From positions 1-41,367 of the IMG/VR virus record IMGVR_UViG_3300023108_000056: a stretch of 41,367 nt of DNA, one strand, 5' to 3'. This document shows positions 1 to 41,367 of this stretch, in pieces. The position numbers were made by a program, and so were the translations under genes. Source of the stretch: a virus. Numbering within the stretch: position 1 is the stretch's first letter; every line of letters begins with the position of its first letter. Under the pieces are notes generated by a model. It was given only the letters and a program-made list of their open reading frames with translations, did no database searches and was not told the DNA's origin.

Positions 1-2
1 CG

Positions 3-236
3 TATTGGGAAAAGATACGTGAGAAAGAAAAGCAAGAGCGTAGCAAGAGGGTAGATAAGCTATCTGATGAGCAACGCAAGGCAGTCACTGCAGTATATAA
101 ACTGCTTGACAACATACTGGACACCGCACTATACCCAGACATGGGTGGTGTACGGGCTGTGTCTGCATATGACTTGCAAGAACTGTCCGATGCCAATGAC
201 ACACTACAATTTCAATTCAATCTGAAAGGAGAATAG
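3..236 (+). CDS. 3' end of a hypothetical protein (partial)
   Basis: An open frame runs in from the left edge and stops with TAG at 234-236, giving the last 77 residues of a protein whose start is outside the window. The visible part begins with a strongly charged Lys/Glu/Arg helix (WEKIREKEKQERSKR) and continues as a soluble helical segment. The stop lies 2 nt before the next ATG, and the Shine-Dalgarno (AAAGGAG) of the next gene overlaps its last codons, so it belongs to the same plus-strand operon. I do not recognise the family. Confidence 0.6.
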   Translation, partial: YWEKIREKEKQERSKRVDKLSDEQRKAVTAVYKLLDNILDTALYPDMGGVRAVSAYDLQELSDANDTLQFQFNLKGE

Positions 237-238
237 AT

Positions 239-1087
239 ATGCCATTTGATTTCCCTATGAGTAACATGATGCCTGATGAATTAAACTTTGACGTAATGTT
301 TGAGCCTACTAAGGTGAAGGACAAGAAGTATGTCATCAACGGTAACACAGGTGACTACATTGGTGTGGTAGGTGACACGTTCAACTGTGCCAGCCACGCT
401 GATTTCTTTGAAGGTGTACATGACACCATCACAGAGAACCTTGGCGAAGCTGAGTGCGAAGGCATGAACATGAAGTGGAACATTGCCAGACAGAATGCAT
501 GGGCTATGCTCGACATGACCCTGCCTAACGTGACTGCCCGTATTGAGACGGACAAGCACAGCACTACCATTGCACAGCGTATCATTGCGCTACACGGTAT
601 TGATGGTAGCTGTTCCAACCAGACATTCTTTGGTGCGATAGATTTCTTCTGCACCAACGGTATGATTCGTGGTGAGCATGACAAGGTGCGGCGTAAGAAC
701 TCTGCCAACTTCAGCATGGACAGGTTTATCCGTGACCTGCGTGAATCTACACAGTCATTCTATGCACAGTCAGAACGCTTGCAGGGTTGGGCTAATAAGC
801 CTCTGTTTGTGGGCGATGTCAAAGCTATGCTTGAGTCCCTGCTAAAGTCTGACCGCACAGCAGACAAGATGCTTACCTTGTACAACCAAGAGGCATCAGT
901 GCGTGGACAGAATGTCTGGGCATTGTACTCTGCATTCACCAACTATGCATCGTATGCCGATGAGCGTAATGGTTTTGCCCTGCGTAACACAGGCAAGGAT
1001 ACCAACGCTGTGTCTATGTTCCAACGTGAGAGCAAGGTGTCGCAGTGGATTGAAAGCAAGCCATTCAAGGAGTTGATTGCGGCATGA
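239..1087 (+). CDS. DUF932-like phage protein
   Basis: A soluble protein of 282 residues. The N-terminal part (GDYIGVVGDTFNCASHADFF) and the central GAIDFFCTNGMI segment resemble the DUF932/TIGR03299 phage-plasmid family, whose biochemical role is unknown to me. AAAGGAG lies at 225-231 with good spacing to this ATG. The stop overlaps the next gene by 4 nt (ATGA type), so translation is probably coupled. No signal peptide or membrane segment is visible. Its place in the early operon beside a nuclease and the integrase suggests DNA metabolism or host takeover, but that is inference from position only. Confidence 0.6.
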   Translation: MPFDFPMSNMMPDELNFDVMFEPTKVKDKKYVINGNTGDYIGVVGDTFNCASHADFFEGVHDTITENLGEAECEGMNMKWNIARQNAWAMLDMTLPNVTARIETDKHSTTIAQRIIALHGIDGSCSNQTFFGAIDFFCTNGMIRGEHDKVRRKNSANFSMDRFIRDLRESTQSFYAQSERLQGWANKPLFVGDVKAMLESLLKSDRTADKMLTLYNQEASVRGQNVWALYSAFTNYASYADERNGFALRNTGKDTNAVSMFQRESKVSQWIESKPFKELIAA

Positions 1088-1428
1088 TGCAAATCTCAGA
1101 CAAAAGACGTGGTGACATAACTGAATTAGAGTTGTGTCATCACTTTTTAAACCAAGGGTTTGAAGTCTTTAAAAATGTATCTTGTACGGGTGCCATAGAT
1201 TTTATTGTGCTAAACAATGAAACCAATGAGTTTACCCTTTATGATAGTAAAACTGCTAACGTAAGTGTTAGGGAAGATGGTAGCCGTAGAATAAACTGTA
1301 GTGCTACCACACCTAGACAAAAAGAACTTGGCGTACAAGTAGTAGTAATGCATGAGGGTAAAATATATACAGACGCAAACAGAGTAGGAGTAGTGTTAGA
1401 TGAAGACAGTAAAACATCTTGTGGATAA
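1084..1428 (+). CDS. Small PD-(D/E)XK nuclease-like protein
   Basis: A protein of 114 residues whose layout matches small PD-(D/E)XK nucleases of the intron-associated endonuclease or Holliday-resolvase type. It has an N-terminal helix (RRGDITELELCHHFLNQGF), then a strand with an Asp (GAIDF, D39), then a strand ending D54-S-K56, which would be the (D/E)xK pair. The usual Glu of ExK is Asp here, which the family tolerates. It overlaps the upstream gene by 4 nt and the integrase by 29 nt. It could cut branched or foreign DNA, or be an inactive relative. The family call rests on motif pattern only. Confidence 0.5.
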   Translation: MMQISDKRRGDITELELCHHFLNQGFEVFKNVSCTGAIDFIVLNNETNEFTLYDSKTANVSVREDGSRRINCSATTPRQKELGVQVVVMHEGKIYTDANRVGVVLDEDSKTSCG

Positions 1429-2278
1429 GTACTATAATTCCAATGATTTCAAGATGTTACGAAGCAGAACTAAGAAGGACTATCAATACTTTCTTAGCGT
1501 CATGCTGGATGATTTTGGCTCTGTGAATTTTTGTGAACTCACAAGTAAGCAAGCTAAACACGCATATGAAAGGTGGGTTGAGCGAGGCATCAGTCTCGCC
1601 AACCACGTATGCACTGTATCATCTATCCTGTTTCGTTATGCTATTGAGATGGAGTATGCAGAGGTCAATCCGTTTGCCAACGTCAGGCGTAAGACACCAC
1701 CACAACGCAAAGTTGTGTGGACTGAGGATGATGTACGCACGTTCCTTGACACTGCATACAGCGAGTTTCAGTGGCGTAGTATCGGATTGATAGTTCACAT
1801 GGCATACGAATGGTGCCAGCGTCTAGGTGACATGCGCCTGCTGACGTGGGACAACATTGACTTGGAAGAACGTAAGCTATACTTGGAGCAGTCAAAGCGT
1901 AGGGCAGAGGTAACTTTGCCTATACAAGATGACCTGCTTGAGATGCTGACACAGCAGGAGCAGGACTTCGGCTTCCAACAATACGTTGTTCCCCGTACAA
2001 CGCCCGTACACGGGCAGTACGAGCCTTACAGCATGGAGAGACTGTCCAAAGCTGGACGGGCTGTCATGCGTGAAGCTGGGCTGTCTGAAGAACTACGGCT
2101 CATGGACTTGCGGCGTACAGGTACAACACAAATGGTAGAGGCAGGTGTAAGTATGGGACAAATCATGTCGGTTACAGGACATAGTAACCCACAGTCAGTG
2201 AAACCGTACATGAAAAACACATACGAGAGTGCAAATAATGCGTTGACAGCACGTAAATCGTATGGTAAAAGCACTTAA
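1400..2278 (+). CDS. int: Tyrosine-family site-specific integrase
   Basis: A tyrosine recombinase of 292 residues, a normal length for a phage integrase. The N-terminal 100 residues form a SAM-like core-binding domain (DKYYNS, RTKKDYQYF). The catalytic domain shows R141 (CQRLGDMR), a beta-hairpin lysine near 166 (QSKRR), R238 (DLRRTG), H261 (GHSNP) and the nucleophile Y270 (VKPYM). The position normally holding His in the HxxR box is Met235, an unusual substitution. AGGAG at 1386-1390 sets the start inside the upstream gene. It would integrate the phage at an attB site in the host. No attP could be identified in the window. An integrase in an early operon next to replication genes suggests lysogenic potential, but no repressor was recognised. 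Confidence 0.9.
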   Translation: MKTVKHLVDKYYNSNDFKMLRSRTKKDYQYFLSVMLDDFGSVNFCELTSKQAKHAYERWVERGISLANHVCTVSSILFRYAIEMEYAEVNPFANVRRKTPPQRKVVWTEDDVRTFLDTAYSEFQWRSIGLIVHMAYEWCQRLGDMRLLTWDNIDLEERKLYLEQSKRRAEVTLPIQDDLLEMLTQQEQDFGFQQYVVPRTTPVHGQYEPYSMERLSKAGRAVMREAGLSEELRLMDLRRTGTTQMVEAGVSMGQIMSVTGHSNPQSVKPYMKNTYESANNALTARKSYGKST

Positions 2279-2303
2279 CTGCCGCAAAGGAGAGTGATAT
2301 ATA

Positions 2304-3074
2304 ATGAATAATATATATAACATTATAAGTGATATAGATGTACCCAATGGACAGACTAAACGTATGGACTGTCCTAACTGTGGTGGGTACAAGACATTCA
2401 CTATTACTAATAACTTGGGTAGTCTTGTGTGGAATTGTTACAAGGCTTCCTGCAATGTAAGCGGCGGGAACCGTGTACACCTAACTGTCGATGACATACG
2501 TGGCAGTATGGGTAACGTGGCTGACTTTGCCGATGAGACATTTGATATGCCTCAGTACATCGTACCACATAGAAACAAGCGTACCGTGTTGGCGTTCTGC
2601 TACAGGTACAAGCTAGACCCCGATGAGTTGGGTGTGTTGTATGATGTGAAGGATGACAGGGTTGTGTTCCCTGTTGTACATGATGGCAAAACAGTGGACG
2701 CTACAGGCCGTGCTATCGGCAAGCGTCTACCTAAATGGAAACGATATGGAAAAAGTGGCTTGCCATACACACATGGTTGTGGTAAAGTCGCAGTTGTTGT
2801 TGAGGACTGTGTGAGTGCAGCCGTGGTTGGTGGCGAATCCTTTGTCGGGGTTGCGATACTTGGCACATCTCTCCAAGAGTCGCATAAAGGGTATCTTGCA
2901 CAGTTCTCAACAGCCGTAATAGCATTAGACCCCGATGCATTACCAAAGACTTTGCAGATGGCAAAGGAACTACGTGGGCATGTAAACGATGTTCGTGTCC
3001 TACGTTTGAAAGATGATTTGAAATATCGTAACCCGACAGATATGGAGAACTTGTATGGAATTATCAATCATTAG
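2304..3074 (+). CDS. DNA primase (zinc finger plus TOPRIM)
   Basis: A protein of 256 residues equivalent to the primase half of T7 gp4. A zinc-binding site is formed by C23, C26, C45 and C50 (CPNC ... CYKASC) and should read the template for primer start sites. The TOPRIM fold carries E167 (VVVEDC) and D209/D211 (LDPD), which bind the catalytic metals. It lacks the helicase domain, which follows as a separate gene overlapping by 20 nt, so the T7-type fusion is split here. AAAGGAG at 2287-2293 precedes the start. It should make RNA primers for the phage polymerase and act with the helicase next door. Confidence 0.8.
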   Translation: MNNIYNIISDIDVPNGQTKRMDCPNCGGYKTFTITNNLGSLVWNCYKASCNVSGGNRVHLTVDDIRGSMGNVADFADETFDMPQYIVPHRNKRTVLAFCYRYKLDPDELGVLYDVKDDRVVFPVVHDGKTVDATGRAIGKRLPKWKRYGKSGLPYTHGCGKVAVVVEDCVSAAVVGGESFVGVAILGTSLQESHKGYLAQFSTAVIALDPDALPKTLQMAKELRGHVNDVRVLRLKDDLKYRNPTDMENLYGIINH

Positions 3075-4281
3075 AAGCCTGATGGATAAGTCGTTCTATG
3101 ATGACCACCGTGGTAGCAAATGCCCACCACGTTTGTTCAGCAAGGACGCACGTAAAATCAAAGAGGCTATCGACACAGCTATGGATAGGTATGAACGCAC
3201 CGTCACACCCGATGAGGTTGAGGCGTTGTTCATGTCAAACAATCCTACGCTGACTACAGCACAGAAGCAGGGCTATGCTTCTATGTTTGCTTCTATCAAG
3301 CGTGAGCAACCAATGGGCAGTGACATAGCACAAGAGGTGCTATCCAAACTATTCCAGCAGGTTGTTGGCGAAGACGTTGCGAATATCGGATTTGATATGG
3401 TCAATGGTGATGCCGCTACACTTGAGAAGCTACGCAATCTGCTTGAGCGTTATGGTGATGACTTCATTCCCAATCTCAATATTGAGTGGGATGACATCAC
3501 TATCGAAACACTCATGGCTAAAGCTGAGTTGGAAGCACGTTGGACATTCAACCTGCCTAGCTTAACACGCAAGGTAGAGGGTGTCAGTGGTGGTCAGCTT
3601 ATCGAAGTGGGTGCTAGACCCAACACAGGTAAGACATCCTTCCACGCCAGCTTGATTGCTGCGCCGGGCGGTTTCGCACATCAGGGTGCCAAGTGCATTA
3701 TCTTATGTAACGAAGAACCTACTCACCGTGTCGGCGCACGTTATCTGACTGCAGCATCTGGTATGTCTGCACGTGAGGTACGTGACAACATGAGCAAAGC
3801 CAAGGCACTCTATGAACCTGTGATGAACAACATCAAGATTAAAGAGGCTGGTGGTCGTGACATGGCATGGGTTGAGTCTGTATGCAAGTCATACAAGCCT
3901 GACGTGTTGGTGCTTGACATGGGTGACAAGTTCTCTGTGCAGGGTTCCTTTGCACGGCAAGACGAAGCACTCAAGGCATGTGCTATCTACGCAAGGCAGA
4001 TTGCCAAATCATATGACTGTGCCGTGTTCTATATGTCTCAGCTATCAGCAGAGGCAGAGGGTAGGTCACAGCTTAATCAGTCAATGATGGAAGGCTCACG
4101 TACAGGTAAGGCTGCTGAAGCTGACCTGATGATACTGATTGGCAAGACCAATGCACAGATAGAAGGTGAGGAAGAGGACAGTCCAATGCGGCATGTCAAT
4201 GTCGTGAAGAACAAGTTGACAGGCTGGCATGGTATGGTTAATGTGGACTTGGATTATCAAACAGCGAGGTACACAGGATGA
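3055..4281 (+). CDS. Replicative DnaB-type helicase
   Basis: A RecA-fold hexameric helicase of 408 residues. The Walker A motif is at 186-195 (GARPNTGKTS) and Walker B ends at D288 (VLVLD). E184, just before Walker A, and the later YMSQLS segment fit the DnaB/gp4 core. The N-terminal 140 residues are helical and may be the primase-interacting or oligomerising part. GGAG at 3044-3047 with 7-nt spacing sets the start. The gene overlaps the primase by 20 nt and the polymerase by 4 nt. It should unwind the phage DNA ahead of the polymerase using nucleotide hydrolysis. Confidence 0.88.
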   Translation: MELSIIRSLMDKSFYDDHRGSKCPPRLFSKDARKIKEAIDTAMDRYERTVTPDEVEALFMSNNPTLTTAQKQGYASMFASIKREQPMGSDIAQEVLSKLFQQVVGEDVANIGFDMVNGDAATLEKLRNLLERYGDDFIPNLNIEWDDITIETLMAKAELEARWTFNLPSLTRKVEGVSGGQLIEVGARPNTGKTSFHASLIAAPGGFAHQGAKCIILCNEEPTHRVGARYLTAASGMSAREVRDNMSKAKALYEPVMNNIKIKEAGGRDMAWVESVCKSYKPDVLVLDMGDKFSVQGSFARQDEALKACAIYARQIAKSYDCAVFYMSQLSAEAEGRSQLNQSMMEGSRTGKAAEADLMILIGKTNAQIEGEEEDSPMRHVNVVKNKLTGWHGMVNVDLDYQTARYTG

Positions 4282-6320
4282 AGCTAACACTTGATGTAGA
4301 GAATACAGTCACCAAGCGTGATGGCAAGATGCACCTTGACCCCTTTGAGCCAGAGAACTCACTGACTATGATTGGTGTGTTGACTGACCAAGGTATGGAG
4401 CAGCACTTCCCATTTGACCACAGTGATGTACCCAATCAGCAGGATTACTACGAGCGTGTGCAGTGGTATCTGGACGAAGCTACTGTACTCATCTGTCACA
4501 ATGCTGCATATGATTTGATGTGGCTATGGGAGTCAGGCTTTAAGTATGATGGCCCTGTGTTTGACACGATGCTGGCTGAGTATGTATTGCAGCGTGGTAT
4601 CAAAGAGCCGTTGTCTCTTGAGGCATGTGCAGAGCGTTACGAACTGGACACCAAGAAGCAGGACACGCTGAAGGAATACTTCAAGCAAGGCTACAGCACA
4701 CGTGACATACCATACAATGAGTTGTGTGAATATCTATCTGCTGACCTTCAGGCTACGCAGCAACTTGCTGACAAGCTGATGTATCGTTTGAATACACCAG
4801 CAGATAGTGGCTTGCGTGGTACAGTAGACCTGACCAATCAGGTAGCTGTGTGCCTAGCACGTATCTATCAGCGTGGGTTCAAGGTTGACTTGTCTGTGTT
4901 GGAGCAAGTGCGTACAGAGTTTGAGCAGGAGAAGCAACAGCTTGAGACTGACCTGCAGGAGCATGTGCGTAAACTGATGGGTGACACACCTATCAACCTG
5001 AACAGCCCAGAGCAATTGTCTTGGGTAATCTACAGCCGTAAGGTCAAGGACAAGATGTATTGGGGCAACGCTATTGACCCATACATGGATGACGCAGACT
5101 TCCGCAGCTTGATTGCTGGCGGTACAGACAAGATGTACAAGACTGTGGCAGAGCAGTGTAAAGACTGTGGTGGTACAGGCTACATCAGAAAGGTGAAGAA
5201 GAATGGCGAACCGTTTGCGAAACCTAATCGGTGCAGTAATTGTGATACTGCTGGTTTTACTCTCACACCTACCAGTGCGCTGGCTGGCCTCAAGTTCAAA
5301 CCCCCTTCACCAAAGTGGGCAAGTGCCAACGGCTTTTCAACCAGCAAGCAAAACCTAGAGGTGCTTGAGTCTGCTGCAAAGCAGCGTGGCATGTCTGACG
5401 CTGTTGACTTTCTGTCTAAGGTACGTAGGTTGAGTGCCGTGGATACATACCTATCTTCCTTTGTTGAAGGCATACAGACCTACACAAAGCAGGATGGTAA
5501 GCTGCATGTGCGTTTGCTACAACATCGTACAGCTACTGGCAGGTTCAGTGGTGCAGACCCTAACATGCAGAACATGCCACGTGGCGGCACGTTTCCTGTG
5601 AAGAAAGTATTTGTGTCACGATTTGCTGGTGGCAAGATTATGGAAGCTGACTTTGCACAGTTGGAGTTTCGTGCTGCTGCCTATCTATCACAAGATGGAG
5701 TTGCTATTGAAGAAGTATCTACTGGATTTGATGTACACGCATACACCGCTAAAGTTATTAGTGATGCTGGTCAGCCTACGAGTAGACAGGATGCGAAAGC
5801 GCATACATTCGCGCCGTTATACGGGGCAACAGGCTATGGACGAACATCCGCTGAGTCAGAATACTACACACACTTCAACCAGAAGTACCAAGGAGTCGCG
5901 TCTTGGCATACCCGACTGGCTAAAGAAGCTATAAGCACACGCAAGATTACTACACCAAGTGGTCGTGAGTTTGCTTTTCCTGATGTGTACCGCAAAGCAA
6001 GTGGTCGCATCTCACACTTTACACAGATAAAGAATTATCCTGTGCAGTCGTTTGCTACAGCAGACATTGTGCCTATCGCATTGTTGCACATTGATATGTT
6101 GCTAAAGGATATGCAATCGTGTATAGTGAATACAGTGCATGACAGTATTGTTGTTGATGTACACCCAGATGAAGAATCACGGGTTATCAGTATCATAGAC
6201 GAAACTAATAAAGCACTGCCTTATCTCATCACCCAACGCTGGGGAGTTGAGTTTAATGTGCCTCTGTTATTAGAGGCAAAAATAGGCCCGAATTGGCTTG
6301 ACACCAAGGACGTAACCTGA
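4278..6320 (+). CDS. polA: Family A DNA polymerase with internal DnaJ-like zinc finger
   Basis: A replicative polymerase of 680 residues. The proofreading domain is intact: Exo I D6/E8 (LDVEN), Exo II N75/D79 (HNAAYD), Exo III Y152/D156 (YLSAD). A DnaJ-like zinc finger follows, C294/C297 (CKDCGGTG) and C319/C322 (CSNCDTAG). The polymerase domain has motif A D458 (ADFAQLEFR), motif B R503-K507-F511-Y515 (RQDAKAHTFAPLYG) and motif C H621-D622. The residue after D622 is Ser rather than the usual Glu (HDS, not HDE). F511 corresponds to E. coli Phe762. The embedded zinc finger is, to my knowledge, characteristic of HMO-2011-type podoviruses. The gene overlaps the helicase by 4 nt. Confidence 0.95.
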   Translation: MKLTLDVENTVTKRDGKMHLDPFEPENSLTMIGVLTDQGMEQHFPFDHSDVPNQQDYYERVQWYLDEATVLICHNAAYDLMWLWESGFKYDGPVFDTMLAEYVLQRGIKEPLSLEACAERYELDTKKQDTLKEYFKQGYSTRDIPYNELCEYLSADLQATQQLADKLMYRLNTPADSGLRGTVDLTNQVAVCLARIYQRGFKVDLSVLEQVRTEFEQEKQQLETDLQEHVRKLMGDTPINLNSPEQLSWVIYSRKVKDKMYWGNAIDPYMDDADFRSLIAGGTDKMYKTVAEQCKDCGGTGYIRKVKKNGEPFAKPNRCSNCDTAGFTLTPTSALAGLKFKPPSPKWASANGFSTSKQNLEVLESAAKQRGMSDAVDFLSKVRRLSAVDTYLSSFVEGIQTYTKQDGKLHVRLLQHRTATGRFSGADPNMQNMPRGGTFPVKKVFVSRFAGGKIMEADFAQLEFRAAAYLSQDGVAIEEVSTGFDVHAYTAKVISDAGQPTSRQDAKAHTFAPLYGATGYGRTSAESEYYTHFNQKYQGVASWHTRLAKEAISTRKITTPSGREFAFPDVYRKASGRISHFTQIKNYPVQSFATADIVPIALLHIDMLLKDMQSCIVNTVHDSIVVDVHPDEESRVISIIDETNKALPYLITQRWGVEFNVPLLLEAKIGPNWLDTKDVT

Positions 6321-6360
6321 TATAACTATGCGTCTAACAACTGGAAAGGAGTTAATAAAC

Positions 6361-7242
6361 ATGAATGATATTACAACAATTGATACCAATAACTACGCTG
6401 AGATGGCAAAGGCTATGGGTATCGCCAATGAAGCTGCATCACAGAAGAAGCAAGGTATGTTCCTTGCACGTCTGCGTATCCAGCATTCCCCAATCTTAGG
6501 TACAGATACCATCAAAGTTAAAGGTGGTACATATAAGCTGGAGATTCCTGATGGGCCTACGTACTACGCAGAGTCTGCTATCGTGCGTCCATTCATGCAA
6601 CGCTTCATGTACAAGAAGTTTGTCATGGCTACAGGTACTGCACCTAATCGTTACGTCAAGACTGTCATGGCTGATAGCCTGAACATGGACTTGAAAGATA
6701 ATGACGGTGGCTTTAACTGTGGTAAGCCTTCAGGCTGGATTGAGGACTTCAAGTCTCTGCCGGATGCTACGAAGGAATTGATTCGCTCTATCAAACGAGT
6801 ACGTGTTGTGCTTGGTACGGTTGAGTTGGTCAATCCAAAGGATGCTGATGGCAAAGAAGCTAGTGTCGATACTGTCCCATTCATTTGGGAAGTAGAGAAC
6901 CGTGACGCATTCAAGACTGTAGGCGGTGTGTTTAACCAGCTTGCTAAGATGAAGCGTCTACCTGTGCAGCATAACGTAACGCTGAATACAGAAGAGCGTA
7001 AGCTGCCTAACGGTAATAGCTTCTACCTACCTATTACGTCTTTAGATGTAACCAATGTTGTGGAACTCACCCAAGATGACCAAGAGAAGTTTGCTGACTT
7101 CATGTCATGGGTACAGAACTATAACGAGTACATCATCAATGCCTACGCAGAAAAGGCTTCGTCAAAACACGATGAGGACTTGGATGAGTTGAACATTGAC
7201 GATGTTGTGGATATGGACTTTGAAGAAGAAGAGGTAGCGTAA
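6361..7242 (+). CDS. Probable single-stranded DNA-binding protein
   Basis: A protein of 293 residues starting at the ATG at 6361, which has AAAGGAG at 6345-6351. An in-frame upstream ATG at 6328 has no ribosome site. The body looks beta-rich, and the last ~35 residues are strongly acidic (DEDLDELNIDD ... DMDFEEEEVA), as in T7 gp2.5 and other phage single-strand-binding proteins, where the tail recruits partners. It lies between the polymerase and a recombination-type nuclease, where an SSB would be expected. I cannot show an OB fold from sequence alone, so the function is inference from tail and context. Its stop overlaps the next start as TAATG. Confidence 0.45.
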   Translation: MNDITTIDTNNYAEMAKAMGIANEAASQKKQGMFLARLRIQHSPILGTDTIKVKGGTYKLEIPDGPTYYAESAIVRPFMQRFMYKKFVMATGTAPNRYVKTVMADSLNMDLKDNDGGFNCGKPSGWIEDFKSLPDATKELIRSIKRVRVVLGTVELVNPKDADGKEASVDTVPFIWEVENRDAFKTVGGVFNQLAKMKRLPVQHNVTLNTEERKLPNGNSFYLPITSLDVTNVVELTQDDQEKFADFMSWVQNYNEYIINAYAEKASSKHDEDLDELNIDDVVDMDFEEEEVA

Positions 7243-8105
7243 TGAAGCATCCTGCTGAACTGGCACTGCATCAGTATCTTGAGAACGCCGTGACAGGCAA
7301 ATCAAGTATGTCACAACAGACAATCAAACAGATTGGCCTTGATGTGATGTCTGCTGCAGCACGTCAGTTCGGTGGGGGCAACAAGCGTGACAAGTTCAGC
7401 CTACGTATGTCAAATGTAGGTAGGCCGACTTGTCAACTCTGGTATGATAAGAACAAGCCAGAGGTAGCTGTTCCTCTGCCGACAACATTCGTAATGAATA
7501 TGATGATTGGAGACATCGTTGAAGCTGTCTTCAAAGGTATCCTCAAAGAAGCAGGAGTAAGTTATGAAGACACGGATAAAGTTTCTCTTGACCTTGGTGA
7601 CGATAGCGTTTCTGGTAGTTATGACCTCATCATTGATGGTGCAGTTGATGATATTAAATCAGCTTCAGACTGGTCATACAGAAACAAGTTTGAATCCTAT
7701 GACACTCTTGCCAGCGGTGATGGCTTCGGGTATGTGGCTCAGTTAGCTGGGTACGCCAAAGCATCAGGCAAGAAAGCAGGTGGCTGGTGGGTAGTGAACA
7801 AGGCCAATGGGCAGTTCAAGTATGTACCAGCTACAGGTCTTGACATTGACAAAGAGGTATCCCAAATAAAGGATACGGTTCAGACAGTAAAGGAGAACAA
7901 ATTTGAAAGATGTTTTGAACCAGTGCCTGAGACTTTTCGTGGCAAGCCCACAGGTAATAAAGTCCTTAATGACGGATGTAAATTTTGCAGCTATCGCTTT
8001 GATTGCTGGGATAGTCTTACTGAGTTACCTGCTGTAAAGTCACAGGCAAAGAACCCGCCCACAGTGGCATATGTTGAACTAGCAAAGGAGTATATGAATG
8101 GATGA
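7242..8105 (+). CDS. Cas4/AddB-like PD-(D/E)XK exonuclease with probable Fe-S cluster
   Basis: A RecB-family nuclease of 287 residues. Catalytic motifs are D128 (GSYDLIID), D137-I-K139 (the D/ExK pair) and Q167...Y171 (QLAGY). Four cysteines, C64 near the N terminus and C246, C249 and C255 near the C terminus (CKFCSYRFDC), match the split Cx2Cx5C layout that holds a 4Fe-4S cluster in Cas4 and AddB. It probably degrades or resects DNA ends in phage recombination or recycles host DNA, equivalent in role to T7 gp6. It begins at a TAATG overlap with the probable SSB gene. Confidence 0.75.
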   Translation: MKHPAELALHQYLENAVTGKSSMSQQTIKQIGLDVMSAAARQFGGGNKRDKFSLRMSNVGRPTCQLWYDKNKPEVAVPLPTTFVMNMMIGDIVEAVFKGILKEAGVSYEDTDKVSLDLGDDSVSGSYDLIIDGAVDDIKSASDWSYRNKFESYDTLASGDGFGYVAQLAGYAKASGKKAGGWWVVNKANGQFKYVPATGLDIDKEVSQIKDTVQTVKENKFERCFEPVPETFRGKPTGNKVLNDGCKFCSYRFDCWDSLTELPAVKSQAKNPPTVAYVELAKEYMNG

Positions 8106-8304
8106 TGAACTCAATGAACTTGCAGAACAGATTAAAGATGCAGAGCGACATCTTAATGAACTTCGCAAAGAATACCGTGAACGTAAGACCGCAGGACTTC
8201 GTGCAGCTATTGATGCACGTAATGAAGCAGATAAAGTCTTACGTGAAGAACTACGTGCGTTAGGTTATCGCAACCCGTTTATCTCATGGCGTGACGTTGG
8301 CTAA
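8098..8304 (+). CDS. Small coiled-coil hypothetical protein
   Basis: A 68-residue, highly charged helical protein. Leucine and isoleucine spacing in the first 45 residues (LNELAEQIKDAERHLNELRK) suggests a short coiled coil. AAAGGAG at 8085-8091 precedes the ATG, and both neighbours overlap it slightly (8 nt and 14 nt). No family recognised. Small helical proteins in this position are often accessory to replication, but nothing in the sequence proves this. Confidence 0.65.
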   Translation: MDDELNELAEQIKDAERHLNELRKEYRERKTAGLRAAIDARNEADKVLREELRALGYRNPFISWRDVG

Positions 8305-8752
8305 CGCAAAACAATTTAGGGCAGCACGAAAGTATGGGTATCGTAGCGGTCTGGAACTCAAGGTATCTGACTATCTCAAGGAATTAAAGATTGATTTCCT
8401 ATACGAGCAGGTCAAGATAGAGTGGGAAGACTTGGCGTACAGAACATACACCCCCGATTTCGTGCTGTCCAACGGCATCATCATTGAGACAAAGGGACAG
8501 TTCACCGCAGCAGATAGACGCAAGCATCTGGCTATACAAAAGCAGCATCCTAATTTGGATATTCGTTTTGTGTTTGAAAGTAGTAAACGCAAACTTCGTA
8601 AGGGTGCTAAGTCTACATATGGTGAGTGGTGTATTAAACATGGCTTTAGATACTATGACAGGATTATTCCTGAAGATTGGTTGAAGGAGAAGGGTAAGAA
8701 CAAGCATCCAAAGTTTATTAAGTTTGGCGGCACAAAGGTGAAAAGGAGATAG
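8291..8752 (+). CDS. T7-like endonuclease I (Holliday-junction resolvase)
   Basis: A 153-residue protein clearly related to T7 gp3. The catalytic residues line up with T7 E20/D55/E65/K67 as E22 (YRSGLE), D56 (TPDF), E66 and K68 (IETKG), each shifted by one residue. The following DRRKHLAIQKQHP and STYGEWCIKHGF segments also match the family. It should cleave branched DNA during replication and packaging and help digest host DNA. The start appears to be GTG, overlapping the upstream stop, with no clear ribosome site, so translation may depend on coupling. TTG at 8297 is an alternative start. Confidence 0.92.
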   Translation: MTLANAKQFRAARKYGYRSGLELKVSDYLKELKIDFLYEQVKIEWEDLAYRTYTPDFVLSNGIIIETKGQFTAADRRKHLAIQKQHPNLDIRFVFESSKRKLRKGAKSTYGEWCIKHGFRYYDRIIPEDWLKEKGKNKHPKFIKFGGTKVKRR

Positions 8753-8755
8753 AAT

Positions 8756-9127
8756 ATGGACATAATGGATAAACTATCTAAGGAAATACACAATGAAGAT
8801 TTCCTCATACGTGTCAGACCATTCGCTGATGATGATGGTAAGTGGTCTGGCGAGGTTGATATATCAATCATGGCAATGCCACACAATCCTATGGATGACG
8901 ATGACTACTATCAGGTCATGCATTTTGCTAAGATGATGTGTGCTGCAGTGCCTGTCATGGAAGAGGTGGAAGAGTTACGCAATATTGTGCATGAGTACGT
9001 AACGAAAGTTATTGACAACGAGATGGATATTGATGTAGAACTAGAGGAAGAAGCAGGTGTAGAAAAGACCTACGATGGTAACGTAGTACACTTGCACTTT
9101 AATACAAGTACAAAGGGTTCGGCATGA
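8756..9127 (+). CDS. Acidic hypothetical protein
   Basis: A soluble, acidic 123-residue protein with a run of aspartates (MDDDDYY) and an acidic C-terminal third (DIDVELEEEAG). AAAAGGAG at 8740-8747 sets the start. It overlaps the next gene by 4 nt. No motif identifies a function. Its acidity could allow DNA mimicry or binding to basic partners, but this is speculation. Confidence 0.65.
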   Translation: MDIMDKLSKEIHNEDFLIRVRPFADDDGKWSGEVDISIMAMPHNPMDDDDYYQVMHFAKMMCAAVPVMEEVEELRNIVHEYVTKVIDNEMDIDVELEEEAGVEKTYDGNVVHLHFNTSTKGSA

Positions 9128-9432
9128 GTAGACATGAAGAATATATGAAAGCAATGATGATACAAGAGGAGTTACGTATGGCACAAGCAAATAAACAAAG
9201 TGATAATGTTGTTGATATGGTCAACAGTCCACCACACTATAATCAGACAGGCATTGAGTGCATACAAGCTATCTCTGCCGCTACTGATAAAGGATTTAAG
9301 TATTACCTGCAGGGTAATGTTATGAAGTACCTTTGGCGATTTGATTACAAGGACAAGCCGCTAGAGGATTTGCAAAAGGCCAAGTGGTACTTGGACAGAT
9401 TAATAGAAGAGGTTATGGCGGATGAGAGTTAA
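9124..9432 (+). CDS. DUF3310 domain protein
   Basis: A 102-residue protein whose C-terminal ~65 residues match the DUF3310 pattern seen in many phages: SPPHYNQTGIECIQAI, then GNVMKYLWRFDYK, then LQKAKWYLDRLIEE. The family is sometimes labelled a nucleotide kinase, but its activity is not firmly established to my knowledge. It overlaps the upstream gene by 4 nt and sits two genes before the ribonucleotide reductase, consistent with a nucleotide-metabolism cluster. Confidence 0.82.
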   Translation: MSRHEEYMKAMMIQEELRMAQANKQSDNVVDMVNSPPHYNQTGIECIQAISAATDKGFKYYLQGNVMKYLWRFDYKDKPLEDLQKAKWYLDRLIEEVMADES

Positions 9433-9580
9433 GATGTTCATAACCATTGACATTGATGAAGAGGAGTATCCAGTGCCTGCCGATGGACAGGTGGGCGAGG
9501 AATTAGAGGACGGTATTCAGGAATACTTTTATGACATTGAGGGTGCCGACATTAGAAACATTAGAACGATTACGGAGTAA
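9422..9580 (+). CDS. Small acidic hypothetical protein
   Basis: A 52-residue open frame (MRVKMFITIDIDEEEYPVP ... ADIRNIRTITE) fills the gap between the DUF3310 gene and the reductase. The ATG at 9422 overlaps the upstream gene by 11 nt and has a modest AGAGG upstream. A second ATG at 9434 lies just after the upstream stop. Alternating hydrophobic residues at the start suggest a short beta strand followed by an acidic stretch. No family recognised. It is kept because it fits the tight packing of the operon exactly and its stop falls 4 nt before the next start. Confidence 0.5.
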   Translation: MRVKMFITIDIDEEEYPVPADGQVGEELEDGIQEYFYDIEGADIRNIRTITE

Positions 9581-9584
9581 AGAG

Positions 9585-11513
9585 ATGATTAGTAATACAC
9601 TTCCCACAGACTACCAGAACTTTATAGCACTATCACGCTATGCAAGATGGAAAGAAGATGAGCAACGTAGAGAGACATGGGGTGAGACAGTCACCCGATA
9701 CTTTGACTATATGTCAGGGCATCTGAAACAGAAGCACAACTACACTCTGCCTGACACACTACGTGCAGAGTTGGAAGAAGCCGTACTCAGTCAGGCTATC
9801 ATGCCTAGCATGAGAGCATTGATGACCAGTGGCCCCGCACTGGACAGATGCCATGTTGGTGGGTACAACTGTTCTTATGTACCTGTCGATAGCCCACGTG
9901 CCTTCGATGAGACTATGTACATTCTTATGTGTGGTACAGGCGTTGGCTTTAGTGTCGAGCGTCATTGCATTGAGAAGCTACCCATTGTGAATGAAGAGTT
10001 TCACGAGACAGACACAGTAATCAAGGTAGGTGACAGTCGCCCCGGTTGGGCTAAGTCACTGAAAGAACTGATTGCTATGTTGTACAGTGGGCAGATTCCT
10101 AAGTGGGATGTATCAGAGGTACGCCCTGCAGGTGCAAGGCTAAAGACATTTGGCGGTAGAGCATCAGGTCCACAGCCATTGGTCGAACTGTTTGAGTTTG
10201 TTGTACAGAAGTTTAAGGGTGCAGCAGGTCGTAGGCTTTACCCAATCGAATGTCACGACATCATGTGTAAGATTGGTGAAGTGGTAGTCGTAGGTGGTGT
10301 ACGCCGTAGTGCATTGATTTCATTATCTAATCTTAATGATGACCAGATGGCACATGCCAAGTCAGGTCAGTGGTGGGAGAATGAAGGTCAACGTGCGCTG
10401 GCTAATAACTCTGTAGCGTACAAGAATAAACCTGAAATGGGTACATTCATGCGTGAGTGGTTGTCTCTATACGACAGTAAGTCAGGTGAGCGTGGTATCT
10501 TTAATCGCCAGTCAGCGAAGGTACAGGCAGCAAAGAATGGCAGACGTGATGCTGACCAAGACTTTGGCTGCAACCCTTGCTCTGAGATTATCCTGCGTCC
10601 ATACCAGTTTTGTAATCTATCAGAGGTTGTTGCACGTGAAACAGATACGCTGGCATCCTTGAAAGAGAAGGTACGCCTTGCCACTATCTTGGGTACATTC
10701 CAAGCCACGCTGACTAACTTTAAGTATCTGCGTAATATATGGAAAGCCAACACAGAGCAGGAACGCTTGCTTGGTGTGTCATTGACAGGCATCATGGACT
10801 GTCCTGCATTGCACAAAGGTAAGCAGGTAGCTGACACTCTTGAGATGCTACGTGTTACAGCTATTGATGCAAACAAAGCTATGGCATGGGAACTTGGCAT
10901 TGAGCAGTCTGCTGCTATCACTTGTGTCAAGCCTAGTGGTACAGTATCACAGCTTGTGGATAGTGCATCTGGCATCCACGCCAGACACAACCCATATTAT
11001 ATTCGCACTGTCCGTGGGGACAATAAAGACCCATTGACACAGTTCTTGATTTCACAGGGCATACCTAGTGAGCCAGACGTAATGAAGCCCGACAGTACTA
11101 CCGTCTTCTCATTCCCTATGAAGTCACCCAAGAACGCAGTGACACGCACAGGTATGACAGCCATTGAGCAGCTTGAACTGTGGCTACTATACCAGCGTCA
11201 CTGGTGCGAACACAAACCGTCAGTCACTATCTCCGTTAAAGAGAATGAATGGATGGCTGTGGGTGCGTGGGTATACGAACACTTTGATGAGGTATCCGGT
11301 ATCAGCTTCCTGCCATTCAGTGAGCATACATATCAGCAAGCACCATATCAGGACATTGATGCTGACACATACAAAGAGTGGGCAGCTAAGATGCCAAAGA
11401 ATGTAGACTGGTCTTTACTTCAGGAATTTGAGAAAGAAGATACTACATCAGGTGGGCGTGAGTTAGCATGTACAGCAGGTGTCTGTGAAATAGTTGACAT
11501 TGCTGCAGCATGA
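9585..11513 (+). CDS. nrdJ: Class II (adenosylcobalamin-dependent) ribonucleotide reductase
   Basis: A reductase of 642 residues from the ATG at 9585, which has GGAG at 9574-9577. A longer frame begins at 9531 but has no ribosome site. Motifs include CHVGGYNC and CGTGVGFS in the N-terminal barrel, the active-site NPCSE with C332 (thiyl radical) and E334, and a C-terminal redox pair C629/C634 (CTAGVC). No separate radical-generating small subunit is present, and the layout resembles the monomeric B12-dependent RTPR type. It converts ribonucleotides to deoxyribonucleotides for phage replication and would need host cobalamin. Confidence 0.9.
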   Translation: MISNTLPTDYQNFIALSRYARWKEDEQRRETWGETVTRYFDYMSGHLKQKHNYTLPDTLRAELEEAVLSQAIMPSMRALMTSGPALDRCHVGGYNCSYVPVDSPRAFDETMYILMCGTGVGFSVERHCIEKLPIVNEEFHETDTVIKVGDSRPGWAKSLKELIAMLYSGQIPKWDVSEVRPAGARLKTFGGRASGPQPLVELFEFVVQKFKGAAGRRLYPIECHDIMCKIGEVVVVGGVRRSALISLSNLNDDQMAHAKSGQWWENEGQRALANNSVAYKNKPEMGTFMREWLSLYDSKSGERGIFNRQSAKVQAAKNGRRDADQDFGCNPCSEIILRPYQFCNLSEVVARETDTLASLKEKVRLATILGTFQATLTNFKYLRNIWKANTEQERLLGVSLTGIMDCPALHKGKQVADTLEMLRVTAIDANKAMAWELGIEQSAAITCVKPSGTVSQLVDSASGIHARHNPYYIRTVRGDNKDPLTQFLISQGIPSEPDVMKPDSTTVFSFPMKSPKNAVTRTGMTAIEQLELWLLYQRHWCEHKPSVTISVKENEWMAVGAWVYEHFDEVSGISFLPFSEHTYQQAPYQDIDADTYKEWAAKMPKNVDWSLLQEFEKEDTTSGGRELACTAGVCEIVDIAAA

Positions 11514-11638
11514 GTGTAGTATGGAAAAAAGGTGACGGGTGGGTACAACATAACCCACCTGCTCATCACCCTTGCAGAGAAGAATGGTTGAAACAAAAAG
11601 AGAAGGAGAATGCTGATGCTGAACGGAAAGTGGACTAA
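11510..11638 (+). CDS. Possible 42-residue hypothetical protein
   Basis: The ATG overlaps the reductase stop as ATGA, and the frame ends 22 nt inside the next gene, so it fills the gap without loss. The product is small and charged, with a tryptophan-rich start (MSVVWKKGDGWVQHNPPAHH) and a Lys/Glu helix at the end. No family recognised and no strong ribosome site beyond possible coupling. The same DNA carries a long inverted repeat at 11531-11570, so part of the sequence constraint could be RNA structure. Confidence 0.4.
   Translation: MSVVWKKGDGWVQHNPPAHHPCREEWLKQKEKENADAERKVD
11531..11570 (+). other. Stable hairpin just downstream of the reductase gene
   Basis: GGTGGGT at 11538-11544 pairs perfectly with ACCCACC at 11553-11559 around an 8-nt loop. 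An outer GGTGA (11531-11535) pairs with TCACC (11566-11570) across an internal loop. A run of six A precedes it and there is no T-run after it, so it is not a standard terminator. It could protect the reductase mRNA end or attenuate downstream genes. Confidence 0.45.
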
Positions 11639-11909
11639 AGAAAACTTTGAAAAACACCACGAAGATAATCCAGAAATCTACGAAATGTTTTGTAGGTTTG
11701 CAAAAGAAATGGCCTCAGTAAAGGAGTACTATTCAGCTAAAGCTATATTTCATCGAATGAGATGGGAAACAGCTATAAGGGAAGACGATTCTGAGTTTAA
11801 GATTAGTGACGGTTGGATTTCTCACTACGCTAGAAAGTTCTTGAAAGAACACCCTGAACATGGTAATTTTTTTAGAACAAGAACACCACAAGAAAGCTAT
11901 TTGGATTAA
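11616..11909 (+). CDS. Conserved-type phage hypothetical protein
   Basis: A 97-residue soluble protein. GGAG at 11605-11608 favours the ATG at 11616 over the one at 11610. The sequence has the pattern NPEIYEMFCRFAKEM, then YYSAKAIFHRMRWET, then EFKISDGWISHYARKFL and FFRTR, which I recall from uncharacterised small proteins in many phages and prophages. The aromatic and basic spacing could suit nucleic-acid binding, but this is not proved. It lies between the reductase and a PD-(D/E)XK-like gene. Confidence 0.7.
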   Translation: MLNGKWTKENFEKHHEDNPEIYEMFCRFAKEMASVKEYYSAKAIFHRMRWETAIREDDSEFKISDGWISHYARKFLKEHPEHGNFFRTRTPQESYLD

Positions 11910-11920
11910 GGAGAATGGAC

Positions 11921-12346
11921 ATGCAAAATTTAGAGCCAAAGACTGAAGACCGTAAGAAGTTTGACATTGACCTAGAGTATGGAAAGGTACGTGAACAAAT
12001 GGTTGCAGACATGCTGCAAGACAAGAAGATTGAGGTAAAGAGTGAACGTGACGTGTGGCAGAAGACAGGCAACATTGCAATTGAATACGAATGTTATGGC
12101 AAGCCTAGCGGAATTAATGCTACTGAATCAGACTACTGGTTTCACAACCTGTGTATTGGTGATGAGACATTCGCTACGATTGTCTTTGACACGAACAGCC
12201 TCAAGCGTATCATTAATAACCTAGATAGCAAGCGTAGTGTTTCTGGTGGAGACAACAATGCAGCACGTATGTATCTGTTGAATCTGCAGAAGCTATTCTC
12301 ATCTGATGTAATCAAAGCATTTAAGGAGACTAAAGATGCGGCGTAA
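11921..12346 (+). CDS. Putative PD-(D/E)XK-like protein
   Basis: A protein of 141 residues from the ATG at 11921. GGAG at 11910-11913 is too close to the ATG at 11915. The segment IEVKSERDVWQKTGNIAIEYEC resembles an ExK nuclease strand followed by a beta strand carrying Glu, and GKPSGINATESDYW resembles the glycine-rich loop seen in some restriction-endonuclease-like folds. The C-terminal half is helical and basic. It could be a nuclease acting on host DNA or a structural relative. The gene overlaps the next by 11 nt. Confidence 0.5.
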   Translation: MQNLEPKTEDRKKFDIDLEYGKVREQMVADMLQDKKIEVKSERDVWQKTGNIAIEYECYGKPSGINATESDYWFHNLCIGDETFATIVFDTNSLKRIINNLDSKRSVSGGDNNAARMYLLNLQKLFSSDVIKAFKETKDAA

Positions 12347-12578
12347 TGGCCTGAGTAAATACGATGCTCCACTGCGTATTCAATACCAGTGGGGCTACGA
12401 TGCGTTTAAGCGTGGTGGTAGGCTTGTCAAGAAGGGCAAGCGAATACTCTTTGAAGAGAACCGTCCTAACATTGACCCTAACACCATGCAGTACAGAGAG
12501 TGGCAGCGTGGTTGGAACGATGCTTACTATGAGCAGCTAGAAGAGGTGCAATGGAATGAATCTAAAGGAAGAAGCTAG
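12336..12578 (+). CDS. Small basic protein resembling ribosome modulation factor
   Basis: An 80-residue basic protein with AAGGAG just upstream (12325-12330). It has the spacing seen in ribosome modulation factor and CrpP-like proteins: an early GYDAFKRGG segment (GYxAxxxG), a basic linker, then EWQRGWNDAYYEQ (WxxGWxxA). RMF binds ribosomes and dimerises them into inactive 100S particles, so a phage version could affect host translation. Similar folds occur in phage proteins with unrelated roles, so this remains a hypothesis from short motifs. Confidence 0.4.
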   Translation: MRRNGLSKYDAPLRIQYQWGYDAFKRGGRLVKKGKRILFEENRPNIDPNTMQYREWQRGWNDAYYEQLEEVQWNESKGRS

Positions 12579-12600
12579 ACAATGGATGAAGGAGAGATAC

Positions 12601-12939
12601 ATGAGTGATATTACAGCAACGGAGTACCAAACAAGGGCTGCAGAAACGGCAATATTCCCAAGTGATAAAGCACTAGAATATCTATCATTGGGACTATCCG
12701 GGGAAGCTGGTGAGATTGCTAACAAAGCAAAGAAACTAATACGTGACGGTGCAGATAGAGAAGAGCATCACGCGAAACTAAATGCTATTGGTCACGAGAT
12801 TGGAGATGTTATGTGGTATTGCGCCATGCTTGCTAAAGAAGTGGACATGAACCTTGGTAAAATCATGGAAGACAACTTGGAGAAACTGGCTGACAGGAAA
12901 GCTAGGAATCGCCTACAGGGTGACGGTGACAATCGTTAG
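12601..12939 (+). CDS. mazG: MazG-like nucleotide pyrophosphohydrolase
   Basis: A 112-residue protein from the ATG at 12601, with GGAG at 12591-12594 and 6-nt spacing. A longer frame from 12556 lacks this. The helical MazG signature is clear: GLSGEAGEIANKAKK supplies the first acidic pair and EIGDVMWYCAMLA the second, binding the metals that hydrolyse nucleoside triphosphates to monophosphates and pyrophosphate. The C-terminal NLEKLADRKAR is also typical. Phage MazG is thought to adjust nucleotide pools or (p)ppGpp during infection. It is the last clear gene of the plus-strand operon. Confidence 0.88.
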   Translation: MSDITATEYQTRAAETAIFPSDKALEYLSLGLSGEAGEIANKAKKLIRDGADREEHHAKLNAIGHEIGDVMWYCAMLAKEVDMNLGKIMEDNLEKLADRKARNRLQGDGDNR

Positions 12940-13024
12940 GTATGCACCGTTTGCTGTTATCATTGGCTGGCTGCTATATGCATTTGGTATGGGGTTTGCT
13001 AATGATATATGTGACTGCATATGA
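12920..13024 (+). CDS. Possible small membrane peptide
   Basis: A GTG-initiated 34-residue frame overlaps the end of mazG and stops just before the terminator. Its centre (YAPFAVIIGWLLYAFGMGF) is one hydrophobic transmembrane helix, followed by NDICDC. GTG at 12926 is a second possible start. The ribosome site is weak. Single-pass peptides of this size occur in phages as lysis accessories or superinfection factors. The hydrophobicity is the only support, so it is offered cautiously. Confidence 0.35.
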   Translation: MTVTIVRYAPFAVIIGWLLYAFGMGFANDICDCI

Positions 13025-13050
13025 AGAGGGGGCTTAACTGCCCCCTTTAT
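13025..13050 (+). terminator. Rho-independent terminator between convergent operons
   Basis: GGGGGC at 13028-13033 pairs with GCCCCC at 13040-13045 around TTAACT, and flanking A/T pairs lengthen the stem. TTTATTTTAT follows on the plus strand. It sits exactly between the last plus-strand gene and the end of the last minus-strand gene. It should stop the early transcript and may partly stop the late transcript from the other side. Confidence 0.88.
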
Positions 13051-13051
13051 T

Positions 13052-16000
13052 TTATCTCTTAAATACCTTTGCTATTTTTACTAGAGCATTCAAGTCTTCT
13101 GCACTATTTAAATCAGGCATTCTATCGTTGAGTATTTCAAACTCAAGCATTGCTGCCTTTTGCGTGTCAACAGGTATGTTTCGTGCTGCATATAAAGCAC
13201 GTATAAATGCTGGGTCATCTCCGGCAATACTATTAACTCTACGCATTTTGGATTTTAGTTTCTTGAATTTTTCTTTCATCATAACTCTAATACGTTTGCG
13301 TATTAAGTTCTCTGATTTCCCTTGCTTACGCAGTTTTTCAGCATAGCGCATAAATCCATCAGTTAGTCCGGGCAAGAAGTCATTGACTGTGGCATCCACA
13401 ACTCTGTCTAGTGTGCCTATACCTGTCTTACTATCAAACTCATCCTCTTTAAAACCCATTTGCTTTAAGAACTTTTCTTGTTCTGTGTCGGGTTCCATTA
13501 CATTTAAACCCATAGTCAACTTTAATTCAGGATTTAGTCGCTCTTTTGGTCCCTCTCTTGTAGCGTACTCTCGTGCAGGAACATCTGATTCCTGCTTAAC
13601 ATCATCTACAAGTCCATACTTTTCAAGTGGGTCCATAATAGTATTATAGTAGCCACGAGATTTAAGTGGCTGACTAAATGCCTTACCAAATGAACCAGAG
13701 AATGTCATATCGGGGTCTGTTGAGAAGTCTTTAATTTCTGTTTCTCGTATACCCATCGCACGTTCAGCATCAATAACCATGCTGTATGGCTGCAGAATAC
13801 GTGCAGTAATATCACCAAGCAATCTACCAGCAGCTTTACCAAACTGTGCCTCTGTAGTAATCTTTGATTCGCTTTCTGCTAAGTCAGCAAGGTCATCTAA
13901 CAAATTACCAAGCCCTTGATTGTCTCTGAAGTTTGTTCCAGTAAACAGTTTAACAAACTCTTTACCACCACCACTAGACCTGAACCAATCTGCTGCTGCT
14001 CCTTCGCCACCTTCCAGCCTCTTGTGGCCCCATTTAGCTATGTACATAAGTTGTGGCAGAGGATACTGTGCCGACACATCCACTACTTTATCACTTACTA
14101 TGGTTCTAACTTTGTTATAATCTTCTGGAGAGTTAGGGTCACGAACAGCCATATACGCCATGCCAAGACCTGCTATACCAGCAATGTTTCGTGAGGCAAT
14201 TTCAGCATCACGTGCGCGATTACCAACGCCAAACATTTTTCTAGTAACGGCAATAGGCATACCCATTGTTACTTCACCTACATATTCCATAGATTTAAAC
14301 ATAAAGCGTGGGAATGGAATAATTATAGTGCCGCCGGGAATCTTATTGAGAATACCAAGCGCGGCTTTAAATGGGCCAAAAGAAGGTGACGCTGCGTATG
14401 TCTTTTCAAGGGCTTTATCTGTAGCTTCTGCAAGTAGTTCATGGAAGTTACGAGCATCCTTTGGCTTGATACTAGGCGCATCGTTTACCATATTTCGCAT
14501 TTGACCATTCATAATAGATTCTTCAAGACCAACGCCCCACTCACGTTTGAGTGCGTTATCTAAGTCAGTTAAGAAGTAGGCACGGCGAGTGACAAATTCT
14601 TGAAGTCTGTTTGGCCCGTTAAGAAACTGAACAAAGTCCTCTATAGGTTCAAATATAGCGTCTGACAGTCCACCTTCTCCACGCCCAGTATACTTCTGTA
14701 CCTCGTTTACTTGGTCGTAGAACCTTGTCCATTGCTCTTTATACTCTGGCTGTCCTAATATGTAATCTACAAACTCTGCTTTCTCTGAAGTGAGTTCACG
14801 AGAAGCTATTGCGCCATCTGCGCCAGTACGCCGTATCTTTGCACTATCTCCAAACGTATGTGCATACATTTGAAATGCATCTTTGTATCCATTACCACGT
14901 ATAAAAGGTGTTACATTACGAATACTTCCTTTTAAGTCTCCACGTGCGGCAAGGATAATGGATGTTTCCATTAAATTAGTAAGCCCTTCCATTGGATAAC
15001 GTATTAAGGCAGATTCAAAGTTACGTGCAGCAGTTGCAAAGGCACTGACCATAGCACCACGTATCACGTTTTCGCCACGGCGTATGTTCTTTCTAGCTTT
15101 TCCCAACATATCTACTGCATCATTAAGTTCTTCATCATTTTTTTGTGCAGCAGATTTTTTGCTGGCTTTGCCGCCCATTGCATCGCGCATTTGTCTAAAT
15201 TTCTGCAGACCCCTACCATACTTTGAGCCAGAACCTACGGTCATCATAATGTAGTCGTCCATTGACAAGCCATACTTTTCTAGTATCTGAAGCAAGTCAT
15301 CAGACGCAATTAAATTACCCTTTACAGATTCATCAAATAAAGTTTCTATTACATTTTTACTACCTTTAAAGGCATCAGGATTCATCTCCTTAACTTTAGC
15401 AATGGTAGCAACTACACTATCTAATTTATCTGCATCAAGAACAATGTCAAGCAAACGGGCATCGTCAGGTCCACCCAGTTCATCAAACTGTGATTTACCT
15501 ATTAGTGTTTCATCAATGATACGCTTACCTTCTGACCTAGCCTTTTCATAATCAATACGCAGCTTGCCATCTTTTCCTTTAGAAGATATTTCTACCTTGT
15601 TTATTTCCTCATAATTCTTAATTAAGTCTTCAAATATTTGCGTATTTTCTTTAGCTACTTGTCTTGCTTCTCTGCGCTTTGCTTCAGACACAGATTTTTC
15701 TGCAGCTTTAGCACCAGCTAGATTAAACTTACCATCTGGTAATTTACTATCAATTAGTTCTCTTCCTCTTATTTCTTTTCTAGCTTGCTCTGCCGCTTCT
15801 CGTAATGGTTTTTCTGCAGCCCGTCTTGCTGTACCCCCTGCTATTCCAGTAAGAGAACCAACTGCAGGTACGGCTTCAGCCATTTCAACCATCATACCAA
15901 CATCACCAGCAAACTTACGTCCTGCTGTCTTTGGGTCAAAGGGCAACATTTCTTTACCTGTTACGCCTAACAGTTTATATACTGCACTATCTTCTGTAAT

Positions 16001-16558
16001 ACCTTCATGCACTGCGCGAGTAAGCACTTCACCAAAGTCTGCCGTAGCTTCACCTGCTGCAGTAACGCCTATCGCTAGAGGTTTAACAACATACTTATCT
16101 GTACCCTTGGCTACTACTCTTACTGAGTCTCGCATCCATTCAGGCACATATTCTACAAGAAGTTCTTCGTCAGCAAGAATATCTTTGTCTTTGTTATACA
16201 ATAAGTCTTTAGCTGCTGCTGTTTGATTAAAGTCAAACACTTCTTCTGTTTGGTCATTTACTGTACGGGCTGGTGCGCCAATCTTACGCAGACGAAAAGA
16301 AGAATACTCTTCACCTGTAGGTGCTTGCGGCACTAACTCATAACCCTCTGGCACTTTATTGTTGGCAATAAAAAAGTCCTTCGCTTCCTGCTCGTTTTGA
16401 GGAGAAGGCGAGGACTGTGTTATACTATCTTCAGTTTGCTGCACACGATTAGCAGCAGCTTGTTTCTTTCTTAGGCTGCGAGTAAGCGGCACATCAGCAA
16501 GAGGTTCTGATGTAGTGTCTTCTTCGGGAGCAATGTCCCTTCCCAATACTTTAACCAC
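13052..16558 (-). CDS. Large putative internal virion (ejection) protein
   Basis: A protein of 1168 residues, the largest in the window. It starts with GTG after AAGGA in the 10-nt gap from the upstream gene. It is mostly helical and charged, with a Gly/Ala-rich hydrophobic stretch near 150-235 and another near 750-810 (FPRFMFKSMEYVGE, then IAGIAGLGMAYMAV) that could enter membranes. No lysozyme motif was seen. Position at the end of the virion operon after other coiled-coil proteins, and size like T7 gp16, suggest a core protein injected with the DNA. I cannot identify a family with certainty. Confidence 0.6.
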   Translation of the reverse strand: MVKVLGRDIAPEEDTTSEPLADVPLTRSLRKKQAAANRVQQTEDSITQSSPSPQNEQEAKDFFIANNKVPEGYELVPQAPTGEEYSSFRLRKIGAPARTVNDQTEEVFDFNQTAAAKDLLYNKDKDILADEELLVEYVPEWMRDSVRVVAKGTDKYVVKPLAIGVTAAGEATADFGEVLTRAVHEGITEDSAVYKLLGVTGKEMLPFDPKTAGRKFAGDVGMMVEMAEAVPAVGSLTGIAGGTARRAAEKPLREAAEQARKEIRGRELIDSKLPDGKFNLAGAKAAEKSVSEAKRREARQVAKENTQIFEDLIKNYEEINKVEISSKGKDGKLRIDYEKARSEGKRIIDETLIGKSQFDELGGPDDARLLDIVLDADKLDSVVATIAKVKEMNPDAFKGSKNVIETLFDESVKGNLIASDDLLQILEKYGLSMDDYIMMTVGSGSKYGRGLQKFRQMRDAMGGKASKKSAAQKNDEELNDAVDMLGKARKNIRRGENVIRGAMVSAFATAARNFESALIRYPMEGLTNLMETSIILAARGDLKGSIRNVTPFIRGNGYKDAFQMYAHTFGDSAKIRRTGADGAIASRELTSEKAEFVDYILGQPEYKEQWTRFYDQVNEVQKYTGRGEGGLSDAIFEPIEDFVQFLNGPNRLQEFVTRRAYFLTDLDNALKREWGVGLEESIMNGQMRNMVNDAPSIKPKDARNFHELLAEATDKALEKTYAASPSFGPFKAALGILNKIPGGTIIIPFPRFMFKSMEYVGEVTMGMPIAVTRKMFGVGNRARDAEIASRNIAGIAGLGMAYMAVRDPNSPEDYNKVRTIVSDKVVDVSAQYPLPQLMYIAKWGHKRLEGGEGAAADWFRSSGGGKEFVKLFTGTNFRDNQGLGNLLDDLADLAESESKITTEAQFGKAAGRLLGDITARILQPYSMVIDAERAMGIRETEIKDFSTDPDMTFSGSFGKAFSQPLKSRGYYNTIMDPLEKYGLVDDVKQESDVPAREYATREGPKERLNPELKLTMGLNVMEPDTEQEKFLKQMGFKEDEFDSKTGIGTLDRVVDATVNDFLPGLTDGFMRYAEKLRKQGKSENLIRKRIRVMMKEKFKKLKSKMRRVNSIAGDDPAFIRALYAARNIPVDTQKAAMLEFEILNDRMPDLNSAEDLNALVKIAKVFKR

Positions 16559-16567
16559 ATCAAATCC

Positions 16568-18229
16568 TTATTGCGTTTCTTCTTGCCCAATACCCCCAAC
16601 AAATTCGCCAGCGGGTGTCATTACAAAATATGTTGTACGCCCATCAATAGTTGCAATAGCAACATCTCCGGGTTTAGCACCACCATCTTGACCAAAAGTT
16701 TGTTCCAATGACTCAAGGTCTGCTTCAGACTTCATGCCATGATTGGTAAATTCGCCGTCTACAAAACCTTCACTATTTGCAAAGGCGCGAAGTTGTTTGT
16801 CAAATGATGTAGCAAAAGCTGTATATGCCCTTCTGCCCCGTGCGCTGTCACCAAACCTACTAGCAAATTCATCAATAGAATTAGAAACAGCAGTAAAGTA
16901 TTGAGGCATTTTACCTGTGCCAAGAGACAAGGCAATTTCTGCACCAAATGGACCCATCTCTCCACCAATGTCAAGAGCCTGTGCATTACGTTGAATCATA
17001 CGATTAAAGATTTGGTCTTCGCTAGACTTGCTAAAGTAATTCGATGAATCAGTGGTATCTGACAAAGCTATTGCTGCGTCTGCTACACGTTTTTGTGAGT
17101 CTTTTAGCTGTTGTTCTAGGGCAGCTTTTTCTGTAGCTGGTGTTTCTGGATTATTTATTTTTGCAATCAAGTCATCCTGTTTACGCAACTGCATTACTTG
17201 ATAACCTTCAAGGTCAGAAGCATTGCCCTTTTCATATATTTGCGCTTCAAGCAAATCAAGAGCAGCCTGTCGTTCTTGTTCGCCATACTTGTCTAATAGA
17301 GACAGTTCTTTCTCTAACTTGTCAGCAGAAAGCCCTTCTGTATCTGTACGTGCTTCTGTTAAACCTATATTCGCAGTAATTTGTCGGACTTCTTCACGAA
17401 GTTTATCCGCATCCAAGTCTAGCCGTTCCTCTAAGTTTTTGTTTGTGATGTTTGCTGTCTCTATCTTAGCCCTAGTAAGGTCTGTTTCTGCAAATACGTT
17501 TTTAGCTTGCGCACTGCGTAACTTTGCAGTTTCTGTTTCTGTACCAACTTGTGCAGTAGTCAAGTCTGCTTTAGCTTGCGCCTGTTCAAGAGCAATAAGG
17601 TCGGCAGGAGACATACCACCTAATCCTTTTACTGTCATACCTGTAGTCCCAAGTTCTGCACCTGTAAACTCTTGTGGCAACTCTCCGCCCAAGGCACGTG
17701 TTTGCGCAGCAAGAGATGATGATACAAAGTCATCTCCACCTCTAGCACCCATAGCACGTAGCTGTCCCATAATAGAAGAAGTAGAAGCCGTTTGGTCAAT
17801 TGCTATAGGACCACCAGACAGTGCTGCAAATGCTTCTGCTTGCTGCCCTATGCCACGTCCTTCCATTTGTTGTGTTGTTGTAAACAAACTCTGTGCGTAT
17901 TGATTTGCGTCAAATGGTTTTGTTTTATCTGCGGCATATGCTCTAGCCTCACCCGCTTTAATAGCACTTGTAAATGCAGCAGCATTTTCTAATCCACCAG
18001 CTAACACAGTTTCAACTTGTCCATCAGATAAGTTATACATTGATTTTAGTTCTCTAGCTTTTTTACTGTAATCAAGTTTATCTTTAATGCGTTGCTTGCG
18101 CTTTTCTGCAATTTCATTAGCGATACGCCCAGCCTCTGTTGTTATCAGGGTTTTGGCATCGTCCTCTAATGTTTTAAGTCTTTCTGAACCGCGCTTTGCT
18201 GCACCAGCTAGGTATGATTTTAAGCCCAT
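16568..18229 (-). CDS. Putative internal virion protein, long coiled coil
   Basis: A 553-residue protein rich in Ala, Glu, Gln, Lys and Leu. Residues ~185-370 can be written as consecutive 11-residue blocks (for example ALEQAQAKADL, TTAQVGTETET, AKLRSAQAKNV), suggesting a long hendecad-type coiled coil. The last ~100 residues are globular and beta-rich (DVAIATIDGRTTYFVMTPAG). It lies between the large ejection-type protein and a small acidic gene. A role in the internal core or ejection tube is inferred from position and shape. The upstream stop is 1 nt before its ATG, so translation is probably coupled. Confidence 0.55.
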   Translation of the reverse strand: MGLKSYLAGAAKRGSERLKTLEDDAKTLITTEAGRIANEIAEKRKQRIKDKLDYSKKARELKSMYNLSDGQVETVLAGGLENAAAFTSAIKAGEARAYAADKTKPFDANQYAQSLFTTTQQMEGRGIGQQAEAFAALSGGPIAIDQTASTSSIMGQLRAMGARGGDDFVSSSLAAQTRALGGELPQEFTGAELGTTGMTVKGLGGMSPADLIALEQAQAKADLTTAQVGTETETAKLRSAQAKNVFAETDLTRAKIETANITNKNLEERLDLDADKLREEVRQITANIGLTEARTDTEGLSADKLEKELSLLDKYGEQERQAALDLLEAQIYEKGNASDLEGYQVMQLRKQDDLIAKINNPETPATEKAALEQQLKDSQKRVADAAIALSDTTDSSNYFSKSSEDQIFNRMIQRNAQALDIGGEMGPFGAEIALSLGTGKMPQYFTAVSNSIDEFASRFGDSARGRRAYTAFATSFDKQLRAFANSEGFVDGEFTNHGMKSEADLESLEQTFGQDGGAKPGDVAIATIDGRTTYFVMTPAGEFVGGIGQEETQ

Positions 18230-18230
18230 C

Positions 18231-18725
18231 TTATATACCTCTACGTGACATTAGACCGCCAGATGGTTTTTCTTCTGGCTCTTCTTCTTCTTCGTCATCA
18301 ATATCTTCTATATCTGTTTTCTGCAAAGATTGCATAGCTTCCCGAAGAACAAAACCATCAGGTTCTTTTTCATCGTCATCTGTGTCGCCCAATTTATAGT
18401 CAATTTCAGCTTGTTTAGCCATACCTTCCATAAACTCTACTAGGATTGGGTTTAACAAAATTGCTACATCAATAGTATGCAAACCCTGCATCACCCCACC
18501 TAGAGTCATTGTTTCTGCCAGAGAAGTAATCGGAACACCACGCTCAATAATGTCCAGCATACGCTGTGCAAACTTGTTGTCTGCTAAACGAGGAATATAA
18601 AACTCTATTGCCTCTTCTATTGTGTTGTATTGAGATGGTTGTTGCCAAGGTCTATCGCCCAGACCATGTGTCATAGCCATGCCGGGAATAGGCGCATCAA
18701 AATCCTGTACTTTTCTAAATGCCAT
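18231..18725 (-). CDS. Hypothetical virion-operon protein with acidic tail
   Basis: A 164-residue protein. The first ~110 residues look globular and helical (EEAIEFYIPRLADNKFAQRML, then AILLNPILVEFMEGMAKQAE). The C-terminal third is very acidic (DTDDDEKEP, then DIDDEEEEEPEE) and ends GLMSRRGI. It is packed tightly between two other virion-operon genes. It might be a chaperone or core component for the neighbouring large internal proteins, which is inference from context. No family recognised. Confidence 0.6.
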   Translation of the reverse strand: MAFRKVQDFDAPIPGMAMTHGLGDRPWQQPSQYNTIEEAIEFYIPRLADNKFAQRMLDIIERGVPITSLAETMTLGGVMQGLHTIDVAILLNPILVEFMEGMAKQAEIDYKLGDTDDDEKEPDGFVLREAMQSLQKTDIEDIDDEEEEEPEEKPSGGLMSRRGI

Positions 18726-18729
18726 TTTG

Positions 18730-18948
18730 TTATACCGTTGTCATACTCTTTCTAATAGCTTCCATGTAATTTAACACACGCTGTGTTTCTGTCACATTTT
18801 CATCTTGCTTTTCAAGCGTAGGTTTTTGTGGCGTAAGAAGACCCTTTGTCGGTTTTTGTTTAGCAGCTTCAGATGTTTTCATCATAACATCAAGTTGCTT
18901 TCTAAGATTTATAGTAGCAAGTCTACCGGGCTGTCTTTCAAAACTCAT
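18730..18948 (-). CDS. Small basic hypothetical protein
   Basis: A 72-residue basic, Lys/Gln/Thr-rich protein (MSFERQPGRLATINLRKQLD, then KPTKGLLTPQKPTLEKQ) with a helical C terminus. It lies 12 nt after the 656-residue repeat protein, with a GAGG ribosome site in the gap. No motif or membrane segment seen. It probably belongs to the internal-core cluster by position only. Confidence 0.55.
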   Translation of the reverse strand: MSFERQPGRLATINLRKQLDVMMKTSEAAKQKPTKGLLTPQKPTLEKQDENVTETQRVLNYMEAIRKSMTTV

Positions 18949-18960
18949 AACATTACCTCA

Positions 18961-20931
18961 TTAAAACAGGCTAAAGCCGCCAGTAAATGGACTCATAAAC
19001 ATATCCATAATAAATCCACCAATTGCACCGCTTTCTTCTGCATCAATTTGCATCTTGCCTAAATCCTTACGTGCTTTTGCATCCAGTTCTGCAATAGCCA
19101 TTTGAACCAAGCGTTCTGCATTGTTTTCTGCAGATGTCCATGCCCACTCCATAGTGTCAGCATAATACCCCCACAGATTATCGTAGGCTTGTTTACTAAT
19201 ACCTAATACTGCTGAAGCATTTAGTTCATTAGCACGATTGATAGCTGCTGTATCTGCCGTAGCAATCTGCCTACGCCACTGAGCATTTGCTTGTGCAATT
19301 ACAAGTTGGTTCTGTGCGTTGAACTGGTCACGCTGATTGTTTAGTTCTGCATTAAAACGTGCAATTGTATTTGCTTGACCTGCATTAAATTGCGCCTGTG
19401 CATTTTGCTGTGTAGCATTAAACTGTCCAACTTGGCTAGACAAGTTAGCAAAGAACTGGTCAACTTGATTTTGACTAGACGCATTAAATTGACGTGCCGC
19501 ATTTTCTGCAGCTTGGTCTGTAAACAATGCTTGTACACGCTGCTGTGCTTTAAACAAATCTGTTTGCTGCCGATTAGACAGGTTAGCCATATCAACTTGC
19601 AAGAAGTTCTGCGCATTCTGTACAGCGGCTTGTTGACGATTATTTAAGTTAGCTGTATCAAGTTGTGCCAGTGCAGCAGCTTCAGCCATTACAAGAGCCT
19701 GTCTATTAGACAAGTTTTGCAGGTTCATCGTGTTAACAGCACGTGAATTTTCTAGCTGTACTTGCTGCTCTGCTGTAAAGTTCTGATTGGCAATGTCGCT
19801 AATCTTACTAGCGTTCATTACCTTTGCTTGGAATGTCTGGTCAAACTCTTGACCCATAAACTTAGCACGTTGCTCTGCAGCCAGCATTGACGCTTGTTGT
19901 CTATTAGATAAATTTTGTGCTTCAAAACTAGCAATAGTCTGGGCATCTGCCTGTGCAATAGGCAGTGCAGACTCCATAGCAGCTTGTACAATGGCCTGAC
20001 CAGCAAGAGATGATGCACCTAACCCACGAGCAGCCATAGCTGCTGTAGCTGCCCTCATAGCCCCTGCAGCCCATGCTGGTGGATTAGCACCTTGAAACTG
20101 CTGCATCAAACCATCAAGCTGGTTAGCCACCATAGTCTGTGCAGATGGATTAGCTGTGGCTGCAGCAGCTTGCGTTTGTGCAGTAAGTGCAGCAGCTTTA
20201 GCAGCATCAACACCTGTGCCGCTAATTAGTTCACCATTTTGTAATTGTCTTTGTACGGGATTGTTTATTAGAAAGGCGTTGCCCTGTGCTGCCTGTAGAT
20301 TGCCTACAGAAGATTGTGTCTGCTGCGCTGCAGTTATTTGCGCACGTGGGTCTTGTGGATTAGCTTGTGCCGCACTTGTAGCATTTATAGCAGCATCGAC
20401 ATCTGCAGATACAGTGTCAGCTTGCATTAGGTTAGCACCCGTAGGCGTAGGCATACCTGCTTGAGCAGTGCCTGTTATAGCTGTAGGTGTAGCTACCGTT
20501 CCATATACAGTTCCTGTACCTGCTTGTACGTCTTGTGATGTATCATACTGAACACCCGAAGCGATAGTTTCACCACCAAGCGGCACACCGGGGCTATACA
20601 TTTGCTGTACACTAAAGTCTGTTACACCGGGACCTTTATCAGTTCCTTCTGGTACTGTGGCAATAGGTGTACCGCCTGCACCTGTAACACCTGTAGTGGC
20701 TACGTTATCTGGTAAATCATTTTTTGCGGATGCGGAACCGCCTGTTTGAAACTTCTTAACTACACCACCTTTAGCCATCTGCATAGCTTTGCTAGTGTAC
20801 ATATCCATCTGCTGTTGTCTAGCAGGGTTAGTAGCCAGAAAGTTTTGGAACCCTTGCATATTACCCTGATAGCCCATAGAACGTGCTATCTTTTCCATGC
20901 CACTAGGCTTAAATGCTTTGAACATTGCCAT
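18961..20931 (-). CDS. Virion protein with 22/11-residue repeat coiled coil
   Basis: A protein of 656 residues. The N terminus (~1-65) is basic and ends MAKGGVVKKFQTGG, a style of linker I recall from marine phage virion proteins. Residues ~70-340 are Ala/Gln/Thr-rich, low complexity. From N340 to about residue 580 the sequence repeats every 22 residues with almost no gaps, starting NLSNRQQA, NLSNRQAL, NLNNRQQA, NLSNRQQT, and turning into 11-residue units such as NATQQNAQAQF and NAGQANTIARF. The C terminus is hydrophobic (GGFIMDMFMSPF). The 11-residue period predicts a long helical bundle or tube. A core or ejection role is inferred from position. Confidence 0.65.
   Translation of the reverse strand: MAMFKAFKPSGMEKIARSMGYQGNMQGFQNFLATNPARQQQMDMYTSKAMQMAKGGVVKKFQTGGSASAKNDLPDNVATTGVTGAGGTPIATVPEGTDKGPGVTDFSVQQMYSPGVPLGGETIASGVQYDTSQDVQAGTGTVYGTVATPTAITGTAQAGMPTPTGANLMQADTVSADVDAAINATSAAQANPQDPRAQITAAQQTQSSVGNLQAAQGNAFLINNPVQRQLQNGELISGTGVDAAKAAALTAQTQAAAATANPSAQTMVANQLDGLMQQFQGANPPAWAAGAMRAATAAMAARGLGASSLAGQAIVQAAMESALPIAQADAQTIASFEAQNLSNRQQASMLAAEQRAKFMGQEFDQTFQAKVMNASKISDIANQNFTAEQQVQLENSRAVNTMNLQNLSNRQALVMAEAAALAQLDTANLNNRQQAAVQNAQNFLQVDMANLSNRQQTDLFKAQQRVQALFTDQAAENAARQFNASSQNQVDQFFANLSSQVGQFNATQQNAQAQFNAGQANTIARFNAELNNQRDQFNAQNQLVIAQANAQWRRQIATADTAAINRANELNASAVLGISKQAYDNLWGYYADTMEWAWTSAENNAERLVQMAIAELDAKARKDLGKMQIDAEESGAIGGFIMDMFMSPFTGGFSLF
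19252..19914 (-). repeat. 33/66-bp coding repeat array
   Basis: About ten 66-bp units (each two 33-bp half units) encode residues ~340-560 of the 656-residue protein. The clearest units begin with codons for Asn-Leu-Ser/Asn-Asn-Arg-Gln. Later half units begin Asn-Ala and end Gln-Phe. The repeat register is kept across the whole block without insertions or deletions. Confidence 0.75.
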
Positions 20932-20934
20932 GAA

Positions 20935-21159
20935 TTAGTCCCTTTGTAAAACTCTGTCTAGTTTATCTTCGACACGGTGCAATGCTTCCATTACTTGGCG
21001 TACGTCACTGCGTACGTCTTCACGGGTAGCATACTCTTCACGTGTTTTGTTTAACAATATCTCTAATCTTTTTTGCTCACGGCTGGTGCTGTTAGCCCAC
21101 CATGCACCACCTGCAGCAAGCAAGCCAAGCAGTATATCTACAAGGCTGGTCATTTCCAT
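20935..21159 (-). CDS. Holin-like small membrane protein with coiled coil
   Basis: A 74-residue protein with one N-terminal transmembrane helix (LVDILLGLLAAGGAWWAN, residues ~5-22) followed by a charged coiled coil (LEILLNKTREEY, then VMEALHRVEDKLDRVL). Its start overlaps the upstream stop as TAATG. The size and single membrane helix with a soluble charged tail fit a phage holin or another lysis-membrane protein, and it follows the fibre genes. Without an endolysin next to it this remains tentative. It could instead anchor a virion or host-membrane component. Confidence 0.45.
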   Translation of the reverse strand: MEMTSLVDILLGLLAAGGAWWANSTSREQKRLEILLNKTREEYATREDVRSDVRQVMEALHRVEDKLDRVLQRD

Positions 21160-21371
21160 TAGTCAGCATCCGCTATGGTAAAGGCATCGTCAGGGTCATT
21201 GTGTCTGGCAAGAAGATGGTCATATTCTTCATTTCCTACTTTAGCAGGAATTAGTGCCTGTGCGCCATCTGCATGTACAGCTTTCACTACATTATTTATT
21301 AATGGATTACCGTCTATATCTGTGCCGCTGATATATTGTGCTGATGCAAAATTAAACTTATTAGCAAACAT
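21159..21371 (-). CDS. Small hypothetical protein downstream of the fibre genes
   Basis: A 70-residue acidic soluble protein (MFANKFNFASAQYISGTDID ... AFTIADAD) with CGGAGA upstream of its ATG. It lies 2 nt after the preceding tail gene and overlaps the holin-like gene. No family recognised. It could be a fibre-associated or chaperone protein by position. Confidence 0.5.
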   Translation of the reverse strand: MFANKFNFASAQYISGTDIDGNPLINNVVKAVHADGAQALIPAKVGNEEYDHLLARHNDPDDAFTIADAD

Positions 21372-21373
21372 TT

Positions 21374-22441
21374 CTATATCTCCGCACTGACTGAAGCAAC
21401 TGCATCTCCGTCACTACCGCCTACTTTTTTAAACATCATTTGAGAAGTATGGTACAATGTTGCGCCATTGGTGCTTAAACCTAACCCTGTGGTGGTTGGC
21501 ACAGTATACCCATTAAAAGCAACTATAGATGTAGGGGCGGCTCGTTTTTCTACCATAAACGGTATGTCTGTCCATTGATTACCTGTTGCCGCATTAAAAG
21601 GTAAAGACATTAGGGAAAATGAGTCTGTAGTGCCACGCATAGCATGACCTAACAGTTCAAAGTATCTTTGACATTTTCTAAGTGTAGTGCCGTAGTCTTC
21701 ATGTTCAAACGGCGTGGCTGTCGAGCCAACTTCTATTTGCATCCCTGTCACATCAAAAGTTGCGTTAGATGTTCCGGCCCAATCTGCTAAGTCATCAGGC
21801 AAATATGCTGTCGTGTCTTGTGCAACCCAACTATCTAAAGTTGCACCACTGTCTGTATAATCCGTTCCAAACCACGGAACAGGTTGAAAGCCCACACCAG
21901 CACCAGTATCATTGTTAAACACTAAATTAGAATTGCCGGGAATTGTTTTAGTTATTTTTGTCCAAGTATTAGCCACTAATGTTTCTGTGAAAGCAAATTG
22001 ATAACTTGGTGAATCAAATGTAAGCAAATAAAAACCACACTTACCAGCAACACTTGAACGAACCCAGCAACTAACTGTTATATAACTGCTTGTACTTGTG
22101 TAATTCCAGCCAGATTTAGCAATGTTTTGCGATTCAATTTTGTGAATTAGTTGCCGATAATCAGCGGCACCAGATGTGGTAGCTGTATTTGTTTGTCTAA
22201 AGTAATTTCTAAAACCCAACGCATAAGGCGCATCACTTGATGTTAAACTTTCCTGTGAACCTGTTACAGTGCCACCACTATAACTATTTTCAAATCTATC
22301 AACGCTTCCATAACCATTGGTTGTGCTACTGGTGCCACGCTGTGCCACAGTCATCGCACCATTAATAATGAGGTTGCGACCTGTCAGGCCACCCGCATCT
22401 GCGCTACCACCTAAATCTGCTAAGTCTCTGGCTCTGCTCAT
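21374..22441 (-). CDS. Tail fibre/receptor-binding-type protein
   Basis: A protein of 355 residues starting MSRARDLADLG, then GLTGRNLIINGAMTVAQRGT and GYGSVDRFE, a pattern I recall from distal tail proteins of marine phages. The middle is a beta-rich jelly-roll-like region (SYITVSCWVRSSVAGKCGFY, then WTKITKTIPG) resembling carbohydrate-binding modules, followed by FDVTGMQIEVGSTATPFEH and CQRYFELLG. It likely binds host surface sugars. AAGGA precedes the start. The function is inferred from sequence style and position in the fibre cassette. Confidence 0.65.
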   Translation of the reverse strand: MSRARDLADLGGSADAGGLTGRNLIINGAMTVAQRGTSSTTNGYGSVDRFENSYSGGTVTGSQESLTSSDAPYALGFRNYFRQTNTATTSGAADYRQLIHKIESQNIAKSGWNYTSTSSYITVSCWVRSSVAGKCGFYLLTFDSPSYQFAFTETLVANTWTKITKTIPGNSNLVFNNDTGAGVGFQPVPWFGTDYTDSGATLDSWVAQDTTAYLPDDLADWAGTSNATFDVTGMQIEVGSTATPFEHEDYGTTLRKCQRYFELLGHAMRGTTDSFSLMSLPFNAATGNQWTDIPFMVEKRAAPTSIVAFNGYTVPTTTGLGLSTNGATLYHTSQMMFKKVGGSDGDAVASVSAEI

Positions 22442-22451
22442 ATCTTTATCC

Positions 22452-23582
22452 TTAAGTTGCGTGTACTAAGAAGCCGCTAAAAAATGATTTAACGTTAACT
22501 TGGTCACTTGCAGTCGATGCTTCTTCTGTATTGATAAATACATCAACGTAATCAGTTGAACCATTTAAATGTAGCATCCCACTAGGCAACGGATAATTAC
22601 CATTATACAATCTGTCACCATCATACTGTAGCTGTATTCTTAAAAGATTATCCGCAGTAGTTAAACCGTTTTTAGAAACATTCAAACTAAGAACACCATT
22701 GATGGTACTCATTACCAATCTAATTGCACCGCTAAAAAAGTACCAACCAGCAACTTGTGGTGTATATCTATGATTTGTAGCGTCCCAATACCCACCAGTA
22801 TCAAACTCAGGCGTAGAATTAAATTGTATTATTGTATTCGTTGAAGCGGATATCGATTGGTCAATATCAGTCGCTGCTACTTGAAACGCTATTTGCTTTG
22901 GCTGGATTAGACCGTTGCTATCAATAGTCATAGCTGTAGTTGTGCCAGTAGCATCTTTGATTGTGCCTACGTTTAGGCCGCCAGTAGCTGTAGCTGCACT
23001 GGTAAATGTAACACCGCCATTAAACGTACCACCACTTGCCTTACTTACTGTGTCAGCAAGCTGGAACTTCTCATATATAACAATCTCAACTACCTGCCCA
23101 GCAGTCAGCGCAGACAGACCACCTACAGTGTTTGCCGTTGTGGTGTTGTAGTCTGTACCAGCTACAAGTGAAATACCGTTTAGACTTACGTCAATCTCAG
23201 CGTTGGCAGCAAAGGACAGGCCAGCTATCTGTGCAGTACCAATAGATGTCTCACCACCTGTAGCTGTGTAATAGTGTCTTGCACGAACAGCCTCGCTGTT
23301 AATCTTAGCTACATTGTAAATGTCATACACTACAACTTCTACAATGTCACCGCTAGACAGGGCGGCTAGGCTGCTGATTGTGTTGGCTGTACCTACGCCA
23401 TAGTCAGTGCCTTGCACAAGCAGGATACCGTTGAGGTATACATCAACATATTCACCGTCAGTGAACTTCAGTGTTTTGCTATTGTCATCTGCGCCAGACA
23501 GTGATGTTTCACCGCCAGTAGCAGTGAAGTGATAGCGTTGTCTAACGCCTGAACCTGTTGGTGATTTACCTATGTATGGCAT
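22452..23582 (-). CDS. Tail fibre with duplicated N-terminal domain and C1q-like tip
   Basis: A 376-residue fibre protein. It begins with the anchor-like MPYIGKSPT, then has two homologous ~85-residue domains (about 14-98 and 100-182), each starting Y/HFTATGGETS and containing VYLNGILLVQGTDY or VSLNGISLVAGTDY. A short Gly/Thr linker leads to residues ~231-376, a beta-rich domain with the C1q/TNF-like pattern (AGWYFFSGAIRL, then LNVSKNG, ending SFFSGFLVHAT). C1q-like heads usually trimerise and bind ligands, which suits a receptor-binding tip. AAGGAAAAG precedes the start. Confidence 0.7.
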   Translation of the reverse strand: MPYIGKSPTGSGVRQRYHFTATGGETSLSGADDNSKTLKFTDGEYVDVYLNGILLVQGTDYGVGTANTISSLAALSSGDIVEVVVYDIYNVAKINSEAVRARHYYTATGGETSIGTAQIAGLSFAANAEIDVSLNGISLVAGTDYNTTTANTVGGLSALTAGQVVEIVIYEKFQLADTVSKASGGTFNGGVTFTSAATATGGLNVGTIKDATGTTTAMTIDSNGLIQPKQIAFQVAATDIDQSISASTNTIIQFNSTPEFDTGGYWDATNHRYTPQVAGWYFFSGAIRLVMSTINGVLSLNVSKNGLTTADNLLRIQLQYDGDRLYNGNYPLPSGMLHLNGSTDYVDVFINTEEASTASDQVNVKSFFSGFLVHAT

Positions 23583-23591
23583 AGCTTTTCC

Positions 23592-23783
23592 TTATGGTTT
23601 AGTAGGCCAATCACTAGCCGCTAGGTCAGGCCAGTTAGCGTGGTCTGGTAAGTCACGCAACGCTTGGCGGTATGCAGTCTGTGCCGCAGTCATTGTATTA
23701 TCTGATGCACCCCACCAATCTGTTTCATGAAGTAAACGATTGCGTTCACCTCTGTTTTGTTTTTCTGTTGTTAGGTCAGTCAT
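23592..23783 (-). CDS. Tail-assembly-chaperone-like protein (copy 1)
   Basis: A 63-residue protein with the phage tail assembly chaperone-like pattern RNRLLHETDWWGASD ... YRQALRDLP ... WPTKP. It is a shorter paralogue of the gene at 24352-24678, which has the same core. In many phages such genes follow the fibre they help fold or trimerise. Here it directly follows the 174-residue fibre protein with no gap, which supports a one-to-one pairing. Confidence 0.72.
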   Translation of the reverse strand: MTDLTTEKQNRGERNRLLHETDWWGASDNTMTAAQTAYRQALRDLPDHANWPDLAASDWPTKP

Positions 23784-24308
23784 CTACGCATCCTCTGTTC
23801 TATATGTTCCAGTGACAAAAACTTCAGAATCGGCTTCGTCTATTGATGTGGTTAGAAACCTACTAGAAGTGTTTCCAGAATTGTAATAAAACCTTATGTA
23901 ATCGGTATTATTTCTCACTAAGGGTTTTAAGGAATAGGATGCTGTAAAACTTATATTATCAAAAAAACTTACACTGCCAGACCACTGTTCAGAAGCACCG
24001 TTAGAACTTGCTGAAGTGAAGGGTAAACCGACTAGACGAACGCTCTGTCCAGTAGCACCACCGTTTGTATATGTCCAAGTAGTAGGCGATTTAATATGAA
24101 TTTGATAAAACACTAAATCACCAATTCTTATATAAACCCCATGTTGTACTTGGTATGTGCCTGTGGTTATTGATGCTGTTACATCTGTTGCATCATCAGA
24201 TGACCAAACAGGAACAAAAGTGCCAGTGCGGTAAAAATTGCCTGTGCCACTACCTACGCCCTCAACAATGCTAGGATATAAATCTGCGGTTTCTCTTGCT
24301 TCACTCAT
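23784..24308 (-). CDS. Short tail fibre/tip protein
   Basis: A 174-residue beta-rich protein starting MSEARETADLYPSIVEG. The GNFYRTGTFVPVWSS, TGTYQVQHGVYIRIGDLVFY and VRLVGLPFTS segments resemble short tail-fibre or host-specificity domains of marine phages. Its ATG overlaps the stop of a 15-codon minigene that looks like a detached anchor, and it is followed by a chaperone-like gene. It may assemble onto the tail through another fibre, since it lacks the MPYIG-type N terminus itself. Confidence 0.65.
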   Translation of the reverse strand: MSEARETADLYPSIVEGVGSGTGNFYRTGTFVPVWSSDDATDVTASITTGTYQVQHGVYIRIGDLVFYQIHIKSPTTWTYTNGGATGQSVRLVGLPFTSASSNGASEQWSGSVSFFDNISFTASYSLKPLVRNNTDYIRFYYNSGNTSSRFLTTSIDEADSEVFVTGTYRTEDA

Positions 24309-24352
24309 CTATCTACCCTCACGGCTGTTGGGGATTTACCTATGTATGCCAT
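24305..24352 (-). pseudogene. 15-codon relic of a tail-fibre anchor
   Basis: A complete ATG-to-TGA frame encodes MAYIGKSPTAVRVDR. The first nine residues nearly match the N termini of two full fibre proteins here (MPYIGKSPT at 23582 and MPYIGNTPA at 26159). It begins as TAATG on the upstream stop and ends as ATGA on the next start. It is most simply the stump of a fibre whose body was replaced by the 174-residue gene. It may still serve for translational coupling. Confidence 0.6.
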
Positions 24353-24678
24353 TATGGTTTCTCCGGCCAGACTACATCATCTAGGCTACTATATGTGTTC
24401 GTGATATCACGAAGGGCTTGGCGGTAGGTAATCTGAGCCGAAGTCATTGTCGGCGTATCAGACATATCCCACCAGTCAGTCTCTGCAATTAAACGGTTAC
24501 GCTCTGTGCGTAATTCGTCCAGCTTATAAGCCGCCAGCAACTCAGCTTCTTTGGTTGTTACCGCAGAGGCATCCAAAGATACAATGTTGCCATCGGCATC
24601 CCTAGCAACAGCGTCAGGCCCATCGCCAATGATTGAAGATACATTGCTGTAGAGTGCGTAAATTGCTTCGTGTTGCAT
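24352..24678 (-). CDS. Tail-assembly-chaperone-like protein (copy 2)
   Basis: A 108-residue protein. The N-terminal half (MQHEAIYALYSNVSSIIGD) is specific to this copy. The C-terminal half holds LRTERNRLIAETDWWDMSD ... YRQALRDITN ... VVWPEKP, matching the chaperone-like family and the 63-residue paralogue at 23592-23783. It lies 3 nt after the 182-residue fibre protein, the likely client. The stop overlaps the minigene start as TAATG. Confidence 0.75.
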   Translation of the reverse strand: MQHEAIYALYSNVSSIIGDGPDAVARDADGNIVSLDASAVTTKEAELLAAYKLDELRTERNRLIAETDWWDMSDTPTMTSAQITYRQALRDITNTYSSLDDVVWPEKP

Positions 24679-24681
24679 TGG

Positions 24682-25230
24682 TTATGCCTCTATTTCTGTA
24701 AGAATTATCGTACTAGACCCACGGTAATAACCTGAAATATTGTCATCTGTAGACGACGAATTGATAAAGGTCGTTCCTGACTCATGCCGTGCTTGGATGC
24801 CGTAGGTTACAGTTGTGTCTGTCCCAGTTTTGTCTAAGTAACTAAATGCTACAGGTTTTGGGCGATTGTACTGATGGTCGATAATTAGCATGATACCACT
24901 TTGCCTATTGCCAACATTAGTAGCATCTGCCAAAGCAGAACTATTACGTCTTAATCGGATGCCACGCCTAGTATTAGTTGTATTAGCGTCCCACGCACCT
25001 ATAGAAATCTGGATAAGGACATAATTTGCCGCATCAGACTTGGTAATAGAACAGTTATCTAAACCAGTAATATCCGTCCAAGTTGCATTAGTACTAAAAC
25101 TGAATTGGTCGGTTAATTCAAAAGACTTTACCTGCAACACCTTACCGCCACCAGCCCCTGTTACAGTGCCAGTAAACGTATAGTCATCTGTTAAATCAAT
25201 GCTGTCTGCATCTAATTTTGAAAGTGCCAT
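24682..25230 (-). CDS. Short tail fibre/tip protein
   Basis: A 182-residue beta-rich protein. It begins MALSKLDADSIDLTDDYTFT, a leader style common in marine phage fibres, then a Gly-rich turn (GAGGG) and a jelly-roll-like body (YVLIQISIGAWDANTTNTRR, GIMLIIDHQYNRPKPVAFSY) ending in a hydrophobic strand (STIILTEIEA). It starts as a TAATG overlap with the longer fibre upstream and is followed by a chaperone-like gene. Receptor or fibre-tip function is inferred. Confidence 0.65.
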   Translation of the reverse strand: MALSKLDADSIDLTDDYTFTGTVTGAGGGKVLQVKSFELTDQFSFSTNATWTDITGLDNCSITKSDAANYVLIQISIGAWDANTTNTRRGIRLRRNSSALADATNVGNRQSGIMLIIDHQYNRPKPVAFSYLDKTGTDTTVTYGIQARHESGTTFINSSSTDDNISGYYRGSSTIILTEIEA

Positions 25231-26159
25231 TAAGCTATCCTCACGATAGATAGAAAAGTCGGTCTGGCAGTTGCACCAAAAGTAATCGTACTATTTATTA
25301 GGTTTTCAACCTCATGGTTCATGTTATAATTTGCTCCTGCCATATTTGCGTAACCATAAAGATGCACTTTGGTTGTTGCGGTGGTAGACTTATAAATAAA
25401 AGTTCCGCTAAGTGTTATTGAACCAACTTCATTGTTTGAGTCAGTCATTAAATGTGCGCCGCTACCGTTTACATCAGCAAATGTTGTGCCGTCCGTTGCA
25501 ATGCGTACCACTGCACCAGCGTCTTGCATTGTTTCTGTAGTTACAGCCGTTGATTTAAAACCTATTGAATAAGAAATTAAATAAACACCATCACTGCTAT
25601 CAAGAAGATAAGCATCATTTGCACTGTCGAAATTGGATTTGGTGTCGTACTTTACAGTACCGCTACCACCAAAATCGACAATATGTGCAGTATCATCACC
25701 AAGTCCACTTTGGTTAGTTGTTAAATCAACGTGGAAGTATTCTTTGCCAGTAGGTTTAAAATCACCTGTAGTTGAAACATCGCCAGTAAACGTACCTGTT
25801 GTAGCAGATAAAGCACTGCTAAACGTACCTGTTGTGGCTGTAACTCCACTGCTAAACGTACCAGTACTTGCTTCAAGCGCACTACCAGAGGGATGACTTA
25901 CTGTACCTATAGACTTACCTTGAAACACAACGTAGAAATCATCAGTAGATGCAATGCTTCCTGTCATAGTTAGACCAGTAGAGCCAGTGATGTTATATGC
26001 TACACCCGGTTCTTGACGAACATTATTTACAAATACTTCGATATCCTGTGCGCTACCTACTGGACTATCAAGAGTAAAAGTTGTACCACTTTCACCTGTT
26101 AAATCTTGATATGTAAGAGAAGCAAACTGTGTAGCAGGTGTGTTACCAATATATGGCAT
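25230..26159 (-). CDS. Tail fibre with TGTFS repeats and C1q-like C terminus
   Basis: A 309-residue fibre. It starts with the MPYIGNTPA anchor, followed by one domain like those duplicated in the 376-residue fibre (TFTLDSPVGSAQDIEVFVNN). A linker holds direct repeats based on TGTFSS/TGTFTG (residues ~95-125). The C-terminal ~170 residues carry C1q-like strands (GVYLISYSIGF, ITLSGTFIYKS, ending PTFLSIVRIA). It probably forms a trimeric tip. It starts as a TAATG overlap with the gene before. Confidence 0.68.
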   Translation of the reverse strand: MPYIGNTPATQFASLTYQDLTGESGTTFTLDSPVGSAQDIEVFVNNVRQEPGVAYNITGSTGLTMTGSIASTDDFYVVFQGKSIGTVSHPSGSALEASTGTFSSGVTATTGTFSSALSATTGTFTGDVSTTGDFKPTGKEYFHVDLTTNQSGLGDDTAHIVDFGGSGTVKYDTKSNFDSANDAYLLDSSDGVYLISYSIGFKSTAVTTETMQDAGAVVRIATDGTTFADVNGSGAHLMTDSNNEVGSITLSGTFIYKSTTATTKVHLYGYANMAGANYNMNHEVENLINSTITFGATARPTFLSIVRIA

Positions 26160-26488
26160 TAAGTTATCTCCATAATGCTCAAAGTTGTATCAGCACTATT
26201 GGCTGTATCTGAGATGACACTAATAGTGTGCGTAGCTTCCATGATAATCTTATTACCTGCCATGTATTCAAATGATGATGAAGCAGGAATAGGAATATCT
26301 TTTGCTAAGAACACAGTAGCACCAGCAGCCAGTTTAATATCTACAAGTATCTGACTGCTGGATGTATTAGCGATTGTTAGGCCAATAACAACAGTAGTAG
26401 TAGACGCTGGCGCAGTATACACGTTCATAGCTGCGTTAGCACCAGTGCTAGAGCCATCAAACGTCTTTACTTTAAAAGTATTAGCCAT
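26159..26488 (-). CDS. Small beta-rich tail/virion protein
   Basis: A 109-residue protein, beta-rich by pattern (TTTVVIGLTIANTSSSQILV, FLAKDIPIPASSSFEY), like small Ig-like phage accessory proteins. AAGGAG precedes the start. It is related in style to the next gene upstream, as both have DIKLAAG or EIKLAAG-type strands. It probably decorates the tail or fibre base. No precise family. Confidence 0.58.
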   Translation of the reverse strand: MANTFKVKTFDGSSTGANAAMNVYTAPASTTTVVIGLTIANTSSSQILVDIKLAAGATVFLAKDIPIPASSSFEYMAGNKIIMEATHTISVISDTANSADTTLSIMEIT

Positions 26489-26498
26489 TGTTTACTCC

Positions 26499-26945
26499 TT
26501 ACGCTGTGTCGTCAATTAAAGCAGCGACAATGCAAGTAACTTCCGCTGTGTCTGAAATAGCTTCAACATTTTGTACAAGCGTCAAGTTAGGGCTAATCGC
26601 AATAGAATGACCAGCAGCTAGTTTAATTTCTGTTGCTGCTTTTGTTGCTGCACCATTCAAAGAAAGATAAATAGCATTGTTTGCATCTGTATTTTTAACA
26701 AACAAAAATTTAACTGTGTCTGCTGCAGCATCAATAGCAGTCATACCAGTACCAGTATTTACACCATCATAATCAATGTAATTACCTGCAATTAAGTCTG
26801 CAGTCGTTGTTTGTACGTCAGTCTTTTTGTAATACCATTTATCGTTAGCGTCTGCTGGTGTAACAGTCATGCTACCAGAAATTACGCTTGCAATTTCATC
26901 AGGCAATACCGTTGCCTGTACGGTTACTGAGGCATCGTTTGCCAT
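26499..26945 (-). CDS. Beta-rich virion protein, first gene of the distal tail operon
   Basis: A 148-residue Thr/Ala-rich beta protein (SVTVQATVLPDEIASVISG, EIKLAAGHSIAISPN, EVTCIVAALIDD). It is the first gene after the strong minus-strand promoter at 26983-27011, with GAAGGAG just upstream of its ATG, so it should be made at high level. That suits a structural protein present in many copies. No precise family. Confidence 0.58.
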   Translation of the reverse strand: MANDASVTVQATVLPDEIASVISGSMTVTPADANDKWYYKKTDVQTTTADLIAGNYIDYDGVNTGTGMTAIDAAADTVKFLFVKNTDANNAIYLSLNGAATKAATEIKLAAGHSIAISPNLTLVQNVEAISDTAEVTCIVAALIDDTA

Positions 26946-26982
26946 TTGTTAGTCTCCTTCAATTGAGGCTTATAACACTATA

Positions 26983-27011
26983 ATTATACCACAATTATAA
27001 TGTTTTGTCAA
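26983..27011 (-). promoter_or_regulatory. Strong sigma-70-type promoter for distal tail genes
   Basis: On the minus strand a perfect TTGACA (27011-27006) and perfect TATAAT (26988-26983) are separated by exactly 17 nt. The start point should be near 26976, about 30 nt before the ATG at 26945. An A-run (AAAAAAGTGC) lies just upstream like an UP element. It sits in the only sizeable gap of the tail region, directly after the main fibre gene. Confidence 0.9.
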
Positions 27012-27019
27012 GCACTTTT

Positions 27020-29023
27020 TTATCCAAGTGCTATTGCTAATGCGGTGGGGTCGTCTGTGGAAAACCCTGCGCTTGTTAAGTATGTTTTAATTTGAGAAAA
27101 TGTTGCTTTTACATTTACTGCACCAGAAGCATCATATACAATCATTTCATCTGCATCTGCAATCGGGTCAGCTAAAGCAGTTAAACCATTTATGGCTAGT
27201 TCTTCTGTGTTACCTGTTGTGATAACTTTACCAGTTACATTTGGCAGTGTAATATCATGGTCTGCTGTTGGGTCTGCACTTTTCTTTAACGCAACTCTAA
27301 ATGTGTCTGTAGAATCTTTAAAGTCAACAGCATTATCATGGGCAAGCTGTATATCACCACCGCTTACTGTAATACCGCCTGTAAATGACCCGCCAGCAAT
27401 TTGACCATCTACATACGCTTTAACAGATTGTTGTGTAGCAAGAGCAGTATCACTATCTGATGTTAAGTCATCTTCATCAAGAATAGATGTAATGGCTGTC
27501 GCGCCAGAAGCAATCTTTAACTTGCTAATGTCTACAGAACCTGTACCATTTGGTGTAAGTGTAATGTCTTGATTCGTTGTGGTGCTGATAATATCGTCAT
27601 TAACTACAATGTCACCAGTACCATTGGTAGCAAGAATGATATTACCGTTGGTGTCTGTACTACTAATTGTGTTGCCATCAATAGTAATATTATCAATGTC
27701 AACTTGCGTGTCCATGACGATTGTACCATCGCCTTTAATACGCATACGTTCTGTTGCTGCACCTGATGTGTTTGTTTTAAATACAAGTGCTGTTGTATTT
27801 ACGGCAGTAGCAAAAGTATCTTCTGCTACAGCTTCAATAGCTGCACCATCAAGAATAGCATCTCCACCACTAGCTTCATCTGGTGCATTAAATGTAATCT
27901 TACCAAGTATTTCACCTGACTCAACTGCCGTATCACCTGTTTGCAGGTTAAGTTCAAAACCGGATGCTGCTTTAGCTTGAATACCTGTATCTGCTTCATG
28001 TGTTAAAGTTACATCACCGTCAGCACCAATGTTAATAACAGCAGCATCTGATGACAGGGAAAGGTCATCACCAATATCAGCATCGCCTGTAACATTTAAG
28101 TCTGTGCTAATATCAATTTGACCAGTTACGTTTACGCCATCAGCATCTGTAGCAAGTTTTAGTGCATTAGCATGATAAAATTCAGAACCAGCACCTTCTG
28201 TAAATGTAGCTAGTGCTTCTGTATTAGCAGCATTTTGAAATTGTAACAGATTACTAGAAATATAAAGATTTCCTGTGCCTGTATCTTGTATCCAACTATG
28301 AAGACCATTATGATATATTTCTAAGTCAGGTGTAACACTATCACCAAACGTAATTTTTTCGTTGTCATCAAGGTGTATACCGTCTAGTGCAAGACTGCCT
28401 GTAATAGCAACACCTGTTGCTGTTGTCTCAAACTTTTTACTGTTGTCGTAGTACAGTTCTACTGCACCATCTTTATCCATTGTAATATAAGTTTCGGTGT
28501 CGGTGTCACTACGAAGTGTAATGCCATCACCCTGTATATATAGTTCACCTGCATTAGATTCAATATAGTTATCTGTGCCATCGTGATAGATTTGTAAATC
28601 TGGAGTAGTAGCGTCACCAAAAGCAGCTTTAGCGTTGTCAGCAAACTCTAGTGCGTTGTCACTGGCATCAAACACAATATTGTAGGCTGCACCTGTGAGC
28701 GTAACATCGCCAGTGGTAGTTACATCTGCAAGATTAGCTGTACCAGCTAGGTACATATCTTTAAACTTGAGGCCAGTAGTTCCTATATCAAGTGTATTGT
28801 TTGTTTTAGGTTTAATATCTGTAGTGCTTGCTACAAAGTCTTGGGCAGGTCCAAGCACAGTAACTGGACCACCCTCGCCTGACGTACCATCGTGCGAGTG
28901 TCCTGTGCTACTGTTAAACGCAGCTTCAATGGCATCATATTCACCATCAAAGTCAGCAGCGTTAATAATGTTACCATCAGCAATGTTGTTAATGGTATCG
29001 TTTCTAGTGTAGCCTGTTCCCAT
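27020..29023 (-). CDS. Main tail fibre protein
   Basis: A 667-residue fibre. The N terminus (MGTGYTRNDTINNIADGNII, then EAAFNSSTGHSHDG) is the usual tail-attachment leader. The shaft has repeated beta motifs such as LQIYHDGTDNYIES, LEIYHNGLHSWIQD and ITFGDS or AAFGDA, typical of marine phage fibres, then TxGNIILATNGTGDI-type units and DLTSDSDTALATQQSVKAYV before the C terminus. It forms the trimeric shaft on the nozzle encoded upstream. Its stop codon lies inside an inverted repeat next to the downstream promoter. Confidence 0.8.
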   Translation of the reverse strand: MGTGYTRNDTINNIADGNIINAADFDGEYDAIEAAFNSSTGHSHDGTSGEGGPVTVLGPAQDFVASTTDIKPKTNNTLDIGTTGLKFKDMYLAGTANLADVTTTGDVTLTGAAYNIVFDASDNALEFADNAKAAFGDATTPDLQIYHDGTDNYIESNAGELYIQGDGITLRSDTDTETYITMDKDGAVELYYDNSKKFETTATGVAITGSLALDGIHLDDNEKITFGDSVTPDLEIYHNGLHSWIQDTGTGNLYISSNLLQFQNAANTEALATFTEGAGSEFYHANALKLATDADGVNVTGQIDISTDLNVTGDADIGDDLSLSSDAAVINIGADGDVTLTHEADTGIQAKAASGFELNLQTGDTAVESGEILGKITFNAPDEASGGDAILDGAAIEAVAEDTFATAVNTTALVFKTNTSGAATERMRIKGDGTIVMDTQVDIDNITIDGNTISSTDTNGNIILATNGTGDIVVNDDIISTTTNQDITLTPNGTGSVDISKLKIASGATAITSILDEDDLTSDSDTALATQQSVKAYVDGQIAGGSFTGGITVSGGDIQLAHDNAVDFKDSTDTFRVALKKSADPTADHDITLPNVTGKVITTGNTEELAINGLTALADPIADADEMIVYDASGAVNVKATFSQIKTYLTSAGFSTDDPTALAIALG

Positions 29024-29028
29024 AGTTT

Positions 29029-31206
29029 TTACCTTCTATCGTTTAATCCATATTCAACTGTCAGTGCATCAATTGAATATGGTGGGTTTTGGTCATTTGA
29101 TTCAAACTGAAATGACACTGTAAATCCTGAACCAACAACTTGCGTCTGAAATAGTTTAAGCAGCTTTGTACCAAACCGTGTAATACCAAATGTACCACTA
29201 CCAAAGAAACCAACAGTACCCTGCGTATTCAATATGCTAATTGGTGCGGGTTGAATTGTACCCTGACTATCAAAGTCTAACTTCAAACTTACATTAAATG
29301 CGACACTACCTTGCGGGTCAGTATACAAAAACAATTTATAAAATGTTTTACGTTTACGTGGGTCACTAATTGGCAAATGCGGTGTAGCAAATGTTGTTTG
29401 AATATTGGTGCCATCAAACGAGTTGCCACTTTCCATTTGGTATAAGTAGCCATCATTATTTGCGAACAGTACCACTTCTACATTTTGGTTGTAGTCACTA
29501 TCCGCTACGTAAGCCCGTATACCCCGTGTCTCTGCCCAAGCCATGCCCTCACCACCTTGAGGCGCAAACTGGGTTGCCAATATACCTTGAGCATTTTCTT
29601 GCGTAATATTATTGTTATAACCAAGTATTCTGTACTGTGACTTCTCACGAATTACGCAACTTGTAAATGACGTGTTAGAAGAAATAAAACCTGTCATTGT
29701 ACTTTGAATTGTTTTAGATACGGAAGCTAATCCAAAGTCGCCTATTCTATCTGTTCCGCTAAGTAGTCTCAACCCGTCTGGGCCAAGAAACATTACGTCA
29801 CCACCTATTTCTTGTACAGTATCTGAATCAATACACCCAATGTCTACTGTAATCGGCTGCAGTGAAAAGTCTGCAATAGTAGTGCCTGTTAGCTGATGGA
29901 TACTGTTTTCGGTAAAGATAATAAGTTGTTGTCTAAATACCGTCAGTGCAGTAATCGTGCCACCAACATTTATACTGCCTGAACCATTCGCTACTGAAAA
30001 ATCTGTGTCTGTATATGGCGCAGTAAATGTTACTGTTGTACCTTTAGCAAAAAATAAATGGTTCTTAACTTCCGCTACAAATGTAGCACCTATAACATCT
30101 GCAGGTGCATCTAGTAATACTTGAAACGTGGCATTGTCATATAATGCTGGCTCGTTTAGCCCATCAACAATTGCAATCTTTTCTGTGCCGTTAAAGTTAT
30201 ATTTAGCAAATCTAGTTTTGTTGGCACTTTCTCTGCTTGTTGATAAAAAAGTAATTACTGCATTGTCTGCTGGACTACTTGCAAGTGCTGGGTTTATTGC
30301 TAGTGTAGCACCGCCTGATGTTACTGTTGCGTTTGCTGTGACTGTGTATATTAAATCTACGCCAGCAATTTTAAATGCGTCACCTGCCTGTGGAGCAGAA
30401 TCCAAACCGTCAATTGCTAGACTTGTACCAGTTTGACTGCCGCCGTTTACAAGTGGTGTGCCATAATCAGGCACGTTAATTTTTGTAAAGCCACTGCCGC
30501 CAGTTTTAAATATGTCAGCGTTCTTACAAACAATTGCACTGTCTTCCCATGCCGCTAGACCAAGTGCAAGATAATTAGATGTAGTGCTTATGAATGTAGC
30601 TGTATCTCCATTAGATGGATTAACAACCATTGTTTCATCTAGTGTAAGCGTTGCCCTATTATTTGTAGCATCAAATGTTACACCGCCAGATGCAATAGTA
30701 TATCTAAATGTAAGCACTGCATTGTCAGCAGGTGATACCGTTAGTTCTGGACTAATAGTCAGCGTTGATGCTGTTCCTACTAAAGCAGTAGCGGCACTGA
30801 CAGTATATACAGTTGTATCACCGTCAATAGTAAAAGTATCATTAGCAGAGGGTGCAACATCCAATCCATCTACGTCTAGTGATGTACCTGTCTGCGTAGC
30901 ACCTGCTACTAAACCACCATCTAACGAGAATACATCTCCAGCTTGTGGTGTAGTGTGTATGGCAGCTAGTATAAGCCCTGTGCCACTCTGTCCATCACCG
31001 TGTACTACAGGTGCGCCATAGGGTGGAATAATAGCACTGTCGTACTTATCATACCCTTCGATACGTCTGTAACCACCCTCAACAGAAGGTTCAAAGTTAC
31101 GTAGTATCCTTGCGCTTCCCGGTGCGTTTGTACCTTGCTGCAGAGGAGAAAGGTTTGTTATAAGACCACCACGAAACTCAACTGGATAGGTTTGCCATGC
31201 ATCCAT
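29029..31206 (-). CDS. Tail tube/nozzle protein (T7 gp12-like) with internal repeats
   Basis: A 725-residue protein starting MDAWQTYPVEFRGGLITN, with NLSPLQQGTNAPGSARILRN and EGGYRRIEGY, typical of tail tubular protein B. Residues 105-167 and 258-320 are homologous 63-residue domains (QTGTSLDVDGLD... and QTGTSLAIDGLD..., both ending SPADNAV), and 64-97 matches 249-282, so a small domain is repeated. Later LTVFRQQLIIFTENSIHQLTG and DVMFLGPDGLRLLSG are nozzle-family features. It closes the tail tip through which DNA passes. Confidence 0.82.
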   Translation of the reverse strand: MDAWQTYPVEFRGGLITNLSPLQQGTNAPGSARILRNFEPSVEGGYRRIEGYDKYDSAIIPPYGAPVVHGDGQSGTGLILAAIHTTPQAGDVFSLDGGLVAGATQTGTSLDVDGLDVAPSANDTFTIDGDTTVYTVSAATALVGTASTLTISPELTVSPADNAVLTFRYTIASGGVTFDATNNRATLTLDETMVVNPSNGDTATFISTTSNYLALGLAAWEDSAIVCKNADIFKTGGSGFTKINVPDYGTPLVNGGSQTGTSLAIDGLDSAPQAGDAFKIAGVDLIYTVTANATVTSGGATLAINPALASSPADNAVITFLSTSRESANKTRFAKYNFNGTEKIAIVDGLNEPALYDNATFQVLLDAPADVIGATFVAEVKNHLFFAKGTTVTFTAPYTDTDFSVANGSGSINVGGTITALTVFRQQLIIFTENSIHQLTGTTIADFSLQPITVDIGCIDSDTVQEIGGDVMFLGPDGLRLLSGTDRIGDFGLASVSKTIQSTMTGFISSNTSFTSCVIREKSQYRILGYNNNITQENAQGILATQFAPQGGEGMAWAETRGIRAYVADSDYNQNVEVVLFANNDGYLYQMESGNSFDGTNIQTTFATPHLPISDPRKRKTFYKLFLYTDPQGSVAFNVSLKLDFDSQGTIQPAPISILNTQGTVGFFGSGTFGITRFGTKLLKLFQTQVVGSGFTVSFQFESNDQNPPYSIDALTVEYGLNDRR

Positions 31207-31218
31207 TGTGATAGCCTC

Positions 31219-31938
31219 TTAAATACCGAAGCCTGTACTTGCTCCACCTGTAGCACCAGTAAGCATATACGACCTTACGTATGGTGTTCTATTGATAAGT
31301 TGTGAACGCATATGCTTAATACCTTCGTCAAATTTTTCTTTCATTACCAACGCATCTTGTGTGTTACCTCTAAACAGATAACCGTAGTGCATTGCACCAT
31401 CTACAATAATGTGTTGAAATCTTTCTGGAATTGTTGGAACGTCTGTTGCTGCAGACAAATCGGTTGGAAAGTTATAATACTCATATACCAGTTCATACGC
31501 TTTGTCTGGCTCTGGTGTCATAATAAACTCTAAGTTAGGTGCTTGTGCTACCTGTGTAGGTACACCCTGACCAGTAGATGTGCTATACTCTTGTTCTACA
31601 TATCTATCTAAGTAATCTTCGTAAGCAATTTCTGTAATGCGTGTTGTAGCATTACCAAGAGAACTATTTTCTTTAATACGAAAAGAGTTAAAATTAATTA
31701 CTTTAGCATCTGCAGGAAAAGCATAGCGGCTTGTATTAGCAACTAATGTTGTTTCTTGCGTGTTATGATTAAAGGGCCAAAAGTATTCTGATTGATTTAA
31801 ATATCTAATAGAGGCATTGACTGCATCTTTAGCCTGTGAGTAAAAGCCTGTAGCTGAAGCAAAATTAGCTGAACTGAGTTCTACCTCATTCAGCCTTCTG
31901 TTCACTGCATTTACTAAGCCAAGAAAATCATATGCCAT
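31219..31938 (-). CDS. Tail tubular protein A-like (T7 gp11-type adaptor)
   Basis: A 239-residue protein with features of the adaptor joining portal and nozzle: DFLGLVNAVNRRLNEVEL, then DAVNASIRYLNQSEYFWPFN, then ELVYEYYNFPTDLS and IPERFQHIIVDGAMHYGYLF. It lies next to the nozzle gene, as in T7-like phages. AAGGA precedes its ATG. The 54-nt gap upstream holds a hairpin that may limit readthrough from the capsid genes. Confidence 0.8.
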   Translation of the reverse strand: MAYDFLGLVNAVNRRLNEVELSSANFASATGFYSQAKDAVNASIRYLNQSEYFWPFNHNTQETTLVANTSRYAFPADAKVINFNSFRIKENSSLGNATTRITEIAYEDYLDRYVEQEYSTSTGQGVPTQVAQAPNLEFIMTPEPDKAYELVYEYYNFPTDLSAATDVPTIPERFQHIIVDGAMHYGYLFRGNTQDALVMKEKFDEGIKHMRSQLINRTPYVRSYMLTGATGGASTGFGI

Positions 31939-31949
31939 GTTATATCCTT

Positions 31950-31981
31950 AATGAAAGTGAAGGGGCAAGTTGCCCTGCCCC
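31950..31981 (-). terminator. Possible attenuator between capsid and tail genes
   Basis: On the minus strand GGGGCA (31981-31976) pairs with TGCCCC (31967-31962) around GGGCAACT, followed by a T-rich stretch (TTCACTTTCATT). The T-run is interrupted, so termination would be partial. The position, after the capsid-associated genes and before the tail tube, parallels the T-phi terminator after T7 gene 10. Confidence 0.5.
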
Positions 31982-31992
31982 ATCACGTTATG

Positions 31993-32472
31993 TTAGGCGA
32001 GTGTGTCACGGTCTACTTCGTTAGCAGAAGTATCACCCTGTGAACTTACATCCATCATGATGGCATAAACACGAAGTTTACCAGCAGTGAATGATGCACC
32101 TGTACCTGCGAAGGTAAGGTCAAGAGTGTCTGCAGAAGCAAGAACAACATCAGCAGAGACAGTCACGCTAGGGGCGTAATCCCCATCAGACGCACCGTCA
32201 ATGTCAAATGCAGTTACATACTCATCAGCATCAGCAGCACCAAGTGTTACTGTTGCGTCTGTGCCTGTATTCATGGTTGCGCTTTCAACAACTTCTACAC
32301 CAGCAGCCAAAATTTTGGTTCCTGCAGGAATAGTAATTGCTTGAACAACATCACCTGACGATGGGTCTACAGTAGTAGCCACGATGTCAATTGTGTTTTC
32401 AACCATGTATGGGTTGCGACCACGCTGGGAGTTACCAGTAGCGGCTTTAAGCAATGAAGTAATTGTAGCCAT
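31993..32472 (-). CDS. Probable head decoration protein
   Basis: A 159-residue beta-rich Thr/Ala/Asp protein. It begins with a short basic segment (LLKAATGNSQRGRNPYMVEN) and continues as strands (GDVVQAITIPAGTKILAAGV, TDATVTLGAADADEYVTAF). It lies 14 nt downstream of the major capsid gene and would be on the same strong transcript, as expected for a capsid-stabilising or decoration protein. The family is not certain. A minor tail tube role is an alternative. Confidence 0.55.
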   Translation of the reverse strand: MATITSLLKAATGNSQRGRNPYMVENTIDIVATTVDPSSGDVVQAITIPAGTKILAAGVEVVESATMNTGTDATVTLGAADADEYVTAFDIDGASDGDYAPSVTVSADVVLASADTLDLTFAGTGASFTAGKLRVYAIMMDVSSQGDTSANEVDRDTLA

Positions 32473-32486
32473 TGTTTAAGTCTCCC

Positions 32487-33560
32487 TTACGCCAAGTGGT
32501 AGATGGCATTAACAAGAGCCTCTGGACGGAGAATCTTGCGACCATACAGATGCATACCACGGACAATATCAGCGAAGCTGTCCGGGTCGCGGTAAGTTTC
32601 AGTCTTATTAATCTGCTCTGCAGTTGCAACAGCAGAAGAATGTCCTGCAACAATCACACCGTAGTTGGTGTTGCTGTTCGCGCCAGCGAATGACGGACCA
32701 GTACCAACTGAAGGCAAGTTGTTAGACTGATACACTTGGAAGCCGTGGATTTGAGTAGAAATCTGACCATTTTGCAGACCAGAACCACCAAAATCAGCGT
32801 TGAACAGACGAGAATCTTCGTCCTTCAATACTTCCATGAACACTGGGTCAAGAACAATCCAGCGACCTTGTGAGTCCACGTTTTGCTGGTCAAGAAGACG
32901 AGCCATACGTGCAATCAAAGTCAATGGGTGTGTATCACCAGCAGCAGGGGTTGCGTCAGTTGCACCACCAGTACGAGGCTGGATAGCAATTGCGTAACCT
33001 GCTGAACCTACTGAACCTGCACCGTCAGAGAAGTCAGATGCGTCCAACTTCATTGATGCAAGCAGTTCGTCAGTTGCAGAACCAACAGCGTTAGTACCGT
33101 TTACAACATCGTTAACGGTATCCGCATTAGAATGCAAAGCAGACTGTTTGTAGCCTGACATATAACCAAGAACGTCTTGGTCAAATTGGTCAGCCAAACG
33201 GTACGCAGCACGGTCACTTGCCAGAGACTGGAAGTTTACGTGGCTGTGTGCCTCTTCAATGTCATCAACCTTAAATGCAAAGTAGTTAGCTTTGTCAATT
33301 GTCAGGCTGAAATCTTCATCGTCAAGGTCTTGCGGCGTGATGGTTGTACCACGGGCGTAAGCCTTAACGGTGATTTCGGGTTCCTTGATAATCTTAACGG
33401 AATCACCCATAGCAGCAATTTCACCAAAGTAGTCAGAGTTGGTGATTGCTTCAGCAACAGCAGACTTGCGGAAAGCAAGTTGCACCTGTTTGCTGTAAAT
33501 TACGGGAGAAAAATTACCGTTAGGAAGATTACCATAACCACTAGCAGTAGTAAATGCCAT
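32487..33560 (-). CDS. Major capsid protein
   Basis: A 357-residue protein with major-capsid features: an N-terminal arm (MAFTTASGYGNLPNGNFSPV), then FRKSAVAEAITNSDYFGEI and GDSVKIIKEPEITVKAY, a helix (DIEEAHSHVNFQSLASDRAA) and the P-domain-like RWIVLDPVFMEVLKDE, ending in a helical C terminus. The length and strand/helix layout fit the HK97-fold/P22 coat group. It follows the scaffold gene, has AGGAG before the ATG, and has its own strong promoter and structured leader. Confidence 0.88.
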   Translation of the reverse strand: MAFTTASGYGNLPNGNFSPVIYSKQVQLAFRKSAVAEAITNSDYFGEIAAMGDSVKIIKEPEITVKAYARGTTITPQDLDDEDFSLTIDKANYFAFKVDDIEEAHSHVNFQSLASDRAAYRLADQFDQDVLGYMSGYKQSALHSNADTVNDVVNGTNAVGSATDELLASMKLDASDFSDGAGSVGSAGYAIAIQPRTGGATDATPAAGDTHPLTLIARMARLLDQQNVDSQGRWIVLDPVFMEVLKDEDSRLFNADFGGSGLQNGQISTQIHGFQVYQSNNLPSVGTGPSFAGANSNTNYGVIVAGHSSAVATAEQINKTETYRDPDSFADIVRGMHLYGRKILRPEALVNAIYHLA

Positions 33561-33755
33561 TATGTTATCTCCTATTTAGCATTTTACAGATACAAACTCG
33601 CAAGACTAATCAGGAGGCTGATTCACATTGGGTGCGTATTCTGGAGGGTGGCCGCCCTGCCATTCAACGGGCCATGTTCGTCAGGTAATCCGTAAGACTT
33701 GGCTGTTTGCGAATGGTAGTGTAACCATATTGCGCTATACAGTTACACTAATCTG
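33561..33755 (-). promoter_or_regulatory. Structured 5' leader of the capsid mRNA
   Basis: About 195 nt lie between the predicted start point and the capsid ATG with no gene. At its 5' end, minus-strand RNA 33748-33719 folds as a 12-bp stem (GUGUAACUGUAU with AUAUGGUUACAC) and a 6-nt AGCGCA loop. Two pairs are G-U only on this strand. A second hairpin at 33623-33608 (AATCAG-CCTC-CTGATT) lies ~48 nt before the ATG. AGGAG and ATG follow. Confidence 0.6.
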
Positions 33756-33761
33756 ACTATA

Positions 33762-33789
33762 GTTATACTTATAAATAACTACTTGTCAA
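33762..33789 (-). promoter_or_regulatory. Strong sigma-70-type promoter for capsid genes
   Basis: On the minus strand a perfect TTGACA (33789-33784) is followed after 16 nt by TATAAC (33767-33762), one base from consensus. AAAAAAGTG lies immediately upstream, the same block as before the promoter at 26983-27011. The start should be near 33755, ~195 nt before the capsid gene. Confidence 0.8.
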
Positions 33790-33804
33790 CACTTTTTTAC
33801 ATTT

Positions 33805-34677
33805 TTATCTAGCAGAGCCAGATACATCATAGATAAACTTACCAGAACGGATAGCTTCCATGATTTCGTCAGACCGCTTTTCATATTCTTGCGGTGACAT
33901 TTTTTGTACAGCAGACTCTTTGAGATACGAGGTTGCCTCATTTTCCTGTGGCTTACTACGTGAGTCTTTTGTAGATACAGACTTGGCTGCAGCTTTATCT
34001 GACTTAGGTTTTGTTTTAGCAATGCCCATGTCAGCTTTGTACAAGTCAATGGCTCTAGCAGCAGAACGTGCGTCATTGTCATTGTCATACAGTGCATCTT
34101 GTACCCACTTAGGCTGCTCTTCTGCCCACTCGTGAAACTCATCACTGTCACGGATGTCACCAAAGTCAGGGTGTAACCGCATTAGTTCTGCTTCAGCTTT
34201 TTCTTTAGTAGCACTAGACTGCAACTCATCAATTGCTTTCATACGTTCTTCAAGAGCAGATGATTGCTCACGTGCTTTTTTCATAGCAATTGTTTCAACG
34301 ATAGCTGCTACATCTGGATAATCTTTTGCCCATTGTTCAATGTCTTCGTCAGACTTAGGCAGTTTCATTTTTTTCTGTGCAGCTTGGCTGAGTTGAGATT
34401 TAAGTGTTTCTATTTCTTTCTTAAACTCTTCAGCCTGTTGTTGCTGGTGCCTACGCAAATCAGAATAACGCTTCTTAAATGTTTTCTCTTCTGCGTTTGT
34501 AGGTTCCGCTTCTTGTTCTTCGGGTTGTTCTTCTACTTCACCCTTTTGTTCTTTTAGAAGCTGCTCTAGTTCTTCTTCTTCCATCTTGCGTTTTTCTTCG
34601 TTAGTGTATTTACGATTTGCAAACGCAACTTTTTTTGGTGACTGCATTTCTTCAGCCATAATAGCTTGTTCCGCCAT
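33805..34677 (-). CDS. Capsid scaffolding protein
   Basis: A 290-residue, highly charged helical protein from the ATG at 34677, preceded by AAAGGAAG. A longer TTG-initiated frame is less likely. It is rich in Glu/Gln/Lys with coiled-coil stretches (EEELEQLLKEQKGEVEEQP, SDLRRHQQQQAEEF), an internal PKWVQDALYDND segment and a basic C-terminal helix (YEKRSDEIMEAIRSGKFIYD). A charged helical protein just before the major capsid gene is the classic scaffold position. Residues near the C terminus may bind the coat protein. Confidence 0.8.
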   Translation of the reverse strand: MAEQAIMAEEMQSPKKVAFANRKYTNEEKRKMEEEELEQLLKEQKGEVEEQPEEQEAEPTNAEEKTFKKRYSDLRRHQQQQAEEFKKEIETLKSQLSQAAQKKMKLPKSDEDIEQWAKDYPDVAAIVETIAMKKAREQSSALEERMKAIDELQSSATKEKAEAELMRLHPDFGDIRDSDEFHEWAEEQPKWVQDALYDNDNDARSAARAIDLYKADMGIAKTKPKSDKAAAKSVSTKDSRSKPQENEATSYLKESAVQKMSPQEYEKRSDEIMEAIRSGKFIYDVSGSAR

Positions 34678-34749
34678 TGTACTTCCTTTCGTTGGGGCCA
34701 ACCGTAGCCACGCCGGGGTGGGGGATTAGGTAGCCAACATACTAGGTGT
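34678..34749 (-). promoter_or_regulatory. 72-nt scaffold gene leader with short hairpin
   Basis: A short gap with a C-rich minus-strand block (CCCCCACCCCGG) and GTTGGCCCCAAC, which can pair its ends, just before the AAAGGAAG ribosome site. No promoter consensus was seen. It may modulate scaffold translation. Confidence 0.3.
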
Positions 34750-34965
34750 TTATCGTGTACCTAAACCACGTCTTGGTGTTGGAATATTGCGAGGGTCTGC
34801 TACTTGCAAACCAGCCAATAATTCAGCACCAAATACTTTTCTTAGCACAGCCGCGAAAGCTGTACCTTTAATCTGTCGTAAAGTATCTTGTTCTTCTTCC
34901 GACAATTCTTGAAACCTAGCACGTATCTCACTTTGAAGTTGTGCTATAAATTCTTCTCTATCCAT
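34750..34965 (-). CDS. Small helical hypothetical protein
   Basis: A 71-residue protein with a charged amphipathic N-terminal helix (MDREEFIAQLQSEIRARFQE), a central hydrophobic helix (GTAFAAVLRKVFGAELLAGL) and a Pro/Arg-rich end (IPTPRRGLGTR). Its start lies 8 nt inside the end of the desaturase gene. Found between head genes, it may be a small head-assembly factor. No family recognised. Confidence 0.6.
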   Translation of the reverse strand: MDREEFIAQLQSEIRARFQELSEEEQDTLRQIKGTAFAAVLRKVFGAELLAGLQVADPRNIPTPRRGLGTR

Positions 34966-35728
34966 AATAAGCTGAACCTTTCTTAGACATAATGTGTTTT
35001 ATAAGCCATCCTGTCGGGTCTATCTGATACCATTTGTTTGATGTAGTGTAGTTTCTAGGACTATCGTGATGATTTTTATGCCAGCCATCTCCCCAACTGA
35101 TTATGTTTATCCACCATACATTAGATGCTTTGTGATTACCTACAGCATCTTCTGAATGATTTACATAATTAGTCAGTCCTTGTGAAATAAGTGTACAACA
35201 GGCAGGAAGACAGAAACCCATAACTAAACCCGTAAAACCAAACAACACAAACAAACTAATTGAATATATAAAAGCCGGAAGAAAAGTATACTTATGCATA
35301 GTTACAAGAAATTTATCTTTAAGTAAATCCACTACAGTTTTTGGAGAAAAGTTAACACGATACTGCAATGTAACCATTTTCAAAAAACCATCTTGTGCAT
35401 TATGTGGGTCTTCATCTGTGTCAGACAATTTGTGATGCATTCTATGTATACCTGCCCAACCAATAGGAGAGCCAGAACAAGATAGCAAACCAAACATAGT
35501 ACATAATTTACGAAGCCATTCATACTTAAACTCAAAGGACTTATGGCTGTAGTATCTATGAAAAGTCATAATCATGCCAATAATATTCATCAAAATAAAT
35601 ACAACTGCAGCAATACTAGCTTGCGCTGTAGTTATTCCATAAAGGTATAGATAGCTTCCAGATACTAAAAGATTTACGTAGAATATATACTGAACAGTTT
35701 TAATTCTACTTTCAAACGGATTAAACAT
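34958..35728 (-). CDS. Membrane fatty-acid desaturase
   Basis: A 256-residue enzyme starting at the ATG that overlaps the upstream stop (TAATG). All three histidine boxes of the membrane desaturase family are present: H57-RYYS-H62, H95-RM-H98-H99 and H217-KN-H220-H221, with N190-H191 before the third. They bind the di-iron centre that adds a double bond to an acyl chain using O2. Hydrophobic segments near 12-30, 36-55 and 148-186 fit the membrane topology. The GDGWHKNHH ... IDPTGWLIKHI ending matches bacterial delta-9-type enzymes. No redox partner is encoded nearby, so host ferredoxin or cytochrome would be needed. Confidence 0.92.
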   Translation of the reverse strand: MFNPFESRIKTVQYIFYVNLLVSGSYLYLYGITTAQASIAAVVFILMNIIGMIMTFHRYYSHKSFEFKYEWLRKLCTMFGLLSCSGSPIGWAGIHRMHHKLSDTDEDPHNAQDGFLKMVTLQYRVNFSPKTVVDLLKDKFLVTMHKYTFLPAFIYSISLFVLFGFTGLVMGFCLPACCTLISQGLTNYVNHSEDAVGNHKASNVWWINIISWGDGWHKNHHDSPRNYTTSNKWYQIDPTGWLIKHIMSKKGSAYYG

Positions 35729-38112
35729 TACTTGTTTACCTTTGTTAATACCCATCCCATAAATCTTAATGTAGGCCAAACAAATGCTTGCGTTACTTTA
35801 TCGTAAACTTTTTGTTTTGCAGAAAGTGTGTTAGTATATCTTGCTGTGTAATACGAAGTAGCAAGATTAGATAGTTTAGCTGTCCATCCAGTAGCTTTTA
35901 CCTTTGATGCTAGTTTAGGGCCAAACCAATCATATGCTTTCATTAGATATGGGTCATTTCTACGCAGTAGAATACCATATTTTTTAAGAGGAGTCAAGTC
36001 TGCATATGAAATTATTCCATTGGCATAAGATGCGGTACAAATATAAGTGCCGCTGGAACCGCTATCAGAGCCACTGTCAGAGCCACTGTCTTGTCCTTCA
36101 TTCATTCCTGTGCCTGTACCTTGTGCATCCATACCAGAAGATGTTTGTGACGGTTGACTTCCGTCATCAGCAATGTTACCAAACTCATCGGCATCATCTG
36201 ACCTTGAGGCTGCATCTGCAGCTGCAAATGCCCTATCAACATCTGCTTGTGTAGGTGTGCCAAATACAGCGTCAGCTCTTTCAACATTTCCTTTAGCCAT
36301 AGCTGCTTTTGCTTTAGGGTCTTGGACAGCGATAGCTTTTGCTTTTGCTGTTTGTCTAGCAATTTGTGCATTAATAGCATTTAATTGCGCACGTGCTTTA
36401 GCAGTCATAACGGGATTTTGGTCTCTATCTCTTACAGGCTCGTTTGTTAAAGCTGACCTAACAGTACCCTTGCTTTGAACTTCATTTGCCTGTGCCTGTA
36501 AACCTGCAACTTGTGCGCCATAAGCGGCGGCGGCTTTAGCTACAGCAGCAGGGTCATTAATTTGTGAAGAAGTGTATCCTAAATCTTGCATATGCGATAT
36601 AGCACTTTGTGTAATAGCAGCTTGATGTTCAGGGCTTGCTATAGCGGCTTCAATAGCTGCAGCTACATCTTGGCCTTTTTTAGCAGCTTCGTGTGCGGCT
36701 GAAATAACATTACCAAGCATAGTAGCTTGTTCACTAAAATTAAGTTGGCTATTACTATGTAATCCCATAGCAGATAAAGCCGCTTGTTGTCCTAAATTAC
36801 CAGCAACAGCAACATCATTAGCGGTAAATCCTGTAAGTCCTGCAGCTTCCATTACTGCACCATAGGGAGATAAACTACCTAATTGTGCTTTTGCTTGTTC
36901 CAATGTTGCTGCTCTTAGTGCCTCATTTGATGTACCAAAAGTGGCATGACCACCAAATGCATTTGAATGAACAGATTCATCGGACTTTGTAAAGCCTAAA
37001 GAAGACATTGCTTTAGCCGTAGATACACCAGTTGATACATCGTCAAAACCCGGACCATCACCACCGCCACTATCGTCTTGTTGTACTACCGTTGTTGGTG
37101 CGGTTGAGGTATCATCAGGCGGTGGGGCAGGTTGTTCAGAACCCGGCGCACGACACACGAAACCCTCTGGAATAGGATATAGTGGTTTTCCATCTATGTG
37201 TGGAATTGTTCTTGTCTGACCTGCATCATTTGTACAAGTGTAGCTTTCATAAGTTCCGGGGTAACGGTCCCCAACAGTTTCAGCAAACGTAGGTATGTTA
37301 GTAGTCTGTGTTGCCGTAGTAAACTGTGGACCTGTAAATTGGACGGGCTGATAGTACGGAGCAGCACCGCCATAAGGCACATAACCTGTTTGACCGCCTG
37401 AAGGAATTAAATATCCCGAAATACCAGAACCAGAAATATTATATGTACCAGTGTTTGGATTAACTTGAGTAGGACTTCCGTATGGCATCTGCGGCTGTTG
37501 AGGTTGCATTGGATTTACAAAACCACCAACTTGAAAATTTAATTCTCCTTGTTCATTTTCAGTTTCTAAATCATCCATGTTAAAAGGAACACCATCAGGA
37601 ATAGTAGCTTCATCCGCATTACCCATTTGTCCCATTGCTTCCATTCTTTGTAGACCAGCTTTAGCTTCATCTCTTAAAGCCATCATTTTATCTAGTCCAT
37701 GATAACGAACCACATCTGCTGGAAAAACAAACTCACCTTCACTCAGTTGAGCAGGAATATCATCACGTACTTCTTCACGTAATGAGCCGGGTGGTACTTC
37801 GTTACCTGACTCTTCGTCAACCATACCACCTTCGTCCATAAGGCCACCCTCATTGAAGCCTTGGCTTTTCATCATTTTATATAGCTTAATAAATTTTTGT
37901 TGTTTTTCTTCTGGCATATCTTTTATTTCGCCAGACATTAACATATCAGTTAACTTATCAAATTGGTCTTTTCTAGCTGCTTTTTTATCTGCTGCACTAG
38001 ACTGTAAATCTTGCATAGCCGCATCTTTAGCGGAAGACGTATCTCCACCCTCATTAAAGCCACGTTCTACTGGCTCAAAAAGTTCCATTTGTTCTGCCGT
38101 GCGTTTAGCCAT
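35728..38112 (-). CDS. Long low-complexity virion-operon protein
   Basis: A 794-residue protein from the ATG at 38112. Residues 85-140 contain GFNEGG, then VPPGSLREEVRDDIPAQLSE and GEFVFPADVVRYHG, a block I recall from uncharacterised proteins in many marine phages. Then comes a Pro/Gly/Gln/Tyr-rich region (~190-350) with a cysteine pair, a long Ala/Gln helical region (~380-640), an Asp/Ser/Gly tract and a helical C terminus (LTPLKKYGILLRRNDPYLMK). It sits between portal and scaffold, so a head or ejection role is likely but unproved. Confidence 0.6.
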   Translation of the reverse strand: MAKRTAEQMELFEPVERGFNEGGDTSSAKDAAMQDLQSSAADKKAARKDQFDKLTDMLMSGEIKDMPEEKQQKFIKLYKMMKSQGFNEGGLMDEGGMVDEESGNEVPPGSLREEVRDDIPAQLSEGEFVFPADVVRYHGLDKMMALRDEAKAGLQRMEAMGQMGNADEATIPDGVPFNMDDLETENEQGELNFQVGGFVNPMQPQQPQMPYGSPTQVNPNTGTYNISGSGISGYLIPSGGQTGYVPYGGAAPYYQPVQFTGPQFTTATQTTNIPTFAETVGDRYPGTYESYTCTNDAGQTRTIPHIDGKPLYPIPEGFVCRAPGSEQPAPPPDDTSTAPTTVVQQDDSGGGDGPGFDDVSTGVSTAKAMSSLGFTKSDESVHSNAFGGHATFGTSNEALRAATLEQAKAQLGSLSPYGAVMEAAGLTGFTANDVAVAGNLGQQAALSAMGLHSNSQLNFSEQATMLGNVISAAHEAAKKGQDVAAAIEAAIASPEHQAAITQSAISHMQDLGYTSSQINDPAAVAKAAAAYGAQVAGLQAQANEVQSKGTVRSALTNEPVRDRDQNPVMTAKARAQLNAINAQIARQTAKAKAIAVQDPKAKAAMAKGNVERADAVFGTPTQADVDRAFAAADAASRSDDADEFGNIADDGSQPSQTSSGMDAQGTGTGMNEGQDSGSDSGSDSGSSGTYICTASYANGIISYADLTPLKKYGILLRRNDPYLMKAYDWFGPKLASKVKATGWTAKLSNLATSYYTARYTNTLSAKQKVYDKVTQAFVWPTLRFMGWVLTKVNK

Positions 38113-38311
38113 TGACTGCATCCCTTAATGTTTTAATGCTACGCAACACAGCAATCGCTCCTTGCGCACGATGCATTAAAACTGTGTTATCGCCTTGCTC
38201 TAATGTACGATGTTGCTGGTCAATCAGCACATCTAAATATTTATTGAAGTTGTCCCACTGGCGGCTGTTGCTGACTATTGGCTTCAGCTTGCTGAGTATT
38301 TCCTTGTCCAT
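38105..38311 (-). CDS. Small conserved-type head-region protein
   Basis: A helical protein of 68 residues from the ATG at 38311 (GTG at 38317 is an alternative), with AAGGA upstream. The pattern SRQWDNFNKYLDVLIDQQHR ... RAQGAIAVLRSIKTLRD is one I associate with small genes after the portal in marine phages. It overlaps the portal 3' end by 71 nt in another frame and the next gene by 8 nt. Function unknown. A portal-associated or assembly role is inferred from position. Confidence 0.62.
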   Translation of the reverse strand: MDKEILSKLKPIVSNSRQWDNFNKYLDVLIDQQHRTLEQGDNTVLMHRAQGAIAVLRSIKTLRDAVNG

Positions 38312-40382
38312 TTGCACTAAATCCTTGTTCGCCCGGTACTGGAACTTGACCTGTACCTACATTGCCACCACCTGCGCCTGTTGGGTCCATTGCATCAGCA
38401 CCCGGAGTTGGCGTCATGCTACCCTGCTCTGGTCCTGCTGGCTGTTGAAAGCCCTTCATAATTTCTGCTTGCAGTGCAGCTTCATCCATATTGTTGGTAA
38501 CTTTGTCGGGGTCTAAGTCCATAGACTTTGCAATCTCACGTATTACATATTGGAACTTAGCAAAGGGTGCGAGTGCAGGGCTACTTGCAATTTGCAAGAA
38601 CTGCATCAATCTTTGGCTACGTACTTCGTTAGCCATCAGACTTTCTGTACCACGTGCTTTAACTTCTAAATCACCTTTAATCTCTGGGTCAAAATCAAAC
38701 TGCATATTGAAACGGAAGAAACCTTCACCCAAAGGACGCAACAAATAATCGTCTACGTTTTTAATGACAGTCTTTGTGCTACCCTGCGCAGCACCCATCA
38801 ACATTGAGATACCAGAGGCTGTTCTGCCTACGCCCTGCACACCTGTCTGTCCGTGTGCAAATGATGGGAAGCCAGTGCTTTCATCTGCAAGTACACGTGC
38901 TTTGTCAAATAGCATCATGTTCTCTTGTGACACATTTGGGAACTTTGTACCAAAGATAGCTTGGCCCGGTGCGCCACCCTGTCTACGGAATACTTTACCC
39001 GGATACAGTGACAAGTCTTGACCCGGCACCAAGTTTGTTTCATCTACCTCTACAATCAAGTTTCCTGACAGTACAGCATTATCAACAGCCATACGCATAA
39101 AGCCATTCATTAGTGTTTGTGTATCATCCATGTTTTCTGCAATACCAACACCAAAGAATGAGTATGGGTTCAGTTCGTATGGCGCAGCAGCATATGGAAT
39201 TTTAGATGGCTTGAATGGATTAAGAACCATGCGAAGTAGTTTGCCATTACAAATCCAGACGTTGGCTTGCAGTTCGTCAAACTCTTTCAAGTCTTTTGGA
39301 ATATCTACACCCTGCTCTTCAAGCAAGTCTGTATCCACCATGCCCCAATACTCAAGCACTTCAAAGCGGTCAACGCCATGCTCTGGTGCATAGTCAGCCA
39401 AGTCATCTTCCCAGTATTGCTTGGTGTAGTTCTCACCCATAGCAATTACTTCATTAATAACTTCACCACGGAAGTATGGACGCTTCTTTAGGTTACGCAG
39501 TTGTGTACGTGACATCTTATGACGTTCAATTACATACTGTGCTTCATCCATGTTGTTTGCATCTGGGTCTGGATAGAAGTTCCAAACAGATACATGGTTT
39601 ACTTGTGGCACTGTTTTAAACAATGGGTCATACTCACCATCGTCATTCCAGTTAGGGTATTCTTTGTCGAGGGCAAATGGCCCCTTCATAACACCAGTAC
39701 CAAATAATGCCATCTCAAATGCAGCATTACGCAGATGTTTATTTGCACCTGACTCTTCTAGCTGGTCATGTATTTTCTTTTGCATTTTCTTTGCAGCAAT
39801 CATAGCTGGGCTAAATGCAATAGCGGTAGGTGTTTTACCCGGACCTTCTTTTAGTTTATCTTGTACTGGCTCAAGTTTGTTTTCCAACACCCCAAGTTTT
39901 TCTTGAAGAGTTTGTGCCGTGGCACCTGCTGGGAAGTCCATGCCATCCCCTGCAAAACCGTAGGGACTGGAAAGAGCAGTTTCACCACGCAATTGTTCTG
40001 GTTCTTGAGGGTCAAAATGTACATCGGCAACCACACCTTCAGGCAACTCCGTTGGTTCTACAGATAAAGGAAAACGCTGGTTAGCAAACAGAACATCAAC
40101 AATCTGCCCGTATGCTGCCAGCGTCTTAGTTTTTGTGACTTTAATAAAGACACGAGATTTTTCTGTTTCGGTAAATTGAACATCGGGACCGTACAAACCA
40201 CGATAATTGCGGTAGGCTTTTAGCCAGCGTTCTTCGTCCTGATACCTATAGTCTTCAGACCGCTTATAGCGTTCCATAATAAATGGGATGATGTTACTTA
40301 CGTCTACGTCCGAAACAGATGTATCGTCACTATCTTCTAGTGCGATAGCATCGTCTTCAATCATGATTTCATCTTCATCCAT
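38241..40382 (-). CDS. Portal protein
   Basis: A 713-residue protein from the ATG at 40382, which overlaps the upstream stop as TAATG and has AAGGAAG before it. It shows portal features: an acidic N terminus (MDEDEIMIEDDAIALEDSDD), then YRYQDEERWLKAYRNYRGLY and TKTLAAYGQIVDVLF, a wing region (GVMKGPFAL, HVSVWNFYPDPDANN), IPYAAAPYELNPYSFFGVGI, and a helical C-terminal crown followed by a Gln/Pro/Gly tail. Twelve copies should form the DNA channel. It follows terminase, as usual. Confidence 0.88.
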   Translation of the reverse strand: MDEDEIMIEDDAIALEDSDDTSVSDVDVSNIIPFIMERYKRSEDYRYQDEERWLKAYRNYRGLYGPDVQFTETEKSRVFIKVTKTKTLAAYGQIVDVLFANQRFPLSVEPTELPEGVVADVHFDPQEPEQLRGETALSSPYGFAGDGMDFPAGATAQTLQEKLGVLENKLEPVQDKLKEGPGKTPTAIAFSPAMIAAKKMQKKIHDQLEESGANKHLRNAAFEMALFGTGVMKGPFALDKEYPNWNDDGEYDPLFKTVPQVNHVSVWNFYPDPDANNMDEAQYVIERHKMSRTQLRNLKKRPYFRGEVINEVIAMGENYTKQYWEDDLADYAPEHGVDRFEVLEYWGMVDTDLLEEQGVDIPKDLKEFDELQANVWICNGKLLRMVLNPFKPSKIPYAAAPYELNPYSFFGVGIAENMDDTQTLMNGFMRMAVDNAVLSGNLIVEVDETNLVPGQDLSLYPGKVFRRQGGAPGQAIFGTKFPNVSQENMMLFDKARVLADESTGFPSFAHGQTGVQGVGRTASGISMLMGAAQGSTKTVIKNVDDYLLRPLGEGFFRFNMQFDFDPEIKGDLEVKARGTESLMANEVRSQRLMQFLQIASSPALAPFAKFQYVIREIAKSMDLDPDKVTNNMDEAALQAEIMKGFQQPAGPEQGSMTPTPGADAMDPTGAGGGNVGTGQVPVPGEQGFSANGQGNTQQAEANSQQQPPVGQLQ

Positions 40383-40570
40383 TATACTTCCTTTGCTCCC
40401 ACTATGGTGCAGGTATAATCTACTGACTTCCAATGTCCGTCTTGCGGCAAATCTTCGTGCAGTATTTTCATTTCAATACACTGTGGCTTATCCTCAAACC
40501 ACTGAATAGTCTGTGTAGCACAGTGGCTGGTATCACAAACAGTTAATAATAGTGTCCAAATAACTTGCAT
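40382..40570 (-). CDS. Small probably exported cysteine-containing protein
   Basis: A 62-residue frame between terminase and portal, starting at the ATG 1 nt after the terminase stop. The N terminus (MQVIWTLLLTVC) is hydrophobic like a short signal or anchor, and four cysteines (12, 17, 31, 54) could form disulfides outside the cytoplasm. The rest is soluble (IQWFEDKPQCIEMKILHEDL). It could be a lysis accessory, a host envelope factor or a lipoprotein-like protein. The lipobox is poor, so no class is assigned. Confidence 0.5.
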   Translation of the reverse strand: MQVIWTLLLTVCDTSHCATQTIQWFEDKPQCIEMKILHEDLPQDGHWKSVDYTCTIVGAKEV

Positions 40571-40571
40571 C

Positions 40572-41366
40572 TTAATATCCAAAGGTTGCGTCTGCTACCT
40601 GCATACCGCCACCGGGTCTACCCATTGGGTCATAGTCAAATATACTAAACCGTGGTCTGGACATTATACCATATCTAAGAGCATCATACAAGTGGTCTTC
40701 ACTCTTTGTATCAATGTCTTCTGGGTTCTTTTTGTCCAGTGGTATTGAGGGAAGTTGGGCCGTGAGGTTTGTGCAAGTATCAAAGAAAACAAGTCTAGGC
40801 TCCTCTGTAAACTCATCTATCTGTAGTCTACGGTGTATCTCGTTTTTACCTGCTACCCGACTACCTCTACTTCTATCTGATGGTCGCCAACGACAACCTC
40901 TACTAATCATTTGCTCTGCAAGAGAAGGCCCAGTATCACCACGCTTATGCCAAAGAGAACTATCCAGAACGCCGTACTTAATATTGCCATCTTCCGCTTC
41001 CAAATCCAGAATCATATCTGCCAAGTCTGTGGCAAGGACTTTAGAAACGTAGAGTTCTCTATATACCACAAGTTGTTCGCTAGGCGCAACGGCAAACCAC
41101 ACAACAGCACTATAGCTACCGTAGCCATAATCGCAAGCACGAAACTTAACCCAGTTACTAGGTATACGATAAGGTTCAACAACATGAACCCGCCTATCAA
41201 ACTCAGTAAACGCTGCTCCTTCTTTGATATCCCAATCGCCTTCAAGAAGTTGTCTTCTTTGCTGTTCGGGAAGTGAAAGAAGCATTGCTTCGTAATCACC
41301 TGCTTCCGCAAGGTATGGGTTATCAGAAAGTCTTGCGGGTATAAATCGTCTTTTAAATAAAGGCTT
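40572..41366 (-). CDS. terL: Large terminase subunit, C-terminal part (partial)
   Basis: 264 residues up to the window edge. The frame continues without a stop through 41366, so the gene begins outside. The visible part starts in the linker region (RFIPARLSDNPYL, then LLSLPEQQRRQLLEGDWD) and contains the RNase H-like nuclease domain: the metal-binding Asp in RACDYGYGSYSAVVWF, VLDSS as the second acidic strand, and the C-terminal DHLYDALRYG. The ATPase half is not in the window. It cuts concatemeric DNA and drives packaging through the portal encoded next. Confidence 0.9.
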   Translation of the reverse strand, partial: KPLFKRRFIPARLSDNPYLAEAGDYEAMLLSLPEQQRRQLLEGDWDIKEGAAFTEFDRRVHVVEPYRIPSNWVKFRACDYGYGSYSAVVWFAVAPSEQLVVYRELYVSKVLATDLADMILDLEAEDGNIKYGVLDSSLWHKRGDTGPSLAEQMISRGCRWRPSDRSRGSRVAGKNEIHRRLQIDEFTEEPRLVFFDTCTNLTAQLPSIPLDKKNPEDIDTKSEDHLYDALRYGIMSRPRFSIFDYDPMGRPGGGMQVADATFGY

Positions 41367-41367
41367 T

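Follow-up and report, generated by a model that had tools for sequence, protein, structure and literature searches.

The T7 gene 5 polymerase is a replicative phage enzyme of family A with a large insertion at the tip of its thumb, and the T7 thumb loops bind the acidic tails of gp2.5 and gp4. According to published work, the thumb insertions of both the T7 and the human polymerase (HsDNAP) interact with processivity factors, the thioredoxin-binding domain of T7 clamps DNA via basic residues in simulations, and the T7 SSB contacts the polymerase via this domain and the SSB C-terminal tail. HMO-2011-type phages are described in PMC9038755 as a dominant group with a broad distribution in the ocean, and a partial DnaJ domain has already been published as a hallmark of their polymerases, the text consulted giving it neither a structural position nor a tested role. 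As a mark of the lineage the finger is thus already in print; what is new here includes its position at the thumb tip and the finding that the motif C sequence His-Asp-Ser (HDS) is ordinary. PMC9069017 mentions none of HMO, motif C, HDE, zinc, DnaJ or Puniceispirillum, and in the literature searched no experiment was found on the polymerase described here or on a finger-bearing relative.

The polymerase gene and its lineage

The window, that is, the whole stretch of viral DNA analysed, comprises 41,367 nt, and its genes follow the order integrase-primase-helicase-polymerase as in Puniceispirillum phage HMO-2011, roseophages CRP-1/2/3 and pelagiphage HTVC033P, which also share the four finger cysteines, HDS and Phe762 (Table 1). 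The polymerase, P0001, is a single open frame of 680 aa and is 79.1% identical over its full length to that of phage HMO-2011. It has the features by which family A is recognized, namely the Asp of motif A (D458, with E463), the R/K...F/Y...Y of motif B (F511 lying within K507...F511...Y515) and the His-Asp of motif C, and serves an HMO-2011-type marine phage as its replicative polymerase. The exonuclease residues D6, E8, D79, Y152 and D156, which we take to be catalytic, are well conserved in an alignment of 115 sequences (E8, Y152 and D156 invariant, D6 and D79 in at least 90%).

The preliminary description had read C294/C297 and C319/C322 as a DnaJ-type finger, and the cysteines are indeed present at these residues. 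The first CXXCXGXG motif is exact in 235 of 239 distinct homologous ORFs; the second, here CSNCDTAG, is short of one Gly, and is likewise inexact in 72 of the ORFs and exact in 167. The Pfam DnaJ central domain (PF00684) matches residues 287-328 with E 6.9e-4 and 20.3 bits, a score below the Pfam gathering score of 32.7 bits. In three scans, whose search patterns contained neither the cysteines nor motif C, the CxxC...CxxC finger was found among the best 80 matches of each in 69/69, 80/80 and 70/70 distinct sequences (219/219 distinct relatives in total), so that no relative in this set lacks the cysteines. HDS was found in 69/69, 75/75 and 64/64 of the readable finger-type sequences among the same matches; scans with TVHDS in the pattern, in which HDS is partly present by construction, are excluded from the HDS counts. 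Since the patterns omit both features, the retention of finger and HDS is not due to chance. The four cysteines, F511 and H621-D622-S623 are also invariant in the 115-sequence alignment (window included, relatives 37-86% identical), whose rows were selected for finger and HDS, so that invariance of these two means that they align, F511 having been no criterion. The remaining five cysteines of P0001 are conserved in 31, 76, 14, 30 and 56 of the 115 sequences. Given the conservation of its ligands, the finger presumably binds zinc.

In a tree of the palm, the finger-bearing polymerases (52 tips) form a monophyletic clade with no finger-less tips (support 0.88), and all the distinct HMO-2011-type relatives listed carry the finger. 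From the combination that had been proposed to mark this lineage, the finger is therefore retained, while HDS and Phe762 are dropped for the reasons given below. Matches in genome contigs amount to 17 loci, of which 16 are titled MAG and one is an uncultured isolate assembly, with a pattern that includes TVHDS. Twice, an identical contig is recorded under two organism names, and no host is therefore assigned.

Table 1. Features of the polymerase locus and its surroundings.
Feature	Position	Strand	Basis
Primase	2304..3074	+	position and HMO-2011 counterpart annotation; weak Zn-ribbon and Toprim signals
DnaB-type replicative helicase	3055..4281	+	4-base overlap with polymerase start
HMO-2011-type family A DNA polymerase P0001	4278..6320	+	PF00476 E 3.5e-51, PF01612 E 6.4e-8
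3'-5' exonuclease domain, residues 1-171	4278..4790	+	D6, E8, D79, Y152, D156 present
Long thumb helix (Klenow helix H by position), residues 205-234	4890..4979	+	model secondary structure
Thumb-tip helix H1 (in NLNSPEQL...), residues 244-252	5007..5033	+	aligned to Klenow FNLSSTKQL; model
Thumb-tip insertion of ~90 residues, H1-H2, residues about 253-345	5034..5312	+	model and sequence anchors
Most basic 33-residue stretch, residues 288-320	5139..5237	+	mean net charge +6.8 in 115 sequences
Putative zinc-finger knuckles CKDC(GGTG) and CSNC(DTAG), residues 294-326	5157..5255	+	flanked by strands 287-293 and 327-335; zinc from ligand conservation
Post-insertion thumb helices H2 357-369 and I 373-402	5346..5483	+	model secondary structure
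Motif A DFAQLEFR, residues 458-465	5649..5672	+	sequence and 115-sequence alignment
Motif B R503..K507..F511..Y515 (residue 511 = E. coli 762)	5784..5825	+	sequence and alignment
Motif C His-Asp-Ser, residues 621-623	6138..6146	+	sequence, scans and alignment
304-aa protein with strongly acidic C-terminal tail	6328..7242	+	candidate polymerase partner, possibly SSB
Major head protein family match	32487-33560		phrog_267

Position of the finger in the thumb and its relatives

The AlphaFold model of P0001, built for the protein alone without DNA or zinc, has a mean pLDDT of 91.8 and a pTM of 0.85, and the 50 matches listed for the whole model include the Bst, Klenow and Taq polymerases (Z 31.1-33.2). 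Residues 238-255 align in sequence to the Klenow segment FNLSS..., and in the model the finger (residues 287-335) has helices on both sides, for which H, H2 and I are names that we assume by analogy with Klenow. The model shows the finger to sit in the thumb tip between the equivalents of Klenow H1 and H2. Its earlier placement between the exonuclease and polymerase domains came about because Pfam boundaries were followed; as a linker of these two domains the finger is ruled out by its thumb position in the model and by the anchors of the insert.

A T7 polymerase chain is absent among the 50 matches listed, and the comparison with T7 is thus based on sequence anchors. The span from N-x-x-S to TGR is 181 residues in P0001 versus 93 in T7, where the anchor (FNPSS) lies at 334. 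The thioredoxin-binding domain of T7 is on the helix H-H1 side, before this anchor, whereas the insertion of P0001 comes after H1. T7 also has HDE and Tyr526 where P0001 has HDS and F511, and is without the CxxC pair in this alignment region. A span of 155 for CRP-3 and one insert row for L175 are regular-expression errors, and L175 does carry the finger. The same H1-H2 site is filled in finger-less relatives by insertions with a median of ~50 residues in 37 MEP402-like and ~139 residues in 30 phiKMV-like sequences.

The finger looks like one half of the Cys-rich domain of DnaJ, with one zinc site. It has CXXCXGXG knuckles in common with DnaJ/Hsp40 proteins, which have four such repeats and two zinc sites, whereas P0001 has two CxxC motifs and these lie inside a polymerase. 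A profile of the thumb tip matches motifs 2-3 of the Cys-rich domain of E. coli DnaJ (1exk) at E 0.0021. For the isolated finger, structure matches are weak, with a best Foldseek E of 0.21 and a best VIA Z of 4.5 (DnaJA2, its best structural neighbour). Against PDB sequences the finger segment by itself reached E 0.15 at best, and the viral structure library returned other phage polymerases, none bearing on the finger. A DnaJ-like knuckle pair that matches weakly (sequence E 0.1; structure 7ubl, Z 3.6) is also found in the lambda Q antiterminator, which is a transcription factor and not a polymerase.

Motif C and the residue at E. coli position 762

HDS at motif C and Phe at the E. coli 762 position are both present in P0001, as had been described. 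Most of the phage family A enzymes examined depart from the accompanying view that HDE is the motif of the family, and among the other phage polymerases sampled HDE is found in just 2 of the 11 that could be read. HDS is found in 3 of these 11 (two recorded as Herelleviridae Spounavirinae and one as Herelleviridae, all SPO1-like phages) and in 53/53 distinct finger-less MEP402-like sequences, and the text consulted on the polymerase of the Thermus phage Tt72, which mentions no finger, describes an active enzyme that naturally has Ser where E. coli has E883. With HDS present in all three groups, which is the outcome that the preliminary description had named as refuting, it was rejected as a lineage mark, and it is neither unusual nor diagnostic. 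The same applies to Phe762, on the evidence of the scans and of Nasko et al. HDS was also rejected as a sign of impaired catalysis, since Tt72 S616A is reported to keep 76% of wild-type activity (its parent D78A, 89%), with 4% for D384A and D615A. Catalysis would then need D458 of motif A and D622 of motif C, the third carboxylate would be dispensable, and HDS may be an older state that this branch of phages tolerates. An HPD tripeptide lies at residues 629-631 in the palm, just past motif C.

Possible roles of the finger

The basic stretch listed in Table 1 ranks first of 648 for charge in the P0001 alignment. The median charge of the insert is +8 to +14 in the finger sets, +1 in the 30 phiKMV-like and +5 in the 37 MEP402-like sequences, and some finger-less phiKMV-like inserts are equally basic, up to +16. 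At K259, K288, K305 and K307, at least 95% of the 115 sequences have K or R, and acidic residues reach such a share in no column of the insert. Fully conserved K/R columns are not significantly enriched, either in the insert (4/93 vs 11/587, Fisher p 0.14) or in residues 287-335 (3/49 vs 12/631, p 0.09). A basic surface could bind not only DNA but equally the acidic tail of a protein.

The reading that we prefer, and to which we give about an even chance, is that a zinc-stapled basic hairpin at the thumb tip grips product DNA, with HDS tolerated; its position is that of the model, and its function is what we infer. The 'DnaJ' element would be one zinc-stapled basic beta hairpin inserted between H1 and H2, which would follow the newly made duplex, holding the phosphate backbone, and so add affinity and processivity without thioredoxin. 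Such a finger would be a functional counterpart of the T7 thioredoxin-binding domain at a neighbouring site, and the 304-aa protein encoded by the adjoining gene may dock on its basic face with its acidic tail. The basic K305 and K307 are strongly conserved, as is the K-x-G turn, and together with the charge peak this argues against a finger that has no partner and serves only as a staple for the folding of a long thumb loop, a problem that relatives would solve with other loops. This is an unlikely explanation, even though finger-less relatives do carry other insertions at H1-H2. Recruitment of host DnaK/DnaJ chaperones to the phage replisome is less probable still, to the point of being hardly credible. 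It would fit the match to 1exk, and PMC9038755 mentions a role of DnaJ in lambda replication, but a Pfam J domain was not matched in the 680 aa up to E 1, two of the four CXXCXGXG motifs are present, and similar knuckles occur in anti-TRAP, BSD2, UvrA and lambda Q (with DNA), whose jobs differ.

A docking site in the replisome, at which the basic face of the finger binds the acidic tail of the 304-aa protein (a candidate SSB) and/or the helicase, is a possible but rather doubtful alternative. A homologue of the 304-aa protein is found in 215/215 finger loci having at least 1000 nt downstream versus 2/185 scored finger-less loci, both of which are genes of the finger type truncated where the contig ends, but within one clade such linkage may reflect common descent only. 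The tail carries a charge of -8 to -11 in 64/64 distinct near-set sequences, which together with the contact reported for the T7 SSB tail speaks for docking, whereas distant members keep the finger though their tails are weaker (-5 or lower in 40/60 and 37/56, maximum +1). The identity of the 304-aa protein as an SSB is unproven: the protein itself has no relative in Pfam, PHROG or the PDB and no match by fold, a profile of 60 members hit none of the PDB chains at E values up to 10, PHROG families matched at most 5/60 members and Pfam families at most 6/60, and hhalign against T7 gp2.5, the T7 side being a single sequence entered twice, gave a probability of 0.14%. The helicase tail in the window is not acidic (charge -1). 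More speculatively, both ideas could be combined, in that the finger may be a thioredoxin-independent clamp on product DNA that is toggled or loaded by the SSB tail of the adjoining gene, with the H1-H2 site filled by several unrelated clamps; we hold this only tentatively.

The placement at the thumb tip turns the partner of the finger into a direct biochemical question, of grip on DNA and processivity or of docking of an acidic tail. HDS at motif C is no longer a puzzle, in that this and other phage lineages function without the third carboxylate. If the combined reading is true, the phage polymerases of this branch would put several unrelated clamps at one H1-H2 site.

Polymerase, relatives and placement of the finger

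The window is an entire virus record, and its polymerase is encoded by a single open frame in which the cysteines of the finger (the CxxC...CxxC zinc-finger element, Cys 294, 297, 319 and 322), the motif C tripeptide HDS (621-623) and F511, equivalent to position 762 of the E. coli enzyme, lie exactly where the preliminary description had put them. Its closest database relative is the polymerase of Puniceispirillum phage HMO-2011 (79.1% identity, full length), followed by those of CRP-345 and CRP-1 (67%), HTVC033P (43%) and CRP-3 (40%). In HMO-2011 the genes follow one another as integrase, primase, helicase, polymerase, a protein of unknown function, SIO1-like gp17, endonuclease, RNR and MazG; the window parallels this order with matches to integrase, helicase, polymerase, Cas4-like exonuclease, endonuclease, RNR and MazG. 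The tyrosine integrase lies upstream of the replication module, and the phage may therefore be temperate. In earlier papers, a partial DnaJ domain of the polymerase serves as a criterion for metagenomic genomes (PMC8528129) and the contigs closest to HMO-2011 are given as Phe762 (Nasko et al. 2018, PMC6302109); the finger is thus a published hallmark, and neither it nor Phe762 is new.

Features of the 41,367-base record and of its polymerase
Feature	Position	Strand	Basis or remark
Tyrosine integrase	1400-2278
Polymerase	4278-6320	+	680 codons
3'-5' exonuclease PF01612	within polymerase		Pfam, E 6.4e-8
DnaJ central domain PF00684	residues 287-328		Pfam, E 6.9e-4, under gathering score
DNA polymerase A PF00476	within polymerase		Pfam, E 3.5e-51
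Exonuclease	N-terminal to the elements below		AlphaFold2 model
Long helix	residues 205-234		AlphaFold2 model
Short helix	residues 244-252		AlphaFold2 model
Small helices	residues 259-265, 272-282		AlphaFold2 model
Strand	residues 287-293		AlphaFold2 model
Cysteine knuckles	between the two strands		AlphaFold2 model
Strand	residues 327-335		AlphaFold2 model
Helices	residues 357-369, 373-402		AlphaFold2 model
304-aa protein	6328-7242	+	no family match
ORF, 1168 aa	13052-16558	reverse	large, no PHROG match
ORF, 797 aa	35728-38121	reverse	large, no PHROG match

The AlphaFold2 model built on a 115-row alignment (mean pLDDT 91.8, pTM 0.85) superposes as a whole on Bacillus polymerase I (4ez9; Z 33.2, 3.1 A over 539 residues) and also on Klenow (1kfd; Z 32.6), and residues 238-255 align in sequence to Klenow FNLSSTKQL... 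The helices on either side of the finger are H1 and H2 in Klenow naming. From the order of elements in the model and the Klenow alignment, the finger is placed inside the thumb tip, between H1 and H2, and not between the exonuclease and polymerase domains, a location that the preliminary description and the cited papers give and that follows the Pfam boundary. This thumb placement is the useful addition: a search of the openly accessible literature found no paper joining HMO-2011, polymerase and 'thumb', and neither 'thumb' nor 'processivity' occurs in PMC9038755.

The sequence anchors N-x-x-S and T-G-R are 181 residues apart in the window polymerase, 93 in T7, 131-136 in split enzymes of the QDWS535, MEP402, VP41s3 and ICP2 types and 171-220 in three phiKMV-like enzymes. 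The window insertion lies after N-x-x-S, whereas the large T7 insertion, whose limits we take to be 258-334, lies before the FNPSS at 334; judged by these anchors, the insertions of T7 and of HMO-2011-type enzymes flank H1 on opposite sides. PMC5984650 names residues 268 to 330 of the T7 thumb-insertion domain. In four related phages (Alcaligenes QDWS535, Methylophilales MEP402, Vibrio VP41s3 and ICP2_2013_A_Haiti) the polymerase is split, one gene encoding the exonuclease and thumb and another the palm and fingers, with a small gene separating the halves in MEP402 and VP41s3.

Conservation of the finger and of motif C

Relatives were collected in three scans (near, second and third sets) whose search patterns held neither the cysteines nor motif C, each scan being capped and its best 80 kept. 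The paired CxxC motifs are conserved in all 219 distinct palm-bearing sequences (69, 80 and 70, respectively). The alignment comprised the window polymerase and 114 of 124 chosen rows (finger present, HDS readable, length >640, non-redundant at 88%), drawn from these sets and from a further scan with TVHDS in its pattern, which is biased for motif C. Its rows show no variation in the four cysteines or in HDS, which is partly a consequence of how they were chosen; G310, G326 and F511 do not vary either, and here the choice was not the cause. The five remaining cysteines are retained in 14 to 76 of 115 rows. A FastTree phylogeny was built from 116 palm sequences with T7 as the root, a few isolates being entered twice (by name and by locus); all 52 tips that carry the finger fall into a single clade, which contains no finger-less tip (support 0.88).

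HDS accompanies the finger in every readable sequence of the three sets (69/69; 75/75, 5 unreadable; 64/64, 6 unreadable), and it is also found in 53/53 finger-less MEP402-like sequences, retrieved by patterns without motif C. Among 71 readable finger-less phiKMV-like sequences (3 unreadable) there were HDA 55, HDC 15 and HDS 1; the third carboxylate is mainly absent from that group too. When all distinct sequences were pooled, Ser was present in 216 with the finger, and those scored finger-less, two of which are finger-type genes ending at a contig edge, had Ser 103, Ala 56, Cys 15 and Glu 1. Position 762 is Phe in every readable sequence of six sets except one His (TVHDS-pattern set). Twelve other phage polymerases, taxonomically varied and all reaching motif C, were picked from 60 records spread along the ranking; the 11 readable by motif search gave HDS 3 (Lactobacillus Bacchae, Exiguobacterium 132, Bacillus Adastra), HDA 5, HDE 2 and HDD 1, and six distant genome-contig matches gave HDE 3 and HDS 3. 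According to PMC9324360, the Tt72 polymerase has Ser616 at the third position of motif C; relative to the wild type, activity is 76% in its S616A mutant, 89% in the parent D78A, and 4% in D384A and in D615A.

By these counts and mutants, HDS is common, functional and ordinary. The preliminary description had considered it altered and, combined with the finger and Phe762, a mark of the lineage; the finger does mark one clade, while HDS, being present in finger-less relatives and in 3/11 other phage polymerases, does not. The sister of the finger clade (joint node 0.998), the QDWS535/MEP402 group, has HDS and lacks the finger, so that HDS is most simply the older of the two; deeper nodes are weak (0.19 where all HDS tips join, HDA and HDC tips included).

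Nature of the finger, its neighbour and a possible role

A thumb-tip profile of the 115 sequences matches 1exk, the Cys-rich domain of E. coli DnaJ, at motifs 2 and 3 (E 0.0021), the next match being antitermination protein Q (E 0.099, 7ubj). With E values up to 1 allowed, PF00684 is matched by every one of the 115 segments (best 8.7e-8) and anti-TRAP by 86 of them. Modelled alone (pLDDT 91.7, pTM 0.63), the segment has as its nearest neighbours, all of them weak, DnaJA2 (Z 4.5), BSD2 (3.8), anti-TRAP (3.7), UvrA (3.7), lambda Q with DNA (3.6) and DnaJ (3.5), and Foldseek returned none at E 0.001 or better. These profile and structure matches support half a DnaJ domain with one zinc site over a chaperone.

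Residue 288 opens the stretch of 33 residues that is, of 648 such stretches, the most basic on averaging the 115 sequences (mean +6.8); K259, K288 and K307 are K/R in 115/115 rows and K305 in 112/115. The thumb-tip insertion (residues ~253-345), delimited by sequence anchors and counted where these could be found, has a median charge of +8 (70 distinct, near set), +14 (61), +11.5 (62) and +11 (13) in the finger sets, and of +1 (range -4 to +16) in 30 phiKMV-like and +5 (-6 to +7) in 37 MEP402-like finger-less sequences. Enrichment of fully conserved basic columns in the insertion was not significant, so the charge evidence is supportive, not decisive.

The 304-aa protein encoded next to the polymerase matched no family in Pfam or PHROG, nor did a profile of its members in the PDB. 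It ends in LDELNIDDVVDMDFEEEEVA (charge -10 in 20), and the tail charge is -8 to -11 in 64/64 distinct near-set homologues and -5 or below in 40/60 (second set) and 37/56 (third set). Endings such as DDEVPF and EEEVPF occur among these tails and resemble those of bacterial SSBs. With at least 1000 nt downstream, a homologue is present at 215/215 finger loci and at 2/185 others, both truncated finger-type genes, and at none of 183 finger-less ones; it was not found at 4 finger loci with 533-733 nt remaining, and 35 loci had <500 nt. Homologues lie directly behind the polymerase in 195 cases and elsewhere in 33 (224-823 nt on in 20 of these). The protein is a candidate phage SSB.

The model shows the position of the finger and the sequences show its conserved ligand cysteines and basic character, while tolerance of HDS is shown in a different enzyme, Tt72 polymerase. 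The cited literature offers precedents: in T7 and human polymerases, processivity factors interact with the thumb insertion, and the insertions of plant organellar polymerases are modelled as touching duplex DNA. The finger of the window polymerase would bind zinc, touch the product duplex and raise processivity, and the acidic tail of the 304-aa protein may dock on it.
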